From Aliikangiella coralliicola (GTDB lineage: Bacteria > Pseudomonadota > Gammaproteobacteria > Enterobacterales > Kangiellaceae), in the NCBI RefSeq assembly GCF_007004725.1, contig NZ_ML660165.1, positions 496,001 to 560,000 of the forward strand: a stretch of DNA of 64,000 nucleotides, read 5' to 3'. The notes under the pieces were generated by a model. That model searched no databases. It saw nothing but the letters and a program-made list of their open reading frames with translations, and was not told where the DNA came from. Both the position numbers and the translations under genes were made by a program. Shown here in pieces: positions 1-64,000 of this stretch; the first letter of the stretch is position 1, and each line of letters begins with the position of its first letter.

Positions 1-774
1 ATTCTTTGCTTGTGACTGTGCAATTTCGTTGCTGTGATGGACTGGAATATGATCCTCTCCGCCAACATGGATATCGAACAGCTCACCCAGGTATTTTTCT
101 GCCATTGCCGAGCACTCAATATGCCAGCCGGGAAATCCTTTTCCCCAAGGGCTTTCCCACTCCATCTGCCGCGCGGTCTTACCGCTGAATTTCCACAATG
201 CAAAATCGGTTATATTGAGTTTATCTGCAATATCAATTCTAGCCCCCGCTTTAAGTCCTTTCACATCAAGCCGCGCCAAGTGACCATAATCTTCTAACTT
301 CGAGGTATCAAAATAAATTCCATCATTGGTCTTATAGGAAAACCCCTTTTCCTCTATTACTTTAATAAATTCAATCTGCTCACTAATGTGCTCCGTCGCT
401 CGGCATACAATCGTTGGTATCTGAATATTCAGCTGATGCATATCCTCGAAAAAATGCGCTTCATATTTTTTGGCAATTTCCCACGCCGATAAATTTTGAA
501 GACGCGCACCTTTTTCCATTTTGTCTTCACCAGTATCGCCATCGGAAACTAAATGCCCAACATCAGTGATGTTCATAACATGTTTCACAGAATACCCATT
601 GAACGACAGAACTCGCTTAAGCGTATCGACAAACAGATAGGTTCTCAGGTTACCGATATGCGCGTAGTCATAAACCGTCGGCCCACATGAATAAAGGCCA
701 ACCTCTGAAAGATTGACAGGGTCAAAAGACACAACCTCTCGACGATAGGTATCAAATAAATTAAGTTCCATCAT
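1..774 (-). CDS. cysS: Cysteine--tRNA ligase (CysRS), 5' part only; continues past the left edge
   Basis: This is the first 258 codons of cysteinyl-tRNA synthetase; the gene runs off the left end of the window and has no stop here. CysRS charges tRNA-Cys with cysteine in the cytoplasm. Visible class I signatures are Y-S-C-G-P-T-V-Y (the zinc-binding Cys region), the HIGH motif as A-H-I-G-N at about residues 38-42, W-H-I-E-C-S-A-M-A, and H-V-G-G-E-D-H-x-P-H-H-x-N-E-I-A-Q-S near the visible end. Two ATGs lie in tandem (774 and 771); GGGAGA just upstream supports either. The gene is preceded by a terminator-like hairpin and a short Cys-rich open frame on the same strand, suggesting transcription attenuation. 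Identity is secure; the C-terminal KMSKS region is outside the window. Confidence 0.97.
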
Positions 775-846
775 ATTCTCCCGTTTTTAACTTTTTAAAA
801 TATCTTCTGAGCTTTCACAAAAGCACCGATAGCTAAATCCAGGCAT

Positions 847-880
847 AAAAAAAGGCCACAGATTTAATCGGCGGCCTTTT
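847..880 (-). terminator. Attenuator-type intrinsic terminator in the cysS leader
   Basis: On the minus strand an 8-bp stem AAAAGGCC (880-873) pairs with GGCCTTTT (857-850) around a 15-nt loop and runs into seven T residues (853-847). It sits only about 75 nt upstream of the cysS start codon on the same strand and about 13 nt after the stop of a Cys-rich mini-ORF, so its natural role is to stop leader transcripts before cysS. I see no larger gene upstream on this strand that would need a terminator here. Confidence 0.75.
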
Positions 881-892
881 GTTGAATATTGA

Positions 893-934
893 CTATTTAC
901 AATATCGTTCACACGAAAACATGCCGCAACTCAT
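893..934 (-). CDS. Putative cysteine leader peptide (13 aa) of the cysS attenuator
   Basis: The frame reads M-S-C-G-M-F-S-C-E-R-Y-C-K-stop: three Cys codons (TGC, TGT, TGT) in 13, ending 13 nt before the attenuator stem and followed by cysS. By analogy with leader-peptide attenuators (his, leu, ilv, pheST), ribosome stalling when Cys-tRNA is scarce would change leader folding and allow readthrough. The GCGGC inside the leader (927-923) is complementary to GCCGC overlapping the 5' terminator arm (875-871), a possible antiterminator or competing pairing. The Shine-Dalgarno is poor. A five-codon frame starting at 947 ends in an ATGA overlap with this start, so coupled initiation is possible. The function is inferred from composition and position. 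Confidence 0.6.
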   Translation of the reverse strand: MSCGMFSCERYCK

Positions 935-960
935 CGCGACAACAGCATGTGTTTTGAATA

Positions 961-1247
961 AATAGTTTAGTTTTTAGATAAATCATTTTTATCGTTTCCG
1001 TTTTCATGGTTTGAGAATATACCAATATCTACCAATAGTTCAAGCTTTAAAATAATATTGCTATCTCGACGAAATTTACACTGTGAATGTCCTCTTTTTA
1101 CTACTTTTAGTCTCACAATTACTACCGATAAAAAGCTGAAAATCGCTATCTTGTTATCGATTGCCAAGGCAATCAAATGATGGCAGCCACCCAAAATAAA
1201 CAACATCGTTAATCAGGTTGCCAATTGCCAGTAAGTGAAAATTTGTT
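961..1247. other. Intergenic region between the cysS leader and the next gene
   Basis: AT-rich spacer that must carry the divergent promoters of the cysS leader (minus) and the secreted-protein gene (plus). I see no convincing -35/-10 pair, RNA or repeat. An open frame on the minus strand at 967-1206 has no recognisable family or ribosome-binding site and is not called. Confidence 0.4.
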
Positions 1248-1261
1248 AAGAGGAAGAATGA

Positions 1262-2395
1262 ATGATTAAAAAAAAGTTGATGCGTAGTTTGCTCGCAGTG
1301 TGCGCAATAGGGTCAGCACAATTCAGTTGGGCTGAAGATCTAACTGGTAAATATTTTGTCAATGCGGCGGCTCACACAACAGAGCTCAACGGGCAAATCC
1401 ATAACTACCTGTCGCTAGGCTATTACCACTTTACCTCGCCGACAGAACTAACTTATACCTACTATGCTTTCGTGCCTAGTAACAACCGTAATGGCCTTCA
1501 GACCAGTTACAAACATCCCAATATGACGATGGATTACAATACCCATTTAAGTGGTCAATGTAAGCCAAAGCAAGAAATATGGCATGGGCCTAAGGGAAAT
1601 TTGAATATTCCATATATCTCCGATAAACGAGGTGATATTCGAATTCCACAGTATGATGAAAAAAGGGTTTACCCAGGCCAGTCTTATAACTATGACGGTA
1701 ATAACCTAACGGTCACTATCGGTAACGTAAAATACTCATGGACCTTAAAAGACTCGTATAGAGGGCGATGGGGAATCGACGGAACAGTCACTAATGCGAC
1801 CACTGGTGGAAAGCAAATTGGCGAACACTTCTATAAAAAGACAGTGGCCCACGGCTATCTTTCTGAAGATATTACTGCTGCCCCAACACTCAATTGGCAA
1901 AACCATTTAGTTCAGGGACATCAAGGTAACAGCGCTAGCGGTTACAGCGGTGCTAAGATTTCTAACCTTGACGATGACTATGCAACGGAATGGTTGAACT
2001 ATACAGCCACTGAAGCCAAATTTCATCCGAGGGTGTTTCAAAATAGCGACAGCACTTTAGTACCGGCGCAACCGAATGTATTCGGCTATACCTACTTCCA
2101 ACAAAATCAGGATTATTATATTCAGACCTCATATGTTCTGAATCATGAACCAAGCCTGCCAACATTGGTGTACGAAAATGAAGGCCACATCTACTGGGAT
2201 CGAGTAAGAAATACAATACCTAGCACACTAAGAGATTGTTGGGACTGGGCCGACACCCAAGTTACTCAAGGACACGCGTCTATGTTATTAGGCGCTTGGG
2301 ACGGTTCTAAAGTGACTAATTGGGTCCGCATTGAAGCAGCGCGTAGTGGAGATTATCCTTACCTGGCGATCAGTTATCTTGATGCTAATCCGTAA
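1262..2395 (+). CDS. Secreted protein of unknown function (377 aa)
   Basis: I do not recognise the family. The N-terminus is a typical Sec signal peptide: M-I-K-K-K, a hydrophobic segment to about residue 20, and a likely signal peptidase I site at S-W-A/E-D near residues 23-25. The mature part is rich in Tyr, Asn, Thr and Trp with few Cys, has no membrane span and looks mostly beta-stranded. A purine-rich ribosome-binding site (AAGAGGAAG) lies about 8 nt before the ATG. The gene stands alone, followed by a strong hairpin at 2442, and faces the convergent deacylase gene. An extracellular or periplasmic role is the most that can be said. Confidence 0.8.
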   Translation: MIKKKLMRSLLAVCAIGSAQFSWAEDLTGKYFVNAAAHTTELNGQIHNYLSLGYYHFTSPTELTYTYYAFVPSNNRNGLQTSYKHPNMTMDYNTHLSGQCKPKQEIWHGPKGNLNIPYISDKRGDIRIPQYDEKRVYPGQSYNYDGNNLTVTIGNVKYSWTLKDSYRGRWGIDGTVTNATTGGKQIGEHFYKKTVAHGYLSEDITAAPTLNWQNHLVQGHQGNSASGYSGAKISNLDDDYATEWLNYTATEAKFHPRVFQNSDSTLVPAQPNVFGYTYFQQNQDYYIQTSYVLNHEPSLPTLVYENEGHIYWDRVRNTIPSTLRDCWDWADTQVTQGHASMLLGAWDGSKVTNWVRIEAARSGDYPYLAISYLDANP

Positions 2396-2441
2396 CTGGA
2401 AATAATGATTCAAAATCAATAATTGATAAAAGCAAAACCCA

Positions 2442-2467
2442 AACGCCGGATAAATCTATCCGGCGTT
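2442..2467. terminator. Bidirectional hairpin terminator between convergent genes
   Basis: A perfect 11-bp inverted repeat, AACGCCGGATA (2442-2452) and TATCCGGCGTT (2457-2467), encloses a 4-nt loop. It lies between two converging genes. The T-tract is modest in both directions (TTAATT on plus, TTTGGGTTTT on minus). Confidence 0.75.
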
Positions 2468-2511
2468 AATTAAAGTATCATAAAAACCATTATTTCAACT
2501 TAACAACGTGC

Positions 2512-4059
2512 CTATTGGAGAACAACTCCCGCTAGCTCACCGGTATTTTCTCCCTTTGATATAACCAGTGTTCCATTAACCAGCTGAAAAACAACTCCCG
2601 TCGATAGTTGATTCCAATTCGAAAAATTGGCTTGTGGTAAAAAGTTTGCAAAATCGAGTACATTAATGTCTGCGTAGTAGCCAACTCGAATACGTCCCCG
2701 CTCCTTAATTCCGAATATGTCAGCGGTTTTTCCAGAGCTTCGGTGAATAAAAGTTTGAGGAGATATCAGTTTCTTTTTAACAACATATTCCTGATATTTT
2801 TTAGGAAAACTCGCGTACTTTCTAGGATGTCCGTCGGTTCCATCGGACGAAGAAACCACCCAGGGTTGAACCATAAAGTTATTTATATCCTCACTGGACA
2901 TATTAAATGAAGCCACTCTGACATCTTCAACTTGAACCATTTTTATTGCAGTATCAACTGCTGAAAGATTTTCGTTTAAAGCAATTTCTTCCAAAGTTTT
3001 ACCTAACCAACTTTCATTTTTTGATGCTGTCACTAACAGTGCTTTAGGACCGCCTCTCCGGCGAATATTTTCCTTAACTTCTAGTTTTATTTTCGACAAC
3101 AAAGTCTTGTTGTTTAATCGCTCGGTAAATGCCTGTTTCGAGTCAGCCATTACCCAAGCAGGAATAACCGCACTGTGTAAAAAAGTACCGGATGCTTGCC
3201 AGGGATATTGGTCGGCGGTAATGACGATGCCCTCGCTTCTCGCTTTGTTAATCAACTGAATGGCTTGTTCACTTTGTCCCCAAACATCAACCCCCAGTGC
3301 TTTAATGTGAGCAATATGCGCCTTAATCTTGGCTTCTTTTGCAATCTGAATCACTTCCTTAACGGCATTTAAAAAGCCGATATTAAAAGTACTTTCGTCT
3401 CTAATATGAGAATCATAAACCCCACCATAGTTAGCCGCGACTTTCGCTAACGCGCTCACTTCATCAGTTTTCGAATAACTACCGGGAACATAATACAGAC
3501 CGGTAGAAAAACCGAGCGCACCGTTTTCCATTGATGATGCAATCAGCGACTTCATTTGCTCTAACTGGGTTTCGTTGGGTGCAGCGTTGGAAATTCCCAT
3601 GACCTTTTTTCTCACTGCGCCGTGGCCAACAAGTAGCCCGACGTTAGTACCAATACCTTGTGCTTGCATGCGTTTTTTTAATTGCAAGATATCCGGTGTT
3701 CCATCGCCATCATTACCGTTAATAACCGTGGTCACACCCTGTGTCAGATAGTTAAAGTTTTGCTTATGGTCGTTATCAAGTAGCTCCTGTAATGAATGGG
3801 TATGAGGATCAATAAACCCTGGTGTCACAACTTTGCCTTTAGCATCAATCGTCTTTAGGGCTTTAACGGAACTTCCTGCCTGACCGACAAAACAGATTTT
3901 CTTACCACACACCGCAACATCCTGTATTTCACCTGGCAAATCGTCTCCGCTGTAAACCAACCCGGATGTAATCAGTATGTCCGCCTGAATTATCGCTTTA
4001 TCTTTAGCGCACGCGGTTAGTATGAGAGTGAAGGTTAAAACTAAAATTCGTAGAATCAT
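2512..4059 (-). CDS. Lipoprotein N-acyl-D-amino-acid deacylase (D-aminoacylase family)
   Basis: A 515-aa metal-dependent amidohydrolase that should release D-amino acids from N-acyl-D-amino acids. It has a lipoprotein signal with lipobox L-T-A-C (Cys17), so it acts outside the cytoplasm. Family signatures are the P-H-T-H metal motif (His86, His88), G-A-L-G-F-S-T-G-L-Y-Y near 180-190, S-H-I-R-D-E (His218), A-H-I-K (His251) and S-S-D-G-T-D-G-H-P-R towards the C-terminus. The family motif G-N-C-G, whose Cys binds zinc in characterised D-aminoacylases, reads G-N-D-G here (Asp117), so the metal site may differ. It overlaps the upstream carboxypeptidase gene by 4 nt, implying an operon. The dgc context fits peptidoglycan-derived D-amino acid scavenging. 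The exact acyl substrate is unknown. Confidence 0.9.
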   Translation of the reverse strand: MILRILVLTFTLILTACAKDKAIIQADILITSGLVYSGDDLPGEIQDVAVCGKKICFVGQAGSSVKALKTIDAKGKVVTPGFIDPHTHSLQELLDNDHKQNFNYLTQGVTTVINGNDGDGTPDILQLKKRMQAQGIGTNVGLLVGHGAVRKKVMGISNAAPNETQLEQMKSLIASSMENGALGFSTGLYYVPGSYSKTDEVSALAKVAANYGGVYDSHIRDESTFNIGFLNAVKEVIQIAKEAKIKAHIAHIKALGVDVWGQSEQAIQLINKARSEGIVITADQYPWQASGTFLHSAVIPAWVMADSKQAFTERLNNKTLLSKIKLEVKENIRRRGGPKALLVTASKNESWLGKTLEEIALNENLSAVDTAIKMVQVEDVRVASFNMSSEDINNFMVQPWVVSSSDGTDGHPRKYASFPKKYQEYVVKKKLISPQTFIHRSSGKTADIFGIKERGRIRVGYYADINVLDFANFLPQANFSNWNQLSTGVVFQLVNGTLVISKGENTGELAGVVLQ

Positions 4060-5216
4060 TTTTTATTTTTCGGCTGATAAAATTTTTCTTTGGGCGTATC
4101 CAGCAATTTTTTCATAAACAACTGTGCGGCGTTTTTAGCAATGGAAATAATTTTCTTTCTATCGGTATTATCACCCATTTCATAAGTAATTGCCTGAACA
4201 CCATAGGTATCGGCAATGTATTGCTTGAAAACTCCTTTTGACGGATTGTTACCGGGTTTGATTATCACCTTAAAATCAGGCATCTCCGCTTCCAGTTGAT
4301 TAAGCCAATCCTCAACTAACATCGGTGGTTGAATTCCATAGTCGGTCGGCATGGTATAAAAAATATCTTTGCTGGTAGAATGAAAATCCATAGCAAAAAC
4401 GATCTTTCCGCCATTAGCGACAATGTTCTGGAGTTTTTGGTGGACCAATTTCGTTTCTTGTTGTTTAAACTTATTCCAGTCTCGATTGAGATCAACACCT
4501 TTTGCGTTATGCCGCCAATTGCCGTGCTCAACGCCGTCAGGATTAAGATTAGGAACAATCAATACATTAAACCGCTTGCGAAATTTTTCGCCAACACTTT
4601 GGTCAAGTAAAAGTGTCTGTGTAAATGGAAATAGCGCAAGCGCACCGGTTATCTCCGGTGGATGCATTCTTCCGGTGATAACAACCCATTCATTCGACGG
4701 TGATAAGCTTTCTAACTGATAAATCGGCCTGTTTTCTGTCGAATTTCCCAATACCGACATTGTATAGTTTGAATTTTGACTAAGCTGTTTCAACCACGAC
4801 TGATAATGTTGGTTAGTAATAATTTCCTGTCCCGCCACCCATATTGGTTTCTGATCAACTTTTAAGCTAAAGGTTAGTCGCTTATTCTTGAGTCGATGAG
4901 GAATAGCAGCCCACCTTAAGCCATCACGACTAATTTTTGGCAGATAACGATGTTTACCGTTAACGAATTCAATCGCAATACGAATTTTCCGTTCGTCTTT
5001 TGCCGAAACCTTAAAAGCGTACCATGGACTATCATTGATAGGATGATTCTCCGGTTTAATGGTAAGTAAGAAACTATTGTCACCACGCTGAGTACACTCA
5101 CTTAATCTTGCGGCACTAAAGCTTGCATCAAAAACAACGTTAGAAAAGTCACAAGCTAAACTACCCGACGTGCAACCCAACAAAAGAAAAATTAAAAAGA
5201 ATTTTTTAATAAACAC
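4056..5216 (-). CDS. Exported M14-family zinc carboxypeptidase
   Basis: A 386-aa M14 metallopeptidase with a signal peptide (residues 1 to about 21; the L-L-G-C and S-L-A-C stretches make lipidation possible), an N-terminal beta domain at about 23-130 like that of cytosolic-carboxypeptidase (M14D) relatives, and a catalytic domain from about 150. Zinc ligands are H-P-P-E (His185, Glu188) and D-F-H-S (His279); substrate-binding L-N-R is Arg245 and the catalytic Glu is Glu346 in T-Y-E-M-G-D. M14 enzymes trim C-terminal residues, and some cleave gamma-D-Glu-diaminopimelate bonds in peptidoglycan stems; that specificity here is inferred from neighbours. The start is GTG, with no better in-frame ATG. 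It overlaps the deacylase gene by 4 nt. A terminator separates it from the TonB-dependent receptor upstream. Confidence 0.92.
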   Translation of the reverse strand: MFIKKFFLIFLLLGCTSGSLACDFSNVVFDASFSAARLSECTQRGDNSFLLTIKPENHPINDSPWYAFKVSAKDERKIRIAIEFVNGKHRYLPKISRDGLRWAAIPHRLKNKRLTFSLKVDQKPIWVAGQEIITNQHYQSWLKQLSQNSNYTMSVLGNSTENRPIYQLESLSPSNEWVVITGRMHPPEITGALALFPFTQTLLLDQSVGEKFRKRFNVLIVPNLNPDGVEHGNWRHNAKGVDLNRDWNKFKQQETKLVHQKLQNIVANGGKIVFAMDFHSTSKDIFYTMPTDYGIQPPMLVEDWLNQLEAEMPDFKVIIKPGNNPSKGVFKQYIADTYGVQAITYEMGDNTDRKKIISIAKNAAQLFMKKLLDTPKEKFYQPKNKK

Positions 5217-5255
5217 GATATTTGTGTCTCTCTATGAATTGAAATAGTTATCAAC

Positions 5256-5278
5256 AAAAAAAGGCTCTTACGAGCCTT
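5256..5278 (-). terminator. Terminator of the TonB-dependent receptor gene
   Basis: On the minus strand AAGGCTC and GAGCCTT form a 7-bp stem with a 4-nt loop, followed by seven T residues. It lies just after the receptor stop and before the carboxypeptidase start, so the downstream two-gene operon needs readthrough or its own promoter. Confidence 0.85.
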
Positions 5279-5341
5279 AACGCGCGAAGCACTTCCTTGT
5301 GAGAGGTACAAACCTACAGACCAGACTCAAACAGAGCCGAA

Positions 5342-8221
5342 CTAAAACTCTTTACTATAGGTTACGTAAAAATATCGACCACGATTAGAGTGTAAAGATC
5401 CGAAATAACCATGAGCCAATTCATCGGCTAGCGGTGGATCGTTATCTTCAATATTACGTACCCCCACTCTCACCCGGCTATCTTTCATAAAATTATCGCC
5501 TTGGAACCGGTAATCTGCATAAACATTAATTCGATTGAAACTATCAACAGGTAAGGTTATAACCTCTCCATCAACAGTTGCGGTGGTGCTAGTGTCAGTT
5601 ACTTCGCTCACGTAATTAGAATTAATTCCAGCGCCCCATTGATCGTATTTCCAGTTCAATGAAATTCTGGCTCGCAACTCAGGACGACCATTTTGCTCAA
5701 TTAAATCACCCGCACCGGCAACGGTTCGATCTGCTGGAACTGCCGGGTTGCCTGCTTCTTGTGCAGCGATCAACATCGCAGAAATCGGGTCGGCTTCCTG
5801 ATCAAATTTTGTTAGCTTGGCAGCATTTAACGTCAAGCCCCATTCACCAAATGAAGTTTCCCAATCATAGGCAACACTGAAATCAATACCTTCAATATTT
5901 CTGATGCCGAGGTTTAGATAATCGTTATTAATTTGAATGACTTCATTCGTCGTTGCATCACGGACAACTGCTGGATTACTACTTCCCTGACTTCTTAACA
6001 GAGAATCATAAAGCAAATGAGACGAACCAGCTAAAATACCAACCAAATCTTCTTGTTCAATTTTCCACGAATCAACTGTGATAGTTAAATCGTCTAACGG
6101 CTGCAACACTATACCAAACGAAGTATTGGTATCATCTTCAGGTTCCAGATCGGTTGTTCCACTTCTCACATCAACAATACCATAAGTGCTATCAAGCACC
6201 GGATCATATAAGCTGTTAGAACGAGGCACACCTTCCGCAGTTACCTGTGGCAAACCAGGTGCACGGAACCCACCAGCATACGAAGCTCTTAAACTAATCC
6301 ATTCAGCAGGTTCATAGAAAAACGCAACTTTCGGTTTTAATGCATCACCGACGTCGGAGAATTTCTCATAGCGAGCCGCCAGCTGAACTTCTGCGTATTG
6401 AGTGCCGGAATCCAATAAAGGCACCAGGAATTCGACGTAAGCGGAAGTCACATCACGGCTACCTTTTGAATCGGGTGTTGGACTACTTCCCCAGACATCA
6501 CTGCCAGAAAGTTCAACACCCGATATCTGATCGACAAATGGCGTGCTGCCATCTAGCAAATCGTCTCGGTCATCTTCGAATGTTTCATGGCGAAACTCTA
6601 CGCCTAAAGCAACGCCGATTTCACCGGTTGGAATACTCCAGATAGCGTCGTTACTGGTTTTAAAATCAATTTGAGACAAACTGGTTTCAGAGTCTCTGCG
6701 AACATCAACCAAAAAGGGTGTCATCACACTTTGCGGATTTAAAGTATTATCGGCAGTGTTCGGATTATTAATATCGGCACCGTTAAAAATATTATAGGCT
6801 ACGTTCGGATCCGTGCTATTAACTGCCGCTTGAAATGCACTGGCTCGAATTCGGTTACGCGCTAAATCATTGGTTTCCGCTTCAGTATGAAAAATAGCGC
6901 TTTCCCAATCCCATTCACCCCAGCTACCACTCATACCCCCGAGTATTCGAAAGCTGGTATCCTCAACTTCAATATCTCTTAAACCTGTATCAACCGGTCG
7001 GTAACGGCGCAGCGAAACTTGTTCGCCGAATGGGTTAAAGGCAGCATTAGCAGCAATTTGAAATCGTTGCGCTGTCAGGTTGTGAGTTTGTTCTCTGATG
7101 CGATTGGCGGTTGCGTTATAAAAAATAGCTTCAGCAAAAAATTCTTTATTGCCGCCCAGATCATGTGTCAGATAAGTATAAAAATTTAACCGGTCAACAT
7201 CAGAAGTCATTGAACGTATTGCGCCGCGATCATATCTCAGGTCTCTCGACAAGCTACCGCTATCGGCACAAATTCCATTACCAAGATCTTGCACACAACC
7301 AGACATGGTATCGGGTTGAATATGAAAAGTGCCTAAAGTGGCGGAACTAAATTCCCCCCAGGGTGTTGAAGTACTTCGGTTATCGAGTTGCGTATCACCA
7401 ACAAAAGCTTCTGGCAATCCGGGATATTCTCTCAAATCGTGACTGGCTGAATAGGGACGTTCGGTTGCTTGCATGCCGTTTCGATCATAATAACTAAATG
7501 AAGCGGTAACATGAGTACGTCCTTCATTTAAATCAAAACCGGTAAGATAGTTGAAAGTCATTTCATCTAATGATGTGCCCTCAGATCCACCATAGGTCAG
7601 ACTGATTTTTGAACCATCATAATCGTCATCAAGTTGATAATTGATAACCCCGGCAACAGCATCAGAACCATAAATTGCGGCAGCACCGTCTCTCAATACT
7701 TGTAAACTTCGTAAACCGGCCACCGGCAAAGTGTTAGCATTTACCGTAGAAACTGGAACAAAGTTTTCCGACTGAGTTCCCGGATGGGTCACCAGTCTGC
7801 GACCATTCAACAAAGTTAAAGTGTTGCCAGTTCCCACGCCTCTCAAGTTAATTGAGGCCACATCACCACGCGCATCGTTAACACCACCGTTGCCGGTTTC
7901 GGCGCCAAATGCAATTTCTCCGACCTGAGGAATCGTTCTTAACAGTTCATCACCAGTTATCGCTGCAGAATCTTTAATATCTTCTGCAGAAATAGTGGTT
8001 ACCGGCAAAGTACCGATATCAGTCGCCCGTTTAATATGCGAACCGATAATCGTCACAACCGGTGCTGAATCTTCTTGCTCCTCATCAGCTTGCTGCTCTT
8101 CCGCAGCCATTGCCTGGCAAGACAATCCCGCAGCAACTGCGAGAGAAACAAGTTTGTAACTGAAAGGCCCTATAGATTGCTTCTCTTTCACAGATGAAGA
8201 CTTCTTAACCGATAATTTCAT
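5342..8221 (-). CDS. TonB-dependent outer-membrane receptor
   Basis: A 959-aa receptor importing a large or scarce substrate across the outer membrane with TonB energy. The N-terminus has a long basic region and signal peptide ending near A-M-A-A-E. A TonB-box-like stretch (P-V-V-T-I-I-G-S) at about residues 54-61 precedes the plug domain: I-K-D-S-A, R-T-I-P-Q-V, I-N-L-R-G-V-G, L-L-N-G-R-R, V-L-R-D-G-A-A-A-I-Y-G-S-D-A-V-A-G-V-I. The remainder is a 22-strand barrel ending in aromatic F, as outer-membrane proteins do. It belongs to the large peptide/carbohydrate receptor group; specificity cannot be read from sequence. Its gene is divergent from the NhaC-type gene across a predicted LysR box, and downstream genes encode D-amino-acid enzymes, so muropeptides or D-amino-acid peptides are the likely cargo. 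Confidence 0.95.
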   Translation of the reverse strand: MKLSVKKSSSVKEKQSIGPFSYKLVSLAVAAGLSCQAMAAEEQQADEEQEDSAPVVTIIGSHIKRATDIGTLPVTTISAEDIKDSAAITGDELLRTIPQVGEIAFGAETGNGGVNDARGDVASINLRGVGTGNTLTLLNGRRLVTHPGTQSENFVPVSTVNANTLPVAGLRSLQVLRDGAAAIYGSDAVAGVINYQLDDDYDGSKISLTYGGSEGTSLDEMTFNYLTGFDLNEGRTHVTASFSYYDRNGMQATERPYSASHDLREYPGLPEAFVGDTQLDNRSTSTPWGEFSSATLGTFHIQPDTMSGCVQDLGNGICADSGSLSRDLRYDRGAIRSMTSDVDRLNFYTYLTHDLGGNKEFFAEAIFYNATANRIREQTHNLTAQRFQIAANAAFNPFGEQVSLRRYRPVDTGLRDIEVEDTSFRILGGMSGSWGEWDWESAIFHTEAETNDLARNRIRASAFQAAVNSTDPNVAYNIFNGADINNPNTADNTLNPQSVMTPFLVDVRRDSETSLSQIDFKTSNDAIWSIPTGEIGVALGVEFRHETFEDDRDDLLDGSTPFVDQISGVELSGSDVWGSSPTPDSKGSRDVTSAYVEFLVPLLDSGTQYAEVQLAARYEKFSDVGDALKPKVAFFYEPAEWISLRASYAGGFRAPGLPQVTAEGVPRSNSLYDPVLDSTYGIVDVRSGTTDLEPEDDTNTSFGIVLQPLDDLTITVDSWKIEQEDLVGILAGSSHLLYDSLLRSQGSSNPAVVRDATTNEVIQINNDYLNLGIRNIEGIDFSVAYDWETSFGEWGLTLNAAKLTKFDQEADPISAMLIAAQEAGNPAVPADRTVAGAGDLIEQNGRPELRARISLNWKYDQWGAGINSNYVSEVTDTSTTATVDGEVITLPVDSFNRINVYADYRFQGDNFMKDSRVRVGVRNIEDNDPPLADELAHGYFGSLHSNRGRYFYVTYSKEF

Positions 8222-8299
8222 TTGTTATCCTCAGGTTTTTATTCTGAAATTAGAATGCAAAATATGCTTCTTCTAGTCAATTTAGAGTTCATCGGCAAC

Positions 8300-8318
8300 C
8301 CATAACCTGAGGTTATGG
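8300..8318. promoter_or_regulatory. Predicted LysR-type (DgcR) operator in the receptor/antiporter divergent promoter
   Basis: CCATAACCTGAGGTTATGG is a perfect palindrome with 9-bp arms around one G and contains the LysR-type T-N11-A pattern. A 14/17 match (CATAGACTAAGGTTATG) lies before dgcN at 11309. The centre is about 44 bp upstream of a TATAAT at 8353-8358, about -56 from the expected start, where LysR activators bind. Binding by the neighbouring LysR protein is inferred. Confidence 0.65.
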
Positions 8319-8352
8319 ACTAAATGCGTAAAATAGAGAGACAGTAGAATTT

Positions 8353-8358
8353 TATAAT
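8353..8358 (+). promoter_or_regulatory. Likely -10 element of the NhaC-type antiporter gene
   Basis: A perfect TATAAT, 75 bp before the start codon. No good -35 is present at the proper distance (AAAATA), as expected for a promoter that needs an activator bound at 8300-8318. Confidence 0.5.
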
Positions 8359-8433
8359 GATAGTTTAAATCCTGAGAACTGTTGGCATAACTAAAACAAC
8401 AATAACCTTAGACACGTTGCGAGAATAAAAAAC

Positions 8434-10173
8434 ATGTTCAATAAAAATAATGGTCATTTTGCGATAGCTATCTTTGTAATTGGTTTCATTGCCAGCTTAT
8501 TTGCTTTTTCTTCTGTGTCCCCCATCTGGAAAGAACAAGCGCTTTTGTTTGACGTTAAAATTAATGCTCAGGGACAGCCGAGCTATCGCTATAAAGGTAA
8601 AGATGTCGTCATCGATAATGCTATACCTTATAAAAACTCTCCTTTGCGCCAAGCAATGCTCGATAAAAGCCTGACCGCTCCTTCATTATCTGAACAGTGG
8701 GTTTACAAAATAAAAGATAATGGAGAGAAACAATATTTATTATTGAAACCCGCTTTCCACCTTGGCCTCTGGTCTCTTTTACCGGCTTTCATCACCATCG
8801 CGCTCTGTCTTTTAACCAAAGAGCCCATGTCTTCACTTTTTGCCGGTATCGCAGTTGGCGCGGTGCTCATCGGTAAGTTTGATATTACCGACAAAGTTTT
8901 ATTACCGACGTTATCATCAACAGGCGCGGCAACGATTATTCTATTGTACCTCTGGTTATTAGGCGGCCTTTTAGGGATCTGGTCGAAGACTGGTGCAGCG
9001 CAAGCATTTGCCGATTTCATGTGCAGAACCGTTGTTAAGGGACCAAAAAGCGCTAAGCTGGTAACCTGGTTTCTGGGTGTCATTTTCTTTCAGGGCGGCA
9101 GTATCAGTACGGTATTAGTTGGAACAACTGTTAAACCCCTCGCTGACAAAGCGAAAGTGAGTCACGAAGAAACCAGCTATGTTGTCGATTCAACCGCTTC
9201 GCCCATTGCATCAATCCTGGCATTCAACCCATGGCCGGCTTATGTTCAGGCACTGATTTATATTCCCGGCGTAGCTTTTCTGGCGACAGAAGCGGACAGG
9301 ATTCGTTTCTTCTTTCAAAGTATTCCATTTAGTTTTTATAGTATTCTCGCGGTTCTGGGTACTTTACTTCTTAGTTTGAATATCACCACGTTTTCAGGAA
9401 AAGGGATTAGAAAAGCCATGAAACGTGCCAACGAAACCGGGGAACTCGATGGACCGGACGCAACACCATTAAATTTTCAGGAACTAAAATCAGATTCATT
9501 GCCCGAGGGATATAAGCCGCATCATCTAGAATTTATTTTCCCAATCTTGTTATTAATCTCTATCGCAATTATTTCTTTTATCGTTTTAGGCATTCCTAAA
9601 ATCAACTGGGCCTTCGCAGCAGCGCTAGGCGTTTCGATTCTTATCGCCGGAATAAAAGGGATGAGGTTAAGACATATTATTGATGGTATTGGTGATGGAT
9701 TAAAAAGTGTCGTTAGCGCATCGGTAATTTTAATGTTGGCCGTTACCATTGGAAGAATTACCACAGAAACCGGCGGCGGACTGTTTCTGATTGACCTGTT
9801 GGGCAGTCAAATTAATTACCAGGTTCTACCCGCAGTTCTCATGCTATTTACCATGATTACCGCATTTTCGACCGGCACCAGTTGGGGCACCTACGCTATC
9901 GCTTTTCCGCTGGCAATGCCGCTAGTCTGGGCAATTGCACAATCACAAGGTCTTGCACACCCTGAGTTATTTTTATCCATCTGTTTTGCAGCAGTTCTTA
10001 ACGGAAGTGTTTTCGGCGATCAATGTTCTCCAATTTCCGACACAACAGTGCTCAGCGCAATGACTACCGGCTGCGATTTAATGGATCACGTGAAAACCCA
10101 AATCATTCCAGCGTCTATTGCAGCAGGCACCGCAACGCTGCTCTGGAGTTTGATCACAATCGTTTATGTGTAA
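8434..10173 (+). CDS. NhaC-family Na+/H+ antiporter-type permease
   Basis: A 579-aa inner-membrane protein with about a dozen hydrophobic segments. After the first helix comes an unusual hydrophilic periplasmic insert of roughly 75 residues (about 32-105) before the conserved core. Family signatures are [27 protein letters not shown], and the C-terminal [22 protein letters not shown]. NhaC-type proteins exchange Na+ and H+; some relatives sit in amino-acid loci and may carry organic substrates. Divergence from the TonB-dependent receptor and linkage to dgc genes suggest either sodium balance for uptake or direct transport of D-amino acids. Substrate unproven. Confidence 0.88.
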
Positions 10174-10263
10174 TTTAACCTGTACTATTTTGCTCAAATA
10201 ATGTCGCCAATTTCTGCTAATATGTATTAGTAGTTAATGAAACACTGCTGGCTGATGAAACTA

Positions 10264-10300
10264 TCCCCTCTCCCCAACCCTCTCCCGGTGTGAGAGGGAG
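10264..10300. repeat. REP-like palindromic repeat (CCCTCTC...GAGAGGG)
   Basis: A C/T-rich block (CCCTCTCCCCAACCCTCTCC) is followed by GTGTGAGAGGGAG; CCCTCTC (10278-10284) and GAGAGGG (10292-10298) form a hairpin. This sequence style is a common dispersed extragenic repeat in proteobacteria. It may also act as the antiporter gene's transcript end. Genomic copy number cannot be seen here. Confidence 0.5.
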
Positions 10301-10386
10301 CCAAAGTGATAATGATTGTTTTTAGGTAATTGTTGATTATTTGGGGAATTAGCAGTTTTTAATCAATTTAATTTTAAATAGTTGAT

Positions 10387-11262
10387 ATGCGTCTTAGACA
10401 TATTGAAGTTTTTCATGCCATTTATACAACGGGCTCAGTCACCAATGCGGCAAAAATGCTGCATGTCTCTCAGCCTTCTGTCAGTAAGGTACTCAGCCAC
10501 GCAGAAATGCAGCTCGGATTTCGACTATTTAATCGAGTGAAAGGCAGGCTGGTTCCCACAGACGAAGCCGTATTGTTATTTGAAGAAGTTGATCGTGTTT
10601 ACCGACAATTAAACACCATTAATGATGCAGCGGAAAATATAAAGAATAAAGAAGTCGGACGAATTTCTCTCGCGCTGACGCCTGCGTTAGGTTTCGACTT
10701 AATCCCTCAGACAGTCGCCCAATTTAGACAGAAACATCCGAAGATCACCTTTGATATCCAAACCCTTCACAACGATCAATTACAAAAACATTTACTGCGA
10801 CATAAAAGTGAACTGGCTATTATGTTTGCACCTGAAAACCTTTCGGGTATCAACGAAATATTTTTCGGCACAGGAAAGCTCGTTGCCGTTTATCCCAGGT
10901 CGCTGCTTCCTCATTGCCCAAAAACCATTTCACTATCTCAGGTTATTGAGCATCCGTTAGTGAGCATCTGGAACAGCGGCCCCTTAGCCAACCTGATCTG
11001 GCGTGAAATGATGGAGCAGCAATTACAACCTTCTACAGCAGTTAAAGTACAAACCTATTTTATTGCAGTTAATCTTGTTAAGCATGGCGCAGGTATTTGT
11101 ATTGTCGATGAGTTTACAGCAAGAGGGCAACAAAATGATGAAACGGGTATTGCTGAGCTGGCAGAATCATTAGAGTTTCCAATTAAAGGTTTATACCTTG
11201 AAAACAAGCCTTTATCTCATGCTACTCAAGATTTCCTGGAAACACTTAAAAAGAAATTTTAA
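10387..11262 (+). CDS. dgcR: LysR-family regulator, DgcR-like
   Basis: A 291-aa LysR-type regulator: an N-terminal winged helix-turn-helix (about residues 1-60; S-V-T-N-A-A-K-M-L-H-V-S-Q-P-S-V-S-K recognition region, then L-G-F-R-L-F-N-R) and a periplasmic-binding-like effector domain from about 90. It lies directly before the DUF1611/epimerase pair on the same strand, the arrangement of the DgcR activator of D-glutamate catabolism as I recall it from marine Pseudoalteromonas. Predicted targets are the two T-N11-A palindromes at 8300 and 11309. The gene itself has no obvious Shine-Dalgarno. LysR membership is certain; the DgcR name rests on context. Confidence 0.85.
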   Translation: MRLRHIEVFHAIYTTGSVTNAAKMLHVSQPSVSKVLSHAEMQLGFRLFNRVKGRLVPTDEAVLLFEEVDRVYRQLNTINDAAENIKNKEVGRISLALTPALGFDLIPQTVAQFRQKHPKITFDIQTLHNDQLQKHLLRHKSELAIMFAPENLSGINEIFFGTGKLVAVYPRSLLPHCPKTISLSQVIEHPLVSIWNSGPLANLIWREMMEQQLQPSTAVKVQTYFIAVNLVKHGAGICIVDEFTARGQQNDETGIAELAESLEFPIKGLYLENKPLSHATQDFLETLKKKF

Positions 11263-11308
11263 GATTTTTCCGAACAACTATCATGCTCTGAGATATGCAA
11301 CTTTCAGG

Positions 11309-11325
11309 CATAGACTAAGGTTATG
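11309..11325 (+). promoter_or_regulatory. Predicted LysR-type (DgcR) operator before dgcN
   Basis: CATAGACTAAGGTTATG matches the palindrome at 8301-8317 at 14 of 17 positions and keeps the T-N11-A pattern. Its centre is about 42 bp upstream of a TAGAAT (11359-11364), nearly the same spacing as at the antiporter promoter. A start near 11371 would leave a 40-nt leader before dgcN. Confidence 0.6.
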
Positions 11326-11410
11326 ATTACCCTTCAATAGATTACTTTATTTAGGCATTAGAATCGATATGATGAATATATTAAACATCTGATTATTACT
11401 TCTAAAACCT

Positions 11411-12409
11411 ATGAAAATAAAAGCACCTTACTTACTTTTTATCGGCGACGCAAAAGATCCACTTTCTATCAAGTTAGCTAAAGGCGTTGTTGACTGGCGC
11501 CCCGAATTAGCGATTGGAGAATATTCTCTTCCTGGTTGCGAAGTGACAACCTCTCACCCGGAAATGAATATTCAGGAAGCCGTTGACAAAGGCGCAAAAA
11601 CATTTGTGTTAGGTTTCGCTAATAGCGGTGGTACCGTTGACGAAAAGTGGATACCCTATATTTTGGAAGCCATCGAGGCGGGAATGGATATTGCCAGCGG
11701 ATTACATCAAAGACTTGATAGTTTTAGCGAAATTTCAGAGCATGCTAAAAAACATAATGTTCAATTAATCGATGTTCGCCATCCCGTTGGTACTTTTAAA
11801 ACAGGCACAGGTAATAAGCGTACTGGAAAAAGACTGTTAACCGTTGGAACCGACTGCTCTGTTGGCAAAATGTATACTGCCCTTGCGCTCGAAAAAGCCA
11901 TGTCCCAGAAAAATTTTGATGTCAGCTTTAAGGCCACCGGGCAAAGTGGAATTTTTATTACCGGGGACGGAATTGCGATTGATTGTGTTGTGTCAGATTT
12001 TATTGCTGGCACAGTTGAACAACTATCCCCGCCCAACAATCCAGAACATTGGGATATCATTGAAGGCCAGGGTTCACTTTACCATCCTGCTTTTGCCGGT
12101 GTTTCGTTAGGTCTTTTACACGGTGCTCAACCTGATGCGCTGGTACTATGTCATGCGGAAAAAAGAGAACACATGCGCGGCATACCTGGCAGAAACTTAC
12201 CCAGTCTCGCCCAGACATTGGAATTAAATCTAAACGCTGCGAAATTAACTAATCCAGATGCACGCTTTGTTGGTATCTCAGTTAATACTTCGATGTTAGG
12301 AGAAGATGAAGCAAACGCAATCTGCGCCGGATATGAAAAAGAATTTTCTTTGCCATGCGTTGATCCAATTCGTCACTCAGTTAGCAGAATCGTGGAGCAG
12401 TTGCAGTGA
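11411..12409 (+). CDS. dgcN: DUF1611 protein, DgcN-like D-glutamate N-acetyltransferase
   Basis: A 332-aa DUF1611-family protein. It has an N-terminal Rossmann-like part (F-I-G-D-A-K-D-P-L-S-I-K-L-A-K-G) and, from about residue 135, a P-loop-like section T-V-G-T-D-C-S-V-G-K-M-Y-T-A with I-I-E-G-Q-G-S-L-Y-H-P and H-A-E-K-R. The founding DgcN was reported to N-acetylate D-glutamate, giving N-acetyl-D-glutamate for the partner epimerase. The pairing with an enolase-superfamily epimerase is strictly maintained here: that gene's GTG start overlaps this stop by 4 nt. Older automatic annotations of this family are only 'DUF1611'. Function is assigned by family plus neighbours. Confidence 0.85.
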   Translation: MKIKAPYLLFIGDAKDPLSIKLAKGVVDWRPELAIGEYSLPGCEVTTSHPEMNIQEAVDKGAKTFVLGFANSGGTVDEKWIPYILEAIEAGMDIASGLHQRLDSFSEISEHAKKHNVQLIDVRHPVGTFKTGTGNKRTGKRLLTVGTDCSVGKMYTALALEKAMSQKNFDVSFKATGQSGIFITGDGIAIDCVVSDFIAGTVEQLSPPNNPEHWDIIEGQGSLYHPAFAGVSLGLLHGAQPDALVLCHAEKREHMRGIPGRNLPSLAQTLELNLNAAKLTNPDARFVGISVNTSMLGEDEANAICAGYEKEFSLPCVDPIRHSVSRIVEQLQ

Positions 12410-13446
12410 GAGTTCGTGGAGTAACAATTGAGCGCCAGAGTTGGCCCCTTGAGAATGTGTTTCGTATTTCCCGCGGCTCAAAAACAACTGCAGATGTTTT
12501 AATGGTATCGATTATTGAGGGCTCGCTCATCGGTTGCGCAGAAGTGGTTCCCTACAATCGGTACAACGAAACTATCGAGTCGGTTATCGCTCAGATAGAA
12601 TCGGTTAAACACCATATTGAAAAAGGCGTTAGCACCGAGTTCGTTAATTTGCTTTTGCCGGCCGGTGCCGCACGTAATGCACTTGATTGTGCCCTATGGG
12701 ATTTGGAAGCTAAAAAGCACAATAGCTCAGTGACCACACTGACAGAAACAAAACCTTTTTCCGGTTGTGTGACCGCACAAACACTCAGTATTGATACGCC
12801 CGAAAAAATGGCACTTGCTGCGGAAAAATTAAAGGACTACCCACTAATAAAAATCAAGTTTGATCAGCATCAAGTGTTAGAACGAATGACAGCAATTAAC
12901 CGAGCAGCGCCAAATAGCCAATTTATTGTTGATGCTAACGAAGCTTGGGATCTTTCTTTGTTAAACTCAATCTCTGGTGAACTAAAGAACCTGAATGTCG
13001 CGCTGATTGAGCAGCCACTTTCTTCAGAAATAGATCAACAACTCGTCGACTATAATGGGCCAGTGCCGATTTGTGCAGACGAATCAATTCACACTTCTGA
13101 AGAGTTAGAAAAAGTAGAAAAGTTATATCAATACATCAATATAAAGCTCGATAAAACAGGCGGTCTAACTGAAGCATTAAAACTCCTGCGAAAAGCGCAA
13201 GCTAAGCGATTAGGTATCATGGTTGGTTGTATGGTGGGAACTTCTCTGGCAATGGCACCGGCGACTATTCTTGCAAGTTATGCTGACTTTGTAGATTTAG
13301 ATGGGCCAGCCCTACTAGCAAAAGATCGCCAGTTTGGATTTACCTATGACAATGGACATATGAGCGAATTAAACCCGAATTTGTGGGGTGGCCCGGCCCA
13401 ACCTAAAAAACCAGACAAACAATTTCGATTATTTTTCAAGGCCTGA
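12406..13446 (+). CDS. dgcA: Enolase-superfamily dipeptide epimerase, DgcA-like N-acetylglutamate racemase
   Basis: A 346-aa member of the muconate-lactonizing-enzyme subgroup, related to L-Ala-D/L-Glu epimerases. Catalytic elements are visible: K-x-K at Lys149/Lys151, metal ligands Asp176 (V-D-A-N-E), Glu202 (I-E-Q-P) and Asp225 (A-D-E-S), and the second base Lys247 (I-K-L-D-K-T-G-G). It ends with G-C-M-V-G-T-S and D-L-D-G-P. In the D-glutamate pathway DgcA interconverts N-acetyl-D- and N-acetyl-L-glutamate; the related AEE activity on Ala-Glu dipeptides from peptidoglycan is the alternative. Start is GTG within the GTGA overlap with dgcN, implying translational coupling. I see no terminator directly after it. 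Confidence 0.9.
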   Translation: MRVRGVTIERQSWPLENVFRISRGSKTTADVLMVSIIEGSLIGCAEVVPYNRYNETIESVIAQIESVKHHIEKGVSTEFVNLLLPAGAARNALDCALWDLEAKKHNSSVTTLTETKPFSGCVTAQTLSIDTPEKMALAAEKLKDYPLIKIKFDQHQVLERMTAINRAAPNSQFIVDANEAWDLSLLNSISGELKNLNVALIEQPLSSEIDQQLVDYNGPVPICADESIHTSEELEKVEKLYQYINIKLDKTGGLTEALKLLRKAQAKRLGIMVGCMVGTSLAMAPATILASYADFVDLDGPALLAKDRQFGFTYDNGHMSELNPNLWGGPAQPKKPDKQFRLFFKA

Positions 13447-13551
13447 TCGCTTGGTTATGTTCTTTATCAAAAGCAAAAAATTCAATCACCATTTAAGGCA
13501 AGAGGAAAATTGGAAAAAATAGACCAGATTGAGAAATTTGTTATGTGCAAA

Positions 13552-14022
13552 TTACTCAATCGTTTTGGTCATACGCAAAATTTCTGGCTTAAAACCAATG
13601 TTTTGATAGAAGGCGTTTGCTTTTGAATTGTTTGCAAATACCTCTAGCTGTAATAGACGACAGCCTAAATCTTTAGCCCACTTTTCTGCAAATGCCATTA
13701 AAAGCTTGCCAATACCTAAACCTTGCGATTTAGGTGACACAGCTAAAAGAGGAACGGTTCCACAAGTTTCCCCTGAAATATCATCTTTATGTGTACGCAC
13801 ATGGATAAAACCCAAAGGCACACTGTTAACCTCAGCAATCAGTGTAGTATTTGGTGTCGAGGTTTCAGCAAGCATTTCAGAAATATAATCATCTTGCATT
13901 TTTTGAACCGCGCTTTCTGTATGCCAATCTAGTTGAGCTACCTCAGCCAGATAAGGTGAAAGCTCAAAAATAAATGTGCGATCATCTTCATGCGCTTTTC
14001 TAATAATTACGTCACTTTTCAT
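13552..14022 (-). CDS. GNAT-family N-acetyltransferase
   Basis: A 156-aa GCN5-related acetyltransferase. The acetyl-CoA-binding motif A is visible at about residues 85-105 (L-A-V-S-P-K-S-Q-G-L-G-I-G-K-L-L-M), followed by L-E-V-F-A-N-N-S-K-A-N-A-F-Y-Q-N-I-G-F, the typical final strands. Substrate unknown. It converges on the dgc operon and probably belongs to another unit, though a deacetylase/acetyltransferase role near N-acetyl-amino-acid metabolism cannot be excluded. Confidence 0.9.
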   Translation of the reverse strand: MKSDVIIRKAHEDDRTFIFELSPYLAEVAQLDWHTESAVQKMQDDYISEMLAETSTPNTTLIAEVNSVPLGFIHVRTHKDDISGETCGTVPLLAVSPKSQGLGIGKLLMAFAEKWAKDLGCRLLQLEVFANNSKANAFYQNIGFKPEILRMTKTIE

Positions 14023-14264
14023 ATAAATCTTTTAAATTTCATTCACAAATCGAATAGTATATAACGCATGTGTTGACATGTCGTCTGGCACCTGGATGGC
14101 CAAGCTAGTTCGAGACTCAACTGATAGTCATTCTCTCACAAATATTACCGCTCTTCACTGATAGTTTGATCAGACTCTAAAGACTCAGGTACCTTTGTTA
14201 TCTTTTCACAATGATTTCGATACTCTCAAAACTGCCGTTTGCAGTTATCAATAGCCGTGCCTTT

Positions 14265-14648
14265 TTATCGCTCAATTAATTCGATTTTATAACCATCAGG
14301 ATCTTCAATAAACGCAATAGTTTCGAAGCTTCCTGCTAAAGGACCGGCTTCACGAACGACTGTACCCCCTAATTCATTTATTTGTGCGCATGCTTCATAA
14401 CAGTCACTAACACCGATAGCAAAATGTCCAAACCCGTTTCCTATATCATAACGATGCTTTCCGTAATTGTACGTTAACTCAATAACGCAAGAGTTAGATT
14501 CTTCTGCGTAACCTAAGAAAGTTAACGAATAACCTTCCTCGGGTCTATCGAAGGTGCGTAAGATCTTCATCCCTAAAATATTCGTGTAGAATTCAACTGA
14601 TTTCTCAATATCAGATACTCTTAACATGATGTGCAGTATGCGATTCAT
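14265..14648 (-). CDS. gloA: Lactoylglutathione lyase (glyoxalase I)
   Basis: A 127-aa glyoxalase I that turns the methylglyoxal-glutathione hemithioacetal into S-lactoylglutathione. It closely follows the E. coli GloA pattern: I-L-H-I-M-L-R-V at the start, F-Y-T-x-x-L-G-M-K, V-I-E-L-T-Y-N, G-F-G-H-F-A-I-G, R-E-A-G-P and a C-terminal E-D-P-D-G-Y-K-I-E-L-I-E. Metal ligands are expected at His6, Glu57, His75 and the last I-E-L Glu. I place the start at 14648 because family members begin M-x-R-x-L-H; an upstream in-frame ATG at 14666 would add six residues. It is a single gene in a small minus-strand group. Confidence 0.95.
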   Translation of the reverse strand: MNRILHIMLRVSDIEKSVEFYTNILGMKILRTFDRPEEGYSLTFLGYAEESNSCVIELTYNYGKHRYDIGNGFGHFAIGVSDCYEACAQINELGGTVVREAGPLAGSFETIAFIEDPDGYKIELIER

Positions 14649-14734
14649 TAACCCCGCCCTTTTCATTTAATTAGCGAGCATAATTCCTCAGGGAAGAAAT
14701 TATGCTCAGACTAACAATCTATCTAACTTTAATT

Positions 14735-15364
14735 TCATTCAATAAAAAATGGCGAGTTTAACGCCTTGCTTGCTTTTACCACTGGATGCGCATCAAATAC
14801 CCTAGTGTAAAAAGCCGCATTGAGACTTGCTGCCTCTTTGGGAAATTCAGTCAGTGCAAAAGTCTTGGCATTTCCGATAGTATCAAATGCATATAAACCG
14901 CCTAGCGTATTATTATGCAAGCCGCTTAACCACGTTTTAGATAATAATCCAGGCTGAACTTTTAGGCCTGGGTTAATATCTCGCCAAGGTGCTTTTTCAA
15001 ACGGAACATTGACCTGGACTTCGGTATAAACAAATGCTCCCGGCTTTTGATTAGCGTTTTCTTGAAAGTGCGCTGAATTCATATCTCGACTTGCCTCCTC
15101 AACTATTTCAGCATCAAATAAACGGGTTGTCTGGGCAACCCCGAATTTTTCAGCTTCGCTTGGGAAGTAACCTGTAACAAATGCTTGCGCATTTTCTAAA
15201 GAGTCGAAAGTATAAAAACCACCCAGTGATTGATTTGTGGTACCTGATAGCCAAGTTTTATTAATTAAACCAGGCCGCTCCAACAAAGACACATTGATAT
15301 CAGACCAAGGAGCATCTGCAAATGGCATGCTGATTTGTAGCTCAGTATATACAAAAGTTTTCAT
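14735..15364 (-). CDS. Tandem-duplicated YdhR-like (dimeric alpha-beta barrel) protein
   Basis: A 209-aa protein made of two homologous halves of about 100 residues. Each has F-V-Y-T-E-x-Q, P-F-x-x-A-P-W-x-D-I-N, P-G-L-x-x-K-T-W-L-S-G, L-G-G-x-Y-x-F-D and a C-terminal T-R-x-F-D-A. This is the pattern of the YdhR putative monooxygenase family, whose members are usually single-domain dimers; here a covalent pseudodimer is encoded. Enzymatic activity has not been settled for the family. It is divergent from a TetR gene across three copies of a palindromic operator, so it is very likely repressed by that regulator. Confidence 0.8.
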   Translation of the reverse strand: MKTFVYTELQISMPFADAPWSDINVSLLERPGLINKTWLSGTTNQSLGGFYTFDSLENAQAFVTGYFPSEAEKFGVAQTTRLFDAEIVEEASRDMNSAHFQENANQKPGAFVYTEVQVNVPFEKAPWRDINPGLKVQPGLLSKTWLSGLHNNTLGGLYAFDTIGNAKTFALTEFPKEAASLNAAFYTRVFDAHPVVKASKALNSPFFIE

Positions 15365-15401
15365 AATGCTTTTTCCTGTAGACAGTTTTGATAGATAAAA
15401 A

Positions 15402-15478
15402 TATAACGATCACTATATTTTGTAACTACTATATATAACGATCGCTATATGGTCAACAAAAAAATAACGATCACTATA
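15402..15478. promoter_or_regulatory. Three direct copies of a TetR-type palindromic operator
   Basis: TATAACGATCACTATA (15402-15417), TATAACGATCGCTATA (15434-15449) and AATAACGATCACTATA (15463-15478) are near-identical 16-mers, each roughly palindromic around CGATCG. Start-to-start spacing is 32 and 29 bp, about three helical turns, so dimers would sit on one DNA face. They fill the region between the YdhR-like and TetR genes and probably mediate repression of both. Confidence 0.85.
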
Positions 15479-15532
15479 TTTACTTCCGATTACTCTGTCT
15501 TTACAATTCTAAGGATTGCAGAAGAGAGATAT

Positions 15533-16117
15533 ATGCAGATGAAACAAACCAGTAAGAAAGAACAAACACGCAAGCGTATCATCGAAGCAACCATAGAGGG
15601 CGTGAAACAACATGGCTATGGTGGTCTGGGCGTTGACGCAATAGCAAAGAGTGCGAAAGTTACTTCCGGCGCATTTTATGGGCACTTTAAGTCAAAAAAA
15701 GAGGCTTTTGAAGCAGCAACTCTCTCAGGAATGGTTGACCTGGTGGATGGTCTTAGCTACTGGCGTGATACAAAAGGAGATTCCTGGTTAGTGCCCTTTA
15801 TTGATTGGTATTTAGATATTGAGCATCGAAAAGACATTTGTGGCGGCTGCGCCCTCCCTGGCCTTTCCGTTGATGTTTCAAGGTCAGAAAAAGAAGTTCA
15901 CGTCGCTTACGAAAGCCAATTAGTTCAAGCCGTAAAGATAATCACTTCTGGCTTACCTGGCTCCAATACAAATAAAAAGAAAAAGATAGCCTGGAGCATT
16001 TTATCGACTTTATCAGGAGCTGTAATTATGTCGAGAGCTGTAGACGACGAAAAAATTGCAAGTGAAATCGCTGAAGCCGCAAAACAAAAAGCGAAGTATT
16101 TGATGACAGAAAAATAA
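15533..16117 (+). CDS. TetR-family transcriptional repressor
   Basis: A TetR-family regulator of about 194 aa. The helix-turn-helix covers roughly the first 55 residues (T-R-K-R-I-I-E-A-T, G-V-D-A-I-A-K-S-A-K-V-T-S-G-A-F-Y-G-H-F-K-S-K-K-E-A-F), and the ligand domain follows, with a Cys-Gly-Gly-Cys motif after the D-I motif, seen in the TetR_C_27-like/NemR-type group. I choose the ATG at 15533 (or 15539), preceded by GAAGAGAG, rather than the longest frame from 15449, because that extension would run through the third operator. The probable target is the divergent YdhR-like gene and itself. The two Cys could suit an electrophile or redox signal; this is speculative. Confidence 0.9.
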   Translation: MQMKQTSKKEQTRKRIIEATIEGVKQHGYGGLGVDAIAKSAKVTSGAFYGHFKSKKEAFEAATLSGMVDLVDGLSYWRDTKGDSWLVPFIDWYLDIEHRKDICGGCALPGLSVDVSRSEKEVHVAYESQLVQAVKIITSGLPGSNTNKKKKIAWSILSTLSGAVIMSRAVDDEKIASEIAEAAKQKAKYLMTEK

Positions 16118-16149
16118 TCCAGCAACCAAGGGGAACCGGCCACTTGCTT

Positions 16150-16193
16150 GCTGTTCAACGTAGGCTTTAAGCCAGCATGAAGCCTCCAACAGC
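16150..16193. terminator. Nested inverted repeat between convergent genes
   Basis: GCTGTT (16150-16155)/AACAGC (16188-16193) encloses AGGCTT (16162-16167)/AAGCCT (16180-16185), an imperfect stem between the ends of the TetR and CapA-like genes. No T-tract follows, so terminator function is uncertain. Confidence 0.35.
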
Positions 16194-18326
16194 TCATTCA
16201 AAACTAATAGTTGCCTGTTTTTGTTGCGGGCTAAATTGCTCTAATCCGATATGAGTCGCCATATCTAAAATAGACGGTTCCTTTGGCAAAGTGTTGCTCG
16301 CGTTAAAATGCGCTTGCCACTGTATCAACGCCAGATCATCCAAATAAACTTGGCCTTTATTTTTTGATTTATCATTCCCACTAGCAGTAACTTCAGCAAG
16401 CACGCGATAACTTCGATAACCCACTCTCGGCGTGTAAAAATCGAATTCGATGTTTTGCCAGTTTGTATTGGCATTCAAGCTGACTTCACCAATTAATGTT
16501 TTAGGTCCATTATCGATCGCATCAAAAAATTTTTGTCGCGTTTTTCTCAATTGAAGAAATAGTTTTATGTTCACCAGCTGCTCAGGATTAAAAATTTTCG
16601 CCTGAAACGTCATCGGGTTAGCCGCTTTAAAAACTCTTCGAAAGGTCTGCATACCAACAACGGAGGACTGATTTTTATCTAAACTCAAGGCTACTGAATA
16701 ACTTCCAGAATTCGCCTGTTCATTCGCTAAACTGGCATTCTCCAATAACCAGCTTCTTTCCGCAGATTGAAACAAATCATAAGTTTCGAAATCTCCGCCA
16801 TTTAATAAATTTTCACCCAGTCGATATTTCAACTTGTCAGAAGACAAGCTCACCTTGTTTATCTTTCCACCTGCCGGAAATTGATAAATCCCTCGTGTTC
16901 TCTCGCCCCGGTCAAAAGTAACTTTTTGAGTAAGCCCCTTGGCTTTTATTTTTTCTTGGTTGAGTACTAAATGACCGCCAGAGTATGAAAATAAAACGCC
17001 GCGTTTTTTCGACAAACTCTTCGTTCTTTTCACTAATTTATCGCGTTGAATTCCAGTGGCAGGTATCGGAACGTACCCCTTCAAATATATAGGCACAACC
17101 TCTGCCCTATGAAATTTTTCACCGTCCATCCACACATATAAAATATAAGAATGTGGCGTTGAATGAAAATATTGATCAAAAATAAAGTTTCCCATCGAGT
17201 AGGCAATCAGCTTGCCATTGTAAACCTCAAATCCCTGGGTAACATGGGGGTGATGTGCAATCACCAGGTCCGCGCCATTATCAACCGCCTTTTTCAAACG
17301 GGACTCAGTCATACCACTTGGCTCATCTTTATATTCGAGACTTCCGTGGTATTGAACAATGGTCGGATTGTTCGCGAGCGCTTCTTTACTGACACTCTCA
17401 ATAATATTTTCATCGCTTCCAAAAGCTGAGCCGCCTTTATTAATTTCGGCAACCTGATTGGGAGTAAAGCCGCCTTCCCAGCCTACGAACCCTAGCATCG
17501 CATACTGTTTCCCTCCCAGCTTCGCATGGTAGGGTTTCAGCGCTTCAGTTTGATTCACTCCTGCACCAGAATATGCAAGGCCACTTTTTTCCAGATAGTC
17601 TAATGTTGAAACTAGTCCTTCGTCGAGATAATCATAAATATGATTATTGCCCAATGTCACATAATCAATACCAGCCCATTTTAATGCGTTAAGTGTTTCT
17701 GGTGGTGAGTAGAAAGTAACACTTTTGGGAGCTCGTTCTTTAGGTTTATTTTTGCTAATTTGCGTTTCCAGGTTAATCGCTGAAAAATCTGCAATTTGCA
17801 TATAAGGTTTGACTTCTCGAATTAATGATTTGGTGTCTTCGGTTTTGCTATCTTCATGAATTAATACAGGCTGATTGAAATAAGGTTTCTCATACCGTCT
17901 TCCCATCATAACATCACCACCAAAGGCAAACATCACCCGCCCTTCCTTGCGTTTCACCAGCGAAATATCTGGTAAACGTAAATTTCGACTGGCTCGCGCA
18001 TTCCCCAGTTGAGTAAGCTCGTGCAAGCTGAAAGTTTGGACCGAAGGGTAATAATCAGGGGATTCAACTGTCACTTGATAAACCCGACTTGGAGGCAATT
18101 TTATTGCGAAAGAATGGCTTTTGGTTTTGAGTACTTCTGTATTATTGATAGTAATCGTGAAATCCGTTGCTACCGGTTTTTCTTCAAAAGTTAAGTTCCC
18201 CAAAATGATATATTCTGCGGCACTTGCGAAGCTAGTCATAAAAGCCAGACAAAGAAACATCGCAATTTTTATTGTTATTATATTATTTCCCACCATTTTG
18301 CTAATCGGCATTTTTATATACACCAT
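16194..18326 (-). CDS. CapA-family (poly-gamma-glutamate synthesis-type) exported metallophosphatase-like protein
   Basis: A 710-aa protein. It has an N-terminal signal sequence ending near S-A-A-E, a small beta domain (about 35-125), then a CapA core at about 130-420: F-A-F-G-G-D-V-M-M-G-R, N-L-E-T-Q-I, G-I-D-Y-V-T-L-G-N-N-H-x-Y-D, G-A-D-L-V-I-A-H-H-P-H-V-T-Q-G, and Y-S-M-G-N-F-I-F-D. These are the metal-binding motifs of calcineurin-like CapA/PgsA proteins. The C-terminal 200 residues look like a carbohydrate-binding-type jelly roll. CapA proteins act in poly-gamma-glutamate or capsule handling, but no capB/capC genes are nearby, so a role in making that polymer is unsupported. Several in-frame ATGs exist at the start. 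Confidence 0.85.
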   Translation of the reverse strand: MVYIKMPISKMVGNNIITIKIAMFLCLAFMTSFASAAEYIILGNLTFEEKPVATDFTITINNTEVLKTKSHSFAIKLPPSRVYQVTVESPDYYPSVQTFSLHELTQLGNARASRNLRLPDISLVKRKEGRVMFAFGGDVMMGRRYEKPYFNQPVLIHEDSKTEDTKSLIREVKPYMQIADFSAINLETQISKNKPKERAPKSVTFYSPPETLNALKWAGIDYVTLGNNHIYDYLDEGLVSTLDYLEKSGLAYSGAGVNQTEALKPYHAKLGGKQYAMLGFVGWEGGFTPNQVAEINKGGSAFGSDENIIESVSKEALANNPTIVQYHGSLEYKDEPSGMTESRLKKAVDNGADLVIAHHPHVTQGFEVYNGKLIAYSMGNFIFDQYFHSTPHSYILYVWMDGEKFHRAEVVPIYLKGYVPIPATGIQRDKLVKRTKSLSKKRGVLFSYSGGHLVLNQEKIKAKGLTQKVTFDRGERTRGIYQFPAGGKINKVSLSSDKLKYRLGENLLNGGDFETYDLFQSAERSWLLENASLANEQANSGSYSVALSLDKNQSSVVGMQTFRRVFKAANPMTFQAKIFNPEQLVNIKLFLQLRKTRQKFFDAIDNGPKTLIGEVSLNANTNWQNIEFDFYTPRVGYRSYRVLAEVTASGNDKSKNKGQVYLDDLALIQWQAHFNASNTLPKEPSILDMATHIGLEQFSPQQKQATISFE

Positions 18327-18498
18327 TTGAGAAAGGTTATTTTTGTGAAGTCACTGACGAAAGAATCAATGCTCACTGAGTATTGCAGCTCACTTCATCA
18401 TCAATCGTCGAACAATGCCAAAACTTAACACAAAAGTCAGTTTAATTATTATGCATTTTCTTTGCACATAAATAACCTTTGTCAATGGTTGCCGATGA

Positions 18499-19782
18499 TT
18501 ACAGTGACAACCGATTTGAAATCGACAGGTGAAATGCCGCTCCACCGAGTAAACTTCTTTCATAGAGAAGTTCTCCGCCATGGAGAATTGCAATTTCTTT
18601 GCTGATAGCTAAACCGAGTCCATACCCAATAGCCTTTTCATTCCCTTCATCAGCCCGATAAAAGGGTTCAAAAATATTTCCAATCTCTTGTTCAGAAATT
18701 CCATCACCATCATCTTCCACACAAAAAACCAACTTTTCATCAGTTTCCTTGACGCTTAATCTGATCCTCTCTCCACCATATTTGATAGCGTTTCGGAGCA
18801 AGTTGGTGATCGCTCTATCCAACAAGGACTTATCGGCAACAAACTGTTGAAGCTTACTATCTTGCGCAATAACTTCAATTGGCGTACTAATTTCCAATTG
18901 ATGACTTTCCGCCAGGTTTCTAAAAAATGAAGAAATTTGAATTTCACATAGTTTCAATTTGAGCTCCGCTCGCTCAGCTTTGGCATATTGCAATAACTCG
19001 TCAATCATATCCTGAAGCTCAAATATATTTTCCTCAATGCCAGCCAGGTGGATTGCTTTTCGCTCGGGTTTAGCTTCTGCCAACAACTCTGACTGTATCT
19101 GCATTCGAAACAAGGGAGTTCTAAGTTCATGGGCGATGGTGTGAGTCAGCCGCTTATGACTAGCCAGTAGTTTTTCAACTTGCTCTGCCATTTCATTAAA
19201 TCGAATATTCAGATTGCCCACTTGTAAACGCTTTTTATCTGGTGCTCTGGCGGTCAAGTCACCATGACTAATTTTATCTGCGGCTTGTTCCAGAAATCGT
19301 AACTTTCGATAAAGTGACATCAACCACAAAAAGCAGCTGGCAGTAATCAATAACATAAATGCGACGAAAATGATTAAACCAATCGAAGAGTCTACATCCA
19401 ACAACTCACTATTTTCGTCTTCGCTGATACGAAAGTACTGCGGAGGATTAAATGCCGTAAAATAGTCATACTCATCGTCATCAAACCAGACTTTCTGTTC
19501 CGATAGCTTTGCTTGAATATCGTTCGGCACTTCACTTTTATCAATCAACTCAATGACCGATTGATTGCGTTTGGCTATCAATTCAATATACACTTGCTTT
19601 TCACTCTCTGAGACATGAGCGCTAAGCTTTTCTAACAGCTCAACTTCCGCACTGAACTTTTCTGCTTCGATAATATTTTCTACATCAACAATTAATGACG
19701 TATTAATCCAGTCGGCCACAAAAATAAATGTCATTATTGTTGCCAAGATACCAAAATAAAGTGATAAAAAAAGTCTGGTCAT
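18499..19782 (-). CDS. RstB-like sensor histidine kinase
   Basis: A kinase of about 427 aa: a first membrane helix at the N-terminus, a periplasmic sensor of about 115 residues rich in acidic residues, a second membrane helix, HAMP, HisKA with the H-box T-H-T-I-A-H-E-L-R-T-P, and HATPase_c (N-L-L-R-N-A-I-K-Y, D-D-G-D-G-I, G-Y-G-L-G-L-A-I). I start it at the ATG at 19782 (M-T-R-L-F-L-S-L-Y), which matches the usual RstB-type N-terminus; a longer frame begins at 19818. It pairs with the OmpR-family regulator just upstream. The stimulus is unknown. Confidence 0.9.
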   Translation of the reverse strand: MTRLFLSLYFGILATIMTFIFVADWINTSLIVDVENIIEAEKFSAEVELLEKLSAHVSESEKQVYIELIAKRNQSVIELIDKSEVPNDIQAKLSEQKVWFDDDEYDYFTAFNPPQYFRISEDENSELLDVDSSIGLIIFVAFMLLITASCFLWLMSLYRKLRFLEQAADKISHGDLTARAPDKKRLQVGNLNIRFNEMAEQVEKLLASHKRLTHTIAHELRTPLFRMQIQSELLAEAKPERKAIHLAGIEENIFELQDMIDELLQYAKAERAELKLKLCEIQISSFFRNLAESHQLEISTPIEVIAQDSKLQQFVADKSLLDRAITNLLRNAIKYGGERIRLSVKETDEKLVFCVEDDGDGISEQEIGNIFEPFYRADEGNEKAIGYGLGLAISKEIAILHGGELLYERSLLGGAAFHLSISNRLSL

Positions 19783-19910
19783 CAGTAAACCTGGGCAGAG
19801 ACAAATCTGCTTCAACAAAGCCGGAACGCAAAAAATGGAGCAAGGCTATCAATTAAAAATACTTACACAAAGATCAAGCTAGAAAGATGTTTATTTGGTA
19901 ACTTGCGAAT

Positions 19911-19952
19911 GTCTACCAATAGTCGTCTACCAATAACCGTCTACCAATAATC
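19911..19952. repeat. Three tandem 14-bp repeats at the 3' end of the response-regulator gene
   Basis: Units GTCTACCAATAGTC, GTCTACCAATAACC and GTCTACCAATAATC follow each other directly. The last unit encodes the final D-Y-W and stop of the regulator; the other two extend into the intergenic gap before the kinase gene. Most likely a slippage expansion of the gene's last codons. Confidence 0.85.
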
Positions 19953-20660
19953 GGGAACAAACATATAACCTTTGCCGCGAACAGTAATAATTCCAAGTGG
20001 TCTGTGTGCATCGTCCTTCAATTTTTTCCTGAGTTGTGCGATTTTATTATCCACAGTTCGATTTAACCCATCGTACTCAAGTCCACTCAAAGACTCTAAC
20101 AACTCTTCACGACTCAACACCCTGTCAGGATGCTCAGCGAGGTGACAAAGCAAGCTGAACTCAGATGGTGTTAAAGGCACAACTTCGTCTTCTAACTTAC
20201 ACCGTTGCAATGACCGGTTGATTGATAGCTTGCCGAAATTAACCACTTTGTCCTTTGTCGCTGAATCGCTTTGCTCATCTGAGCTTTGATGCTGAGACCG
20301 TCTCAACAACATTCGAATTCGAGCCAACAGTACTCTTGGTTGAACAGGCTTTTGCACAAAATCATCGGCCCCCATTTCCAGCGCCGCCACCTGATCCATA
20401 TCATCACTGGTTGCCGTTAACATCAGAATTTTTCCACTGTATGTCTCTCTTATTGAGCGGCAAATTGATAAACCATCCTGGTGTGGAAGCATCAAATCCA
20501 GAATGACTAAGTCAGGTGCGTTTTTAATAATTTGTTCGGCGGCATTCAAACCGGTATTAACCAGTTCGACAACAAACCCGAATTCCTCAAAGTAATTTCT
20601 TAACAGTTCGGCTAGTTTTTGGTCATCTTCGACCAACAATATATTTTGGGAGGCAGACAT
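19941..20660 (-). CDS. OmpR-family response regulator, RstA-like
   Basis: A 239-aa regulator with a receiver domain (about residues 5-120; V-E-D-D acidic pair, phosphoacceptor Asp in V-I-L-D-L-M-L-P, switch Thr in L-T-A-T, K in Q-K-P) and a C-terminal OmpR/PhoB winged helix (about 135-235; L-T-P-S-E-F-S-L-L, R-E-E-L-L, R-T-V-D-N-K-I-A-Q-L-R-K-K-L, G-K-G-Y-M-F). The residues D-D-M-D-Q-V-A-A-L-E-M-G-A-D-D-F resemble RstA. It precedes its cognate kinase by about 160 bp. Tandem 14-bp repeats start within its last codons. Confidence 0.93.
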   Translation of the reverse strand: MSASQNILLVEDDQKLAELLRNYFEEFGFVVELVNTGLNAAEQIIKNAPDLVILDLMLPHQDGLSICRSIRETYSGKILMLTATSDDMDQVAALEMGADDFVQKPVQPRVLLARIRMLLRRSQHQSSDEQSDSATKDKVVNFGKLSINRSLQRCKLEDEVVPLTPSEFSLLCHLAEHPDRVLSREELLESLSGLEYDGLNRTVDNKIAQLRKKLKDDAHRPLGIITVRGKGYMFVPDYW

Positions 20661-20761
20661 AAATGTATTAAGTGCATAATATGTTACCCCAAGGATATAC
20701 TAAATTTGGAAAAAAGACACATCACAACAATTCGTCAATGTGTCTTAAATTATTTTCAGTA

Positions 20762-21781
20762 CTAGTCAGTTATGAGCTTGTATTTGTCTAGCTCTTCGCG
20801 AGTCATCACATGTACATTTTCAAATGACGCGGCTTCGATGGTGAAGAAGTAAAATTCGGGCCCATTGGTTTCACCAAGAATATCTCTGAAATAGGTAAGC
20901 TGCGCACCATGAGCAGAATGATTTCGACCAAGCTGGTCAGCCGGTTTTCCATCAACACAACACCATGAATGTACGCCTAACTTACCGCCTGTTTCATATT
21001 TGCGTTGATAGCCAGCCGCATACAGATCAACACCGCCAGAATAAGCTTCACCATCAGCAGGCATAAAAGTTGTCAGTTGAGCGTTACGCACCAGACGTCC
21101 AGTGTGCATATTAATTGCGTCATTAACCGAACCATCCACGTCTTTTAATACAATAGTTCTTACCTCAGGATTGCGCATAATTAGCTCGTCAATTTGAATA
21201 TAAGTATTCGTGCCAAGTGAACCAGACAGGTTTGCACTATCGCCATTAATTTCCAGCACGCTATTTCCACCACTAATTAACGCATCGTTAAATACTAACC
21301 TCGCCATATAAGTTCCCTGAGTTTGCTCATCAGTCATTGTCGCCTGATAAATTATGTTATCCCCATCTTGTGTAGTTTGCACCTGGCTGCCAGTTAATGT
21401 GCGGGTAACTGTGTTGGAGAAATTCTCAATATCAGAAGTATCACCTTCCAATAAGGTTAGCGTCTCAATCGGCTTTTCCGCCTCAAGATCAAAACCAATA
21501 AGCGCAAGGCCTAACTCATACTTTGCGTAAATGACTTTATCCTGTATGTCAAAGTCAACCAGGCTGATAGGGTAAGTAACCCCATCGAACTCAAGTTGTA
21601 ATTGGTCTCGTAACTGCTTAAATTGAGTGATGTAATTGGGAATATCAGAAGGCTGAATTAAATGGACAATTTGATTTTGTGTAACAGGTGTCGTGGTTGA
21701 TGTTGTACTATCACTTTTGTTGCTGCTGCACCCGCCCAAAACTAACAAACTAATCAGGGAAAGAGAGGCTAAGATTTTCAT
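20762..21781 (-). CDS. Lipoprotein with a ClpP/SDH-like hydrolase domain
   Basis: A 339-aa lipoprotein (lipobox L-G-G-C, Cys18, followed by a Ser/Thr-rich linker). Residues 40-170 are uncharacterised. From about 190 the pattern matches periplasmic ClpP/crotonase-like proteins often misnamed alpha/beta hydrolases: I-V-L-K-D-V-D-G-S-V-N-D-A-I-N-M-H-T-G-R-L-V-R, then A-Y-S-G-G-V-D-L-Y-A-A-G-Y-Q-R and K-L-G-V-H-S-W-C-C. By analogy Ser248 and His271 would be the catalytic Ser and His. A membrane-tethered peptidase-like role is possible but activity is unproven. Ordinary monocistronic setting after the RstA-like gene. Confidence 0.75.
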   Translation of the reverse strand: MKILASLSLISLLVLGGCSSNKSDSTTSTTTPVTQNQIVHLIQPSDIPNYITQFKQLRDQLQLEFDGVTYPISLVDFDIQDKVIYAKYELGLALIGFDLEAEKPIETLTLLEGDTSDIENFSNTVTRTLTGSQVQTTQDGDNIIYQATMTDEQTQGTYMARLVFNDALISGGNSVLEINGDSANLSGSLGTNTYIQIDELIMRNPEVRTIVLKDVDGSVNDAINMHTGRLVRNAQLTTFMPADGEAYSGGVDLYAAGYQRKYETGGKLGVHSWCCVDGKPADQLGRNHSAHGAQLTYFRDILGETNGPEFYFFTIEAASFENVHVMTREELDKYKLITD

Positions 21782-21934
21782 GTTAAGCTCCTACTGCTAA
21801 TAACGGTGTTGAATATTTAACCGTTATTTTGAACGGAGGAAACCTGATCTTATAGAGACACTTGGTATGGGTTTGTAATGAAAATCGTTACAATTAAACA
21901 ATACAAAGAGAAATTGATACTTCTACTGTGAAGT

Positions 21935-22510
21935 TTACTCTCTCTTATTAATTTTACTGTTGAATTTCTGGCAGCCATATTTCCATACAATTAGCTTATA
22001 TTCAGCCATAGGCTCCATGCCAAATTTTTTTCTACGTGCCTCCAGATTCTCTTCATCTTCAATTTCACGAGGTTCCCAACGATTATCCAGGCATTTTCCC
22101 TGAGTCCCAAATCGTTGAGGGACATGAACTCTGTCGTACAAATAAGCATATTCAGACGGTTCAATCTCTTTTGTTTCAACAAAAGGTTTCATCATTAACA
22201 ATATTTTTCTTTGAAATTTTCGATCATGGTCCGCATGTTGAACAATAGCCCATGCAGAGTTAGCGCCATCGCGCCCAACTTTATCTTTAGTGGGCCAACC
22301 AATCTTCGCAATAATTTTCTTTAGTTTTTCTGTATTTTCGTAGAGAACGTTATCACTGTCAGATTGTTTTCGCCCTTGCTTGAGATAATTTTGATCGTTA
22401 GTAAACATTTGAAGTAGTTGCTTTCTAACAGTGGGATACTCTATTTTTTCATAGCCTAGAGAACTTTTTGCAACAATTAACAATAAACATCCAAAACATA
22501 TTTTTTTCAT
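21935..22510 (-). CDS. Exported DUF6624-type protein
   Basis: A 191-aa protein with an N-terminal signal peptide (hydrophobic residues 5-18, likely cleavage near L-G-Y). The mature part carries the recognisable core I-G-W-P-T-K-D-K-V-G-x-D-G-A-N-S-A-W-A-I-V-Q-H-A-D-H-D, Y-A-Y-L-Y-D-R-V, G-T-Q-G, P-R-E-I-E-D-E-E-N-L-E-A-R-R-K-K-F-G-M-E-P-M-A-E-Y, which I know as DUF6624. Conserved His/Asp residues (Q-H-A-D-H-D) hint at a metal or catalytic site, but no function is established. Confidence 0.75.
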   Translation of the reverse strand: MKKICFGCLLLIVAKSSLGYEKIEYPTVRKQLLQMFTNDQNYLKQGRKQSDSDNVLYENTEKLKKIIAKIGWPTKDKVGRDGANSAWAIVQHADHDRKFQRKILLMMKPFVETKEIEPSEYAYLYDRVHVPQRFGTQGKCLDNRWEPREIEDEENLEARRKKFGMEPMAEYKLIVWKYGCQKFNSKINKRE

Positions 22511-22927
22511 TCATTTCCCCTGATACCCAGGTATCCAGGCATCCATCAATTATTTTTTCGAATCACGTTAACCCGACTGAACTCTCCTATCACTAACTTT
22601 TCCGAAATACTTATTTGTTTTTTGCTGTATTTTTTACTTAAAAATTTGTGCCTTCATTTGATTACAAGCGTAATCTTTCGACAAAGTATTACATATGTAA
22701 TCCAAATTAACAAGGCTAACTCTTGAAGTTTTTTAGTACCTTTCGATTATGGGCGGGTTCTATAACTTATGAGAAAGGGCTATTGCTCGAATTACACAAT
22801 TCACCGTCCAGGTCAATCAGTTCACCTTAATCAACTTTTGACTGTTTTCCGGCTGTAATATCATGTGAAACCAGATACGAAAGTCGCACATTCACACACC
22901 AGAAGTGTCAAAACGTAGGAGCGATAG
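22511..22927. other. 417-bp divergent intergenic region
   Basis: Separates the DUF6624 gene (minus) and the dioxygenase gene (plus). It contains a pair of palindromic sites described separately (22660-22701). No ORF, RNA or repeat is otherwise apparent. Confidence 0.5.
22660..22701. promoter_or_regulatory. Pair of ATTAC-N4-GTAAT palindromes (possible BlaI/CopY-type operators)
   Basis: GATTACAAGCGTAATC (22660-22675) and ATTACATATGTAAT (22688-22701) share ATTAC-N4-GTAAT with starts 27 bp apart. The second contains TACA-TA-TGTA, the consensus core of BlaI/CopY-family operators; the first has one mismatch. No BlaI gene is in the window, so the regulator is unknown. Confidence 0.4.
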
Positions 22928-23575
22928 ATGAACAAGCCGAGCAGAAGAACATTTATCAAATGGAGCTTTCTGAGTAGTTTATCGGGACTAGTTTCAAATT
23001 CTGCTAACGCGCTAACCCCAACACCAGCAGAAACTGCCGGCCCTTTCTATCCAATACAAGCTCAAAAAGACAAAGATTTTGATCTAACCAGAATCGCTGG
23101 AAAAAACGAATCTGCCAAAGGAAATAAGATTGTTATTCTCGGCCAGGTAAAGGACACGGACGGCAACACCATAGAGGACGCGACTGTCGATATCTGGCAA
23201 GCAAACGCAGCGGGTCGATACGCGCATCCCCACGATACAAACTCTGCGCCACTCGATCCGGCATTTCAAGGCTGGGCAATCGTGCAAAGCGGTAAAGAAG
23301 GTAAGTTTCAGTTCAAGACAATCTATCCCGGAGCTTACCCAGTATCGCGCACTAGAACTAGAACTCCCCATATTCACTTTAAAGTGAGCAAACGCGGTTA
23401 TGTCGAATTGGTTACTCAAATGTACTTTCCAGGAGAAAGACTTAATCACTCCGATTTATTGTTAAACAGAAAAAGCGAGCTAGAAAGAAATTTAATGATC
23501 GCCTCTAAATCCACAAAAATGTCTGAAGGTAACTGGGACACTTATGTATATTCGTTAGTTCTTGAAAAAACCTAA
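22928..23575 (+). CDS. Tat-exported intradiol ring-cleavage dioxygenase-like protein
   Basis: A 215-aa protein with a twin-arginine signal (S-R-R-T-F-I-K near residues 5-11) and a dioxygenase core like protocatechuate 3,4-dioxygenase beta subunit: E-T-A-G-P-F-Y-P, V-D-I-W-Q-A-N-A-A-G-R-Y, then R-T-P-H-I-H-F-K-V. Ligands Tyr in G-R-Y and the two His of H-I-H are present; the second Tyr would be in P-G-A-Y-P. Cytoplasmic family members cleave catechols; exported single-gene versions are common and of unclear substrate. A good ribosome-binding site (AGGAG) precedes the ATG. No aromatic-degradation genes are nearby, so a classical pathway role is unlikely. Confidence 0.85.
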   Translation: MNKPSRRTFIKWSFLSSLSGLVSNSANALTPTPAETAGPFYPIQAQKDKDFDLTRIAGKNESAKGNKIVILGQVKDTDGNTIEDATVDIWQANAAGRYAHPHDTNSAPLDPAFQGWAIVQSGKEGKFQFKTIYPGAYPVSRTRTRTPHIHFKVSKRGYVELVTQMYFPGERLNHSDLLLNRKSELERNLMIASKSTKMSEGNWDTYVYSLVLEKT

Positions 23576-23803
23576 TCCATTGACCGACTTCAGCTCACTC
23601 TAGAGCGACCTTATTAACAAAATAAAAAAACACTCCTCTGTCATAAAAGCGACTTAATCCTCTAGTAGCATCCGTGGCATCAATAGTTACTTTCTAAGGG
23701 CTTATATTGCGTTATTTTAGAAACCAGGTGATAGGGCTATTAGTGTAGTTCTTCATTGCAAATAACGTTTCTAGCGGTTAATAAGGAAACCTGATAGTTA
23801 ATA

Positions 23804-25312
23804 ATGAAATTTAGTACTCAATTCGTTTTAACGACTTTAAGTAAAACAACAAAGCAAATCAGTATTTTTGCGTTGAGTATTATACTGGCCAGGTACTTTA
23901 CCAAAGCCGATTATGGCACTTATTTACATGTCCAACTCATTGCGAATGTGGCGATTTGGTCATTATTACTGGGCATTCCCCACAGCATTTATTATTTTTT
24001 GCCAAAGACTCATGAAAAACGTCGTTTTGTCATGACGACGTTATCATTAATGTTGGTTATTGCCACAATTGTTAGTTTAGCAATCCTGGTCAACATGGAT
24101 AACCTAAGCGCGCTTCTGGGTAATCCAAATTTACAAAACCTCGCCATCATTATGGCATGCCTGGTGTTTTTTCAGATCCCCCTTTCCATATTTGAACCCT
24201 TGATGATCACCAGTAAAAAGGTATCAACATTTGTTAATTTTGATTTTGCATTTAATGTTGCATTTTTTATGGTGGTATTAACCCCAGTAAGCCTGGGTTA
24301 TTCAGTGACGGAAATTTTAAACTGGGTGGTTTGGTTTCACTGTATTCAATTTATTACCATTACCCTGGTTTGCTTTTATACTGGAATTGGTTATTCCAAT
24401 CAAAAAGCAAACCAAAGCGATCTGCAAAATGGTGAGACAACACCAGGAAATGACGCCTATTCAATTCAAGAACAATTTAAATACTCACTGCCCATTGGTG
24501 GCTCACTCAGTGTCGCAGAAGTTTCTCGCTACGCAGATAAGATCATCGTAAGCAATCAGTTTAGCCCTGACGATTACGCTGTGTACACTCGCGGCGCAAT
24601 GGACATTCCGCTCATCAGTATTATTGCCAATACGCTCGATAATTTACTCATGCCAAAATTTATCGACGCTTATCGCAACAACAATATGCGCGAACTAGTT
24701 GAAGTCTGGCATAGTGCGATGAGAATGATGGCGGCATTTATTTACCCTGCGTGCCTGTTTCTTATCTTTGTCGCCCCTCTGTTGATCCCGGCGCTTTTTT
24801 CCGATAAATACATCGCGAGCACCGTCATTTTTCAGATTTACACGGTAAGACTATTGACCCGAATATCAACCTTTAATGTGATTTATCGAGCGATTGGAAA
24901 AACGCAGGCGATGTTCTGGCTTTCCATCGCTTCACTGCTGGTCAACATTGTACTGACCTACATTTGCATTCAACTTTATGGCGTAAATGGTGCAGCAGTT
25001 GCTTGCGTATTGCTGACCTTACTTTATCAAGGATGTAGCCTGAAAATAATCACGGGATATTTGAATATTGAAATCAATCAAGTGCTTCCCTGGCGCTCTC
25101 TAGTGATCACCTTAATTGCGAGCACCGTTTCATTACTGCCAACCTGGTTTGTTTCAACTTTGAATATTTCAGTCTGGCCGTTAATCACTCTAATGGCCAC
25201 GGTGTACGGTATTTGTTATCTGGCTACTTTAAAATTTACAGCAGCCTTGAACGAGTCAGAAAAAGCCTCGATACGCATTCTTTTACCGAATCGTTTAAGT
25301 TGGGTTATTTAA
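23804..25312 (+). CDS. Oligosaccharide flippase family protein (MOP superfamily)
   Basis: A 502-aa polytopic membrane protein with about 12-14 hydrophobic segments. The N-terminal pattern (T-K-Q-I-S-I-F-A-L-S-I-I-L-A-R-Y-F-T-K-A-D-Y-G-T-Y) is typical of polysaccharide biosynthesis / Wzx-like exporters of the MOP superfamily, which flip lipid-linked glycans across the inner membrane. No glycosyltransferase or polymerase genes lie beside it, so it is an orphan; substrate cannot be inferred. Confidence 0.85.
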   Translation: MKFSTQFVLTTLSKTTKQISIFALSIILARYFTKADYGTYLHVQLIANVAIWSLLLGIPHSIYYFLPKTHEKRRFVMTTLSLMLVIATIVSLAILVNMDNLSALLGNPNLQNLAIIMACLVFFQIPLSIFEPLMITSKKVSTFVNFDFAFNVAFFMVVLTPVSLGYSVTEILNWVVWFHCIQFITITLVCFYTGIGYSNQKANQSDLQNGETTPGNDAYSIQEQFKYSLPIGGSLSVAEVSRYADKIIVSNQFSPDDYAVYTRGAMDIPLISIIANTLDNLLMPKFIDAYRNNNMRELVEVWHSAMRMMAAFIYPACLFLIFVAPLLIPALFSDKYIASTVIFQIYTVRLLTRISTFNVIYRAIGKTQAMFWLSIASLLVNIVLTYICIQLYGVNGAAVACVLLTLLYQGCSLKIITGYLNIEINQVLPWRSLVITLIASTVSLLPTWFVSTLNISVWPLITLMATVYGICYLATLKFTAALNESEKASIRILLPNRLSWVI

Positions 25313-25494
25313 TCTCGAAGTTGTGAAAACAAATTAATTTACAAAATGATTTTGAACACTTGAGTAGCTTTAGACATTTGAGTGATATTAAATCGTTAAG
25401 TCATTTTTCAGCAACAATGATTCTTCGAATAAATGGGCTCGTTCCCTGAGCCACCTGCAGTAACATCGATCTTATCTGGATAATGCTGAGTTAG

Positions 25495-26508
25495 CTAAAA
25501 AGCGTATTGCCACCCTAAAGTCACCTGGGAATCAATTTCCAGTTGAGGGCCATCAAGGTCTTGCCAAAGTGGTGTTTCCCACTCAAGCGCCAGTCGGTGA
25601 CCGCTATTTGCTATAAAATTCATACCAAGACCAGCAAATAATTTTTCTCCGCCACGTAAATCTGTATTAGCTGTTGGAACCATCATTGGATTAAGACTCG
25701 GATCTGCGCCGTCATAATCACTCTGGCTCACATAAGAAAGTCTTAACGAACCGCTCCAATGTTGATTGAATTTTTTGGCTGTCCACCCCGACAGAGTAAT
25801 TTTATCACCCACGGTATAATCATTATCGTTTTCTCCCAAACGAAATATTCCCCGCGCCTGAACACCTGATGACCAGGTATCAGCGTACTGATTGTAAGTG
25901 AAACCAAGAATCGCGTCATAAGTACCAGAACCCAACTGCATTGGATAAGGTAATTGAATATTACCGGCAGGTGTATTTCCCCTTTCATCAATTTCGCCTG
26001 TTGGCAATGACAGACCTATCTCCCAATGGGCATTATTGTCATCCTCTTTCCACAGGCGGTTAAGCGCTGAAAATTTAATATCGCCGATACCGCTGGTTTT
26101 CGTTGTGAAATTCATCCCCATACGCGTAAGATGATCCATCTCACTAGATAAGTAAGGTAGCATTAACATTAATGTTAGATCATTACTTGGCGCATACATC
26201 GTGCCCAGCATATGCATATCCATCGGCATATCCAGAGGCGCAACCATATAGTTATTAAGTACATCGCTAGTTGAGACTCGGTCTGTTCCACTACGATTGC
26301 CGGACATTTCCATTCGCATATAGCGATAAGAAAACATCCATTCACCTTCATTATGTAAATGATCAGCCATGACACCAAGCGGCGCGTGGCTGTCGGGTCT
26401 TGATAATTTTTGCGTTAAACTATCTTGTGTTGAAGAGTCATGTGCGTATGAAGTAGACGACAGAGTTGCTGCAGCAATTGCTACCAGCACATGTTTTGAT
26501 TTTTTCAT
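25495..26508 (-). CDS. Met-rich outer-membrane protein (MetA-pathway/transporter-like barrel)
   Basis: A 337-aa protein with a clear signal peptide (cleavage near S-Y-A/H-D) and beta-barrel character ending in Y-A-F. The N-terminal mature part has H-A-P-L-G-V-M-A-D-H-L-H-N-E-G-E-W-M-F-S-Y-R-Y-M, and a Met-rich stretch (P-L-D-M-P-M-D-M-H-M-L-G-T-M) that suggests copper(I) contact. Similar proteins are annotated as phenol-degradation MetA-like 'transporters' and are frequent in copper-resistance loci. No copper genes are adjacent, so the metal link is inference. Confidence 0.75.
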   Translation of the reverse strand: MKKSKHVLVAIAAATLSSTSYAHDSSTQDSLTQKLSRPDSHAPLGVMADHLHNEGEWMFSYRYMRMEMSGNRSGTDRVSTSDVLNNYMVAPLDMPMDMHMLGTMYAPSNDLTLMLMLPYLSSEMDHLTRMGMNFTTKTSGIGDIKFSALNRLWKEDDNNAHWEIGLSLPTGEIDERGNTPAGNIQLPYPMQLGSGTYDAILGFTYNQYADTWSSGVQARGIFRLGENDNDYTVGDKITLSGWTAKKFNQHWSGSLRLSYVSQSDYDGADPSLNPMMVPTANTDLRGGEKLFAGLGMNFIANSGHRLALEWETPLWQDLDGPQLEIDSQVTLGWQYAF

Positions 26509-26773
26509 TTTTCTTCTCAGTTAAACTAAACGAAATAAATTGTCACAATGCTCGCGACAATAAAAAAATATTGAATAGGAGGCTAGTTTAGATAACTGGT
26601 GAATCAAATGGTATGCGACGAAATGTCGCAGTTATTTTTATCTGGAACTGATGTGAATAACCCAGGTATACATGACTTGTTAAAAATATTATTTATGAGT
26701 TATCTTTGAGACAACTATCTCATTGAGAGTTCATAACACGTTACTCAGCTTAAAATTATTCGGGTACCACGAC

Positions 26774-27256
26774 ATGGAAAAATATCTAATCACCAAAAAC
26801 GAAATTGAAGCCATTGACGGTCTCAAGAAAACACACTTTCTTAATAGTAATGCTCGGCGAAAAAATAAATCTCTGGGCGATTTGGTCGGCCTTGCAAATA
26901 TTGGCTTTCACATTATCGAAATTGAACCAGGTTTCGAGTCAACCGAGTTACACAAGCACTATCACGAAGAAGAATGTGTTTACATTCTGGAAGGAATAGC
27001 CACAGCGACTATCGGTAACGAAGATCACACGGTAGCTGCAGGAGATTTTATTGGCTATCGCGCAGGTGGTGAAGCACACAAACTAAAAAATATTGGAGAT
27101 TCTATTTTAAGATGTATTGTGGTCGGTCAAAGACTTGAACACGATGTTGCTGATTACCCGAAGCTGAACAAACGCCTCTATCGAAACAAAGGACTGAAGT
27201 GGAATTTAGTTGATATCAACAATATTGACGAACCAATAGCAGGAAAAAAGAAATAG
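26774..27256 (+). CDS. Cupin-domain protein
   Basis: A single-domain cupin of about 160 aa. Conserved cupin motif 1 is visible as L-H-K-H-Y-H-E-E-E-C-V-Y-I-L-E-G (two His and a Glu for metal) and motif 2 as A-G-D-F-I-G-Y-R-A-G-G-E-A-H-K-L-K-N. The ATG at 26774 is chosen; a longer frame starts with TTG at 26723 and lacks a clear ribosome-binding site. Substrate unknown: cupins of this layout bind sugars, small acids or act as regulators. Confidence 0.85.
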   Translation: MEKYLITKNEIEAIDGLKKTHFLNSNARRKNKSLGDLVGLANIGFHIIEIEPGFESTELHKHYHEEECVYILEGIATATIGNEDHTVAAGDFIGYRAGGEAHKLKNIGDSILRCIVVGQRLEHDVADYPKLNKRLYRNKGLKWNLVDINNIDEPIAGKKK

Positions 27257-27265
27257 CTCGAATTT

Positions 27266-27299
27266 GCCATCCCTCCGGATAAATATCCAGAGGGATGGC
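27266..27299. terminator. Bidirectional terminator between cupin and lipoprotein genes
   Basis: A perfect 10-bp stem GCCATCCCTC/GAGGGATGGC, extended across one mismatch by GGAT/ATCC with an AAAT loop. It lies between two converging genes. No strong T-run follows directly. Confidence 0.75.
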
Positions 27300-27319
27300 T
27301 AACTGACATTCTTTAACTT

Positions 27320-29812
27320 TTACTCATCTAAATTAATAGTAACCAGATTATAAGAAAAAGGCTGGCTGGAACCGTTATACCTGAGTCCGAAAACTAGCAG
27401 CGTCTTGTCATCATCGGTCAACCACATATCTCCAACAGATGTTAAAACTGTTTTCGATAACGGAATATCTCTTTGTTTTAGAAATGGACCTGATTCGCCA
27501 GCTATATCATAGATACTTAGCGAAGTCGTACTGTATGAAAAAAGAATCGCTTTATCTCCACGATTGGAAACAATTGCATTATCCAGGCTGTGAACGCTCG
27601 CGCCTTGCAAGTTGCCAATAAATGACAGGTTTTGATCGTAAACGTATGTTCTATGAACCATTCTTTCACCATGGGCGCTAATACCAATCATGTCAGGTAC
27701 ATAGTGAGTATCAGGGTCCTGTGAGTTGATCTTGGTAAACTCTTTGGTAGAAGAATCATAAAAATACATATCACGAGAGCCAGTTATCGTCGGCTGACCA
27801 GCATAAATCATTCGACTTCTATCCCTGCTCAATATTGAAAGAGGCGAGTGAATAGAGGGGCCAGAAACCGACTCATAGCTTGGGTATGCCCAAAGATTAG
27901 GCCACTGATTTGTATCGCCAACTAACATTGAACCATCATCAAAAGCATGAATGAGGCCACGATCTTCCACATAACAATCACTGTTACTGGTGGTTTCTAA
28001 AACACTAAGTGTATTAGCATCATAATGAACAACCTCACAAGCTGTTGTGGTGACCAATAATTCTTCGCCATCAGTGGTCAGTGTTAGTGTATGCGCATTA
28101 CTCCTGAGCACCTGCTCGGTCCAACTATTACCATCGTTGGTTAACACTACCAAACTTCCGCCCATCACCAGGTAAAAAACATGGCGTTCCGGGTCATATT
28201 CGATTGCTCTCGGCGTTCCCGAAATAGGAAACACACCAGTGCTTATTTGCGGCCGACTTCTGATTACAAGATTCTTCGTTCCCCGTTCTAGATTAAGATT
28301 GTTTGACAAACGGACCTCATATTCACCAAGGGCTAATTGAGGCACCTTAAAACCTAAAACCGTGTCTTGTTCATTGTCTTTTTCTGAAATTACAGAACCA
28401 TCTAGGGTTAACTCAGCGCCGAGCAGATTTTCTCCGAATAATTTGGTCGTAACGTCTTCATTTTCGTAAACCACATATGGAAAAAGTGATTTGATTGTGG
28501 GCAGCTGGAACGACATTTCAAAAGGAAATGTTACCGTAGTTTCCTCTACATACTGTCCACTATAGGTCACGCTCACCTCGGCGATATGCTCACCGTTGGT
28601 TAACGATTCAAGCGCAGCTTTATTAACCTGCAGGCTGGCCACCGCTCCCGACTCTACACTATTGCTCACTGCTATTGCCGATACCCAGGGCGAGTCCGTT
28701 TGAATGGTCCAATCCAGCAACTCGCCAGTATGCGCCATTTCGAACTCTAAACTGAGTTCTTCCTCAGTGGTTTGTGCATTGACATCTATGTCCAGAGACT
28801 CAGGAGTCGTTAGTGTCGGTACCTCGACAACAAATGTGACAACCACAGGCGTGGTAAACCCTTCACTATCTGTGACTAATAATGTCGCAGAATACTCACC
28901 TGGCGCCAGCCCTTCGATATTGGGAGTTACTTGAAGATAACCAGTGCTTGAATCAACAGAAAAACTCAACCAGTCAACCTCAGCTGAATCGTATTCAACA
29001 ACGGTATTACTATTAGCCAAGTTGGTATTATTGCCATTAACCGTCACCACTACCGGGTCTAGCTCAAGCGACGTTCCCGCAGTCGCGTTAAAGGTAATTT
29101 GATCTGGCATATTCGCGATATTTTCAAGATAGTAGGTATAGCCGTTTTCAGATCTGGCGACTATTCCATACCAATCAGCGAGCCACAATTCCATTGACTG
29201 ATCAATCGTAATCTTTTGGCCATCAATCGTAGTGGTGTAATTTAAACGAATCGCCAGCCGGTGAGCATCAAATTCTTTATAAGGCGTGTTTATTTTCTCT
29301 CGGCCTAAATAGCTGACGGCGCCGGTATAGTCGATAGACCTTTTGCCATAAGTTGGGGAAATGTTCACTTCCCCTTTGCCGCTGTAATTGAATGTTTGAC
29401 CTTTCTGCCAGTTTTCAGAAAATAAGATCACCTCATCATTTAATATAATATTGGTAGAAAATGTGCCCGCGCCTGAAACGCTGATAGAAGGAAAATAAAC
29501 TCCTTTATAGATCAACGACTGGTTGTTTGCATAAAAGTACTCTTTCACACCTGATGGGTGAAGCAGCGGCGAAAGAGTCTGACCGCCAATATTTTGTGAA
29601 GTGAGAAAATAAGTCGAACTGCCGGTAGAAGTGTATTCCCATCGGTAACTCTGGTTAATCGGAAAAGCAGCAAGATGATATTTTTGAACACCAGTGCCTG
29701 TGCCTCCATTCCCCACAGGCGTACTATCGCCACCACCACCGCCACCACATGCTGACAGCGCTACCATTAAGAAAAAAGCTACAAAATACGAGCCCATTTT
29801 CAAGCCAAACAT
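27320..29812 (-). CDS. Large lipoprotein with Ig-like, IPT and beta-propeller domains
   Basis: An 830-aa surface or periplasmic lipoprotein (lipobox L-S-A-C at Cys22 followed by a Gly-rich linker). After an N-terminal beta region (about 45-230) come two cadherin/Ig-like repeats (about 235-430; A-P-G-E-Y-S-A-T-L-L-V-T-D-S-E-G), an IPT/TIG domain (about 430-520; V-V-Y-E-N-E-D-V-T-T-K-L-F-G-E-N-L) and a C-terminal propeller-like region (about 530-830) with repeated V-F-Y-L-V / L-L-V-T-T / S-M-L-V-G strands. No catalytic motif seen. A binding or scaffolding role is plausible. Confidence 0.8.
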   Translation of the reverse strand: MFGLKMGSYFVAFFLMVALSACGGGGGGDSTPVGNGGTGTGVQKYHLAAFPINQSYRWEYTSTGSSTYFLTSQNIGGQTLSPLLHPSGVKEYFYANNQSLIYKGVYFPSISVSGAGTFSTNIILNDEVILFSENWQKGQTFNYSGKGEVNISPTYGKRSIDYTGAVSYLGREKINTPYKEFDAHRLAIRLNYTTTIDGQKITIDQSMELWLADWYGIVARSENGYTYYLENIANMPDQITFNATAGTSLELDPVVVTVNGNNTNLANSNTVVEYDSAEVDWLSFSVDSSTGYLQVTPNIEGLAPGEYSATLLVTDSEGFTTPVVVTFVVEVPTLTTPESLDIDVNAQTTEEELSLEFEMAHTGELLDWTIQTDSPWVSAIAVSNSVESGAVASLQVNKAALESLTNGEHIAEVSVTYSGQYVEETTVTFPFEMSFQLPTIKSLFPYVVYENEDVTTKLFGENLLGAELTLDGSVISEKDNEQDTVLGFKVPQLALGEYEVRLSNNLNLERGTKNLVIRSRPQISTGVFPISGTPRAIEYDPERHVFYLVMGGSLVVLTNDGNSWTEQVLRSNAHTLTLTTDGEELLVTTTACEVVHYDANTLSVLETTSNSDCYVEDRGLIHAFDDGSMLVGDTNQWPNLWAYPSYESVSGPSIHSPLSILSRDRSRMIYAGQPTITGSRDMYFYDSSTKEFTKINSQDPDTHYVPDMIGISAHGERMVHRTYVYDQNLSFIGNLQGASVHSLDNAIVSNRGDKAILFSYSTTSLSIYDIAGESGPFLKQRDIPLSKTVLTSVGDMWLTDDDKTLLVFGLRYNGSSQPFSYNLVTINLDE

Positions 29813-30422
29813 TCTTTAATCCCCTAAAACTACTTAATCTTATTCAAATTGCACTCTGGTTATAAGCCCAGATTTACACCATTTCGACTGTCGATTTGCT
29901 TAAAGCCTCTTGCAATTACACAAATCTTAGCGCTGCGCATTATATGTTCAGTGCAATAATAGTGACAAGTTTAACTTGTAAGAAAAATCTAAGGCGGTTG
30001 ATGCTGATAAGGCGTATTGCTTGTGGTAAATCGCATCAGCCCGCATATCTAACCGAGCTCAATATCTCCATCTGATAAACAGATTAACTTATAACAATTT
30101 TCAAATACCTAATCGTTTCATGCAATAAAAACGGCGTAACCGAATTTTAAGTCCGACAAAAAACACTTTAAAAAACGCTTTAACCAAAAATCAATCGACA
30201 AAAAAATATTATAAAAAATAGCACTATTGGCTCGGCAAATATTTTCGCATCTCAATAAAAGAACAAGTAAAAAATAGTTATATTTTCGAAATTTTTTAGT
30301 GATAAAGTCGCGCCGTAAATTCGATTGAAGGCTACAGATTTAAGCCTGTCAGTTGCATTTACATTAACAATATTTTGCTTAACAACTAATCGATAATACA
30401 CACTAAAAAGTGGAGATAAATC
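29813..30422. other. AT-rich intergenic region, 610 bp
   Basis: Divergent region between the Ig/IPT lipoprotein and the VHL-like gene. The part from about 30100 onward is strongly AT-rich with A-tracts, as in silenced horizontally acquired DNA. GATGC/GCATC and GCTGAT/ATCAGC inverted repeats lie around 30000-30045. I see no ORF worth calling and no confident promoter. Confidence 0.4.
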
Positions 30423-31055
30423 ATGACTAAACTTGCACATATTTCAATTGCAATAATGCTAATTCTATTTTCAATTTCTGATAGTCGAGCGAATGGATGC
30501 CCGATAGGCGCACCGGGTTCAAGCGACGTATGCGTTCTGATAACCGACGTTGAACAAGATGGAACTAGCGTTACTTTTCATGGCTATGGCGGCGGATACA
30601 ATAACGGAAATCCATTAGATTTTTCTCATCGGCTAAACTGGTATTCAAACGAAAATGGATACTTGGGAACAGGTAAAAGTATTACCGTTGACCTCGATTT
30701 GGGTGCTCATCAAATTAGCGCAGCCTGGGGTTACCCTGGTGCCTCGTATAAGGCATCTAAAAATATTTTTGTTCGTGAAAAATATTGTGCCTATGAACAA
30801 GCTTCCCTGGCTGAAACTATTGACGAGGTTTATAGTATCGATTTTCATAACAAAGAAAGCGTTCCTGCCAAAGTCTTCTGGTTAACCTATTCTGGCGAAA
30901 GAATGCATTATGCGACACTTCAACCAGGCGAGCGCCTTAAACAAAATGGTTACCCTGGAAATCAATGGTTGGTGACCGATAATCACGAGCAATGCATACA
31001 AGTGATGTCTACTGGTTATTACAACGCCGGCTATGACATCCACTTTGAACACTAG
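30423..31055 (+). CDS. Secreted protein with a pVHL beta-domain-like C-terminus
   Basis: A 210-aa exported protein: signal peptide (about 1-23, cleavage near R-A-N-G), an N-terminal beta region (about 30-115) and a C-terminal domain (about 138-205) reading V-F-W-L-T-Y-S-G-E-R-M-H-Y-A-T-L-Q-P-G and G-Y-P-G-N-Q-W-L-V-T-D. This parallels the human VHL beta domain (V-W-L-N-F-D-G ... Y-P-T-L-P-P-G ... S-Y-R-G-H-L-W-L-F-R-D). Of the hydroxyproline-pocket residues, Trp88, Tyr98 and Trp117 correspond to Trp153, Tyr163 and Trp182; Ser111 and His115 are replaced by Gly176 and Asn180. A good ribosome-binding site (GGAG) precedes the ATG. Function unknown; peptide or ligand binding is suggested. Confidence 0.8.
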   Translation: MTKLAHISIAIMLILFSISDSRANGCPIGAPGSSDVCVLITDVEQDGTSVTFHGYGGGYNNGNPLDFSHRLNWYSNENGYLGTGKSITVDLDLGAHQISAAWGYPGASYKASKNIFVREKYCAYEQASLAETIDEVYSIDFHNKESVPAKVFWLTYSGERMHYATLQPGERLKQNGYPGNQWLVTDNHEQCIQVMSTGYYNAGYDIHFEH

Positions 31056-31088
31056 TTTTGATGTAACGCTTTCTCTGAAAGTCGGAGG

Positions 31089-31125
31089 CAAGGCTGACCA
31101 AACCTCAGTCTTGTTTCCTTTTCTT
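31089..31125 (+). terminator. Terminator of the VHL-like gene
   Basis: CAAGGCTGA (31089-31097) pairs with TCAGTCTTG (31105-31113) with one G-U pair and a 7-nt loop, followed by TTTCCTTTTCTT. It lies 34 bp after the VHL-like stop codon. Confidence 0.85.
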
Positions 31126-31334
31126 AAGTTTTCACTGCTTTACTTTTTCACCAACTCAGTGAAGCTCCTGGAACTAGCGTACCGACTCAACCAACCACTC
31201 CTGAAAGCCCACTATCAGGCACCTGCAGCTTGCCTGCTTCAAAAACTCAAAAAAATTTCCAATAGCGTGTAATAATTTAAGATATCAGCCACTAACCAGT
31301 TAAATACCAAAAATGAGTGGATTAAATAGTTAGT

Positions 31335-31826
31335 ATGGGGAGTGATTTTTACACAGCATCAATTTTACCCTTTGCCGCGATAATCATTAAGATTTGCAGA
31401 GCCTACACCGATAATCAAACTGACTTTGAAGATTATTATCAAGAGGTGTGTTTGCAAATCTGGCGTAGTAGAGACAGTTTTCAAGGGAAATCTGAATGGT
31501 CAACCTGGATTTATCGAATATCTTTAAATGTCTGTTTAACCTACTTAAAGAAAAGGAAAAACGATCCACATCATTTTACTTCCGATTCATTACCGCCTGA
31601 GGCAGCAGAGCATTGCCAAGCCTTTGATGATGAGTCTATCAATCAACTTTACGTTGCTATCAGACAACTATCGGAAATCGATCGAGCTGTCATTTTGCTC
31701 TACCTGGAAGAAAAATCATACCAGGAAATTGCCCAAATAATTGGCACCAATCCAAATAACATTGGCGTTCGGATTAAGAGAATCAAAGAACGTCTATTTA
31801 AAATTTTAGATTCTGAGGAAAAATAA
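31335..31826 (+). CDS. ECF-type RNA polymerase sigma factor
   Basis: A 163-aa sigma-70 family protein of the extracytoplasmic-function type. Region 2 spans about residues 10-75 (D-F-E-D-Y-Y-Q-E-V-C-L-Q-I-W-R-S-R-D-S-F, W-S-T-W-I-Y-R-I-S-L-N-V-C-L-T-Y) and region 4 about 105-160 (L-S-E-I-D-R-A-V-I-L-L-Y-L-E-E-K-S-Y-Q-E-I-A-Q-I-I-G). The next gene starts immediately after its stop, so it is co-transcribed with a membrane protein likely to control it. No promoter resembling an autoregulated ECF site was recognised. ECF group unknown. Confidence 0.93.
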   Translation: MGSDFYTASILPFAAIIIKICRAYTDNQTDFEDYYQEVCLQIWRSRDSFQGKSEWSTWIYRISLNVCLTYLKKRKNDPHHFTSDSLPPEAAEHCQAFDDESINQLYVAIRQLSEIDRAVILLYLEEKSYQEIAQIIGTNPNNIGVRIKRIKERLFKILDSEEK

Positions 31827-32468
31827 ATGGAAAAATCAATTGAGACTATCTGGAAGGAAGGCTTCATTAATAGTGACGCACTTGTCGCTCCTAAAATTAA
31901 CGATTTGTATAATCAAAAATCCCAAAATATCGTTGATAAGTTCCACCGCATGTTTACCATCAATCGCCAGGCAATTATTGCCGGTGGCATCATAATTTTG
32001 GTTGCATCAGCTATTTTCGGCTTGCCCTATTTAGGCGCATTTATATTTTTCTTGTTAATGGCACTTCTTGCTGTCGGTAGAGATGGTATGAAAAAGCTAG
32101 AGAAGCTTGATAAAAATACGAATAGCTATGAATATCTGAAAGCCTTTTCTAATTGGAGAAAAGAGGCCATAGCAGCTTATGCTAAAGCTTATACTTATTT
32201 CTACCCACTTCTTTTTCTTGGCATAGCAATAAGATTTATGTTTTCCAATGACGCCCAGGCTATCATTAATGCAATAGTGGTTGAGAACCCTGACATCTAC
32301 CACCTTTTCGGAATTCCATGGTTTTTCACATTGGGGATTGCTTTTATCACTGCGGTATTAACTTATTTTGGAGGCGCTTTATATAGAATAGACTTAGATG
32401 TTGTTTATGGGTCGTCTTTTAAAAAACTAGATGATTTAATTGCAGAAATGGAAGAATTGCGGCGATAG
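31827..32468 (+). CDS. Four-helix membrane protein linked to the ECF sigma factor (putative anti-sigma)
   Basis: A 213-aa protein with two hydrophobic hairpins, about residues 50-90 (paired spans) and about 125-190, a cytoplasmic-looking N-terminus of about 45 residues, and a helical acidic C-terminus. It begins at the base after the sigma gene's stop, so translation is coupled. Anti-sigma factors are usually encoded like this, but I see no zinc-binding H-x3-C-x2-C motif or known anti-sigma domain. The N-terminal segment (E-T-I-W-K-E-G-F-I-N-S-D-A-L-V-A-P-K-I-N-D) is the best candidate for sigma binding. Role is inferred from the gene pair. Confidence 0.65.
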   Translation: MEKSIETIWKEGFINSDALVAPKINDLYNQKSQNIVDKFHRMFTINRQAIIAGGIIILVASAIFGLPYLGAFIFFLLMALLAVGRDGMKKLEKLDKNTNSYEYLKAFSNWRKEAIAAYAKAYTYFYPLLFLGIAIRFMFSNDAQAIINAIVVENPDIYHLFGIPWFFTLGIAFITAVLTYFGGALYRIDLDVVYGSSFKKLDDLIAEMEELRR

Positions 32469-32635
32469 CTATTTTTCGATATAACGACGAGAATAGTATT
32501 AATAAAAAGTTGGCAGTTTGCGCATCCTGTTTATTTTCAATAATGTTTTACAGCGCTTTCTTTATTCCCGCAAAACATCATAGCGAACAAATAAACAGGA
32601 CTCTCCGCTTCTAAAAGTATATTTTGGTATTCAAG

Positions 32636-33472
32636 TTATTTAATCTTAGAAAGCAACTTCGGATTAGTTACCAGTTTTCTGACACCATGAGCATGATCTT
32701 CCTTAAACACATTTCCCTTACACCACTTCCCTAGAGTATTAATATTAATTTTCGCGCACTGAGGACGAACGCTCCATGAAACCTGAAGCGGTGAACATTT
32801 TTGTTCTGTATATTTAGGACCAGTAGTTGAACCTAAAAATTCGACCGGCTTGCCAGTCTTTACTGGCAAAGCTTTGGCTTGATGTAAACCATCCACAACA
32901 TTACCGTCATACGCAAAATCGCTAAAATCAAGCGCAGAGGGATCATTGACGACCACGAACACTTGAGTCTCTACACGTAAATCAGGATTAGCACAACTTT
33001 CGGAAAGACAAGAACCTAACCCCTTCCCCGGCTTTACATCACAAGAAGAATGAACCCAGTGAACCTCAATCGTATCGCCAGGCTTTAATCCATTACAAAC
33101 ATCCCCTTCAGGTGCCTGAAGTTCTTTCTTAGAAAGTGACTGACTGCTACTACACTGATATCCGCCACCATGACCATGGTTGCCTTCGCCGGCATAAATT
33201 GAAAAATCTTTCGCTTTATGTTCTGCATTATTATGGAAATGGATATTGCACAAATTCATCTTGGAATAACTTGGTGCTAAGGAAAAAAGTCGTTTATTCT
33301 CCCCTGTTACACTATCAATATCTCTTGGCGCTTGCGGACCAAATCCTTCACAAACAGCACCTTTATCCATGGCGGTTTCGTTTCCACTATCATTTGCGAT
33401 AACAAACGAAGAAAAAGAACAGGAGAGTATCGCAGCATAAATGTATTTGTTGGTTTTATAAACTAATCTCAT
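32636..33472 (-). CDS. Delta-class carbonic anhydrase
   Basis: A 278-aa exported protein (signal peptide to about residue 26, cleavage near V-I-A/N-D). The core M-N-L-C-N-I-H-F-H-N-N-A-E-H-K (His78, His80 and His85 as likely zinc ligands) followed by G-G-G-Y-Q-C matches what I recall of the delta-class carbonic anhydrase group first seen in diatoms and found in marine bacteria. It interconverts CO2 and bicarbonate; export indicates a periplasmic or surface role. Cys are numerous (about ten), consistent with disulfides. It stands alone on the minus strand. Family call is from memory of the motif, so some uncertainty remains. Confidence 0.75.
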   Translation of the reverse strand: MRLVYKTNKYIYAAILSCSFSSFVIANDSGNETAMDKGAVCEGFGPQAPRDIDSVTGENKRLFSLAPSYSKMNLCNIHFHNNAEHKAKDFSIYAGEGNHGHGGGYQCSSSQSLSKKELQAPEGDVCNGLKPGDTIEVHWVHSSCDVKPGKGLGSCLSESCANPDLRVETQVFVVVNDPSALDFSDFAYDGNVVDGLHQAKALPVKTGKPVEFLGSTTGPKYTEQKCSPLQVSWSVRPQCAKININTLGKWCKGNVFKEDHAHGVRKLVTNPKLLSKIK

Positions 33473-33696
33473 TGTATTTGCCTATCTTTTTTGTGAATTA
33501 AATTGAACAATTATTCTCGTTATGGTTTTGATTAAGTTTTAATTTCGATGTCACGGAAATCTCTCAAAATTTTCATTAGTATAATTTAAAAGAGTATTCG
33601 GATAGCATACTTGGTTAACAATTTAATAGTCCATCAATAAGCTTGGAAAAAAAATTCTAGTTAAGCATTTTCAGTCGAAGCTATTGAACAACAATG

Positions 33697-34185
33697 TTAT
33701 TGTTCTTCGTTCTTTATTTCATTTATTTGAACAAAGTCAATCGAAGCAGGTAATTCGAACAATCTGGATTTTAGAAACTCCGGCTTTAGATTAATTTCAC
33801 TGATACGACTAAGAGCGACCCATTTATATTTCAGATTCAGGCCAGACTCAATCCCATCAAACGCTTGCTCAAATTGAATATTGTGACAATCCATAATTTC
33901 TGCCAGATAATAAGTGGCTATCTCGTGATACTTTTTATTACCATATTCGAAGAAATTCTCAACATACCAAAGTGGTCTAGAAACTTGACAGAACACTCCC
34001 GACTCTTCTTTCATTTCCCGAACAAGCGTGTCATCAGAGTTTTCAAAAAACTCAACACGTCCACCAGGAAGTGCCCAGAAATCATCACCAACAGCTTGAT
34101 GAACAAGTATATGCTCTTTGACAATAAGCACCGCAACACTTCGAAAATTAAAACAATTATTTTGCAAGTCAAATTTAATCATCAC
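33697..34185 (-). CDS. NUDIX hydrolase
   Basis: A 162-aa NUDIX protein. The NUDIX box is complete at about residues 43-65: G-R-V-E-F-F-E-N-S-D-D-T-L-V-R-E-M-K-E-E-S-G fits G-x5-E-x7-R-E-x2-E-E-x-G. Such enzymes hydrolyse nucleoside-diphosphate derivatives in the cytoplasm; substrate is not predictable. Two ATGs lie in tandem at the start. A single gene with AT-rich flanks. Confidence 0.9.
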   Translation of the reverse strand: MMIKFDLQNNCFNFRSVAVLIVKEHILVHQAVGDDFWALPGGRVEFFENSDDTLVREMKEESGVFCQVSRPLWYVENFFEYGNKKYHEIATYYLAEIMDCHNIQFEQAFDGIESGLNLKYKWVALSRISEINLKPEFLKSRLFELPASIDFVQINEIKNEEQ

Positions 34186-34505
34186 ACACCTGAACGTAAA
34201 CCTTTATAAAACTCATATTGAGAACTTTTCATGAGACTAATTTAAATGATGCACTAACCACCTGGCCAGTTTAACTGTTCTTAGCGCAGTAATCTCCGTT
34301 TTAAGTTGCTAATTTCCATGCTCTCATGTTTTCTCCTCTTACGCTTCAATTCTTGAAGATTTTCGATTATTGAGATATATTAAAAGTTCGAGACAAGGGA
34401 TTGACTTGAGGCTCGTTAAGTATTCCCGCCCCATCTGTGTTTCCCCGACTGCGATATTTGGTTATCAAATATGACCAGAGCTCTGGAAAGAAGGATTTTT
34501 GCTTT

Positions 34506-34595
34506 ATGAAAGTTATTGCACTTGCCAGGATACTTTTTGAATCAATTGACTACCTAAAGAGAAATTCGGCTGAACAGCAAGTGACCGAGAGTTAA
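34506..34595 (+). CDS. Possible small ORF (29 aa) upstream of the subtilase
   Basis: A frame starting M-K-V-I-A-L-A-R with AAGGAT about 10 nt before the ATG, ending 117 nt before the subtilase start. The peptide is helical and unrecognised. It could be a leader, a remnant or chance; length alone is not significant. Confidence 0.2.
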   Translation: MKVIALARILFESIDYLKRNSAEQQVTES

Positions 34596-34658
34596 TCAAT
34601 AAACTGTAACTCTAAAATACAAAACTTCCTTACTTTGGTTTTGATAGCACTAATCCAT

Positions 34659-34694
34659 GATTAATCGCGGAATTAATTGATATTCGATTAATCG
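34659..34694. promoter_or_regulatory. Two GATTAATC palindromic octamers before the subtilase
   Basis: GATTAATC at 34659-34666 and 34686-34693, the second inside the 10-bp palindrome CGATTAATCG (34685-34694), with starts 27 bp apart and just before the ribosome-binding site. Possibly operator half-sites or a leader hairpin. A third GATTAATCGAA occurs at 45688 in another promoter region. Confidence 0.3.
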
Positions 34695-34711
34695 AAACAA
34701 AGGAAGATACA

Positions 34712-36811
34712 ATGACTAAATCTTACACTTATAGAGAAGGCGTAAAACTTCCACTCGTTAAAAAGGAAGACGAATTTATCGTCAGGGCTTTGCCCGAAGA
34801 ACTTTCTCACCTTGGACTGAACAACGCCGAACAACTATCAACTTTATCCTCACGTTTAAATGTCGTTTCTAATGATCTGGAACAAAGCATGCAACAATGT
34901 CGATTGCTGGCGCCAACCCATCATGCCTATGCCACTGAAGATGACGACAACTTCTTGATCACTGACCGTGTGTACATTCAATTCAACGATAAAGTCAGTA
35001 AAAAACAAATTAGCGAATTGGCAAATCAATATGGGTTGCTACTGATTGAAAATTTTGGCGACGGAGAATACCTTTATCAACTCACTGACGCCACTGGAAT
35101 GAACCCGGTAAAACTGGTTGTCGCGCTGAGCGAAAAACATAAAGATATTGTGACGTTAGCCGAAAACGATTTGAACTACGAGATCCAGAATAAGAACCAT
35201 GCCTTTCCCACCGACTCGGCTTATCACAAACAATGGCATTTGCACCAGGACACTCAGCATAACGAGTTTGATCCTCGTTCTTCAAGCCGATGTGCTGAGG
35301 CTTGGGAGTATTTACAAAGCTATGGAAATAATAGCGTTGTAGTTGGCGTGACAGACGACGGATGCAATTTATTTCACCGAGACTTTAACAGCGAAAATAA
35401 ATTCGCGGGATGGGGATATTTTGAAGGTTATACCCTCAATACAGATCAAACACTAGGCGCCGATCCTCACAACATGTACGAACTGGGAGCCAACCACGGC
35501 ACAGCTTGCGCCGGCGTTATTGCAGGAGAAGTTGATGGAGAGTTAACAGTCGGCGCAGCTCCTGCATGTAGGTTGCTACCGATCAAATGGCCTTCACAAG
35601 GATCGAGTCTTTATATCGGCGATTATCGCATTCGTAAAATGTTAGATTACGTTGCTGACAAAATTGATGTTCTTTCAAATTCCTGGGGTAGCACGCCCAA
35701 TGGTAATGTTGGCACCATGGTTAAAAATAAAATAAAAAAGCTCTCAAAAGATGGCGGACGTCGCGACAAAGGTATTGTTTTTCTGTGGGCTGCCGGTAAT
35801 GAAAACTGTCCGGTTAATTATCAGGGCAATAAAAATATTCCATACACAATGGGCTGGCGGCGAAATCGTTTTGGTCGTTGGTATTGGGCAAAGCCGAGAA
35901 CATCAAAAACTTTTCGACACAACCTGAGTAGCCTCGAAGGTGTCATGTATATTGCTGCACTAGCTAGTACTGCGAGACGCAGTCACTACTCTAATTATGG
36001 AGAAGGCGTCAGTCTTTGTGCGCCAAGTAACAACAGCCACACTTATTATCGCGACGAAGTAGAAGGATTAGGAATTACCACCGTCAAAGGAACCAGTAAC
36101 AGTTCGATCCGAAACGATTTTGGTGGAACTTCTAGTGCGACCCCTTTAGTTGCCGGAATTGCTGCAATGGTTATTTCTGCCAACCCTGAATTAACTGCAC
36201 TAGAAGTGATTGAAATACTCAATACCACCGCCTCCAAAGAACTGGATATGACGCCTTATGATAGAACACCGCCAGCCAGTTATGACCGCCACCCAACCTG
36301 GGATATTTCTCCCGTAGCAGATGGCGACTTTCATGACATCGGAAGTGAGCATGGAACCTGGAGCCATTGGTTCGGCCACGGGAAAGTTGATGCGCTAAAA
36401 GCAGTAGAAAAAGCGAGACCCAAACCAGTGTCAAAAACTATTCCCGGAGGAAACGAAACTGCAATTGATATTCCCGACAATTCGCTGCTTGGAATTAGTA
36501 GTGATATTAACATCGATGAAGTCGGCATACTCGAAGCCATTTCAGTCGCGGTTGATATTGATCACACTTATCGCGGTGACTTACGAGTGTTACTAAATGC
36601 ACCATCCGGCACCAGCGTATTACTTCATGGCAATACCGGGCGTTGGCGAGATGATATTAAAGAAACCTACTCAATGGAAACAACTTCGGCATTAACTTCG
36701 TTAGTCGGAGAGGCAATTGAAGGAGACTGGTCATTACGCGTGATCGACAGTGTTGGCTGGGATACTGGCACACTCAATAAATGGTCTTTATCAATTAAGG
36801 CGCTTGTTTGA
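34712..36811 (+). CDS. S8 subtilisin-like protease with proprotein-convertase P domain
   Basis: A 699-aa serine protease. Order: N-terminal propeptide-like region (about 1-165), subtilase domain (about 180-570) with the catalytic triad in V-V-G-V-T-D-D-G-C, N-H-G-T-A-C-A-G-V-I-A-G and G-G-T-S-S-A-T-P-L-V-A-G, plus the oxyanion region W-A-A-G-N-E-N; then a C-terminal P domain (about 580-699; A-I-D-I-P-D-N-S, D-H-T-Y-R-G-D-L, W-S-L-R-V-I-D). Kexin-like proteases have the same domain pair. No Sec or Tat signal peptide is visible at the mapped ATG, which has a strong AAGGAAG site, so the protein may act inside the cell or be exported by an unrecognised route. Confidence 0.92.
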   Translation: MTKSYTYREGVKLPLVKKEDEFIVRALPEELSHLGLNNAEQLSTLSSRLNVVSNDLEQSMQQCRLLAPTHHAYATEDDDNFLITDRVYIQFNDKVSKKQISELANQYGLLLIENFGDGEYLYQLTDATGMNPVKLVVALSEKHKDIVTLAENDLNYEIQNKNHAFPTDSAYHKQWHLHQDTQHNEFDPRSSSRCAEAWEYLQSYGNNSVVVGVTDDGCNLFHRDFNSENKFAGWGYFEGYTLNTDQTLGADPHNMYELGANHGTACAGVIAGEVDGELTVGAAPACRLLPIKWPSQGSSLYIGDYRIRKMLDYVADKIDVLSNSWGSTPNGNVGTMVKNKIKKLSKDGGRRDKGIVFLWAAGNENCPVNYQGNKNIPYTMGWRRNRFGRWYWAKPRTSKTFRHNLSSLEGVMYIAALASTARRSHYSNYGEGVSLCAPSNNSHTYYRDEVEGLGITTVKGTSNSSIRNDFGGTSSATPLVAGIAAMVISANPELTALEVIEILNTTASKELDMTPYDRTPPASYDRHPTWDISPVADGDFHDIGSEHGTWSHWFGHGKVDALKAVEKARPKPVSKTIPGGNETAIDIPDNSLLGISSDINIDEVGILEAISVAVDIDHTYRGDLRVLLNAPSGTSVLLHGNTGRWRDDIKETYSMETTSALTSLVGEAIEGDWSLRVIDSVGWDTGTLNKWSLSIKALV

Positions 36812-36818
36812 ATTGACA

Positions 36819-36924
36819 GGAGCTCCACCACGCCGGCGGAGATGGCAGTCAGGCTAAATCGAAATACGTATTCTATTGATAGCCTCCACCCATTGTCATC
36901 TCGACCGCAGTGGAGAGCTCTCCC
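36819..36924. repeat. MITE-like imperfect long inverted repeat
   Basis: The left arm (36819-36847, GGAGCTCCACCACGCCGGCG...GATGGCA) is the imperfect reverse complement of the right arm (36894-36923, TGTCATCTCGACCGCAGTGG...). AGGCTA (36851-36856)/TAGCCT (36880-36885) extends the pairing inward. The right arm, TCATCTCGACCGCAGTGGAG, belongs to a familiar kind of dispersed palindromic repeat in bacterial genomes. Unmarked by target duplications that I can see. Confidence 0.65.
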
Positions 36925-37145
36925 AAAGATTTAGCCACGCTCAAATACCAAAATTAACTTATTTTCAAGCACCATTCCTGGTCACAGAATAATGAACTAA
37001 AATTAAATAGCCTGAGATAGTGATAAGTTCAGTTATCGCAGTCAATAATCTATGTATGAACGATTATTGACAATAAGTATTCACGAAGCCCAAAATCAGC
37101 TATCTCTTTTTTAACGCGATACTTTCAACAAGGAATTCCATTATT

Positions 37146-39002
37146 ATGCTAACGAGTGCTTTGATTTATCTATGTGCAGCCGTTATTTCGGTTCCTGTCG
37201 CAAAACGCCTTGGCCTTGGTTCAGTGCTGGGCTACCTGATTGCAGGCGTGTTAATTGGTCCTTACCTGCTCAATCTTATTGATGATCAATCAGACGTCAT
37301 GCACTTTGCAGAATTTGGTGTTGTGATGATGCTCTTTCTGATTGGACTAGAACTCCGCCCCAGTCGCTTATGGGAACTACGCAAACCGATACTCGGTTTA
37401 GGCGGCATGCAAGTTACCCTGACAGCATTGATTATCACGCTAATTTTAGTGGCGATTTCAGACAATCACTGGAAAACAGGACTAGCAATTGGTTTAACGA
37501 TTGCACTATCCTCGACAGCAATTGTGATCCAATCATTATCAGAAAGAGGACAGTTAAAAAGCGAAGCGGGAAACAACGCCTTTTCTGTATTGCTGTTTCA
37601 AGACATCGCAGTGATCCCAATTGTCGCGTTGTTTCCGCTACTCGCTATATCACCAGACCTGGCAGCCGAAGTTGACCACAAATCATTAGTCAGCAGCTTT
37701 CCTGTATGGGCTCAAATAGGAATCACCTTACTCACAATATCCGCAATAATTTTTGGCGGTAAATATCTTTCGGCGCCCGTATTCAGATATATTGCAGAGA
37801 CTCACCTGCGCGAAATTTTCACCGCGTTCGCCTTGCTGCTAGTTGTTGCTATTGCGCTGCTGATGCAAGCAATAGGACTCTCTCCTGCGCTGGGAACTTT
37901 CCTGGCAGGTGTGGTTTTGGCGGATAGTGAATTTCGACACGAAATGGAAATTGATATCGAGCCGTTCAAAGGGTTGCTGCTCGGCCTATTTTTTATCACC
38001 GTTGGCGCTAGTATTGATTTTAACTTATTGTTTGAAAATCCGTTAACGATCGCGTTATCGGTGTTCTCATTAGTCGTTTTAAAAATTGCGATTCTAGGTT
38101 TTCTTGCCCACCTTTTTCGTTTTAACCGCGCCCAGGGAACTCTGTTTGCATTTGCGCTGGCACAAGGCGGCGAGTTTGCTTTTGTACTAGTATCACTAGG
38201 TAACCAAACTGGCGTTTATACATTCGACTTAGGTAACACGATTAATCTTGTGGTCGCTTTATCTATGCTGATTTCACCTCTACTACTCATTATCCACGAG
38301 TGGTTTTTCAGTCAATCAGACAGGCCGACCGCTAAAGACTATTCACAGGAAATTGAACCGACTCGTAGCGTTATCATTGCGGGCTATGGGCGATTTGGCC
38401 AAATCATCGGCCGATTACTCAGTGCTCAAGGTTACAACCTGACTATTCTTGATCATAGTCCGAGCCAAATCGATCTTCTACGCAGGTTCGGAAATGAAGT
38501 TTTTTACGGCGATGCGTCTCGCAAAGACTTATTAAAGGCAGCGGGAGCCGATGAAGCACAACTGTTAGTTATCGCAGTAGACGAGCCGGATAAAACTCTG
38601 GACATCATTAAAGTCGCTAAAACAAATTTCCCTCAGATGAAAATAATCGCCAGAGCAATTGACCGGCGCCATGCTTACGAACTACTTCGCCTGGAAATCG
38701 ATGGTTTTGTCAGAGAGACTTTTGATTCTGCGCTAAATCTTGGTATCGACGCTTTAAAGCTGCTAGGCCACGACGAAGAAGTTGCCAAGCGCGCGGGCGA
38801 GCTATTTGCGCAACATGATGATGAAACTCTCAACATGCTATCGTCTTTATGGGGTGACGATAAAAGTTACGGCGTCGCCGTTCGTCAGCGTATAGAAGAT
38901 CTCAAACAAGTGTTGCAATCGGATTTAAAAGGACAAGAATCGTTAAACACTTGCCATGCTGAATTAGAAGGTAAAAATAAAGAGGATGTAAAGCAGGTTT
39001 GA
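37146..39002 (+). CDS. Kef-type K+/H+ antiporter with RCK (TrkA-N) domain
   Basis: A 618-aa CPA2-family transporter. About twelve membrane helices fill residues 1-385 (G-L-G-S-V-L-G-Y-L-I-A-G, F-L-I-G-L-E-L, S-S-T-A-I-V, F-Q-D-I-A-V-I-P, F-F-I-T-V-G-A-S-I-D). A TrkA-N Rossmann domain begins at about 395 (I-I-A-G-Y-G-R-F-G-Q-I-I-G, then Y-G-D-A-S-R). It resembles KefB/KefC, which export K+ under glutathione-adduct control; the accessory KefF/KefG oxidoreductase is not adjacent. Good ribosome-binding site (AAGGAA). The glyoxalase gene elsewhere in the window is consistent with electrophile defence but not linked. Confidence 0.92.
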   Translation: MLTSALIYLCAAVISVPVAKRLGLGSVLGYLIAGVLIGPYLLNLIDDQSDVMHFAEFGVVMMLFLIGLELRPSRLWELRKPILGLGGMQVTLTALIITLILVAISDNHWKTGLAIGLTIALSSTAIVIQSLSERGQLKSEAGNNAFSVLLFQDIAVIPIVALFPLLAISPDLAAEVDHKSLVSSFPVWAQIGITLLTISAIIFGGKYLSAPVFRYIAETHLREIFTAFALLLVVAIALLMQAIGLSPALGTFLAGVVLADSEFRHEMEIDIEPFKGLLLGLFFITVGASIDFNLLFENPLTIALSVFSLVVLKIAILGFLAHLFRFNRAQGTLFAFALAQGGEFAFVLVSLGNQTGVYTFDLGNTINLVVALSMLISPLLLIIHEWFFSQSDRPTAKDYSQEIEPTRSVIIAGYGRFGQIIGRLLSAQGYNLTILDHSPSQIDLLRRFGNEVFYGDASRKDLLKAAGADEAQLLVIAVDEPDKTLDIIKVAKTNFPQMKIIARAIDRRHAYELLRLEIDGFVRETFDSALNLGIDALKLLGHDEEVAKRAGELFAQHDDETLNMLSSLWGDDKSYGVAVRQRIEDLKQVLQSDLKGQESLNTCHAELEGKNKEDVKQV

Positions 39003-39036
39003 ATATCCAGTGATTAACCTCAAGTGAGCATCTCAG

Positions 39037-42000
39037 CTAGGCTGACTTCAATTCAATAATAACGGAAACGCCATCTCCGTTATTATTGTCGGTTATTGTG
39101 ATTGCTCCCTGCAATTCATTAACGACCAACGCATAAGCGGTGTGCAATCCGAGCCCCATATGACGATCAATTCTCTTGGTTGTGAAAAAGGGCTCAAAGG
39201 CTTGTTCAAGTTCATGTGTTTGCATACCACAACCAGAGTCAGAGAAAGTCACTATCACTTTCCCCTGTTGAGTTTGCGCATCGATTGAGACAGTGCCGGA
39301 AGAACGATTCTGAAAGCCGTGTTCAATACTGTTATCAAATAATATTTCTAAAACCTGTTTTACAATTAATGGCTCTCCCAAAACTAATATTTTGTTCGAA
39401 CAATTTATTTGTATGTCGAGCTCTAATGGTAGCTCGTAACAGCTAACCTGTTCTTTACAATCTTGTAAAACTTCCGCCAGATTAAAAGCGTACACACGGG
39501 TTCCTGAAAACTCGGCAACTTTCTTAAATTCTGTAATCAATTGAGAAATCTTAATCAGGTTTCTCGCAACCAGTCGCCCGCCGTCGCCAACACTTTCTTC
39601 AAGTTGATCCCCGGTTAAACCTTTTGCGTTAAGTTCAGGCGATTCATAGATATTTTTAACTTCATCATTCACCAGGGAAATAGCAGTAATGCTGATACCT
39701 AACGGCGTATTAATTTCGTGAGCGACGCCAGTCACCAGTTTGCGAATAGACTGAACTCGACTTAACTCCGACGCTTTCAGTTGGCTAATGTCAACCAATA
39801 TCCCACACATAACCACGGGGTTTCCATTATGATCTCTTTCGACAATTTGCCCGCGATCAAGAATCCAGCGCCAGTCTTCTGTTTTCGTTTTTAGTCGATA
39901 AGAGGTTTCAAGAAAATCACTCTTTCCTTGCAAATGCTCTTCAAGTGCACAAACGAAGGAAGTTCTATCATCTTCATGAATAAGTTCTACAAAATCACTC
40001 GGCGACTTAGCAGGGCCCGTTAACTTGATAATATCCGGCAGCAGGTTTTCGCGTTCAACATTGCCAATTTTCATATTCCATTCCCACATTTCACTGCGGC
40101 TTCCCCAGAGCGCTGTCGACAGGCGTTTTTGGCTTAATGCGATCGCGCGGGCGGTACGCCGCTCAACAGCTAACTGTTGCAACTTTACCCGAATAAAACT
40201 TCCCAGTATCAGGGAAAAAATGATCACATAAAGCGAGTAAGCCCACCATGTTCTCCAGGGCGCTGGTTGAACATGGAGTTCGATATCTTTAGAGTGAAGA
40301 CTCCAGACACCGTCAGCATTACTGGCTTTAAATCGAAACGTGTATGAGCCTGAAGGCAAATTAGTGTAAGTTGCCCGCCGATTTTTTGCATCAGTTTCAA
40401 TCCAGCCCCGATCAAACCCTTCTAACTGGTAGAGGTAACGATTTTGAAACGGGCTATTAAAATGAATAGCCGACAACTCCAAAGCAAAAACATAGTCCTT
40501 GTAGTCCAGAGTCACTGAGCGTGTTTCTGTCATTGCATTCACCAGAGGCGAATCATTATTTCCTATTGCCGGCCTGGTCGGCCTGTTGAATAACAACAAT
40601 TGAGTAATGGCGAGTTTAGGTGGAAAGACATTATTTTTTATTGTTTCAGGATAAAATCGATTGAAACCATTGATACCGCCAAAAAATAATTCTCCATCTT
40701 CGGCTTTAAAAAAAGCGCCGTTATTAAATTCGTTTGACTGAGCGCCGCGGCTTTCGCCGTAAACATCAAATGATTCTCTTTTCGGATCAAATCGTGCCAG
40801 ACCATGATTGGTGCTCACCCAGATAAATCCTTCACTGTCGCCGGCTACAGCATAAACCGTTTCGTTAGCGAGGCCATGCTTTTTGTTATAGGATGTAAAA
40901 ACGCCGCTACCGGGAACATGCTTATCTAAACCATTTTTTGTTCCCAGCCAGAGGACTCCTGTATCATCTTGGTATAAAGCAAAAATACGACTATGGCTGA
41001 CCGTCTTTTTGTTATTGGGATCATGGGAAAACCGCTGAAATTTCCCGGTTTTCAAATTCAGTCGATTCAGCCCACCGTTACGAGTTGCCACCCAGATATC
41101 CCCCGACTTTCCCTGAAGCGTCGAGTAAATACCATTGTCACTAATTGAGTGAGGATCATTTGGTTTATTTCTAAAAATTTCGAAAGTTTCAAGCTCGGGA
41201 TCAAATCGATTTAACCCATCAACGGTTCCAATCCAGAGCTTTCCTTGAAAATCTTCCTTGATGGAGTAAATTCGGTTACTGCTAAGACTGTTCGGATCAG
41301 ATTTGATATGCTGATAATGTTTAAAAGCCTTTTTTTCTTCGCTGTATAAGTTAACTCCCCCATCGTAAGTGCCTGCCCAGATTTGGCCCTGACTATCAAC
41401 CAGAATTGACATCACCATACCACGGCTAATTGATGAACTGTTTTCTGACTCATGGAAATAGTGAGTATATTTTTCAGTGGCGGGATCAAAACGATTTAAT
41501 CCATTATCAACCCCCACCCATAAAACATTCGACCGAGTTTTGAACAAAGAACGAATGCGTTTATGGCTGATACTATTCAGTCCCGAAATACTTGAATTGA
41601 CAATAGTTGAGTTCGTTTTGTTTTGATTAACGCCGTTTAATTCAGTGATACGTGGGTTAATTGAATACGACTGACTTTGATGACCAAACTGACGAGTTTC
41701 CATGTTAACTCGATTTGCACCGTCTCCAGTGCCAAACCAGATCCCGCCACTGTTATCTTCAGAAATGGACCAGACGCTATCGTTACTTAAACTGTACTTT
41801 TGAGTAGGATTATGTTGGTAGCGCAAAAAGCTTTCGTTGGTACTATCGTAAAGACTGACTCCACCACGGGTTCCAATCCAAAGTTCTCCAGATTGGCTAA
41901 TGTGTAAGGCACGCACGCGGTCATGACTCAGACTACGTGAATTTCGATTGTCTGCTCGAAAGTTTTGAACGGCGTTTGTCACAGGGTTCAGTCGATATAA

Positions 42001-42753
42001 ACCACTGTTGTAGGTTCCAATCCAGATACCACCTTGCGGGTGTTGAACGATCGAGGTGACCGACTTATCGAAGGTGAAACTTTTTCCAAGATTCTCATAT
42101 TCGAACCGGGAGAAAGAGCCTTTTGTCGTATCAAATAACATCAGGCCAGCTTCTGCACCAACCCAAAGTCGACCTTGTTGATCGGCCAATATTGCTTGAA
42201 TGCTATTGGTTGAACTAGAACCCGGACTATTCGAATCCGGCAAATAAAGTTGTGTTGTATGATCGGTTGTGTCGAATAAAAATAGGCCATTGTGGGTTCC
42301 AATCCACAGCTTATTTTTGTCCGCCGGATAAATTATGCGGATGAATTGGCTACCCACATAATCTCGCCTTTCCCTGGATAATTCAAAGTTTTCAAATCGT
42401 TCTTTCTGTCGATCGAATCGGTTAAGTCCTTTGCTTGTCCCTATCCAGAGAACACCATTTTCATCTTCGTAGAGAGCTTCAATATAGCTTGACGTTAACG
42501 AGTGTTGATTTTCTGAATCAAATGAAAAAACTTTAAATGTGTAGCCATCAAACCGATTAAGACCATCTTGAGTGCAAATCCATAAAAACCCCTGGTAATC
42601 CTGGAGCATACAAGTCACGGTTGCCTGTGATAATCCTTGCTCGAGAGAATAGCGACTAAATCGTAGATTGTTATTGCTTGCAAGCACACTTTCAACAATA
42701 AAACTCACAAACAACAGGGCTACACAAAACATGCGAATCAACGACTTAATCAT
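39037..42753 (-). CDS. Hybrid-family sensor kinase with two-component-regulator propeller, PAS and histidine kinase
   Basis: A 1238-aa sensor. After a signal peptide (about 1-25), two seven-bladed propeller sets occupy about 30-720, with the repeated signature L-W-I-G-T-x-x-G-L-x-R-F-D. A Y_Y_Y domain follows (about 730-810; F-K-A-S-N-A-D-G-V-W), one membrane helix (about 820-840), a PAS domain with PAC (about 870-975), HisKA (H-box G-V-A-H-E-I-N-T-P near 990-1000) and HATPase_c (L-F-D-N-S-I-E-H-G, F-S-D-S-G-C-G-M, M-G-L-G-L-H-T-A-Y). Unlike classical hybrid two-component systems it lacks a receiver and AraC helix-turn-helix, so it must pass phosphate to a separate regulator. No partner gene is adjacent. 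Confidence 0.92.
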   Translation of the reverse strand: MIKSLIRMFCVALLFVSFIVESVLASNNNLRFSRYSLEQGLSQATVTCMLQDYQGFLWICTQDGLNRFDGYTFKVFSFDSENQHSLTSSYIEALYEDENGVLWIGTSKGLNRFDRQKERFENFELSRERRDYVGSQFIRIIYPADKNKLWIGTHNGLFLFDTTDHTTQLYLPDSNSPGSSSTNSIQAILADQQGRLWVGAEAGLMLFDTTKGSFSRFEYENLGKSFTFDKSVTSIVQHPQGGIWIGTYNSGLYRLNPVTNAVQNFRADNRNSRSLSHDRVRALHISQSGELWIGTRGGVSLYDSTNESFLRYQHNPTQKYSLSNDSVWSISEDNSGGIWFGTGDGANRVNMETRQFGHQSQSYSINPRITELNGVNQNKTNSTIVNSSISGLNSISHKRIRSLFKTRSNVLWVGVDNGLNRFDPATEKYTHYFHESENSSSISRGMVMSILVDSQGQIWAGTYDGGVNLYSEEKKAFKHYQHIKSDPNSLSSNRIYSIKEDFQGKLWIGTVDGLNRFDPELETFEIFRNKPNDPHSISDNGIYSTLQGKSGDIWVATRNGGLNRLNLKTGKFQRFSHDPNNKKTVSHSRIFALYQDDTGVLWLGTKNGLDKHVPGSGVFTSYNKKHGLANETVYAVAGDSEGFIWVSTNHGLARFDPKRESFDVYGESRGAQSNEFNNGAFFKAEDGELFFGGINGFNRFYPETIKNNVFPPKLAITQLLLFNRPTRPAIGNNDSPLVNAMTETRSVTLDYKDYVFALELSAIHFNSPFQNRYLYQLEGFDRGWIETDAKNRRATYTNLPSGSYTFRFKASNADGVWSLHSKDIELHVQPAPWRTWWAYSLYVIIFSLILGSFIRVKLQQLAVERRTARAIALSQKRLSTALWGSRSEMWEWNMKIGNVERENLLPDIIKLTGPAKSPSDFVELIHEDDRTSFVCALEEHLQGKSDFLETSYRLKTKTEDWRWILDRGQIVERDHNGNPVVMCGILVDISQLKASELSRVQSIRKLVTGVAHEINTPLGISITAISLVNDEVKNIYESPELNAKGLTGDQLEESVGDGGRLVARNLIKISQLITEFKKVAEFSGTRVYAFNLAEVLQDCKEQVSCYELPLELDIQINCSNKILVLGEPLIVKQVLEILFDNSIEHGFQNRSSGTVSIDAQTQQGKVIVTFSDSGCGMQTHELEQAFEPFFTTKRIDRHMGLGLHTAYALVVNELQGAITITDNNNGDGVSVIIELKSA

Positions 42754-42878
42754 GTTTCTTTGCCCAGTAACTAACTTTCTTCACTAAGTATAGATGAATT
42801 TAGTCAATTCTGGAGATGTTCTGTTAGCCCGCTAGCGGCTCAGGCAAAGCCGAAATCGCTACAACACTAATTAACAGC

Positions 42879-43379
42879 TCAAGGGACCAGTGCTTTTTCG
42901 CCGCGAGCAATAGCAACACAACCCGATCGAACAATTTCAATAATGTCGCTTTGCTTTTTGATCGAACGGATAAACGCGTTGAGCTTATCCTTTTTACCGG
43001 TTAGTTGAACGGTATAAAGCTGATTAGTGCTATCGACTATCTGACCTCTGAAAATATTCGCTGTGCGCACAATTTCTTCACGAGAATCAGGCGTTTTTGC
43101 GTTGAGTTTCACAAACATCAACTCTCTTTCAATATGCGAAATATCTGTCAGTTCCGATATTCTCAACACGTCTACCAACTTGTTAACCTGTTTGGTGATT
43201 TGTTCAATGACTTTGTGATCGCCGTTAGTCGCAATGGTAATTCGCGACAGACTTTTATCCTCTGTCGGCGCAACAGTCAGACTTTCAATATTAAAAGCTC
43301 GCTGAGAAAAAAGACCGACGATACGTGATAAAGAACCAGGTTCGTTTTCCAATAGAATGGATAAAATAGTCTGTTGCAT
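42879..43379 (-). CDS. ilvH: Acetolactate synthase, small (regulatory) subunit
   Basis: A 166-aa subunit (ACT domain: L-L-E-N-E-P-G-S-L-S-R-I-V-G-L-F-S-Q-R-A-F-N-I-E-S-L, then a C-terminal ACT-like domain) that gives the catalytic subunit valine feedback. The start is the ATG at 43379 sharing its A with the stop codon of ilvI (TGATG overlap), which fits translational coupling; a longer frame from 43406 overlaps ilvI further and is not favoured. Second gene of the ilvIH operon controlled by the leader at 45386-45466. Confidence 0.95.
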   Translation of the reverse strand: MQQTILSILLENEPGSLSRIVGLFSQRAFNIESLTVAPTEDKSLSRITIATNGDHKVIEQITKQVNKLVDVLRISELTDISHIERELMFVKLNAKTPDSREEIVRTANIFRGQIVDSTNQLYTVQLTGKKDKLNAFIRSIKKQSDIIEIVRSGCVAIARGEKALVP

Positions 43380-45223
43380 CAGGCGTCTACTCCTTTGGAA
43401 AGCCACATATCATCAATTGCGCCAAATTTCTTTTGCATAGGGTAAACATGCTCATGTTCTTCTACTTCAATATTTAATAGTACTAAGCGATCTTTCATTG
43501 CCAGCGTTTTATCAATAGCAGCGTCCAATTCATCTGGCGATGTCACTTTAATACCCACGTGGCCGTATGCTTGTGCCAGCGCGACAAAATCGGGCAGCGA
43601 ATCCATATACACATTGGAATGGCGCCCTTCATAATTAATATCCTGTAACTGCTTTACCATTCCAAGATTTTTGTTATTCAGCAAAATAATTTTTACCGGT
43701 AAGTTATATTGAAGGCAGGTGGAAAGTTCCTGAATGTTCATTTGAATTGAGCCGTCGCCGGTAATACACACCACATCGGCGTCCGGGTGCGCTAGCTTAA
43801 CTCCCATTGCCGCAGGCAGGCCAAATCCCATGGTTCCAAGCCCTCCTGAATTGATCCATTGTTTCGGCCGCTGAAAAGGAAAATACAAAGCGGCGAACAT
43901 CTGATGCTGACCAACATCGCTGGTCACAAATGCCTCTCCACCCGACGCTCGGTAAATCGATTGGATCACCTGCTGAGACTTAATCGTGTTCTCACTTTTT
44001 TGATAACTCAAACAGGCTCGATTTCGCCAACCTTGAATTTGCTCCCACCACGATTGATTAGCCTGAGGGTTCTGCCGCTGACTTTCAAAAACGCCGTTCT
44101 TGTTAAGACTTGCGAGCAGCTGCTCAAGTACGATTTCTATTGAACCAACTACAGGAATATGAGCATGAATATTTTTTGAAATGGACGTCGGATCAATATC
44201 AACATGAATAATTGTTGCATCTGGACAAAACTTACTGGTGTTGTTAGTAACCCGGTCATCAAAACGCGCACCCAACGCCAAAATGACATCGGCATTGGCC
44301 ATTGTCTTGTTGGCTTCATAAGTACCATGCAAACCAAGCATGCCGACAAAATTCTGATGGGTTCCCGAAATTCCACCTAACCCCATCAAAGTGCTGGCTA
44401 CCGGCGCATTCAGTTTTTCCGTCAACTCAAGCAACAACTCAGAGGCCTCGGATAGAATAACGCCGCCACCCGCATAGATTACAGGTCGTTTCGCATTGGC
44501 TAGCGCTTCTGTCACTTTTTTAATTTGTTTAGGGTGTCCTTTGGTGTTCGGGTTATACGAACGGATCTTAATTTGCTTCGGCATATGATAAGCGTGTTTT
44601 TCAGCAGCGCTCAGTTTATCTTTCGGCAAATCGACCACCACAGGGCCCGGCCTGCCTGATCTGGCCAGGTGAAACGCTTTGGCAATAGTTGCCGGAATTT
44701 CTTCTGAGTTGCGGCAACTATAACTATGCTTAACGATAGGGCGTGAACAACCCAACATATCTGTTTCCTGAAATGCATCATCGCCGATTAGATTCGTTGG
44801 TACCTGCCCGGATAACACAACCATTGGAATTGAATCCATATAAGCCGTGGCAATACCTGTTACGCAGTTAGTCGCACCAGGCCCGGAAGTCACCAGAACC
44901 ACGCCTACTTCATTAGTACTGCGACTGTAGCCGTCTGCCATATGAGTCGCCGCTTGCTCGTGTCGAACCAGGATATGTTGTATATCATTTTGTCGCGATA
45001 AAGCATCATAAATATCTAACACTGAGCCGCCCGGATAGCCGAAAATATGTTTGACGTTCAAATCTTTAAGCGCTTTGATAACCAACTCTGCCCCAGAATA
45101 GCGAGCTTGATTATCCACATTTTCCACCACGTTTGAAAACGCGGCCTTTTCCGAAGTCGTGTTTTTTGGCGCGAGCTTTTCTCGCTGCAGCGAAACGGCC
45201 TCTTGCTTATGTGTAGAAATCAT
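43379..45223 (-). CDS. ilvI: Acetolactate synthase, large (catalytic) subunit
   Basis: A 614-aa thiamine-diphosphate enzyme joining two pyruvates, or pyruvate and 2-oxobutyrate, in valine, leucine and isoleucine synthesis. Seen: activating Glu in [15 protein letters not shown], the FAD region G-A-R-F-D-D-R-V, and the ThDP motif G-D-G-S-I-Q-M-N ... N-N. It carries an unusually long N-terminal extension of about 42 residues before [12 protein letters not shown] lies about 8 nt before the ATG. It is the first gene of ilvIH and lies 113 bp after the attenuator terminator. It could also be called ilvB or ilvG; ilvI is chosen for pairing with ilvH. Confidence 0.95.
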
Positions 45224-45335
45224 TTTGATCCTCGGTTATCAGTCAAAATCTTGTAAAACAAATTTAAAAATTGGCGCATTTGCCAAACCACCACAAATTT
45301 TCAATCAATAAAGTCCAGTCGATAATTCAGTCCAT

Positions 45336-45371
45336 AAAAAAACCCTCGGTTCTTGCGAAGCGAGGGTTTTT
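45336..45371 (-). terminator. Attenuator terminator of the ilvIH leader
   Basis: On the minus strand AACCCTCG (45368-45361) pairs with CGAGGGTT (45348-45341), extended by flanking A/T pairs, with an inner TTC/GAA; seven T residues follow (45342-45336). It sits between the branched-chain-rich leader peptide and ilvI. Confidence 0.9.
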
Positions 45372-45385
45372 GAATTAGTTGCTAT

Positions 45386-45466
45386 TCATCCAGCCAACTC
45401 AAATCCCCGCAGAGAACAGAGGTTCACCACGACGACGAGGAGTTTGACAATGACTAGTTTTTGCAT
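45386..45466 (-). CDS. ilv leader peptide (26 aa) of the branched-chain attenuator
   Basis: A 26-codon frame beginning M-Q-K-L-V-I-V-K-L-L-V-V-V-V and containing six Val, six Leu and one Ile codons, mostly clustered in codons 4-16. A GGA lies 5-7 nt before the ATG. It ends 15 nt before the attenuator hairpin. Stalling at scarce Val-, Leu- or Ile-tRNA would let transcription continue into ilvIH, as in the ilvB and ilvG leaders of enterics. Confidence 0.9.
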   Translation of the reverse strand: MQKLVIVKLLVVVVNLCSLRGFELAG

Positions 45467-46074
45467 AATTTCCAATCTGTTACCGACTTAAACGTGTAGA
45501 TAAACTTAATGCCTTTCAGTGAATATCTTCGATCCCCCAGCAACTCCTAACAACAAGTTTACGCTACGGAATTAAGGCACTGAAAGCCATATCAATTGCA
45601 TTGGATTGTGGCTAGCTTGCCGAATAAGGTCAAGTAACTAAAAGCTATAAGGAGAAAATACCTGGATTTGACAATCATCTGAAGGATGATTAATCGAAGC
45701 AAAATTGCCTGATATACGCTTCGATTTTTGTACTGCACCGCAACAACCTGCTTTTTCTTTCATTTGCAACAGTGACACTTCTAACCATTTTTTGTACAAA
45801 GCTTAACCCATTGTTATCTGGTACGTTTTTACCACTTAATAATTTGTAAAACACCGGATTATTAATCCCCTACTAAAATCTCAATTTACTATAAAAATCA
45901 AAAGTTTAGTAAATGATTGCACCTCACTGGACAGAGGTCTAGCCTTAAATCCCCTGTTAACAAACCGGTTGTCTGCGTTGTACCGCTAGCAGGTTGGTGT
46001 GCAAAAACAAAAAAAGCACACCCGAAGTTGAAAATGAAATACCACGAAAGCTTTCGACTTAGGAGGAAACAACA
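45467..46074. other. 608-bp divergent intergenic region with a 5'-UTR hairpin
   Basis: Holds the promoters of the ilv leader (minus) and the pectinacetylesterase-like gene (plus). GGTGTGC (45996-46002) and GCACACC (46016-46022) form a 7-bp hairpin with an A-rich 13-nt loop, about 50 nt before the plus-strand start. CGAAGC (45695-45700)/GCTTCG (45718-45723) flanks a second weak stem next to GATTAATCGAA. No gene or RNA family recognised. Confidence 0.45.
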
Positions 46075-47478
46075 TTGAAATCACGAACAACCTTTAAATC
46101 AATTATCGCTATCGGATTACTATCCACTTCATTCAATGTCTTTGCAGAACTTGGGGACTATTCTTTCTGGCAAACGCTGGTTCACCTGTTTTCCCCACCA
46201 AAGGCAGATAACCCAGTAACCGAACAACAAGCTAACGCAAGCCAATATCCGTTGTTATCTAACGCGGGTAACTTTGAAGACGGATTCTCGCCGGGCGCTT
46301 ACTTATCATGGCAAACGATTCAGTTGGATGCCGGCACGGGCGCAACTTGTGGTAATGGATCACCTTACAAGTTTTTTGTTAATCGAGTTGCTCACAGTAG
46401 TAACACAATAATTTATATGGAAGGCGGCGGCGCCTGTTGGGACTACGAAAGCTGCACTGGTCAAACAGGGATCCGCGGCGCTCGTAATCCTAATGGTATT
46501 CCCGACGACTATATGAGCCTGCTCAATCCCGGCTCTAGCCTGGTAAGCCCATTAGTGTTTCGACTACATCCATGGACTTCAGTAAAAAGCCAAAACTGGA
46601 ATATGGTTTATGTTCCATACTGCACCGGTGATACTTATACCGGGGATAAAGTCGCACTCTATGAAGATCCCAGCGGCGAAAATGAACCACTGGTATGGCA
46701 TCACAATGGCGTTAAAAACATGCGGGCGGTTATCGCCTGGCTAAAAAACAATTTGCAAAGACCAGCCCAAATGTTAGTTTCCGGCTGTAGCGCAGGTAGC
46801 ACTGGAACTCTGGCGAACTATCACCCGATCCGTCGTGACATGGAACCCACTAAAGGCTTTTTGTTAGAAGATTCAGGGCCTGTTTACCCCGCACCAAAAG
46901 ATGGAAATACTGACGACTATCCATCAATTCTTCTTCACAACAAAATTCGCGATGCCTGGGGACTCGACCAAAATGGCAATGGTCCAATTCCTTATTTGAG
47001 TAACGAATTAATGGCGCTGGATACCAATGATATGGGGACACTTTATCGCGGTCTGGCAGAACATTATCCTAATGACCGCATGGGTCAAACCCATTTCTGG
47101 CAAGATCTGAACTACTCGTCCTATTCTTATGAGCGCTTTTATGATGACATTGCGAATGAAACTAATCAGGAATTAAAGGAACAAAAAATTCATCAGCGTT
47201 GGCACAAGGACACCAATAACTTGATTGCGGAGTTAGAGAGCTACGATAACTGGGGTTACTTTTTCCCTTACTTTCGAGATGTCAACGAAAGTCACTGTAC
47301 TACCATTATTGAATTCAACAACTCTGAAATTCAGGAAGATGGTTTAGAGCTTGATGACTTTGTTAATAATCTCATGAATGGTTCAGGTCCGGTGATGCAA
47401 GCTTCAGAAGAAGATACAGTGAGCGACTATGAGAAAGGATTCAACTTCCTTTACTGGCTACTCGATCAGCTTTTATAA
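46075..47478 (+). CDS. Exported pectinacetylesterase-family (Notum-like) hydrolase
   Basis: A 467-aa secreted alpha/beta-hydrolase-like protein. Signal peptide to about residue 24 (F-N-V-F-A/E). The family signature Y-M-E-G-G-G-A-C-W-D, the nucleophile V-S-G-C-S-A-G-S-T-G and later conserved N-E-S-H-C-T-T (probable catalytic His) match the pectinacetylesterase/Notum group, which deacetylates pectin in plants and depalmitoylates Wnt in animals. Bacterial substrates are unknown. The start is TTG at 46075, supported by a perfect AGGAGG 8 nt upstream and no competing ATG. No pectin-degradation genes nearby. Confidence 0.88.
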   Translation: MKSRTTFKSIIAIGLLSTSFNVFAELGDYSFWQTLVHLFSPPKADNPVTEQQANASQYPLLSNAGNFEDGFSPGAYLSWQTIQLDAGTGATCGNGSPYKFFVNRVAHSSNTIIYMEGGGACWDYESCTGQTGIRGARNPNGIPDDYMSLLNPGSSLVSPLVFRLHPWTSVKSQNWNMVYVPYCTGDTYTGDKVALYEDPSGENEPLVWHHNGVKNMRAVIAWLKNNLQRPAQMLVSGCSAGSTGTLANYHPIRRDMEPTKGFLLEDSGPVYPAPKDGNTDDYPSILLHNKIRDAWGLDQNGNGPIPYLSNELMALDTNDMGTLYRGLAEHYPNDRMGQTHFWQDLNYSSYSYERFYDDIANETNQELKEQKIHQRWHKDTNNLIAELESYDNWGYFFPYFRDVNESHCTTIIEFNNSEIQEDGLELDDFVNNLMNGSGPVMQASEEDTVSDYEKGFNFLYWLLDQLL

Positions 47479-47559
47479 AGCCGATTATTAATGTCACATT
47501 TGGTCTGAACTAATTCAACATAGCACTCTAATGAATTTTGGATAAGCTGTCTGATATTT

Positions 47560-47588
47560 GCAGGTTGGGTTACGCCAACCCAACCTGC
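47560..47588. repeat. Perfect 12-bp hairpin, REP-like, also possible terminator
   Basis: GCAGGTTGGGTT (47560-47571) and AACCCAACCTGC (47577-47588) flank ACGCC. The GTTGGGTTACGC...CAACC style is a widespread bacterial extragenic repeat. It lies between two converging genes and lacks a T-run. Confidence 0.65.
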
Positions 47589-47662
47589 AAAATAAATATT
47601 GTGATCAAATTTACTCCCACTCAATTAAGTTAAGAAAGAGCAGTTTTTAATTCAAATAGTTG

Positions 47663-48328
47663 CTATCGATATACCTGCTTTCGAAGCTCAGCCAATCGCT
47701 GTGCAAGGTATTGCTCGCGAGTTAATCCATCAGGATAAACATCCATTTCCATCACCTCTTTAACAATCTCTTTTTCCTTCTGTTTATAGGTTTTAAATTG
47801 AGGACTGGGATTATCGCGAAATTTTCTTTCTCTTTCAGCAGCGATCGCTTTATACTCATCGATAAGTACTTGGCCAATTTCTTTTGCTTGAGCCGAGTCT
47901 GGCGCGTGTTTGAGTAGTGCCAACTTCATCATCAAACTCTCTGCATTAGAAATTTTCTTCTGCTTTTCGAGCAGTTCGACTTCCTGGTTTAACTCAGCAA
48001 ACTGATTTTGTTTAGTCACGTCATCCAGTTGTTCTGCGTCTTCAAAAAACTGACGAAACCGATCTCTTGTGTGAAAAAGTGACTGATAATCTTGATAGGC
48101 ATCAATCAGTTTTTGATTATCTAAACTCAATTCGTTCAACGAACTAATACTGTTTTCTTTACCATCCAGCTTAGAAAGATTAGCTAGCGCAGCAGCGTCT
48201 TTGTTTATTGTGCCTTTGTTGACAACTGTTGGCTCTGTAGGCTTTTGATTAAATTGCCAATATCCAATCCCCAGGACAGCAAAAACAGCCGTCACAACAA
48301 GGGTTTTCTTTTGAGTTTTTTTTTGCAT
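47663..48328 (-). CDS. Membrane-anchored helical protein of unknown function
   Basis: A 221-aa protein with one N-terminal membrane anchor (about residues 8-24; V-V-T-A-V-F-A-V-L-G-I-G-Y-W), a low-complexity linker and a long, highly charged helical remainder, with an end reading Y-P-D-G-L-T-R-E-Q-Y-L-A-Q-R-L-A-E-L-R. Its layout recalls lipase foldases (LifO), which are anchored helical chaperones encoded near secreted esterases. The secreted esterase-like gene next door is convergent rather than in an operon, and I cannot see the LifO signature clearly, so this is only a suggestion. Confidence 0.6.
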   Translation of the reverse strand: MQKKTQKKTLVVTAVFAVLGIGYWQFNQKPTEPTVVNKGTINKDAAALANLSKLDGKENSISSLNELSLDNQKLIDAYQDYQSLFHTRDRFRQFFEDAEQLDDVTKQNQFAELNQEVELLEKQKKISNAESLMMKLALLKHAPDSAQAKEIGQVLIDEYKAIAAERERKFRDNPSPQFKTYKQKEKEIVKEVMEMDVYPDGLTREQYLAQRLAELRKQVYR

Positions 48329-48535
48329 CGTATTCTCACCGGTTTAACGAAGGTTATTTCAAGAGAATTACAACTACTCGAGTGAAATTAAAAAGTGCCA
48401 CCCCGTGTATCAATCAAATTAGTGTCGGGTTAATAATTAACAACCACCCTATCATACAAGTAAAAATCTGCAATCTTTTTTGGCGAATTTGAGCGAGGGG
48501 TATTATTCGATATTCAAGATCAAAAAAACTGGCAA

Positions 48536-51376
48536 CTACTTTATCTCTGAGCCAGATAAAAAGAGTTCAATTTGACTTTGTAATTGCAGGCAAGCCTGTT
48601 CCAGGTGAGGCATTTTTTTTGTATAAGAATCACTTTTTTGCGCCTTTGCCAAATGTTCAATTTCCTCAGAAATAGAACTTACCTTGATTCCGCCAACATT
48701 TCCCGAAAGACCTTTTATCGTGTGGGCAAAAAACGAGACATTCTTATCATCTTCTTCACTGACTGCTAAACTTAATTTCTCTAAATACTTAGGCGCTTCC
48801 TTAATGTAAGAGGCCAATAAAACTTGAAGTATATTTTCCTTTCCCAATACTCTTTTTAATGCGCTCTGTTTGTCCCAGACACCGTTTGCTTTTTTGAGTT
48901 TTGGCTCACTATCGTCTCGATATTCATCATCAGCTTTTAACCCCTTGTACTCTTCGAGAGGTTCGTTATTGAATATTTGTAAAGACTCCTGCTGTTCCTT
49001 GCTGCCCATTTTGCTCTCCATTTGTTTAGCACTAAATCGTTCCATACTGCTTTCTATGCTTTCTCGTTGCTCCGCCGGTGTACATAACCAGTAATGTAAA
49101 GTAGCTAATAAGCGGCTCGGCTCTAATGGTTTGGATAAATAGTCATTCATGCCAGCTTGCAGGCATTTCTGCTTGTCACCTTCCATTGCATTAGCGGTCA
49201 TTGCAACAATAACGATATCTTTGCCTTGTTCGCCCCCATCACCTGAGCGAATTAACTGGCTCGCCTGATAACCATCCATTTCAGGCATCTGGCAATCCAT
49301 CAGAACTAATTGGTAAAAATCCACCCGGCTAGCAGAACTAAGTAAACTTAGCGCGTGAGCGCCATTTTCAGCAATATCTGAACTCAACCCAAACTCATCT
49401 AACATTCCTAAAACAACTTGTTGATTAACAAAGTTATCCTCAACAACTAGTATTTTTGCTTTAGTTTGCTTAACCGCCGCTAATTGAGTTTGATCTAAAT
49501 TTTCATCGCTATCACTAACAACTTGTTGAGCGGCTGATTGCGGCGTACTACCACTAATGTCTTCGCTTTCAATATTTTTTTCGACAGAACTTGCTACCAC
49601 GTTAGTGAGATTAATAATTGCATTGGTCGCACTCAATAATGATCCAGTTACAGCCGGCTTGGGAAAGTGATAACAATAACCTCGATCAGAAAAATACTTT
49701 GAATTATATGAATGAGCCAGATCGGTCATAATAACCATCTTCATCGGTTTATTATTCTGTTCAGCCATCATCAGTTCGCCAAGTTCAATGCCGTTAACCG
49801 AGGATAAGCCCATGCTGATAAAAGCTGCGTCAAACGGTTTACTAGTGTCACAATCCGTTATTGCACTTGTTTTAGCTGGAAGAGAATGTTGTTTACATAA
49901 GTTAAGCGCCTCACGACTACTTTTTGCACCGAATGCTTGCGCTCCCCAATTTCTTAATTGCTTACAAATCACTTCCCGACTATCCAAATTTTCGTCAACA
50001 ACCAAAATTTTTAACTTAGTAATATTCTCTTCAGGAATTAATGGTATTGCATCTTCACTGGCATAAAGCTCTACTGAAAATTCAAATTGGCTGCCGCGTC
50101 CTGGTTGGCTGTTGACGTGAATTTCTCCGCCCATTAGCTCGCATAGTTTATTACTAATTGATAACCCTAACCCGGTACCCCCAAACTCCCGAGTCGTTGA
50201 TGCATCCACCTGGGTAAAAGCGTCAAATAATGTTTCAACTTTGTCAGCCTCAATCCCTACTCCGGTATCAATTACAACACAACTGAACAGCAAACTTTCT
50301 TCTTTCAAGCTATCAAGACTAGCACGGATAACCACTTGGCCTTCCGAGGTAAACTTCACGGCATTGCCGATAAGGTTGGTTAGAATCTGACGTAACCGGT
50401 TAGGATCTCCTTTTACTTTTGATACTTTAATTTCCGTTAAATCAGCAACCAACACAACGCCTTTGTCTTCAGCTCTTAGTGCCATCGCCTCTGCAAGTTC
50501 CCCTAACATTTTAACCAGGTCGAAACTAATCACTTCAAGTTCCATTTTTCCAGCTTCAACTTTAGAAAAATCCAAAATATCGTTAATTAAAGCAAGCAAT
50601 GATTGTGCACTGGATTTAGCTAAACTAGCTTTATGTCTTTGGGTGTCTGTCAGCTCAGTTTTTAACAATAATCGTAGCATGCCAAGTACACCGTTCATCG
50701 GCGTTCTGATTTCATGAGACATGTTTGCAAGAAACTCAGACTTGGCCTGATTCGCCAATTTCAATTCTTTAACACTAGTTGCAACATGCTTTTCAAGATT
50801 TTCAACAAGCTCAAAGAAAAACTGATTAAACCGTCCAAGCACGACGATAAAAATGGCCGCTAAGAAACAGAAAGAGAGAGCAAATGCTAACCAGGAAGAC
50901 CAGGCCATATTGTATAAATTGAAGTCTGTCTGAAAAGTAATTTTTTCTGTCGACACCAAAAATAACATGGTTAAGATTATCATCAGAGAAATACAGAAAA
51001 ACACAAATCCTGCTCGCTTGCCGAACAAAATCGTGGATATGATGACTGAACCGAGCAAAAAAGGAATGCCGTTTCCAGTTAAACCAAATTTAAAAGTTCC
51101 CGCAATACCAACAATTAGGAATGCACCCATAATCATACCTGCGCGTAACGGGAGTGGAATTTTTTTTCTGAAAAGTGTCGTACTAATAATGGCAGTGACA
51201 ACCAGAATATGAACCGTCATAATCGGTAGATAGCCAAGATCTCGAATTCGTAATAACGAACCGATTAACGCCGGAATCGCGACAATACTGAATATCACAA
51301 GAATTAAATTAACCAGGCTGCTTTTTAGTTTAATGACAGATAATCGCCTGGCATCAATTAATTCTTGTTTGTTCAT
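48536..51376 (-). CDS. Hybrid sensor kinase: six-helix sensor, HisKA, HATPase, two receivers, HPt
   Basis: A kinase of about 946 aa: six hydrophobic spans (to about residue 185) without periplasmic domain, a coiled region, H-box S-H-E-I-R-T-P (His221), HATPase_c, receiver 1, receiver 2 (Asp694 in M-D-C-Q-M-P-E-M-D-G), and a C-terminal HPt (His885 in A-H-T-I-K-G). Receiver 1 lacks its phosphoacceptor: F-D-A-A-F-I-S-M-G-L has Ser521 where the paralogue at 54853 has Asp. I start at the ATG at 51376; a TTG at 51433 would add 19 residues, but its GGAGG is too far upstream. It is a clear paralogue of the 2043-aa kinase and lies downstream of modABC on the same strand. Confidence 0.93.
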   Translation of the reverse strand: MNKQELIDARRLSVIKLKSSLVNLILVIFSIVAIPALIGSLLRIRDLGYLPIMTVHILVVTAIISTTLFRKKIPLPLRAGMIMGAFLIVGIAGTFKFGLTGNGIPFLLGSVIISTILFGKRAGFVFFCISLMIILTMLFLVSTEKITFQTDFNLYNMAWSSWLAFALSFCFLAAIFIVVLGRFNQFFFELVENLEKHVATSVKELKLANQAKSEFLANMSHEIRTPMNGVLGMLRLLLKTELTDTQRHKASLAKSSAQSLLALINDILDFSKVEAGKMELEVISFDLVKMLGELAEAMALRAEDKGVVLVADLTEIKVSKVKGDPNRLRQILTNLIGNAVKFTSEGQVVIRASLDSLKEESLLFSCVVIDTGVGIEADKVETLFDAFTQVDASTTREFGGTGLGLSISNKLCELMGGEIHVNSQPGRGSQFEFSVELYASEDAIPLIPEENITKLKILVVDENLDSREVICKQLRNWGAQAFGAKSSREALNLCKQHSLPAKTSAITDCDTSKPFDAAFISMGLSSVNGIELGELMMAEQNNKPMKMVIMTDLAHSYNSKYFSDRGYCYHFPKPAVTGSLLSATNAIINLTNVVASSVEKNIESEDISGSTPQSAAQQVVSDSDENLDQTQLAAVKQTKAKILVVEDNFVNQQVVLGMLDEFGLSSDIAENGAHALSLLSSASRVDFYQLVLMDCQMPEMDGYQASQLIRSGDGGEQGKDIVIVAMTANAMEGDKQKCLQAGMNDYLSKPLEPSRLLATLHYWLCTPAEQRESIESSMERFSAKQMESKMGSKEQQESLQIFNNEPLEEYKGLKADDEYRDDSEPKLKKANGVWDKQSALKRVLGKENILQVLLASYIKEAPKYLEKLSLAVSEEDDKNVSFFAHTIKGLSGNVGGIKVSSISEEIEHLAKAQKSDSYTKKMPHLEQACLQLQSQIELFLSGSEIK

Positions 51377-51486
51377 AAAACTCTTGGTAAACAGTGATGA
51401 AGTTTGGTTGGCTAAGTGACTAGTATAGCTCAAAAAAGCTAAAAAAGAGTTTCCTCCTCCTTGCCCTAAATCATCTCAACTCCTTC

Positions 51487-51502
51487 AATTTTGCGCAAAA
51501 TT
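51487..51502. promoter_or_regulatory. Perfect 16-bp palindrome between modC and the hybrid kinase gene
   Basis: AATTTTGCGCAAAATT is fully self-complementary, 60 bp after modC and about 110 bp before the kinase start. It may be an operator; it could not form a loop-bearing terminator. Confidence 0.35.
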
Positions 51503-51561
51503 ACCTGCGAACATTTTTTGGAGACGAATAATTAAACGAGATAACCTCAACAGCGAGCATT

Positions 51562-52641
51562 CTATTGAACCACTGAAACAGCTTTTATCTGTGCAAAAAC
51601 CTTTTGCGCCGGTCGTAAATTGAGTATCACGCGAGAATAGTCAGAAATCTTGGCTAACAATTCGGTGTTATTGAGTGACAAGCGAACCATACACTGTCCA
51701 TTTCCTGTAGCGTCACCGATTTCAATGACTTGGCACTCGAAAACATTCAAAACGCTGGTTTGTTGTGGCTTCTGTAAGGTAATGCTGATATCCCTGGCAT
51801 TTAAGTGAAGTCTAATTAACTGCTCATCACTAACATTTTGTCTTGGCATATAAATAGTATGTCCATCAATTTTTACTTCGGTCAGACAATATTCATTGCA
51901 AGCGCTAATGACTTGTCCAAATAACAATGTAAAGGGTTCATCAGCCATCATGTCTTGAAGAATATGATCAGAGAGTACTCGTTTGATGTCACCATGCTTA
52001 ACAATTTTCCCTCGTTCCAAAACGACGATATAAGTCGCCAGGCGAGTCACTTCTTCAACACTATGACTCACGTACAAAATGGGAATAGACAATTCTCTAT
52101 GTAGATTTTCGAGATATTCCATTACCTCTTGTTTACGCTTGCGATCTAAAGAAGCCAGTGGTTCGTCCATTAGTAGTATTTCTGGCTTCATCATCAAAGC
52201 TCTGGCAATAGCGACTCGTTGTTTTTCTCCACCGGATAATAAAGCAGCATTATTCGAAAGCAATTGAGAAATTCCCATTAACTCGACAATACGTTCAAAC
52301 TCTTCTTGATTAACACCTGAGTGCGCCCGCTTTCTACCATAATTTAAATTTTCCAACACATTCAAGTGTTCAAATAATGCAGACTCTTGAAAAACATATC
52401 CAATGGGTCTTTGATGAACCGGTAAAAATTGGTCAGCTGATTGCCATTGTTGCTCTCCAAATTTCAGCTGGCCGCCCGCAATTTTTTCAAGGCCAGCAAT
52501 ACAGCGCAGTAAGGTCGTTTTGCCGGCCCCTGACTGTCCAAATACAGCAGTAATACCGCTAACAGGTATATTTAGTTCAATATCAAAATAAAAATTTGGA
52601 TTTCGAAAACTAAACTTTGCTGAGATATTATTGTTATTCAA
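51562..52641 (-). CDS. modC: Molybdate ABC transporter ATP-binding protein
   Basis: A 359-aa ATPase: Walker A G-Q-S-G-A-G-K-T-T, Q-loop region V-F-Q-E-S-A-L-F, signature L-L-S-G-G-E-K-Q-R, Walker B I-L-L-M-D-E-P-L-A, H-loop S-H-S-V, and a C-terminal molybdopterin-binding (TOBE) domain from about 285. It energises ModB. The start is TTG (52641), as no ATG is in frame before Walker A. It is separated from modB by 193 bp with no visible terminator. Confidence 0.95.
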   Translation of the reverse strand: MNNNNISAKFSFRNPNFYFDIELNIPVSGITAVFGQSGAGKTTLLRCIAGLEKIAGGQLKFGEQQWQSADQFLPVHQRPIGYVFQESALFEHLNVLENLNYGRKRAHSGVNQEEFERIVELMGISQLLSNNAALLSGGEKQRVAIARALMMKPEILLMDEPLASLDRKRKQEVMEYLENLHRELSIPILYVSHSVEEVTRLATYIVVLERGKIVKHGDIKRVLSDHILQDMMADEPFTLLFGQVISACNEYCLTEVKIDGHTIYMPRQNVSDEQLIRLHLNARDISITLQKPQQTSVLNVFECQVIEIGDATGNGQCMVRLSLNNTELLAKISDYSRVILNLRPAQKVFAQIKAVSVVQ

Positions 52642-52834
52642 ATCATTTACTCTATATTTAAATTTCTCGTACTTATTATTAATTTTTATCAGTCAACTCT
52701 AATAAAATCCTTTGAGCTTCGATTTGCAAAAGCGCTTTTTTATTCAGTTAGTTTTCGTTATTAAATACTCTTTTAACGATATAACTTTAAACCTGAAACC
52801 CTACACCTTAATTCTTTAATCTTGAAACATCGAG

Positions 52835-53527
52835 CTAAACGCCGATTATCTTGCTGGTACTCTTTTTATTGTTAAACAGGTATACCATCGTTAATACAAT
52901 AAACGAAAAAATAATCATACCAGCAGACAACCAGTGGGCTTGAGTATATTCCATTGCCTCAACATGATCATAAATTTGAACCGATATCACACGAGTGACT
53001 TCGGGAATATTCCCGCCAACCATCAAAACAACGCCGAATTCTCCGACAGTATGGGCGAAACCCAAAATCGTCGCCGTGATAAACCCTGGCCTCGCAAGTG
53101 GCACCACGATAGAAAAAAAACGATCCCAGGGACCTGCGCGCAAAGTTGCAGCAGCTTCTAACGGCTTCTCTCCGATAGCCTCTATAGCATTTTGAATTGG
53201 CTGAACAACGAAAGGCAGCGAATAAAAAATTGAAGCGATGACAAGCCCCCAAAAAGTAAAAGGTAATGTGCCAATTCCCAAGGCCGTAGTAAACTTACCA
53301 ATAGGACCATTGGGCCCCATAGCTAACAATAAATAAAAGCCCAGAACCGTCGGAGGCAACACCAGCGGGAGTGCAACGATAGCACCGATCGGTCCCTTCC
53401 AAAAAGATCGCGTGCGGGCCAACCACCATGCTAAAGGGGTTCCTAAGATAAGTAACAGCGCGGTGGTCACACTCGCAATCTTGATGGTTAGCCAGATAGC
53501 ACTCAGATCGCCTTCTGTAAATCCCAC
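52835..53527 (-). CDS. modB: Molybdate ABC transporter permease
   Basis: A 230-aa inner-membrane permease with about five helices and the EAA loop A-A-A-T-L-R-A-G-P-W-D-R-F that docks ModC. Its GTG start shares a G with the TAG stop of modA (TAGTG), which strongly implies translational coupling. Confidence 0.95.
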   Translation of the reverse strand: MGFTEGDLSAIWLTIKIASVTTALLLILGTPLAWWLARTRSFWKGPIGAIVALPLVLPPTVLGFYLLLAMGPNGPIGKFTTALGIGTLPFTFWGLVIASIFYSLPFVVQPIQNAIEAIGEKPLEAAATLRAGPWDRFFSIVVPLARPGFITATILGFAHTVGEFGVVLMVGGNIPEVTRVISVQIYDHVEAMEYTQAHWLSAGMIIFSFIVLTMVYLFNNKKSTSKIIGV

Positions 53528-54462
53528 TAGTAGACTCCTTCGTTATTATTTTTCACTTTATCGCGCTTCATCAAATGATGGACTGGTTGAGCGCTATTTG
53601 TTTGCATTGCTTTGTAACCATACGCATGAATGATGTGAGTAGCACGAGTGGTGCGCAAAAACTTCAAAAATTCGCTAGCAGTTGAGTTTGCCTTCGCTCG
53701 CTTTAATATAACAGCGTCTTGAAAAATTGGCTGATGTAGCTCGCCTGGAACCCGCCAAAAAGAACCAGAGCGGTGCTTTGCCTCTCCAGATTCAGACATG
53801 CCAATCACCTGGGAAAGCGCTAAAAAGCCTACTTGAGCATTACCCGACGCGACAAATTGATAAGTTTGTGCGATATTTTCACCATAAACCAATTTATTCT
53901 TAACGCTTTCATAAAGATTAAGACTGTCTAAAACTTGTTTTGCCGCCAACCCATAAGGTGCTAACTTAGGATTAGCCAACGCGAGCTTTTTAACAACATT
54001 TGACTGAATAGTTTTTGCACCGTTAAACGATAACCCAGCTTGATTTGACCAAAGCACTAACTCCCCCTGAGCGTAGGTAAACCGACTACCCTTCACTACC
54101 AGCCCTGCTTGCTCTAGCGCGGCGGGTTTATGTTGATCCGCAGACAGAAAAACATCAAATGGTGCCCCGTTTTTTATCTGCGCAAAAATTTTGCCGGAAG
54201 AGCCAGGTATTAATCTTACTTTTCGACCACTCTGTTTTTCAAACTTGTTCGATATCACTTTAAGCGGCGCATAAAAATTAGCTGCGACAGCGACATTGAT
54301 AGCTTCGTTATCGATAGTTTCGTTATTAATAGCCACACGATTAATACTCACACCGTCGTCAGCGCTGCCCCCTCGCAACGCGGGTGAATATCCAAGTATC
54401 CCAACCAACAACATCAGCTGACAAAGAAAAAAACCACCATTAGCAATAAAGCGATGAATCAT
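53527..54462 (-). CDS. modA: Molybdate ABC transporter substrate-binding protein
   Basis: A 311-aa periplasmic binding protein. After a signal sequence and a 20-residue insert with a repeated N-x-x-I-x-N-E pattern, the mature domain reads N-V-A-V-A-A-N-F-Y-A-P-L-K, G-S-S-G-K-I-F-A-Q-I, G-A-P-F-D-V-F-L-S-A-D and Y-A-Q-G-E-L-V-L-W-S, the usual ModA oxyanion contacts. First gene of modABC. I saw no ModE site or moco riboswitch upstream. Confidence 0.94.
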   Translation of the reverse strand: MIHRFIANGGFFLCQLMLLVGILGYSPALRGGSADDGVSINRVAINNETIDNEAINVAVAANFYAPLKVISNKFEKQSGRKVRLIPGSSGKIFAQIKNGAPFDVFLSADQHKPAALEQAGLVVKGSRFTYAQGELVLWSNQAGLSFNGAKTIQSNVVKKLALANPKLAPYGLAAKQVLDSLNLYESVKNKLVYGENIAQTYQFVASGNAQVGFLALSQVIGMSESGEAKHRSGSFWRVPGELHQPIFQDAVILKRAKANSTASEFLKFLRTTRATHIIHAYGYKAMQTNSAQPVHHLMKRDKVKNNNEGVY

Positions 54463-54852
54463 TTGTGTAAAGGTTCTCGTTTATATGATTATCAGTATTC
54501 GATGCAAGATTAAAACTATTGGGGTTCAGGCTGAGCTTTGTTTACCCCCGCACCTATTTAAAGTATAAGCTAAATCAATTTTGAATGATTGAATTGATTT
54601 CGATCATATTAGACAGTTTGAAGACTTCTTCAACTTCGCAAATACCAGTAGCACCAACTCAAATATCGCCAAAATTCAACGAACAGAAAGAAGCCCGGTT
54701 CAAAGCGTTCTACCTTGCTTAACCCACTAAAGCGACTATGCTTAAACAACTAGTTGTCTTCGATAATACACCGATTTATCTCATTTATGAAAACTTCGAA
54801 TATTGCTCGTAATACTCCGGGCAAAATTCGTAGATAGCTTTAAGGAAAAAGA
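54463..54852. other. 390-bp divergent intergenic region
   Basis: Lies between modA (minus) and the giant kinase gene (plus). A short CAACTAGTTG palindrome at 54748 is present. No recognisable ModE operator, moco-riboswitch core or ORF was seen. Confidence 0.4.
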
Positions 54853-57800
54853 ATGCTTTTTGCGGTTAAAATTCGCGCACTAATTCTCGTTGTTACAGTG
54901 ACTAGCCTTCCTTTTGTGCTAAATCTTCTGGGTGCCGACTTTTCTTCCAAATCAGCTACCGGCACTTTGCATCATGTCCTGATGGAATGGAGTGCCGTCA
55001 GTATCGCTGTTATTGCCGCATTAGTTTCATTTTTACACTTTTATCGGTATAGAGACATTACCGTTCCAATCATTGGAATGGCATTTTTTTGCGCCGGTCT
55101 GATTGACGCCTTTCATACTCTGGCAGCAACCGGCATTATCAATTTAAGTGCCTCAAATAGTGACTTCATCCCTTTCACCTGGGCATTTTCCCGTATATTT
55201 AACGCAGCAATCATCATTATTGGGATTGGTATCAGTATTTGGATGGTCTATAAACAACCACTGACAAATTCGCGACCTTCATCAAATAGAAACCAAATAA
55301 CTCAACTGGCGGTCATTAGTCTTCTCTTTATTTCAATCGCAATTATCGCTGTATTTCTCACGTCGACCAGCGCACAACTTCCTAAGACAACTTTTCCTGC
55401 TGCTCTGATTATCCGTCCTTTCGACGTCCTACCGCTGGCGATGTTTTTATTGACCGCTGCGCTCGCCTGGAATTGGTATCGCCAACGCCCAGAGATAATC
55501 AAATATGCACTACTACTCAGCCTTGTTCCCCAAACAGTAACTCAACTGCATATGAGTTTCGGGTCTACAGAAATATTTGATAATCACTTTAATATTGCAC
55601 ATATGCTCAAAATTATCGCTTATTTCTGTATTCTTTTTGGTGTGCTTTTTGACTTGTTTCAGCGTGAATTGAGTTCTCGGAATTCGAAAGAAGAAGTCCT
55701 TGTCACCGACTCTTCACCGGAACTTGAAGGCCTGGTCAAAACCGGACAAGCAACGCGCCCTCAAGCCATCACTATTCCCGCCGCTTCCTTTGTATTGGCA
55801 ATTGTTGTTTCGTTGTTAGTCGGTGGCATTTTCTATCTGGACACAGAACGATTGGTTCGCAGTCAAGAAATTGAAGAACTTAAAATCGAATCACAATTAG
55901 TTGAGCCACTACTTTCAAATTTTTACAAGCAGGCCTACGGCGATGTGCTGTTTTTAAGCAGAACTCCAGCAATTCAAGAATTCATTCAATCTGAAAATCA
56001 AAATGATGAAATCAACCGTGCGCTTTGGCAAAGCAGAATTGAGCAAATATTTAGCGAGATTCTGGATAATAAACCAAATTATTTCAAAATTCGTTATATC
56101 GGTGTTGACAATGATGGATTGGAACTAGTCAATGTTTACCGCGAAGAAGAAGCGATTATTAGAGTACGGAAAAGCGAACTACAGCAAAAAAGTGAAAGAA
56201 CTTATTTTAAGGATATGCTCACATTATCTGACGGTAACGTTTATTTTTCACGTATAGAGCTGAATCAGGAACATGGGAAAATATCAACGCCACACCAACC
56301 AGTACTTCGCATTGGCACACCTATATTTGATCAGAGTAATAATGAGCTCTTCGGTTTTCTAGTCATTAGCGCCGACTTTGGTTTTTTTAGAGCAAACTTG
56401 CTAAAAACCAGTTTACAAAATATCAACTTCTACCTCTCTAATCAAAGCGGTGATTATCTTATTCACCCAGACAACTCAAAAACATTTGGCTTTGACCTTG
56501 GGGAACGTCACCTGATGCAAGAGGAGTTTCCTCCACTGAAAGATATTTTTAACAAGCAAGTCACTCAACTTGAAATGACAGATGAGTTAAGCTTCTTTGA
56601 AAATACAAAGCAAACACCGAATGGCTTTTATCGACTAGTTCAATTACCTTTTCTTGAGAAACAGAATAACTTACATCTCCTACTCACCTTCGACCATGAA
56701 GTGCTACAGCAGCAACTTGCTGACTTTCGCAATCGTAGCTTCATCGTCGGTCTTGGTCTTGCAATTATCGCGCTCGCTTTAGCAGTATTTGGTTCCAGGC
56801 GAATAACTGCACCTCTTCTACAAACTACCTCAGCCTTAGAGCATTTCGAGCGCCATGGAGAACTTTTACCACTACCAATTAACTCCAAAGATGAAATCGG
56901 TGTGCTCGCTCGAAATTTTCATAACATGCTGACCCTTAGAAAAGCGAGAGATAGGGAACTGGCAGAACAAAAATTTGCACTCGATCAACATGCAATTGTT
57001 GCGGTTACCGATGTGAAAGGAAATATTACCTTTGCCAACGAGAAGTTCGCTGAAATTAGTGGCTACACCGTTGAGGAGCTCGTAGGCCAAAACCACCGAA
57101 TTGTAAATTCTGGTTACCATGACACACAATTTTGGCAAGACATGTACACAACAATTGCAAATGGAAAAGTCTGGCATGGTGAATTTAAAAACCGCGCGAA
57201 ACTCGGAAACATATACTGGGTTGACACAACAATTGTGCCATTTCTAGGTCCAAACGGAAAACCACAAAGTTATATTGCAATTCGCACCGATATTACTGAA
57301 AGAAAACAGATGGAGTTAGAACTTGCGGAAAAATCGAAACACTTAGAATTAGTCATCGATTCCACGGCAGTTGGAGTTTGGGATTGGCAAGTTCAAACCG
57401 GCGAAGTTTTATTCAATCAACGCTGGGCGGAAATAATTGGTTATCAATTGCAAGAGTTGGAGCCGACCGATATTAATACCTGGATAAATCACTGTCATCC
57501 AGAGGACCTAATAGAATCAGGAAAACTCCTGGAAAAACATTGGAGCGGCGAAAGCCAGCGCTATGTGTTTGAAGCTAGAATGAAACATAAATCCGGTGAC
57601 TGGGTTTGGGTATTGGACACAGGAAAAGTTGTTGAATGGCACGCAGATGGTAAACCGAAACGAATGATTGGAACACATCTGGATATTACTGAGCGTAAAA
57701 ATGCAGAACTGGCAATTAGTGAAACTATGGCGCTACTGGAATCGACAATTGAGTCAACAGATAATGCGATTTTGGTCACCAGTACAGAAGGGAAAATACT

Positions 57801-60800
57801 AAGAACAAACAGCCGTTTTGTTTCACTTTGGGATATACCTGATAAACCTGCAAAAGTTTTAGACGAAAGTAGCGTAGTAAAAACCATTTCTCAGTATTTA
57901 AAGAAACCAGAAATTCTGACAAAAAACCTAGAGTCATTTAAACAAGATAAGTTTGCCGAATCAACTGAAATGTTGGTCCTTACAGATGGGAGAATTATCG
58001 AAAAGATTTCTCAGCCCATGCTGATGAATAAAACGCCAATTGGCCGAGTGTGGAGCTTTAGAGACGTAACCCAACGAATGATTACTCAGCAACAGCAAAA
58101 GCAACTATTGGAGTCAACCCAGGTAAAGTTGAATATCACTTCGGCGCTTAATCAAAACAAACCGCTTTCACAAAGGCTCGATAATGTACTCAGCACTATA
58201 TTAACTATCGAAGGAATGAAATCCAAGGGTGGGATTTATCTATACGATGAAAAAACCAGGGTTCTTCAGTTACTTTGCTATTGCGGCGAGCTTAGCATCG
58301 ATTTTCTAAAAGAGGAATCGACCATTGAAATTGGACAAGGAATTTGTGGCGGTGTCGCAGAAACAGGTCAGTTATTAATTTGCGACAGTGTGTTTGATGA
58401 CGAGCGAGTCATGACTAAATGGTCAGAACTGGAAGACTGCGGCCTTTATATTTTGCCAATGAACAACAGAACGGAAAGAAGGCATAATGTTTTGGGTATC
58501 GTGGTGTTAGCCAGTGAAAAAAAACCAGATAAAAGTTATGAACGCCTGACACTTTTGAAGGAAATTGGCGACATTCTTTCGATTAATATACTCAATGAAA
58601 ATGTCAATCAGCAACTTGAAATAGCTCGCCACGAAGCCGAAGAGTCTAGCCGGTTAAAAAGCGAATTTCTCGCCAGTATGAGTCATGAAATACGCACTCC
58701 AATGAATGGCGTCCTTGGTATGCTAGGTTTATTGCTTAATAGTCCACTTAACCAAGATCAAAAACATAAAGCTCACCTGGCACAGTCTAGCGCACAATCC
58801 TTACTAGCGCTGATCAATGACATTTTGGATTTTTCCAAAGTTGATGCAGGGAAATTAGAACTGGAAATTTTTGACTTTAATCTTCGGCAAATGCTTGATG
58901 AGTTTGCAGAGTCAATGGCTCACAGAGCACAAGACAAAGGGTTGGAACTCATTTTAGATATCACCAATGTTGAACACTCGCTAGTTACCGGAGATCCTGG
59001 TCGATTACGTCAGATATTAACCAACCTGGTGGGTAACTCAATCAAGTTTACCGAACAGGGCGAAATATTGATTAAAGCGAGTTTATCTCGCTCGTACGAT
59101 AACAGACTGCAATTCGATTGCACGGTTAGTGATACAGGGATAGGCGTCCCTACCGAAAAACAAAAAACACTTTTCGCGCCATTTAGTCAAGCCGATGCCT
59201 CAACCACACGAAAATTTGGTGGTACTGGCCTTGGACTTTCTATTGTTAAAAAGCTTTGTGAATTAATGGGCGGAGATATCAGCGTTCACAGTGAGCCAGG
59301 TATTGGGAGCAGTTTTCAATTTATTATTTTTATGGGATTGAGCGGCCAGTCTGAAATCGTTTTACCTGAAATAGCAATCGATAAATTGGATATTTTAGTC
59401 GTCGATGACAACTCAACTAATCGTGAGGTATTACGCGGCCAACTAGAACATTGGGGCGCAGAGGTCTACGAAGCTGAAGATGGAAAAACCGCGCTCGCAT
59501 TGTGTGAAGCTAGAGCAGCAAGTGACGAACAACGATTTTTTGATGCTGCTTTGTTAGATATGCAAATGCCTGAAATGGACGGCTCTGAGCTGGGGCAAAA
59601 GTTACAAGCAGACTCTCGATTTAGGCAAATGAAATTGATTATGATGACTTCAATGAGCCATCGCGGTGATGCGCAGCATTTTGCTAAATTAGGATTTCAT
59701 GCTTACTTTCCAAAGCCCGCGACGACTTCAGATTTGTTCAGCGCACTGTCAGTTGTCATTGATGACGGCGAAGCGTTAGCTAAAGCGCAGCCACTAGTTA
59801 CTCATCATTACTTGAAAACACTAAAAACAGGCGAGTCTAAAGAAACTTACCTGGAAAGCGAAAATCATCAATGGATAAAGCCATTCAGAATTCTTCTGGT
59901 CGAAGATAATCAAGTTAACCAAGAAGTTGCGCGTGGTATTTTAGGCGAATTCGGACTTAATGCTGACGTCGCCGGCAATGGATTAGAAGCGATTAATTTG
60001 CTTAAGACGGCGCCAGAAAATTCTCCTTACTCACTGATATTAATGGACTGTCAGATGCCTGAAATGGATGGTTATCAAGCTAGCAGAGTTATCCGAGATA
60101 GCCAAGCAGGCGAAGAAAATAAAGAAATAATAATAATCGCAATGACTGCCAATGCGATGAAAGGAGACAGAGAAAAGTGTCTTGCCGCTGGTATGGATGA
60201 CTATATTAGTAAACCCGTTGAACCCAATGAGCTTTTCGAGAAGCTAGCTCATAGGTTTAGCGCGAATTCACGAAAAAAAATGGCTGCTGAGGCAATTAGT
60301 AACAAAACAGACTCAAAGTCGCAAGTTAGCGCAGAACCTGAGTTAGATAACTTGCCGCTTGATGAACTACCTTGCTGGGATAAACAAGCAGCGCTAAAGA
60401 GAGTGTTAGGAAAGCAACCATTACTAAAAAAATTAATGGCACTTTTTATTGAAGATATGCCAGGCAACATTCAGGATCTTAAAGAAGCGGTTGAAAGCGG
60501 CGACGCTGACAAAGTTCGTCATATTGCACATACGATCAAAGGCGCCGCCGGTAACATTAGTGGATTAAGATTACAGGAATCCGCGCGCTTATTAGAACTC
60601 GCTTGCAAAAAACAAAATAACAAAGAATGGCCGTTGTTAATGAATAATATCCAAACCAGCCATGAAGAACTACACCAGGTATTACAAGATAGTCGTTCAG
60701 AAGAGACTCATAATACACCACCAAGAAACAAAATAGTAACTAATAAAGAACTCGATAAGTTCTTGGAAAGTCTCGCTCAAAAACTAGAGTCCGGCAGTTA

Positions 60801-60984
60801 TATTAGCAATGAAGAACTCTTGCCAATCAGTGAACCTTTCGAAGATGACAACATTCAATCAAAACTATCAAAACTGGTTAACTATGTTGATCAATTTGAC
60901 ACACATTCAGCGCTAGCCCTGGTTGATGATATCCGTTCGAATGTATTAGCAAACGAATCAGAAAATACTGACAAGGCAGATTAA
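54853..60984 (+). CDS. Giant hybrid sensor kinase (MASE-type, Cache, HAMP, PAS, GAF, HK, REC, REC, HPt)
   Basis: A 2043-aa sensor. An N-terminal MASE3-like membrane domain (about 1-275; D-A-F-H-T-L-A), a further helix (about 310), a dCache-like extracellular region (about 330-630), a helix and HAMP (to about 700), PAS domains at about 710-820, 830-960 and 960-1080, a GAF domain (about 1090-1260), HisKA (His1278), HATPase_c, receiver 1 (Asp1569), receiver 2 (Asp1732) and HPt (His1893). Both receivers keep their phosphoacceptors, unlike receiver 1 of the paralogue at 48536. TAAGGA precedes the ATG. The next gene, a degenerate receiver-GGDEF protein, begins right after its stop, so it is probably a partner in the same operon. 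Confidence 0.95.
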   Translation: MLFAVKIRALILVVTVTSLPFVLNLLGADFSSKSATGTLHHVLMEWSAVSIAVIAALVSFLHFYRYRDITVPIIGMAFFCAGLIDAFHTLAATGIINLSASNSDFIPFTWAFSRIFNAAIIIIGIGISIWMVYKQPLTNSRPSSNRNQITQLAVISLLFISIAIIAVFLTSTSAQLPKTTFPAALIIRPFDVLPLAMFLLTAALAWNWYRQRPEIIKYALLLSLVPQTVTQLHMSFGSTEIFDNHFNIAHMLKIIAYFCILFGVLFDLFQRELSSRNSKEEVLVTDSSPELEGLVKTGQATRPQAITIPAASFVLAIVVSLLVGGIFYLDTERLVRSQEIEELKIESQLVEPLLSNFYKQAYGDVLFLSRTPAIQEFIQSENQNDEINRALWQSRIEQIFSEILDNKPNYFKIRYIGVDNDGLELVNVYREEEAIIRVRKSELQQKSERTYFKDMLTLSDGNVYFSRIELNQEHGKISTPHQPVLRIGTPIFDQSNNELFGFLVISADFGFFRANLLKTSLQNINFYLSNQSGDYLIHPDNSKTFGFDLGERHLMQEEFPPLKDIFNKQVTQLEMTDELSFFENTKQTPNGFYRLVQLPFLEKQNNLHLLLTFDHEVLQQQLADFRNRSFIVGLGLAIIALALAVFGSRRITAPLLQTTSALEHFERHGELLPLPINSKDEIGVLARNFHNMLTLRKARDRELAEQKFALDQHAIVAVTDVKGNITFANEKFAEISGYTVEELVGQNHRIVNSGYHDTQFWQDMYTTIANGKVWHGEFKNRAKLGNIYWVDTTIVPFLGPNGKPQSYIAIRTDITERKQMELELAEKSKHLELVIDSTAVGVWDWQVQTGEVLFNQRWAEIIGYQLQELEPTDINTWINHCHPEDLIESGKLLEKHWSGESQRYVFEARMKHKSGDWVWVLDTGKVVEWHADGKPKRMIGTHLDITERKNAELAISETMALLESTIESTDNAILVTSTEGKILRTNSRFVSLWDIPDKPAKVLDESSVVKTISQYLKKPEILTKNLESFKQDKFAESTEMLVLTDGRIIEKISQPMLMNKTPIGRVWSFRDVTQRMITQQQQKQLLESTQVKLNITSALNQNKPLSQRLDNVLSTILTIEGMKSKGGIYLYDEKTRVLQLLCYCGELSIDFLKEESTIEIGQGICGGVAETGQLLICDSVFDDERVMTKWSELEDCGLYILPMNNRTERRHNVLGIVVLASEKKPDKSYERLTLLKEIGDILSINILNENVNQQLEIARHEAEESSRLKSEFLASMSHEIRTPMNGVLGMLGLLLNSPLNQDQKHKAHLAQSSAQSLLALINDILDFSKVDAGKLELEIFDFNLRQMLDEFAESMAHRAQDKGLELILDITNVEHSLVTGDPGRLRQILTNLVGNSIKFTEQGEILIKASLSRSYDNRLQFDCTVSDTGIGVPTEKQKTLFAPFSQADASTTRKFGGTGLGLSIVKKLCELMGGDISVHSEPGIGSSFQFIIFMGLSGQSEIVLPEIAIDKLDILVVDDNSTNREVLRGQLEHWGAEVYEAEDGKTALALCEARAASDEQRFFDAALLDMQMPEMDGSELGQKLQADSRFRQMKLIMMTSMSHRGDAQHFAKLGFHAYFPKPATTSDLFSALSVVIDDGEALAKAQPLVTHHYLKTLKTGESKETYLESENHQWIKPFRILLVEDNQVNQEVARGILGEFGLNADVAGNGLEAINLLKTAPENSPYSLILMDCQMPEMDGYQASRVIRDSQAGEENKEIIIIAMTANAMKGDREKCLAAGMDDYISKPVEPNELFEKLAHRFSANSRKKMAAEAISNKTDSKSQVSAEPELDNLPLDELPCWDKQAALKRVLGKQPLLKKLMALFIEDMPGNIQDLKEAVESGDADKVRHIAHTIKGAAGNISGLRLQESARLLELACKKQNNKEWPLLMNNIQTSHEELHQVLQDSRSEETHNTPPRNKIVTNKELDKFLESLAQKLESGSYISNEELLPISEPFEDDNIQSKLSKLVNYVDQFDTHSALALVDDIRSNVLANESENTDKAD

Positions 60985-61866
60985 ATGACCATTCAGAATG
61001 ATAGACTAACCATATTAATTGTTGACGATGTTGCAATTAACATTCAGGTACTAGCCAATTGCCTATCGGATGACTATCACATAAAAGTTGCCAATAATGG
61101 AGAGCAATGTCTTCAACTTGCTCAAACCTCTCCACTTCCAGATCTAATTTTACTCAATATTGAAATGCCAGGAATGGATGGTTATGAAGTTTGTTTAAAC
61201 TTGAAAGCGATAGAGAGCACAAGTGATGTTCCGATAATTTTTGTGACAGCACATGATACTGAAGATGATGAGGAACAAGGATTAGCACTGGGAGCAGTTG
61301 ATTATCTAACTAAGCCAATTCAACCGGCATTAGTCAAAGCGAGAATAAATGCCCACATGGAGTTAAAGCGACAGCGAGATCAATTGGCAAAAATGACTTT
61401 TAATGACGAATTAACGGAACTTTACAATCGGCATTATCTATTTGAAACTGGCAACCAACATGTGTCCAAAGCACTGCGGCACGGGCATTCACTCAGCCTT
61501 TTAATTGCGTGTCTCGATCATTTTGAGACTAGTGATCAGGTAGCTTTAAAAGAATTATTAAGATCCATAGCGAAACTATTCAGTGAAATCACACGCAATG
61601 AAGATGTTGTCGCCTATTTTGAAAAATGCAAATTTGCGATATTACTTGATCACTGCGAGCTACTTTCTGCGCAAAAAAAAGCTGAACACTTTCGGCAGAA
61701 AATCGCACGACTTGAGTTTAGAGGAAAATCGATCACAGCAAGCTTTGGTCTTGCCGAATTAAAACCAGAAGGAGAGCACTTTAACCTGTTATTGAAACGA
61801 GTGGAAATGGCACTTTACGACGCTCAAAACTCAGGAGGAAATTGTGTTATCTGCTCTGAAATATAA
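60985..61866 (+). CDS. Degenerate receiver-GGDEF protein (probable pseudo-diguanylate cyclase)
   Basis: A 293-aa protein with the receiver-GGDEF layout of the intact paralogue at 63076. The receiver phosphoacceptor is replaced: L-L-N-I-E-M-P-G-M-D-G has Asn58 instead of Asp. The GGDEF site is also lost: A-Y-F-E-K-C-K-F (210-217) stands where the paralogue has A-R-F-G-G-E-E-F, the metal Asp of D-I-D-H-F is Cys, and the I-N-D-x-x-G-H-x-x-G-D loop is deleted. It cannot be a normal cyclase or phosphoacceptor, so a binding or scaffold role is likely. It starts immediately after the giant kinase gene. Confidence 0.9.
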   Translation: MTIQNDRLTILIVDDVAINIQVLANCLSDDYHIKVANNGEQCLQLAQTSPLPDLILLNIEMPGMDGYEVCLNLKAIESTSDVPIIFVTAHDTEDDEEQGLALGAVDYLTKPIQPALVKARINAHMELKRQRDQLAKMTFNDELTELYNRHYLFETGNQHVSKALRHGHSLSLLIACLDHFETSDQVALKELLRSIAKLFSEITRNEDVVAYFEKCKFAILLDHCELLSAQKKAEHFRQKIARLEFRGKSITASFGLAELKPEGEHFNLLLKRVEMALYDAQNSGGNCVICSEI

Positions 61867-61871
61867 CTTCT

Positions 61872-62999
61872 TTATTCTTTTTCGAGTAAATCGTAAAGGG
61901 CTTCAAGAATCACCCCTAACTCAGAGTCTAACGCACTAGTTTGCTCATTATTTTGAGTCAGGTTATCGGAGGTTCGGTCAGCCAAAACCATCAGCTTTTT
62001 TTCCTGATCTTCTTCAAGCCCCAAACCGAATAACATCGATTCTAACTCATTTAACATGGCCTCCATGGTTTTTATAACGGTTTCAGAATGTAAGTGTATT
62101 TTTTCACTCGTGAGTTTGATTTGTTTTTCGGCGAGAGATATTACTTGATTTAAAATATCCTTACGTTGACTGAGCATTGCGATTTTTGCATTAATGGTCG
62201 ATAGCCTTCCATTAGCAATATCGGTTAGAACCGCTAAATGATCTTTAAGTCTGCCGTAACGGCTCTCGTCATCAAGTGGCATATTTTTGACTAACAAAAC
62301 GAGATTATCGCTACGAATAATCGTGCGGATCCCTAAATTTGTTACTCTCTCTTCGCAACTCAAAAACTTTTCAAGTAGCCGTGCTTCTAAACTACCAGCT
62401 TGGCACCCAACATATACAGACTCTTCTCCTGTCACTAAAGCACAAGAATTTAAGCTGAATTCTTGTGCCATCGCCAGAATTGCAGTGCCAACCGCTTCTA
62501 ATGTATTTTGCTCTTCTACTTTTTTAACAAATTGAATAATTTGACCGAGTTCGCTGCTGGAAGTCATTGCCTCCATAGCGACGTTCATTGCCATGCTCGC
62601 TTCATTTTTTGCGTCAGCAATTTCTTGCTGGCGTGCCAAACGAAGCTCGACTTTCTTAAGTAATTCTTCACCGTCAACAGGTTTTGTTATGTAGTCATCA
62701 GCGCCGACTTCAAAACCGGCCAACCTTTCTTCGGTGCTATCTAATGCTGATACAAATATTACTGGTAATGCAGAAATTTCAGGGGTTTTACGAATTTCGG
62801 AACACACTTCATAACCACTCGTCTCAGGCATGTTAATATCAAGTAGAATTAAATCAGGACTTTCGTTCTGCAACAAATCAAGACAAGCTCTACCTGAGTC
62901 GACTTCATCAACCTGGTAACTATCTTCCAATAACATTTTTAATAACAACCGATTATCTACTGCATCGTCTACAACGAGTATTTTTTGTTGTTGCGACAT
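61872..62999 (-). CDS. Receiver-domain protein with long helical output region
   Basis: A 375-aa response regulator. The receiver (about 5-125) is intact: V-D-D, Asp in I-L-L-D-I-N-M-P-E, S-A, K in T-K-P-V. The rest (about 130-375) is predominantly helical with coiled-coil character and a Cys-bearing middle (L-N-S-C-A-L-V-T-G), with no recognised output domain, DNA-binding or GGDEF motif; a degenerate GAF is possible. The gene is convergent with the degenerate receiver-GGDEF gene (5 bp apart) and follows the diguanylate cyclase gene on its strand. Confidence 0.88.
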   Translation of the reverse strand: MSQQQKILVVDDAVDNRLLLKMLLEDSYQVDEVDSGRACLDLLQNESPDLILLDINMPETSGYEVCSEIRKTPEISALPVIFVSALDSTEERLAGFEVGADDYITKPVDGEELLKKVELRLARQQEIADAKNEASMAMNVAMEAMTSSSELGQIIQFVKKVEEQNTLEAVGTAILAMAQEFSLNSCALVTGEESVYVGCQAGSLEARLLEKFLSCEERVTNLGIRTIIRSDNLVLLVKNMPLDDESRYGRLKDHLAVLTDIANGRLSTINAKIAMLSQRKDILNQVISLAEKQIKLTSEKIHLHSETVIKTMEAMLNELESMLFGLGLEEDQEKKLMVLADRTSDNLTQNNEQTSALDSELGVILEALYDLLEKE

Positions 63000-63075
63000 T
63001 AAGTCACTCCTATCGAGTTATATTTTTCTAATTCCCTGGGATACTTCAATATGTTGACATCTAAAATATTGATAT

Positions 63076-63960
63076 CTAAACGATTTGAGAGCAGACGTTA
63101 TTTCTTCCGTTTTCCTTCGCCTGGTATACGGCACTGTCAGCTCTTGAAAGAAGTGCCTCAAATTTTTCTGACTTACTGGATAGTTCAGCAACGCCGATAC
63201 TCACAGTTACCTCAATATCAAAAGGCCTGAGTTTAATGAGTGATTGGCGAATATTTTCTGCCTTTTCTTTGGCTTGGTCCATGTCGCAGTGAGGCATTAA
63301 TATTACAAACTCCTCTCCACCAAAACGAGCAACACTATCTTCCTGACGACATTGCTTTTGAATAACTTTTGCGACGCTTTTTAATACTCTATCGCCAGTT
63401 TGGTGCCCGTATTGATCATTAATGACCTTAAAGTGATCAATGTCTAGCATCAACAGGCTTAAAGGAGACTGAAATCGTTGAGCTTCACTCACCTTTCGAT
63501 TGGCGTCCTCTACCAGATAATGGCGGTTATAAGCGCCAGTTAACTGATCTCTCATCGCAAGATTTGTCAATTGATCTCGTTGGACTTTTAAAGTCACATG
63601 AGTATCAACTCTTGCTTCAAGTATAATCGGTCGAATTGGTTTAGCTACATAGTCAACCGCGCCTAGCGTTAAACCATATTCTTCGTCTTCTTCTTCATTT
63701 CTTCCGGTAACGAAAATAACCGGAATATCTCTTGTTAACTGACTTTCTTTTAACTTACGACAAACCTCATACCCGTCCATTTTTGGCATAACCACATCCA
63801 ATAAAATGAGATCTGGCACTGGGTCCGATAAAGCAAGTTCAAGGCAACGCTCCCCATCAGTTGCAACTTTGAGCCGATATTTATCCTTCAGCAATGCAGC
63901 CGTCATTTGTATATTGGTAGCGCTATCGTCAACGATTAATATGACTGCTTTCTCGCTCAT
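63076..63960 (-). CDS. Response-regulator diguanylate cyclase (receiver-GGDEF)
   Basis: A 294-aa protein: receiver (phosphoacceptor Asp in I-L-L-D-V-V-M-P-K-M-D-G, switch T-G, K in A-K-P) and GGDEF domain (Y-N-R-H-Y-L, D-I-D-H-F-K-V-I-N-D-x-x-G-H, A-R-F-G-G-E-E-F-V-I-L-M). An R-x-x-D inhibitory I-site lies just before the active site. It makes cyclic di-GMP in response to phosphorylation, the likely effector of this kinase cluster. It heads a minus-strand pair with the receiver-helical protein. Confidence 0.95.
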   Translation of the reverse strand: MSEKAVILIVDDSATNIQMTAALLKDKYRLKVATDGERCLELALSDPVPDLILLDVVMPKMDGYEVCRKLKESQLTRDIPVIFVTGRNEEEDEEYGLTLGAVDYVAKPIRPIILEARVDTHVTLKVQRDQLTNLAMRDQLTGAYNRHYLVEDANRKVSEAQRFQSPLSLLMLDIDHFKVINDQYGHQTGDRVLKSVAKVIQKQCRQEDSVARFGGEEFVILMPHCDMDQAKEKAENIRQSLIKLRPFDIEVTVSIGVAELSSKSEKFEALLSRADSAVYQAKENGRNNVCSQIV

Positions 63961-64000
63961 TAACTGTACTCGCTTACCTTATGAGTATGTCGATTGATTC

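Follow-up and report, generated by a model that had tools for sequence, protein, structure and literature searches.

A probable cysteine-codon attenuator upstream of an auxiliary cysteinyl-tRNA synthetase gene in γ- and β-proteobacteria

Why does a short reading frame with adjacent Cys codons, followed by a transcription terminator, precede a cysteinyl-tRNA synthetase gene in Aliikangiella coralliicola? The stretch of DNA analyzed here (the window, 64,000 nucleotides) begins inside this gene, whose 258 N-terminal codons occupy positions 1-774 of the minus strand, with the ATG at 774, and which continues beyond the window start. The full product (456 amino acids) matches the TIGR00435 model with 413.6 bits against a cut-off of 340. 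The same genome carries a second cysS on contig 7, which shows 44% identity to the window copy over the 258-residue query and 40% across the full protein. A midpoint-rooted tree of 152 proteins, built by a quick method, places this other copy with canonical cysS copies. The divergent copy in the window is named cysS2 in this work and is regarded as an auxiliary cysteinyl-tRNA synthetase (CysRS) gene. We conclude, with a probability of about 0.88, that this auxiliary synthetase is under the control of a ribosome-mediated transcription attenuator whose signal is charged tRNA-Cys. Direct support for this assignment comes from the anatomy of the locus, its conservation, the covariation of the terminator and of the first hairpin in γ-proteobacteria, and its presence beside a divergent second cysS.

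All parts of the element lie on the minus strand. A promoter-like site at 1016-1043 (TTGAAC-16-TATATT, with the TG of an extended -10 box) is a consensus match, and the stretch holds four such sites against 2.3 expected in shuffles. Transcription would start near 1009, and the ATG at 986 is therefore the likely start codon of the leader; an alternative in-frame ATG upstream, at 1007, is possible. The leader reading frame (909-986) encodes 25 residues, MIYLKTKLFIQNTCCCRDELRHVFV, and ends with a stop codon at 911-909; its Shine-Dalgarno sequence is modest, with a duplex energy of -3.5 kcal/mol. Residues 14-16 are encoded by TGC TGT TGT (939-947), the putative regulatory codons, which have equivalents in the Cys runs of other cysS2 loci described below. 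The last of these codons lies inside hairpin 1:2 (922-941, with a UGUCGC/GCGGCA core; -9.4 kcal/mol for 947-921), and the equivalent hairpin covaries in γ-proteobacterial relatives. The core of segment 2, GCGGC at 923-927, is the candidate antiterminator strand, and the opposite strand would be the core of segment 3, GCCGC at 871-875, within the 5' arm of the terminator. The intrinsic terminator itself (847-880; -15.9 kcal/mol) consists of a stem-loop at 880-850 and a T tract at 853-847, its stem has a covarying equivalent in the relatives, and 72 nt separate the T tract from the ATG of cysS2.

From this arrangement we infer translation of the leader, ribosome stalling and read-through. RNA polymerase would start near 1009 and a ribosome would translate the 25-residue leader. 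With plentiful Cys-tRNA, the ribosome would pass the Cys triplet and reach the stop codon at 911-909, covering segment 2, so that the terminator (segments 3:4) would form and cysS2 would stay off. With scarce Cys-tRNA, the ribosome would stall at 947-939 and segment 2 would pair with segment 3; this pairing would block the terminator and allow cysS2 to be transcribed.

An attenuator with a cysteine leader peptide in front of cysS had already been proposed in a first-pass annotation of this DNA, and the proposal is upheld by the Cys-run reading frames and terminators at 64 of 67 cysS2 loci. Its choice of leader has to be replaced. The 13-codon frame that it singled out does exist (893-934; ATG at 934, MSCGMFSCERYCK, stop at 895-893) and has three Cys codons, two of them within the last six codons. 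The layout of frame, terminator and cysS was also described correctly, including the seven T, with measured distances of 12 and 72 nt in place of the 13 and 75 nt given. The competing structure that it had suggested is likewise possible, since GCGGC (927-923) is complementary to GCCGC (875-871) of the terminator 5' arm. The Cys triplet in the overlapping frame was overlooked, as was the status of the gene as a second cysS copy. The idea that the 13-codon frame is the sensing peptide draws on its three Cys codons in 13 and its closeness to the terminator, but it is scarcely credible: the frame has no Shine-Dalgarno pairing (+1.5 kcal/mol, versus -3.5 kcal/mol for the frame at 986) and none of the 63 other leaders has a corresponding frame in this position, L130 alone among them having a three-Cys reading frame further down, across the terminator. 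Moreover, its stop codon lies only 12 nt from the terminator, and a ribosome ending there would probably land on the terminator 5' arm. We therefore rejected it as the leader.

A protein scan of genome contigs yielded 313 relatives of CysS2, of which the best 80 were kept, and Cys-run leaders were found upstream of cysS2 in Vibrio, Pleionea, Paraburkholderia, Trinickia and Massilia. We scored a leader wherever a reading frame with at least two adjacent Cys codons lies 60-170 nt before an intrinsic terminator. By this rule, leaders precede 64 of 67 cysS2 loci, a set composed of the window, Pleionea, 27 Vibrio loci and 38 loci from Burkholderiaceae or Massilia psychrophila. The adjacent Cys runs are 2-5 codons long, and 35 of the 67 loci have a run of at least three. 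These 64 loci are not 64 independent events, because the set was drawn from leader-bearing groups and many of the loci are close kin. A Vibrio leader reads, for instance, MTLITTSTQILCCCCKYLIYGRFSVPII, the Pleionea leader reads MNMIIQTNRAISATSQCCCCERLRPLVC, and the Burkholderiaceae leaders resemble MIASILSRPHSSRACCRSLPRGACV, each followed by a stop codon. The three exceptions are a Vibrio coralliilyticus plasmid locus (L124) without a terminator, a Trinickia mobilis locus (L149) without a leader, where the sole terminator-like site lies 310 nt upstream, and L206, which retains the terminator and TGT TGT and has no in-frame start codon. One Vibrio cysS2 (L181, G271:C229) has an in-frame TGA at a contig end, and its leader is intact.

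None of 37 canonical cysS loci has a leader by the same rule, although two of them have a Cys-pair reading frame without a terminator. Among 75 other CysS2-type loci (the rest of the best 80 relatives together with L016 and L210-L212; two of the 75 have less than 330 nt upstream), the rule found two leaders. The one at L065, from a Burkholderiales metagenome-assembled genome, reads MSSPHIRTPLAPCRSIATCCRVLRGVSST up to its stop codon and has a terminator of -22 kcal/mol, while that at L090 passes marginally, with a poor stem. As a background, we counted reading frames with a Cys run and a terminator in 2.29 Mb of strand outside the 64 leaders: runs of at least two occurred 54 times (0.012 per 500 nt) and runs of at least three occurred 5 times (0.0011 per 500 nt). 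This low rate for runs of at least two bears out the earlier claim that the Cys codons exceed chance expectation. Short reading frames with a run of at least four Cys numbered 33 in 2.57 Mb of strand, and 29 of these lie upstream of cysS2. On the basis of the background scan and the canonical controls, a chance reading frame was rejected as an explanation of the leader. Elsewhere in the window, at 21717 on the plus strand, a short reading frame with CCCC lies opposite the 5' end of a lipoprotein-like gene (20762-21781, minus strand) and looks like chance.

The picture is more varied in the family of Massilia psychrophila, which we take to be Oxalobacteraceae. Among the 30 loci examined in this family, 21 have a Cys-run reading frame, with a terminator behind it at 4 loci and without one at 17. 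The terminators of L231, L232 and L236 have energies near -23 kcal/mol, and that of L220 is weak (-13.6 kcal/mol). Nine of the 21 frames have Cys runs of three to five. In L219, L222 and L225 the last four or five codons are all Cys and no terminator was detected; ten Cys are present in the leader of L220 and nine in that of L223. The other 9 of the 30 loci have no Cys-run reading frame, and two of these (L233 and L238) show a strong terminator behind a short frame with one Cys. A bare Cys pair without a terminator is weak evidence, since two of the 37 canonical loci have one. Because 17 of the 30 loci lack a terminator behind the Cys run, one mechanism does not fit all loci, and these leaders would have to act in another way, through translation or Rho, unless the rule missed their terminators. 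At three relatives of L065 (L059, L089 and L103) a strong terminator occupies the corresponding position behind short reading frames with few Cys and no Cys pair; we read them as worn or different leaders related to that of L065. The first-pass annotation had named retention of the terminator with loss of the Cys codons as the pattern that would speak against attenuation. Both are kept at 64 of the 67 loci, and the pattern is approached at L206, L233, L238, L059, L089 and L103, where the terminator is retained but the leader is broken or has fewer Cys codons.

Covariation was measured in 22 of the 28 γ-proteobacterial leaders, leaving out two identical sequences and four of the V. penaeicida type with a longer spacer. 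The combined score of hairpin 1 and the terminator was 0.225 compared to 0.115 in shuffled alignments, and none of 500 shuffles scored as high. Covarying pairs include 9:24 (UA in 14 leaders, CG in 6) and 87:102 (CG in 13, UA in 9). In the β-proteobacterial set (35 of 36 leaders, M. psychrophila left out) the terminator scored 0.155 compared to 0.099 in shuffled alignments, again with none of 500 as high, and pair 82:101 is GC in 21 leaders and AU in 14. The predicted antiterminator has an invariant CGGC/GCCG core in the γ set, and its pair 24:87 is AU in 9 leaders, GC in 7 and unpaired in 6. Its covariation score of 0.107 exceeds 499 of 500 shuffles, although controls slid by +2 and +3 reach 0.113 and 0.116. 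The 35 β leaders showed no covariation of the antiterminator. When the antiterminator duplex was compared with 200 shuffles, the γ leaders had a mean z of -2.7 (20 of 28 with p≤0.05) and the β leaders a mean z of -0.2 (3 of 36); in this duplex test the window's own duplex was not stronger than shuffled ones (p=0.145). A lenient folding measure, by which pairing appeared in 64 of 64 leaders, was replaced by a stricter one with shuffled controls. Under the stricter measure, γ leaders pair 10.6 arm bases compared to 7.9 in shuffles (at least five in 28 of 28; p≤0.1 in 8 of 28), and β leaders pair 3.3 compared to 7.1 (4 of 36). With the ribosome placed at the first Cys codon of the window leader, upstream pairing takes up 12 of 14 arm bases before segment 4 has been transcribed (p=0.017; 1 of 60 shuffles pairs as many). 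The putative antiterminator is supported in the γ set and is not supported by the controls in the β set.

To assess specificity, we used a covariance model (R1) of 22 γ leaders, the window's sequence included. In the 7.04 Mb host genome, where 150 of 1995 first-look candidates were scored, R1 matched this site alone at E≤1 (E=2.4e-9). Of 223 Vibrio genomes searched, 26 carry cysS2, and in each of these R1 matches immediately before the gene; 22 of these matches exceed 70 bits, most of them from sequences that built the model. Any match at E≤0.01 occurs in 65 of the 223 genomes, and the four strongest matches elsewhere than at cysS2, the ones inspected, are hairpins that resemble terminators and have no Cys runs; these four were rejected as further targets of the element. 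Searches of window positions 780-1260 gave nothing above the Rfam gathering scores, and a T-box covariance model had no match there up to E=1. The sole attenuator-type Rfam leader near the element was a sub-threshold Thr_leader (17.6 bits against a cut-off of 55). In nine relatives only the cspA thermoregulator passed, at an unrelated place.

The phylogenetic distribution of cysS2 is patchy. At a threshold of E≤1e-110, it occurs in 26 of 227 Vibrio genomes, in 41 of 398 genomes of the Trinickia family, presumably Burkholderiaceae (30 loci examined), and in 49 of 245 genomes of the M. psychrophila family. Only 4 of 369 sampled Gammaproteobacteria have it, including the window's own genome, and the other three have no Cys-run leader. 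The host and Pleionea belong to the same family, which we take to be Kangiellaceae. Plasmid records with some cysS number 623 (503 from Klebsiella); eight of these copies have more than 50% identity to cysS2 and the rest lower, and seven of the eight were examined. In the protein tree, the leaders of the 67-locus set sit at three places inside the wider CysS2-type group: Vibrio, Pleionea and the window (29 rows, 28 with a leader), Burkholderiaceae (37 rows, 35 with a leader), and M. psychrophila, which clusters with L065 and its relatives. Leader loss and repeated gain would fit this tree equally well.

Copy number was checked in 22 genomes. Two cysS genes are present in G059 and in G040-G053, the genomes of 14 loci that include leader-bearing Vibrio, Pleionea, Paraburkholderia, Trinickia and Massilia. 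Only the CysS2-type gene is found in seven genomes (G054-G058, G060 and G061), six of which lack a leader by the rule, the seventh being the marginal L090. The leader thus tends to accompany spare status, with the second copies of Iodobacter, of the Janthinobacterium type and of L077 as exceptions without a leader. It is not strictly tied to that status; L065, which also has a leader, lies outside the 22 genomes.

Beyond the window, genes for DUF2000, fatty-acid hydroxylase and glyoxalase-like proteins follow cysS2 on the same strand (L010:7756-9335), and the first two overlap each other. Perhaps the four genes form one operon under the attenuator. As to conserved operon partners, only the fatty-acid hydroxylase recurs among seven neighbor proteins profiled in four other species, and in V. 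penaeicida its gene is convergent to cysS2. A companion tRNA-Cys was sought at nine loci, which contain no tRNA.

Several known systems share parts of this design. In the trp, his and pheST attenuators of enterobacteria, a stalled ribosome chooses between antiterminator and terminator; the present element is alike in this switch and differs in its codons and target gene. Streptomyces coelicolor trpRS1 is under attenuation by Trp codons. It is likewise a second, divergent synthetase gene beside a housekeeping copy, with a leader containing codons for its own amino acid. The differences are in amino acid and phylum, and the trpRS1 enzyme is resistant, whereas CysS2 is known here from sequence alone. 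The drug in question for this second TrpRS is indolmycin, according to a review summary (PMC9437257). The leaders of actinobacterial cys operons, as outlined in PMC1262725, have Cys runs near the stop codon and no conserved terminator, as do those Massilia-family leaders whose final four or five codons are Cys; in contrast to the latter, they precede biosynthetic genes and not cysS.

For cysS itself, the motif uORFC-8-2 has been described as an attenuator with tandem Cys codons, with 145 examples, exclusively from Rhodobacterales in the account given in PMC8632094, so that this kind of element is already known. That account agrees with ours in placing a short reading frame upstream of cysS, with tandem Cys usually at residues 14-15 (14-16 in the window), a first stem with the Cys codons and a final stem with a U run, for which its authors proposed attenuation. 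In contrast to that α-proteobacterial order, the leaders described here come from γ- and β-proteobacteria and have runs of 2-5 Cys; the host belongs to the Pleionea family, and its cysS2 clusters with those of Pleionea and Vibrio. At the loci typed here, the controlled gene is also a divergent, auxiliary cysS2 that accompanies a canonical cysS. Among 4227 Rfam families there was no match named uORFC-8-2, and the likeness rests on the published description. The first-pass annotation cited no case of cysS attenuation in Gammaproteobacteria; such control has a published precedent in cysS of Rhodobacterales (PMC8632094). Beyond that motif, the literature searched, some of it in extract, yielded no report of an attenuated auxiliary cysS2. 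As far as searched, the γ and β members, the runs of up to five Cys and the control of an auxiliary, patchy cysS are new.

What the auxiliary enzyme is for depends on what the attenuator reports, and uncharged tRNA-Cys cannot distinguish missing cysteine from missing synthetase activity. The chances are about even that CysS2 is a reserve enzyme, produced in response to inhibition of, or damage to, the housekeeping CysRS. The same attenuator might instead signal cysteine shortage, in which case CysS2 would be a CysRS of high affinity or a stress form, able to capture cysteine when little of it is available; the signal would be the same for both shortages. We consider cysteine shortage rather unlikely, however. 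The target is a synthetase gene and not one for cysteine synthesis, R1 found no second site in the genome at E≤1, and the reserve role is likelier because more synthetase would help less against simple cysteine lack. A divergent and patchy CysRS is, furthermore, the pattern of inhibitor-resistant second synthetases described in PMC9437257. A spare for zinc starvation, that is, a CysRS working without zinc, is very improbable. The window protein has the zinc ligands C30, C221, H246 and E250, whose identity we take from E. coli CysRS, and all four are conserved throughout the 140 CysS2-type rows, in which some loci appear under two identifiers, as well as in 14 of 14 canonical proteins. This conservation weighs against a zinc-free spare, even though low-zinc spare synthetases such as ThrRS T2 are known (PMC9437257, Table 1).

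The reserve role may be narrower still, with CysS2 an inhibitor-resistant CysRS that spread as self- or cross-resistance to a natural CysRS inhibitor and the attenuator as its inducible control, which we hold possible at somewhat less than an even chance. On plasmid pOCN014 of V. coralliilyticus, cysS2 adjoins an NRPS/PKS cluster with a phosphopantetheinyl transferase, the serine O-acetyltransferase EpsC and an MFS exporter. A single cluster neighbor is an anecdote, however, and there is no hint of a biosynthetic cluster among the seven immediate neighbors profiled in V. rotiferianus, V. penaeicida, Pleionea and Paraburkholderia madseniana. The pOCN014 locus (L243, NZ_CP009266.1 196000-240000) has no leader by the rule and is itself a candidate self-resistance gene. 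The active-site motifs also differ from the canonical ones, with HIGN and an altered 10-residue motif in the window CysS2 compared to HIGH and GGSDLQFPHH in canonical CysRS, but these differences are present in CysS2-type proteins with or without a leader. Second copies of SerRS, IleRS and TrpRS are listed as resistant in a 2022 review (PMC9437257), the table of which gives no auxiliary function for CysRS, and the literature searched contained no natural CysRS inhibitor. Given the intact zinc ligands, the motif differences, the pOCN014 neighborhood and the known cases of second TrpRS, SerRS and IleRS copies that confer resistance (PMC9437257), we would favor a reserve enzyme against CysRS inhibition.

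We suggest, tentatively, that a second CysRS, inducible and insensitive to inhibitors, is present in scattered Vibrio, Kangiellaceae and Burkholderiales, and that its Cys-codon attenuators have arisen more than once. If so, there would be an undescribed class of natural CysRS inhibitors, with the NRPS/PKS cluster of pOCN014 as a candidate source. Some bacteria withstand synthetase inhibitors by inducing a second, divergent synthetase once charging fails, as in the case of TrpRS and indolmycin summarized in PMC9437257. A patchy and sometimes plasmid-borne cysS2 with a Cys-codon leader makes the hidden stress directly testable, and the native leader could serve directly as a reporter of any compound or condition under which cysteine charging is blocked.
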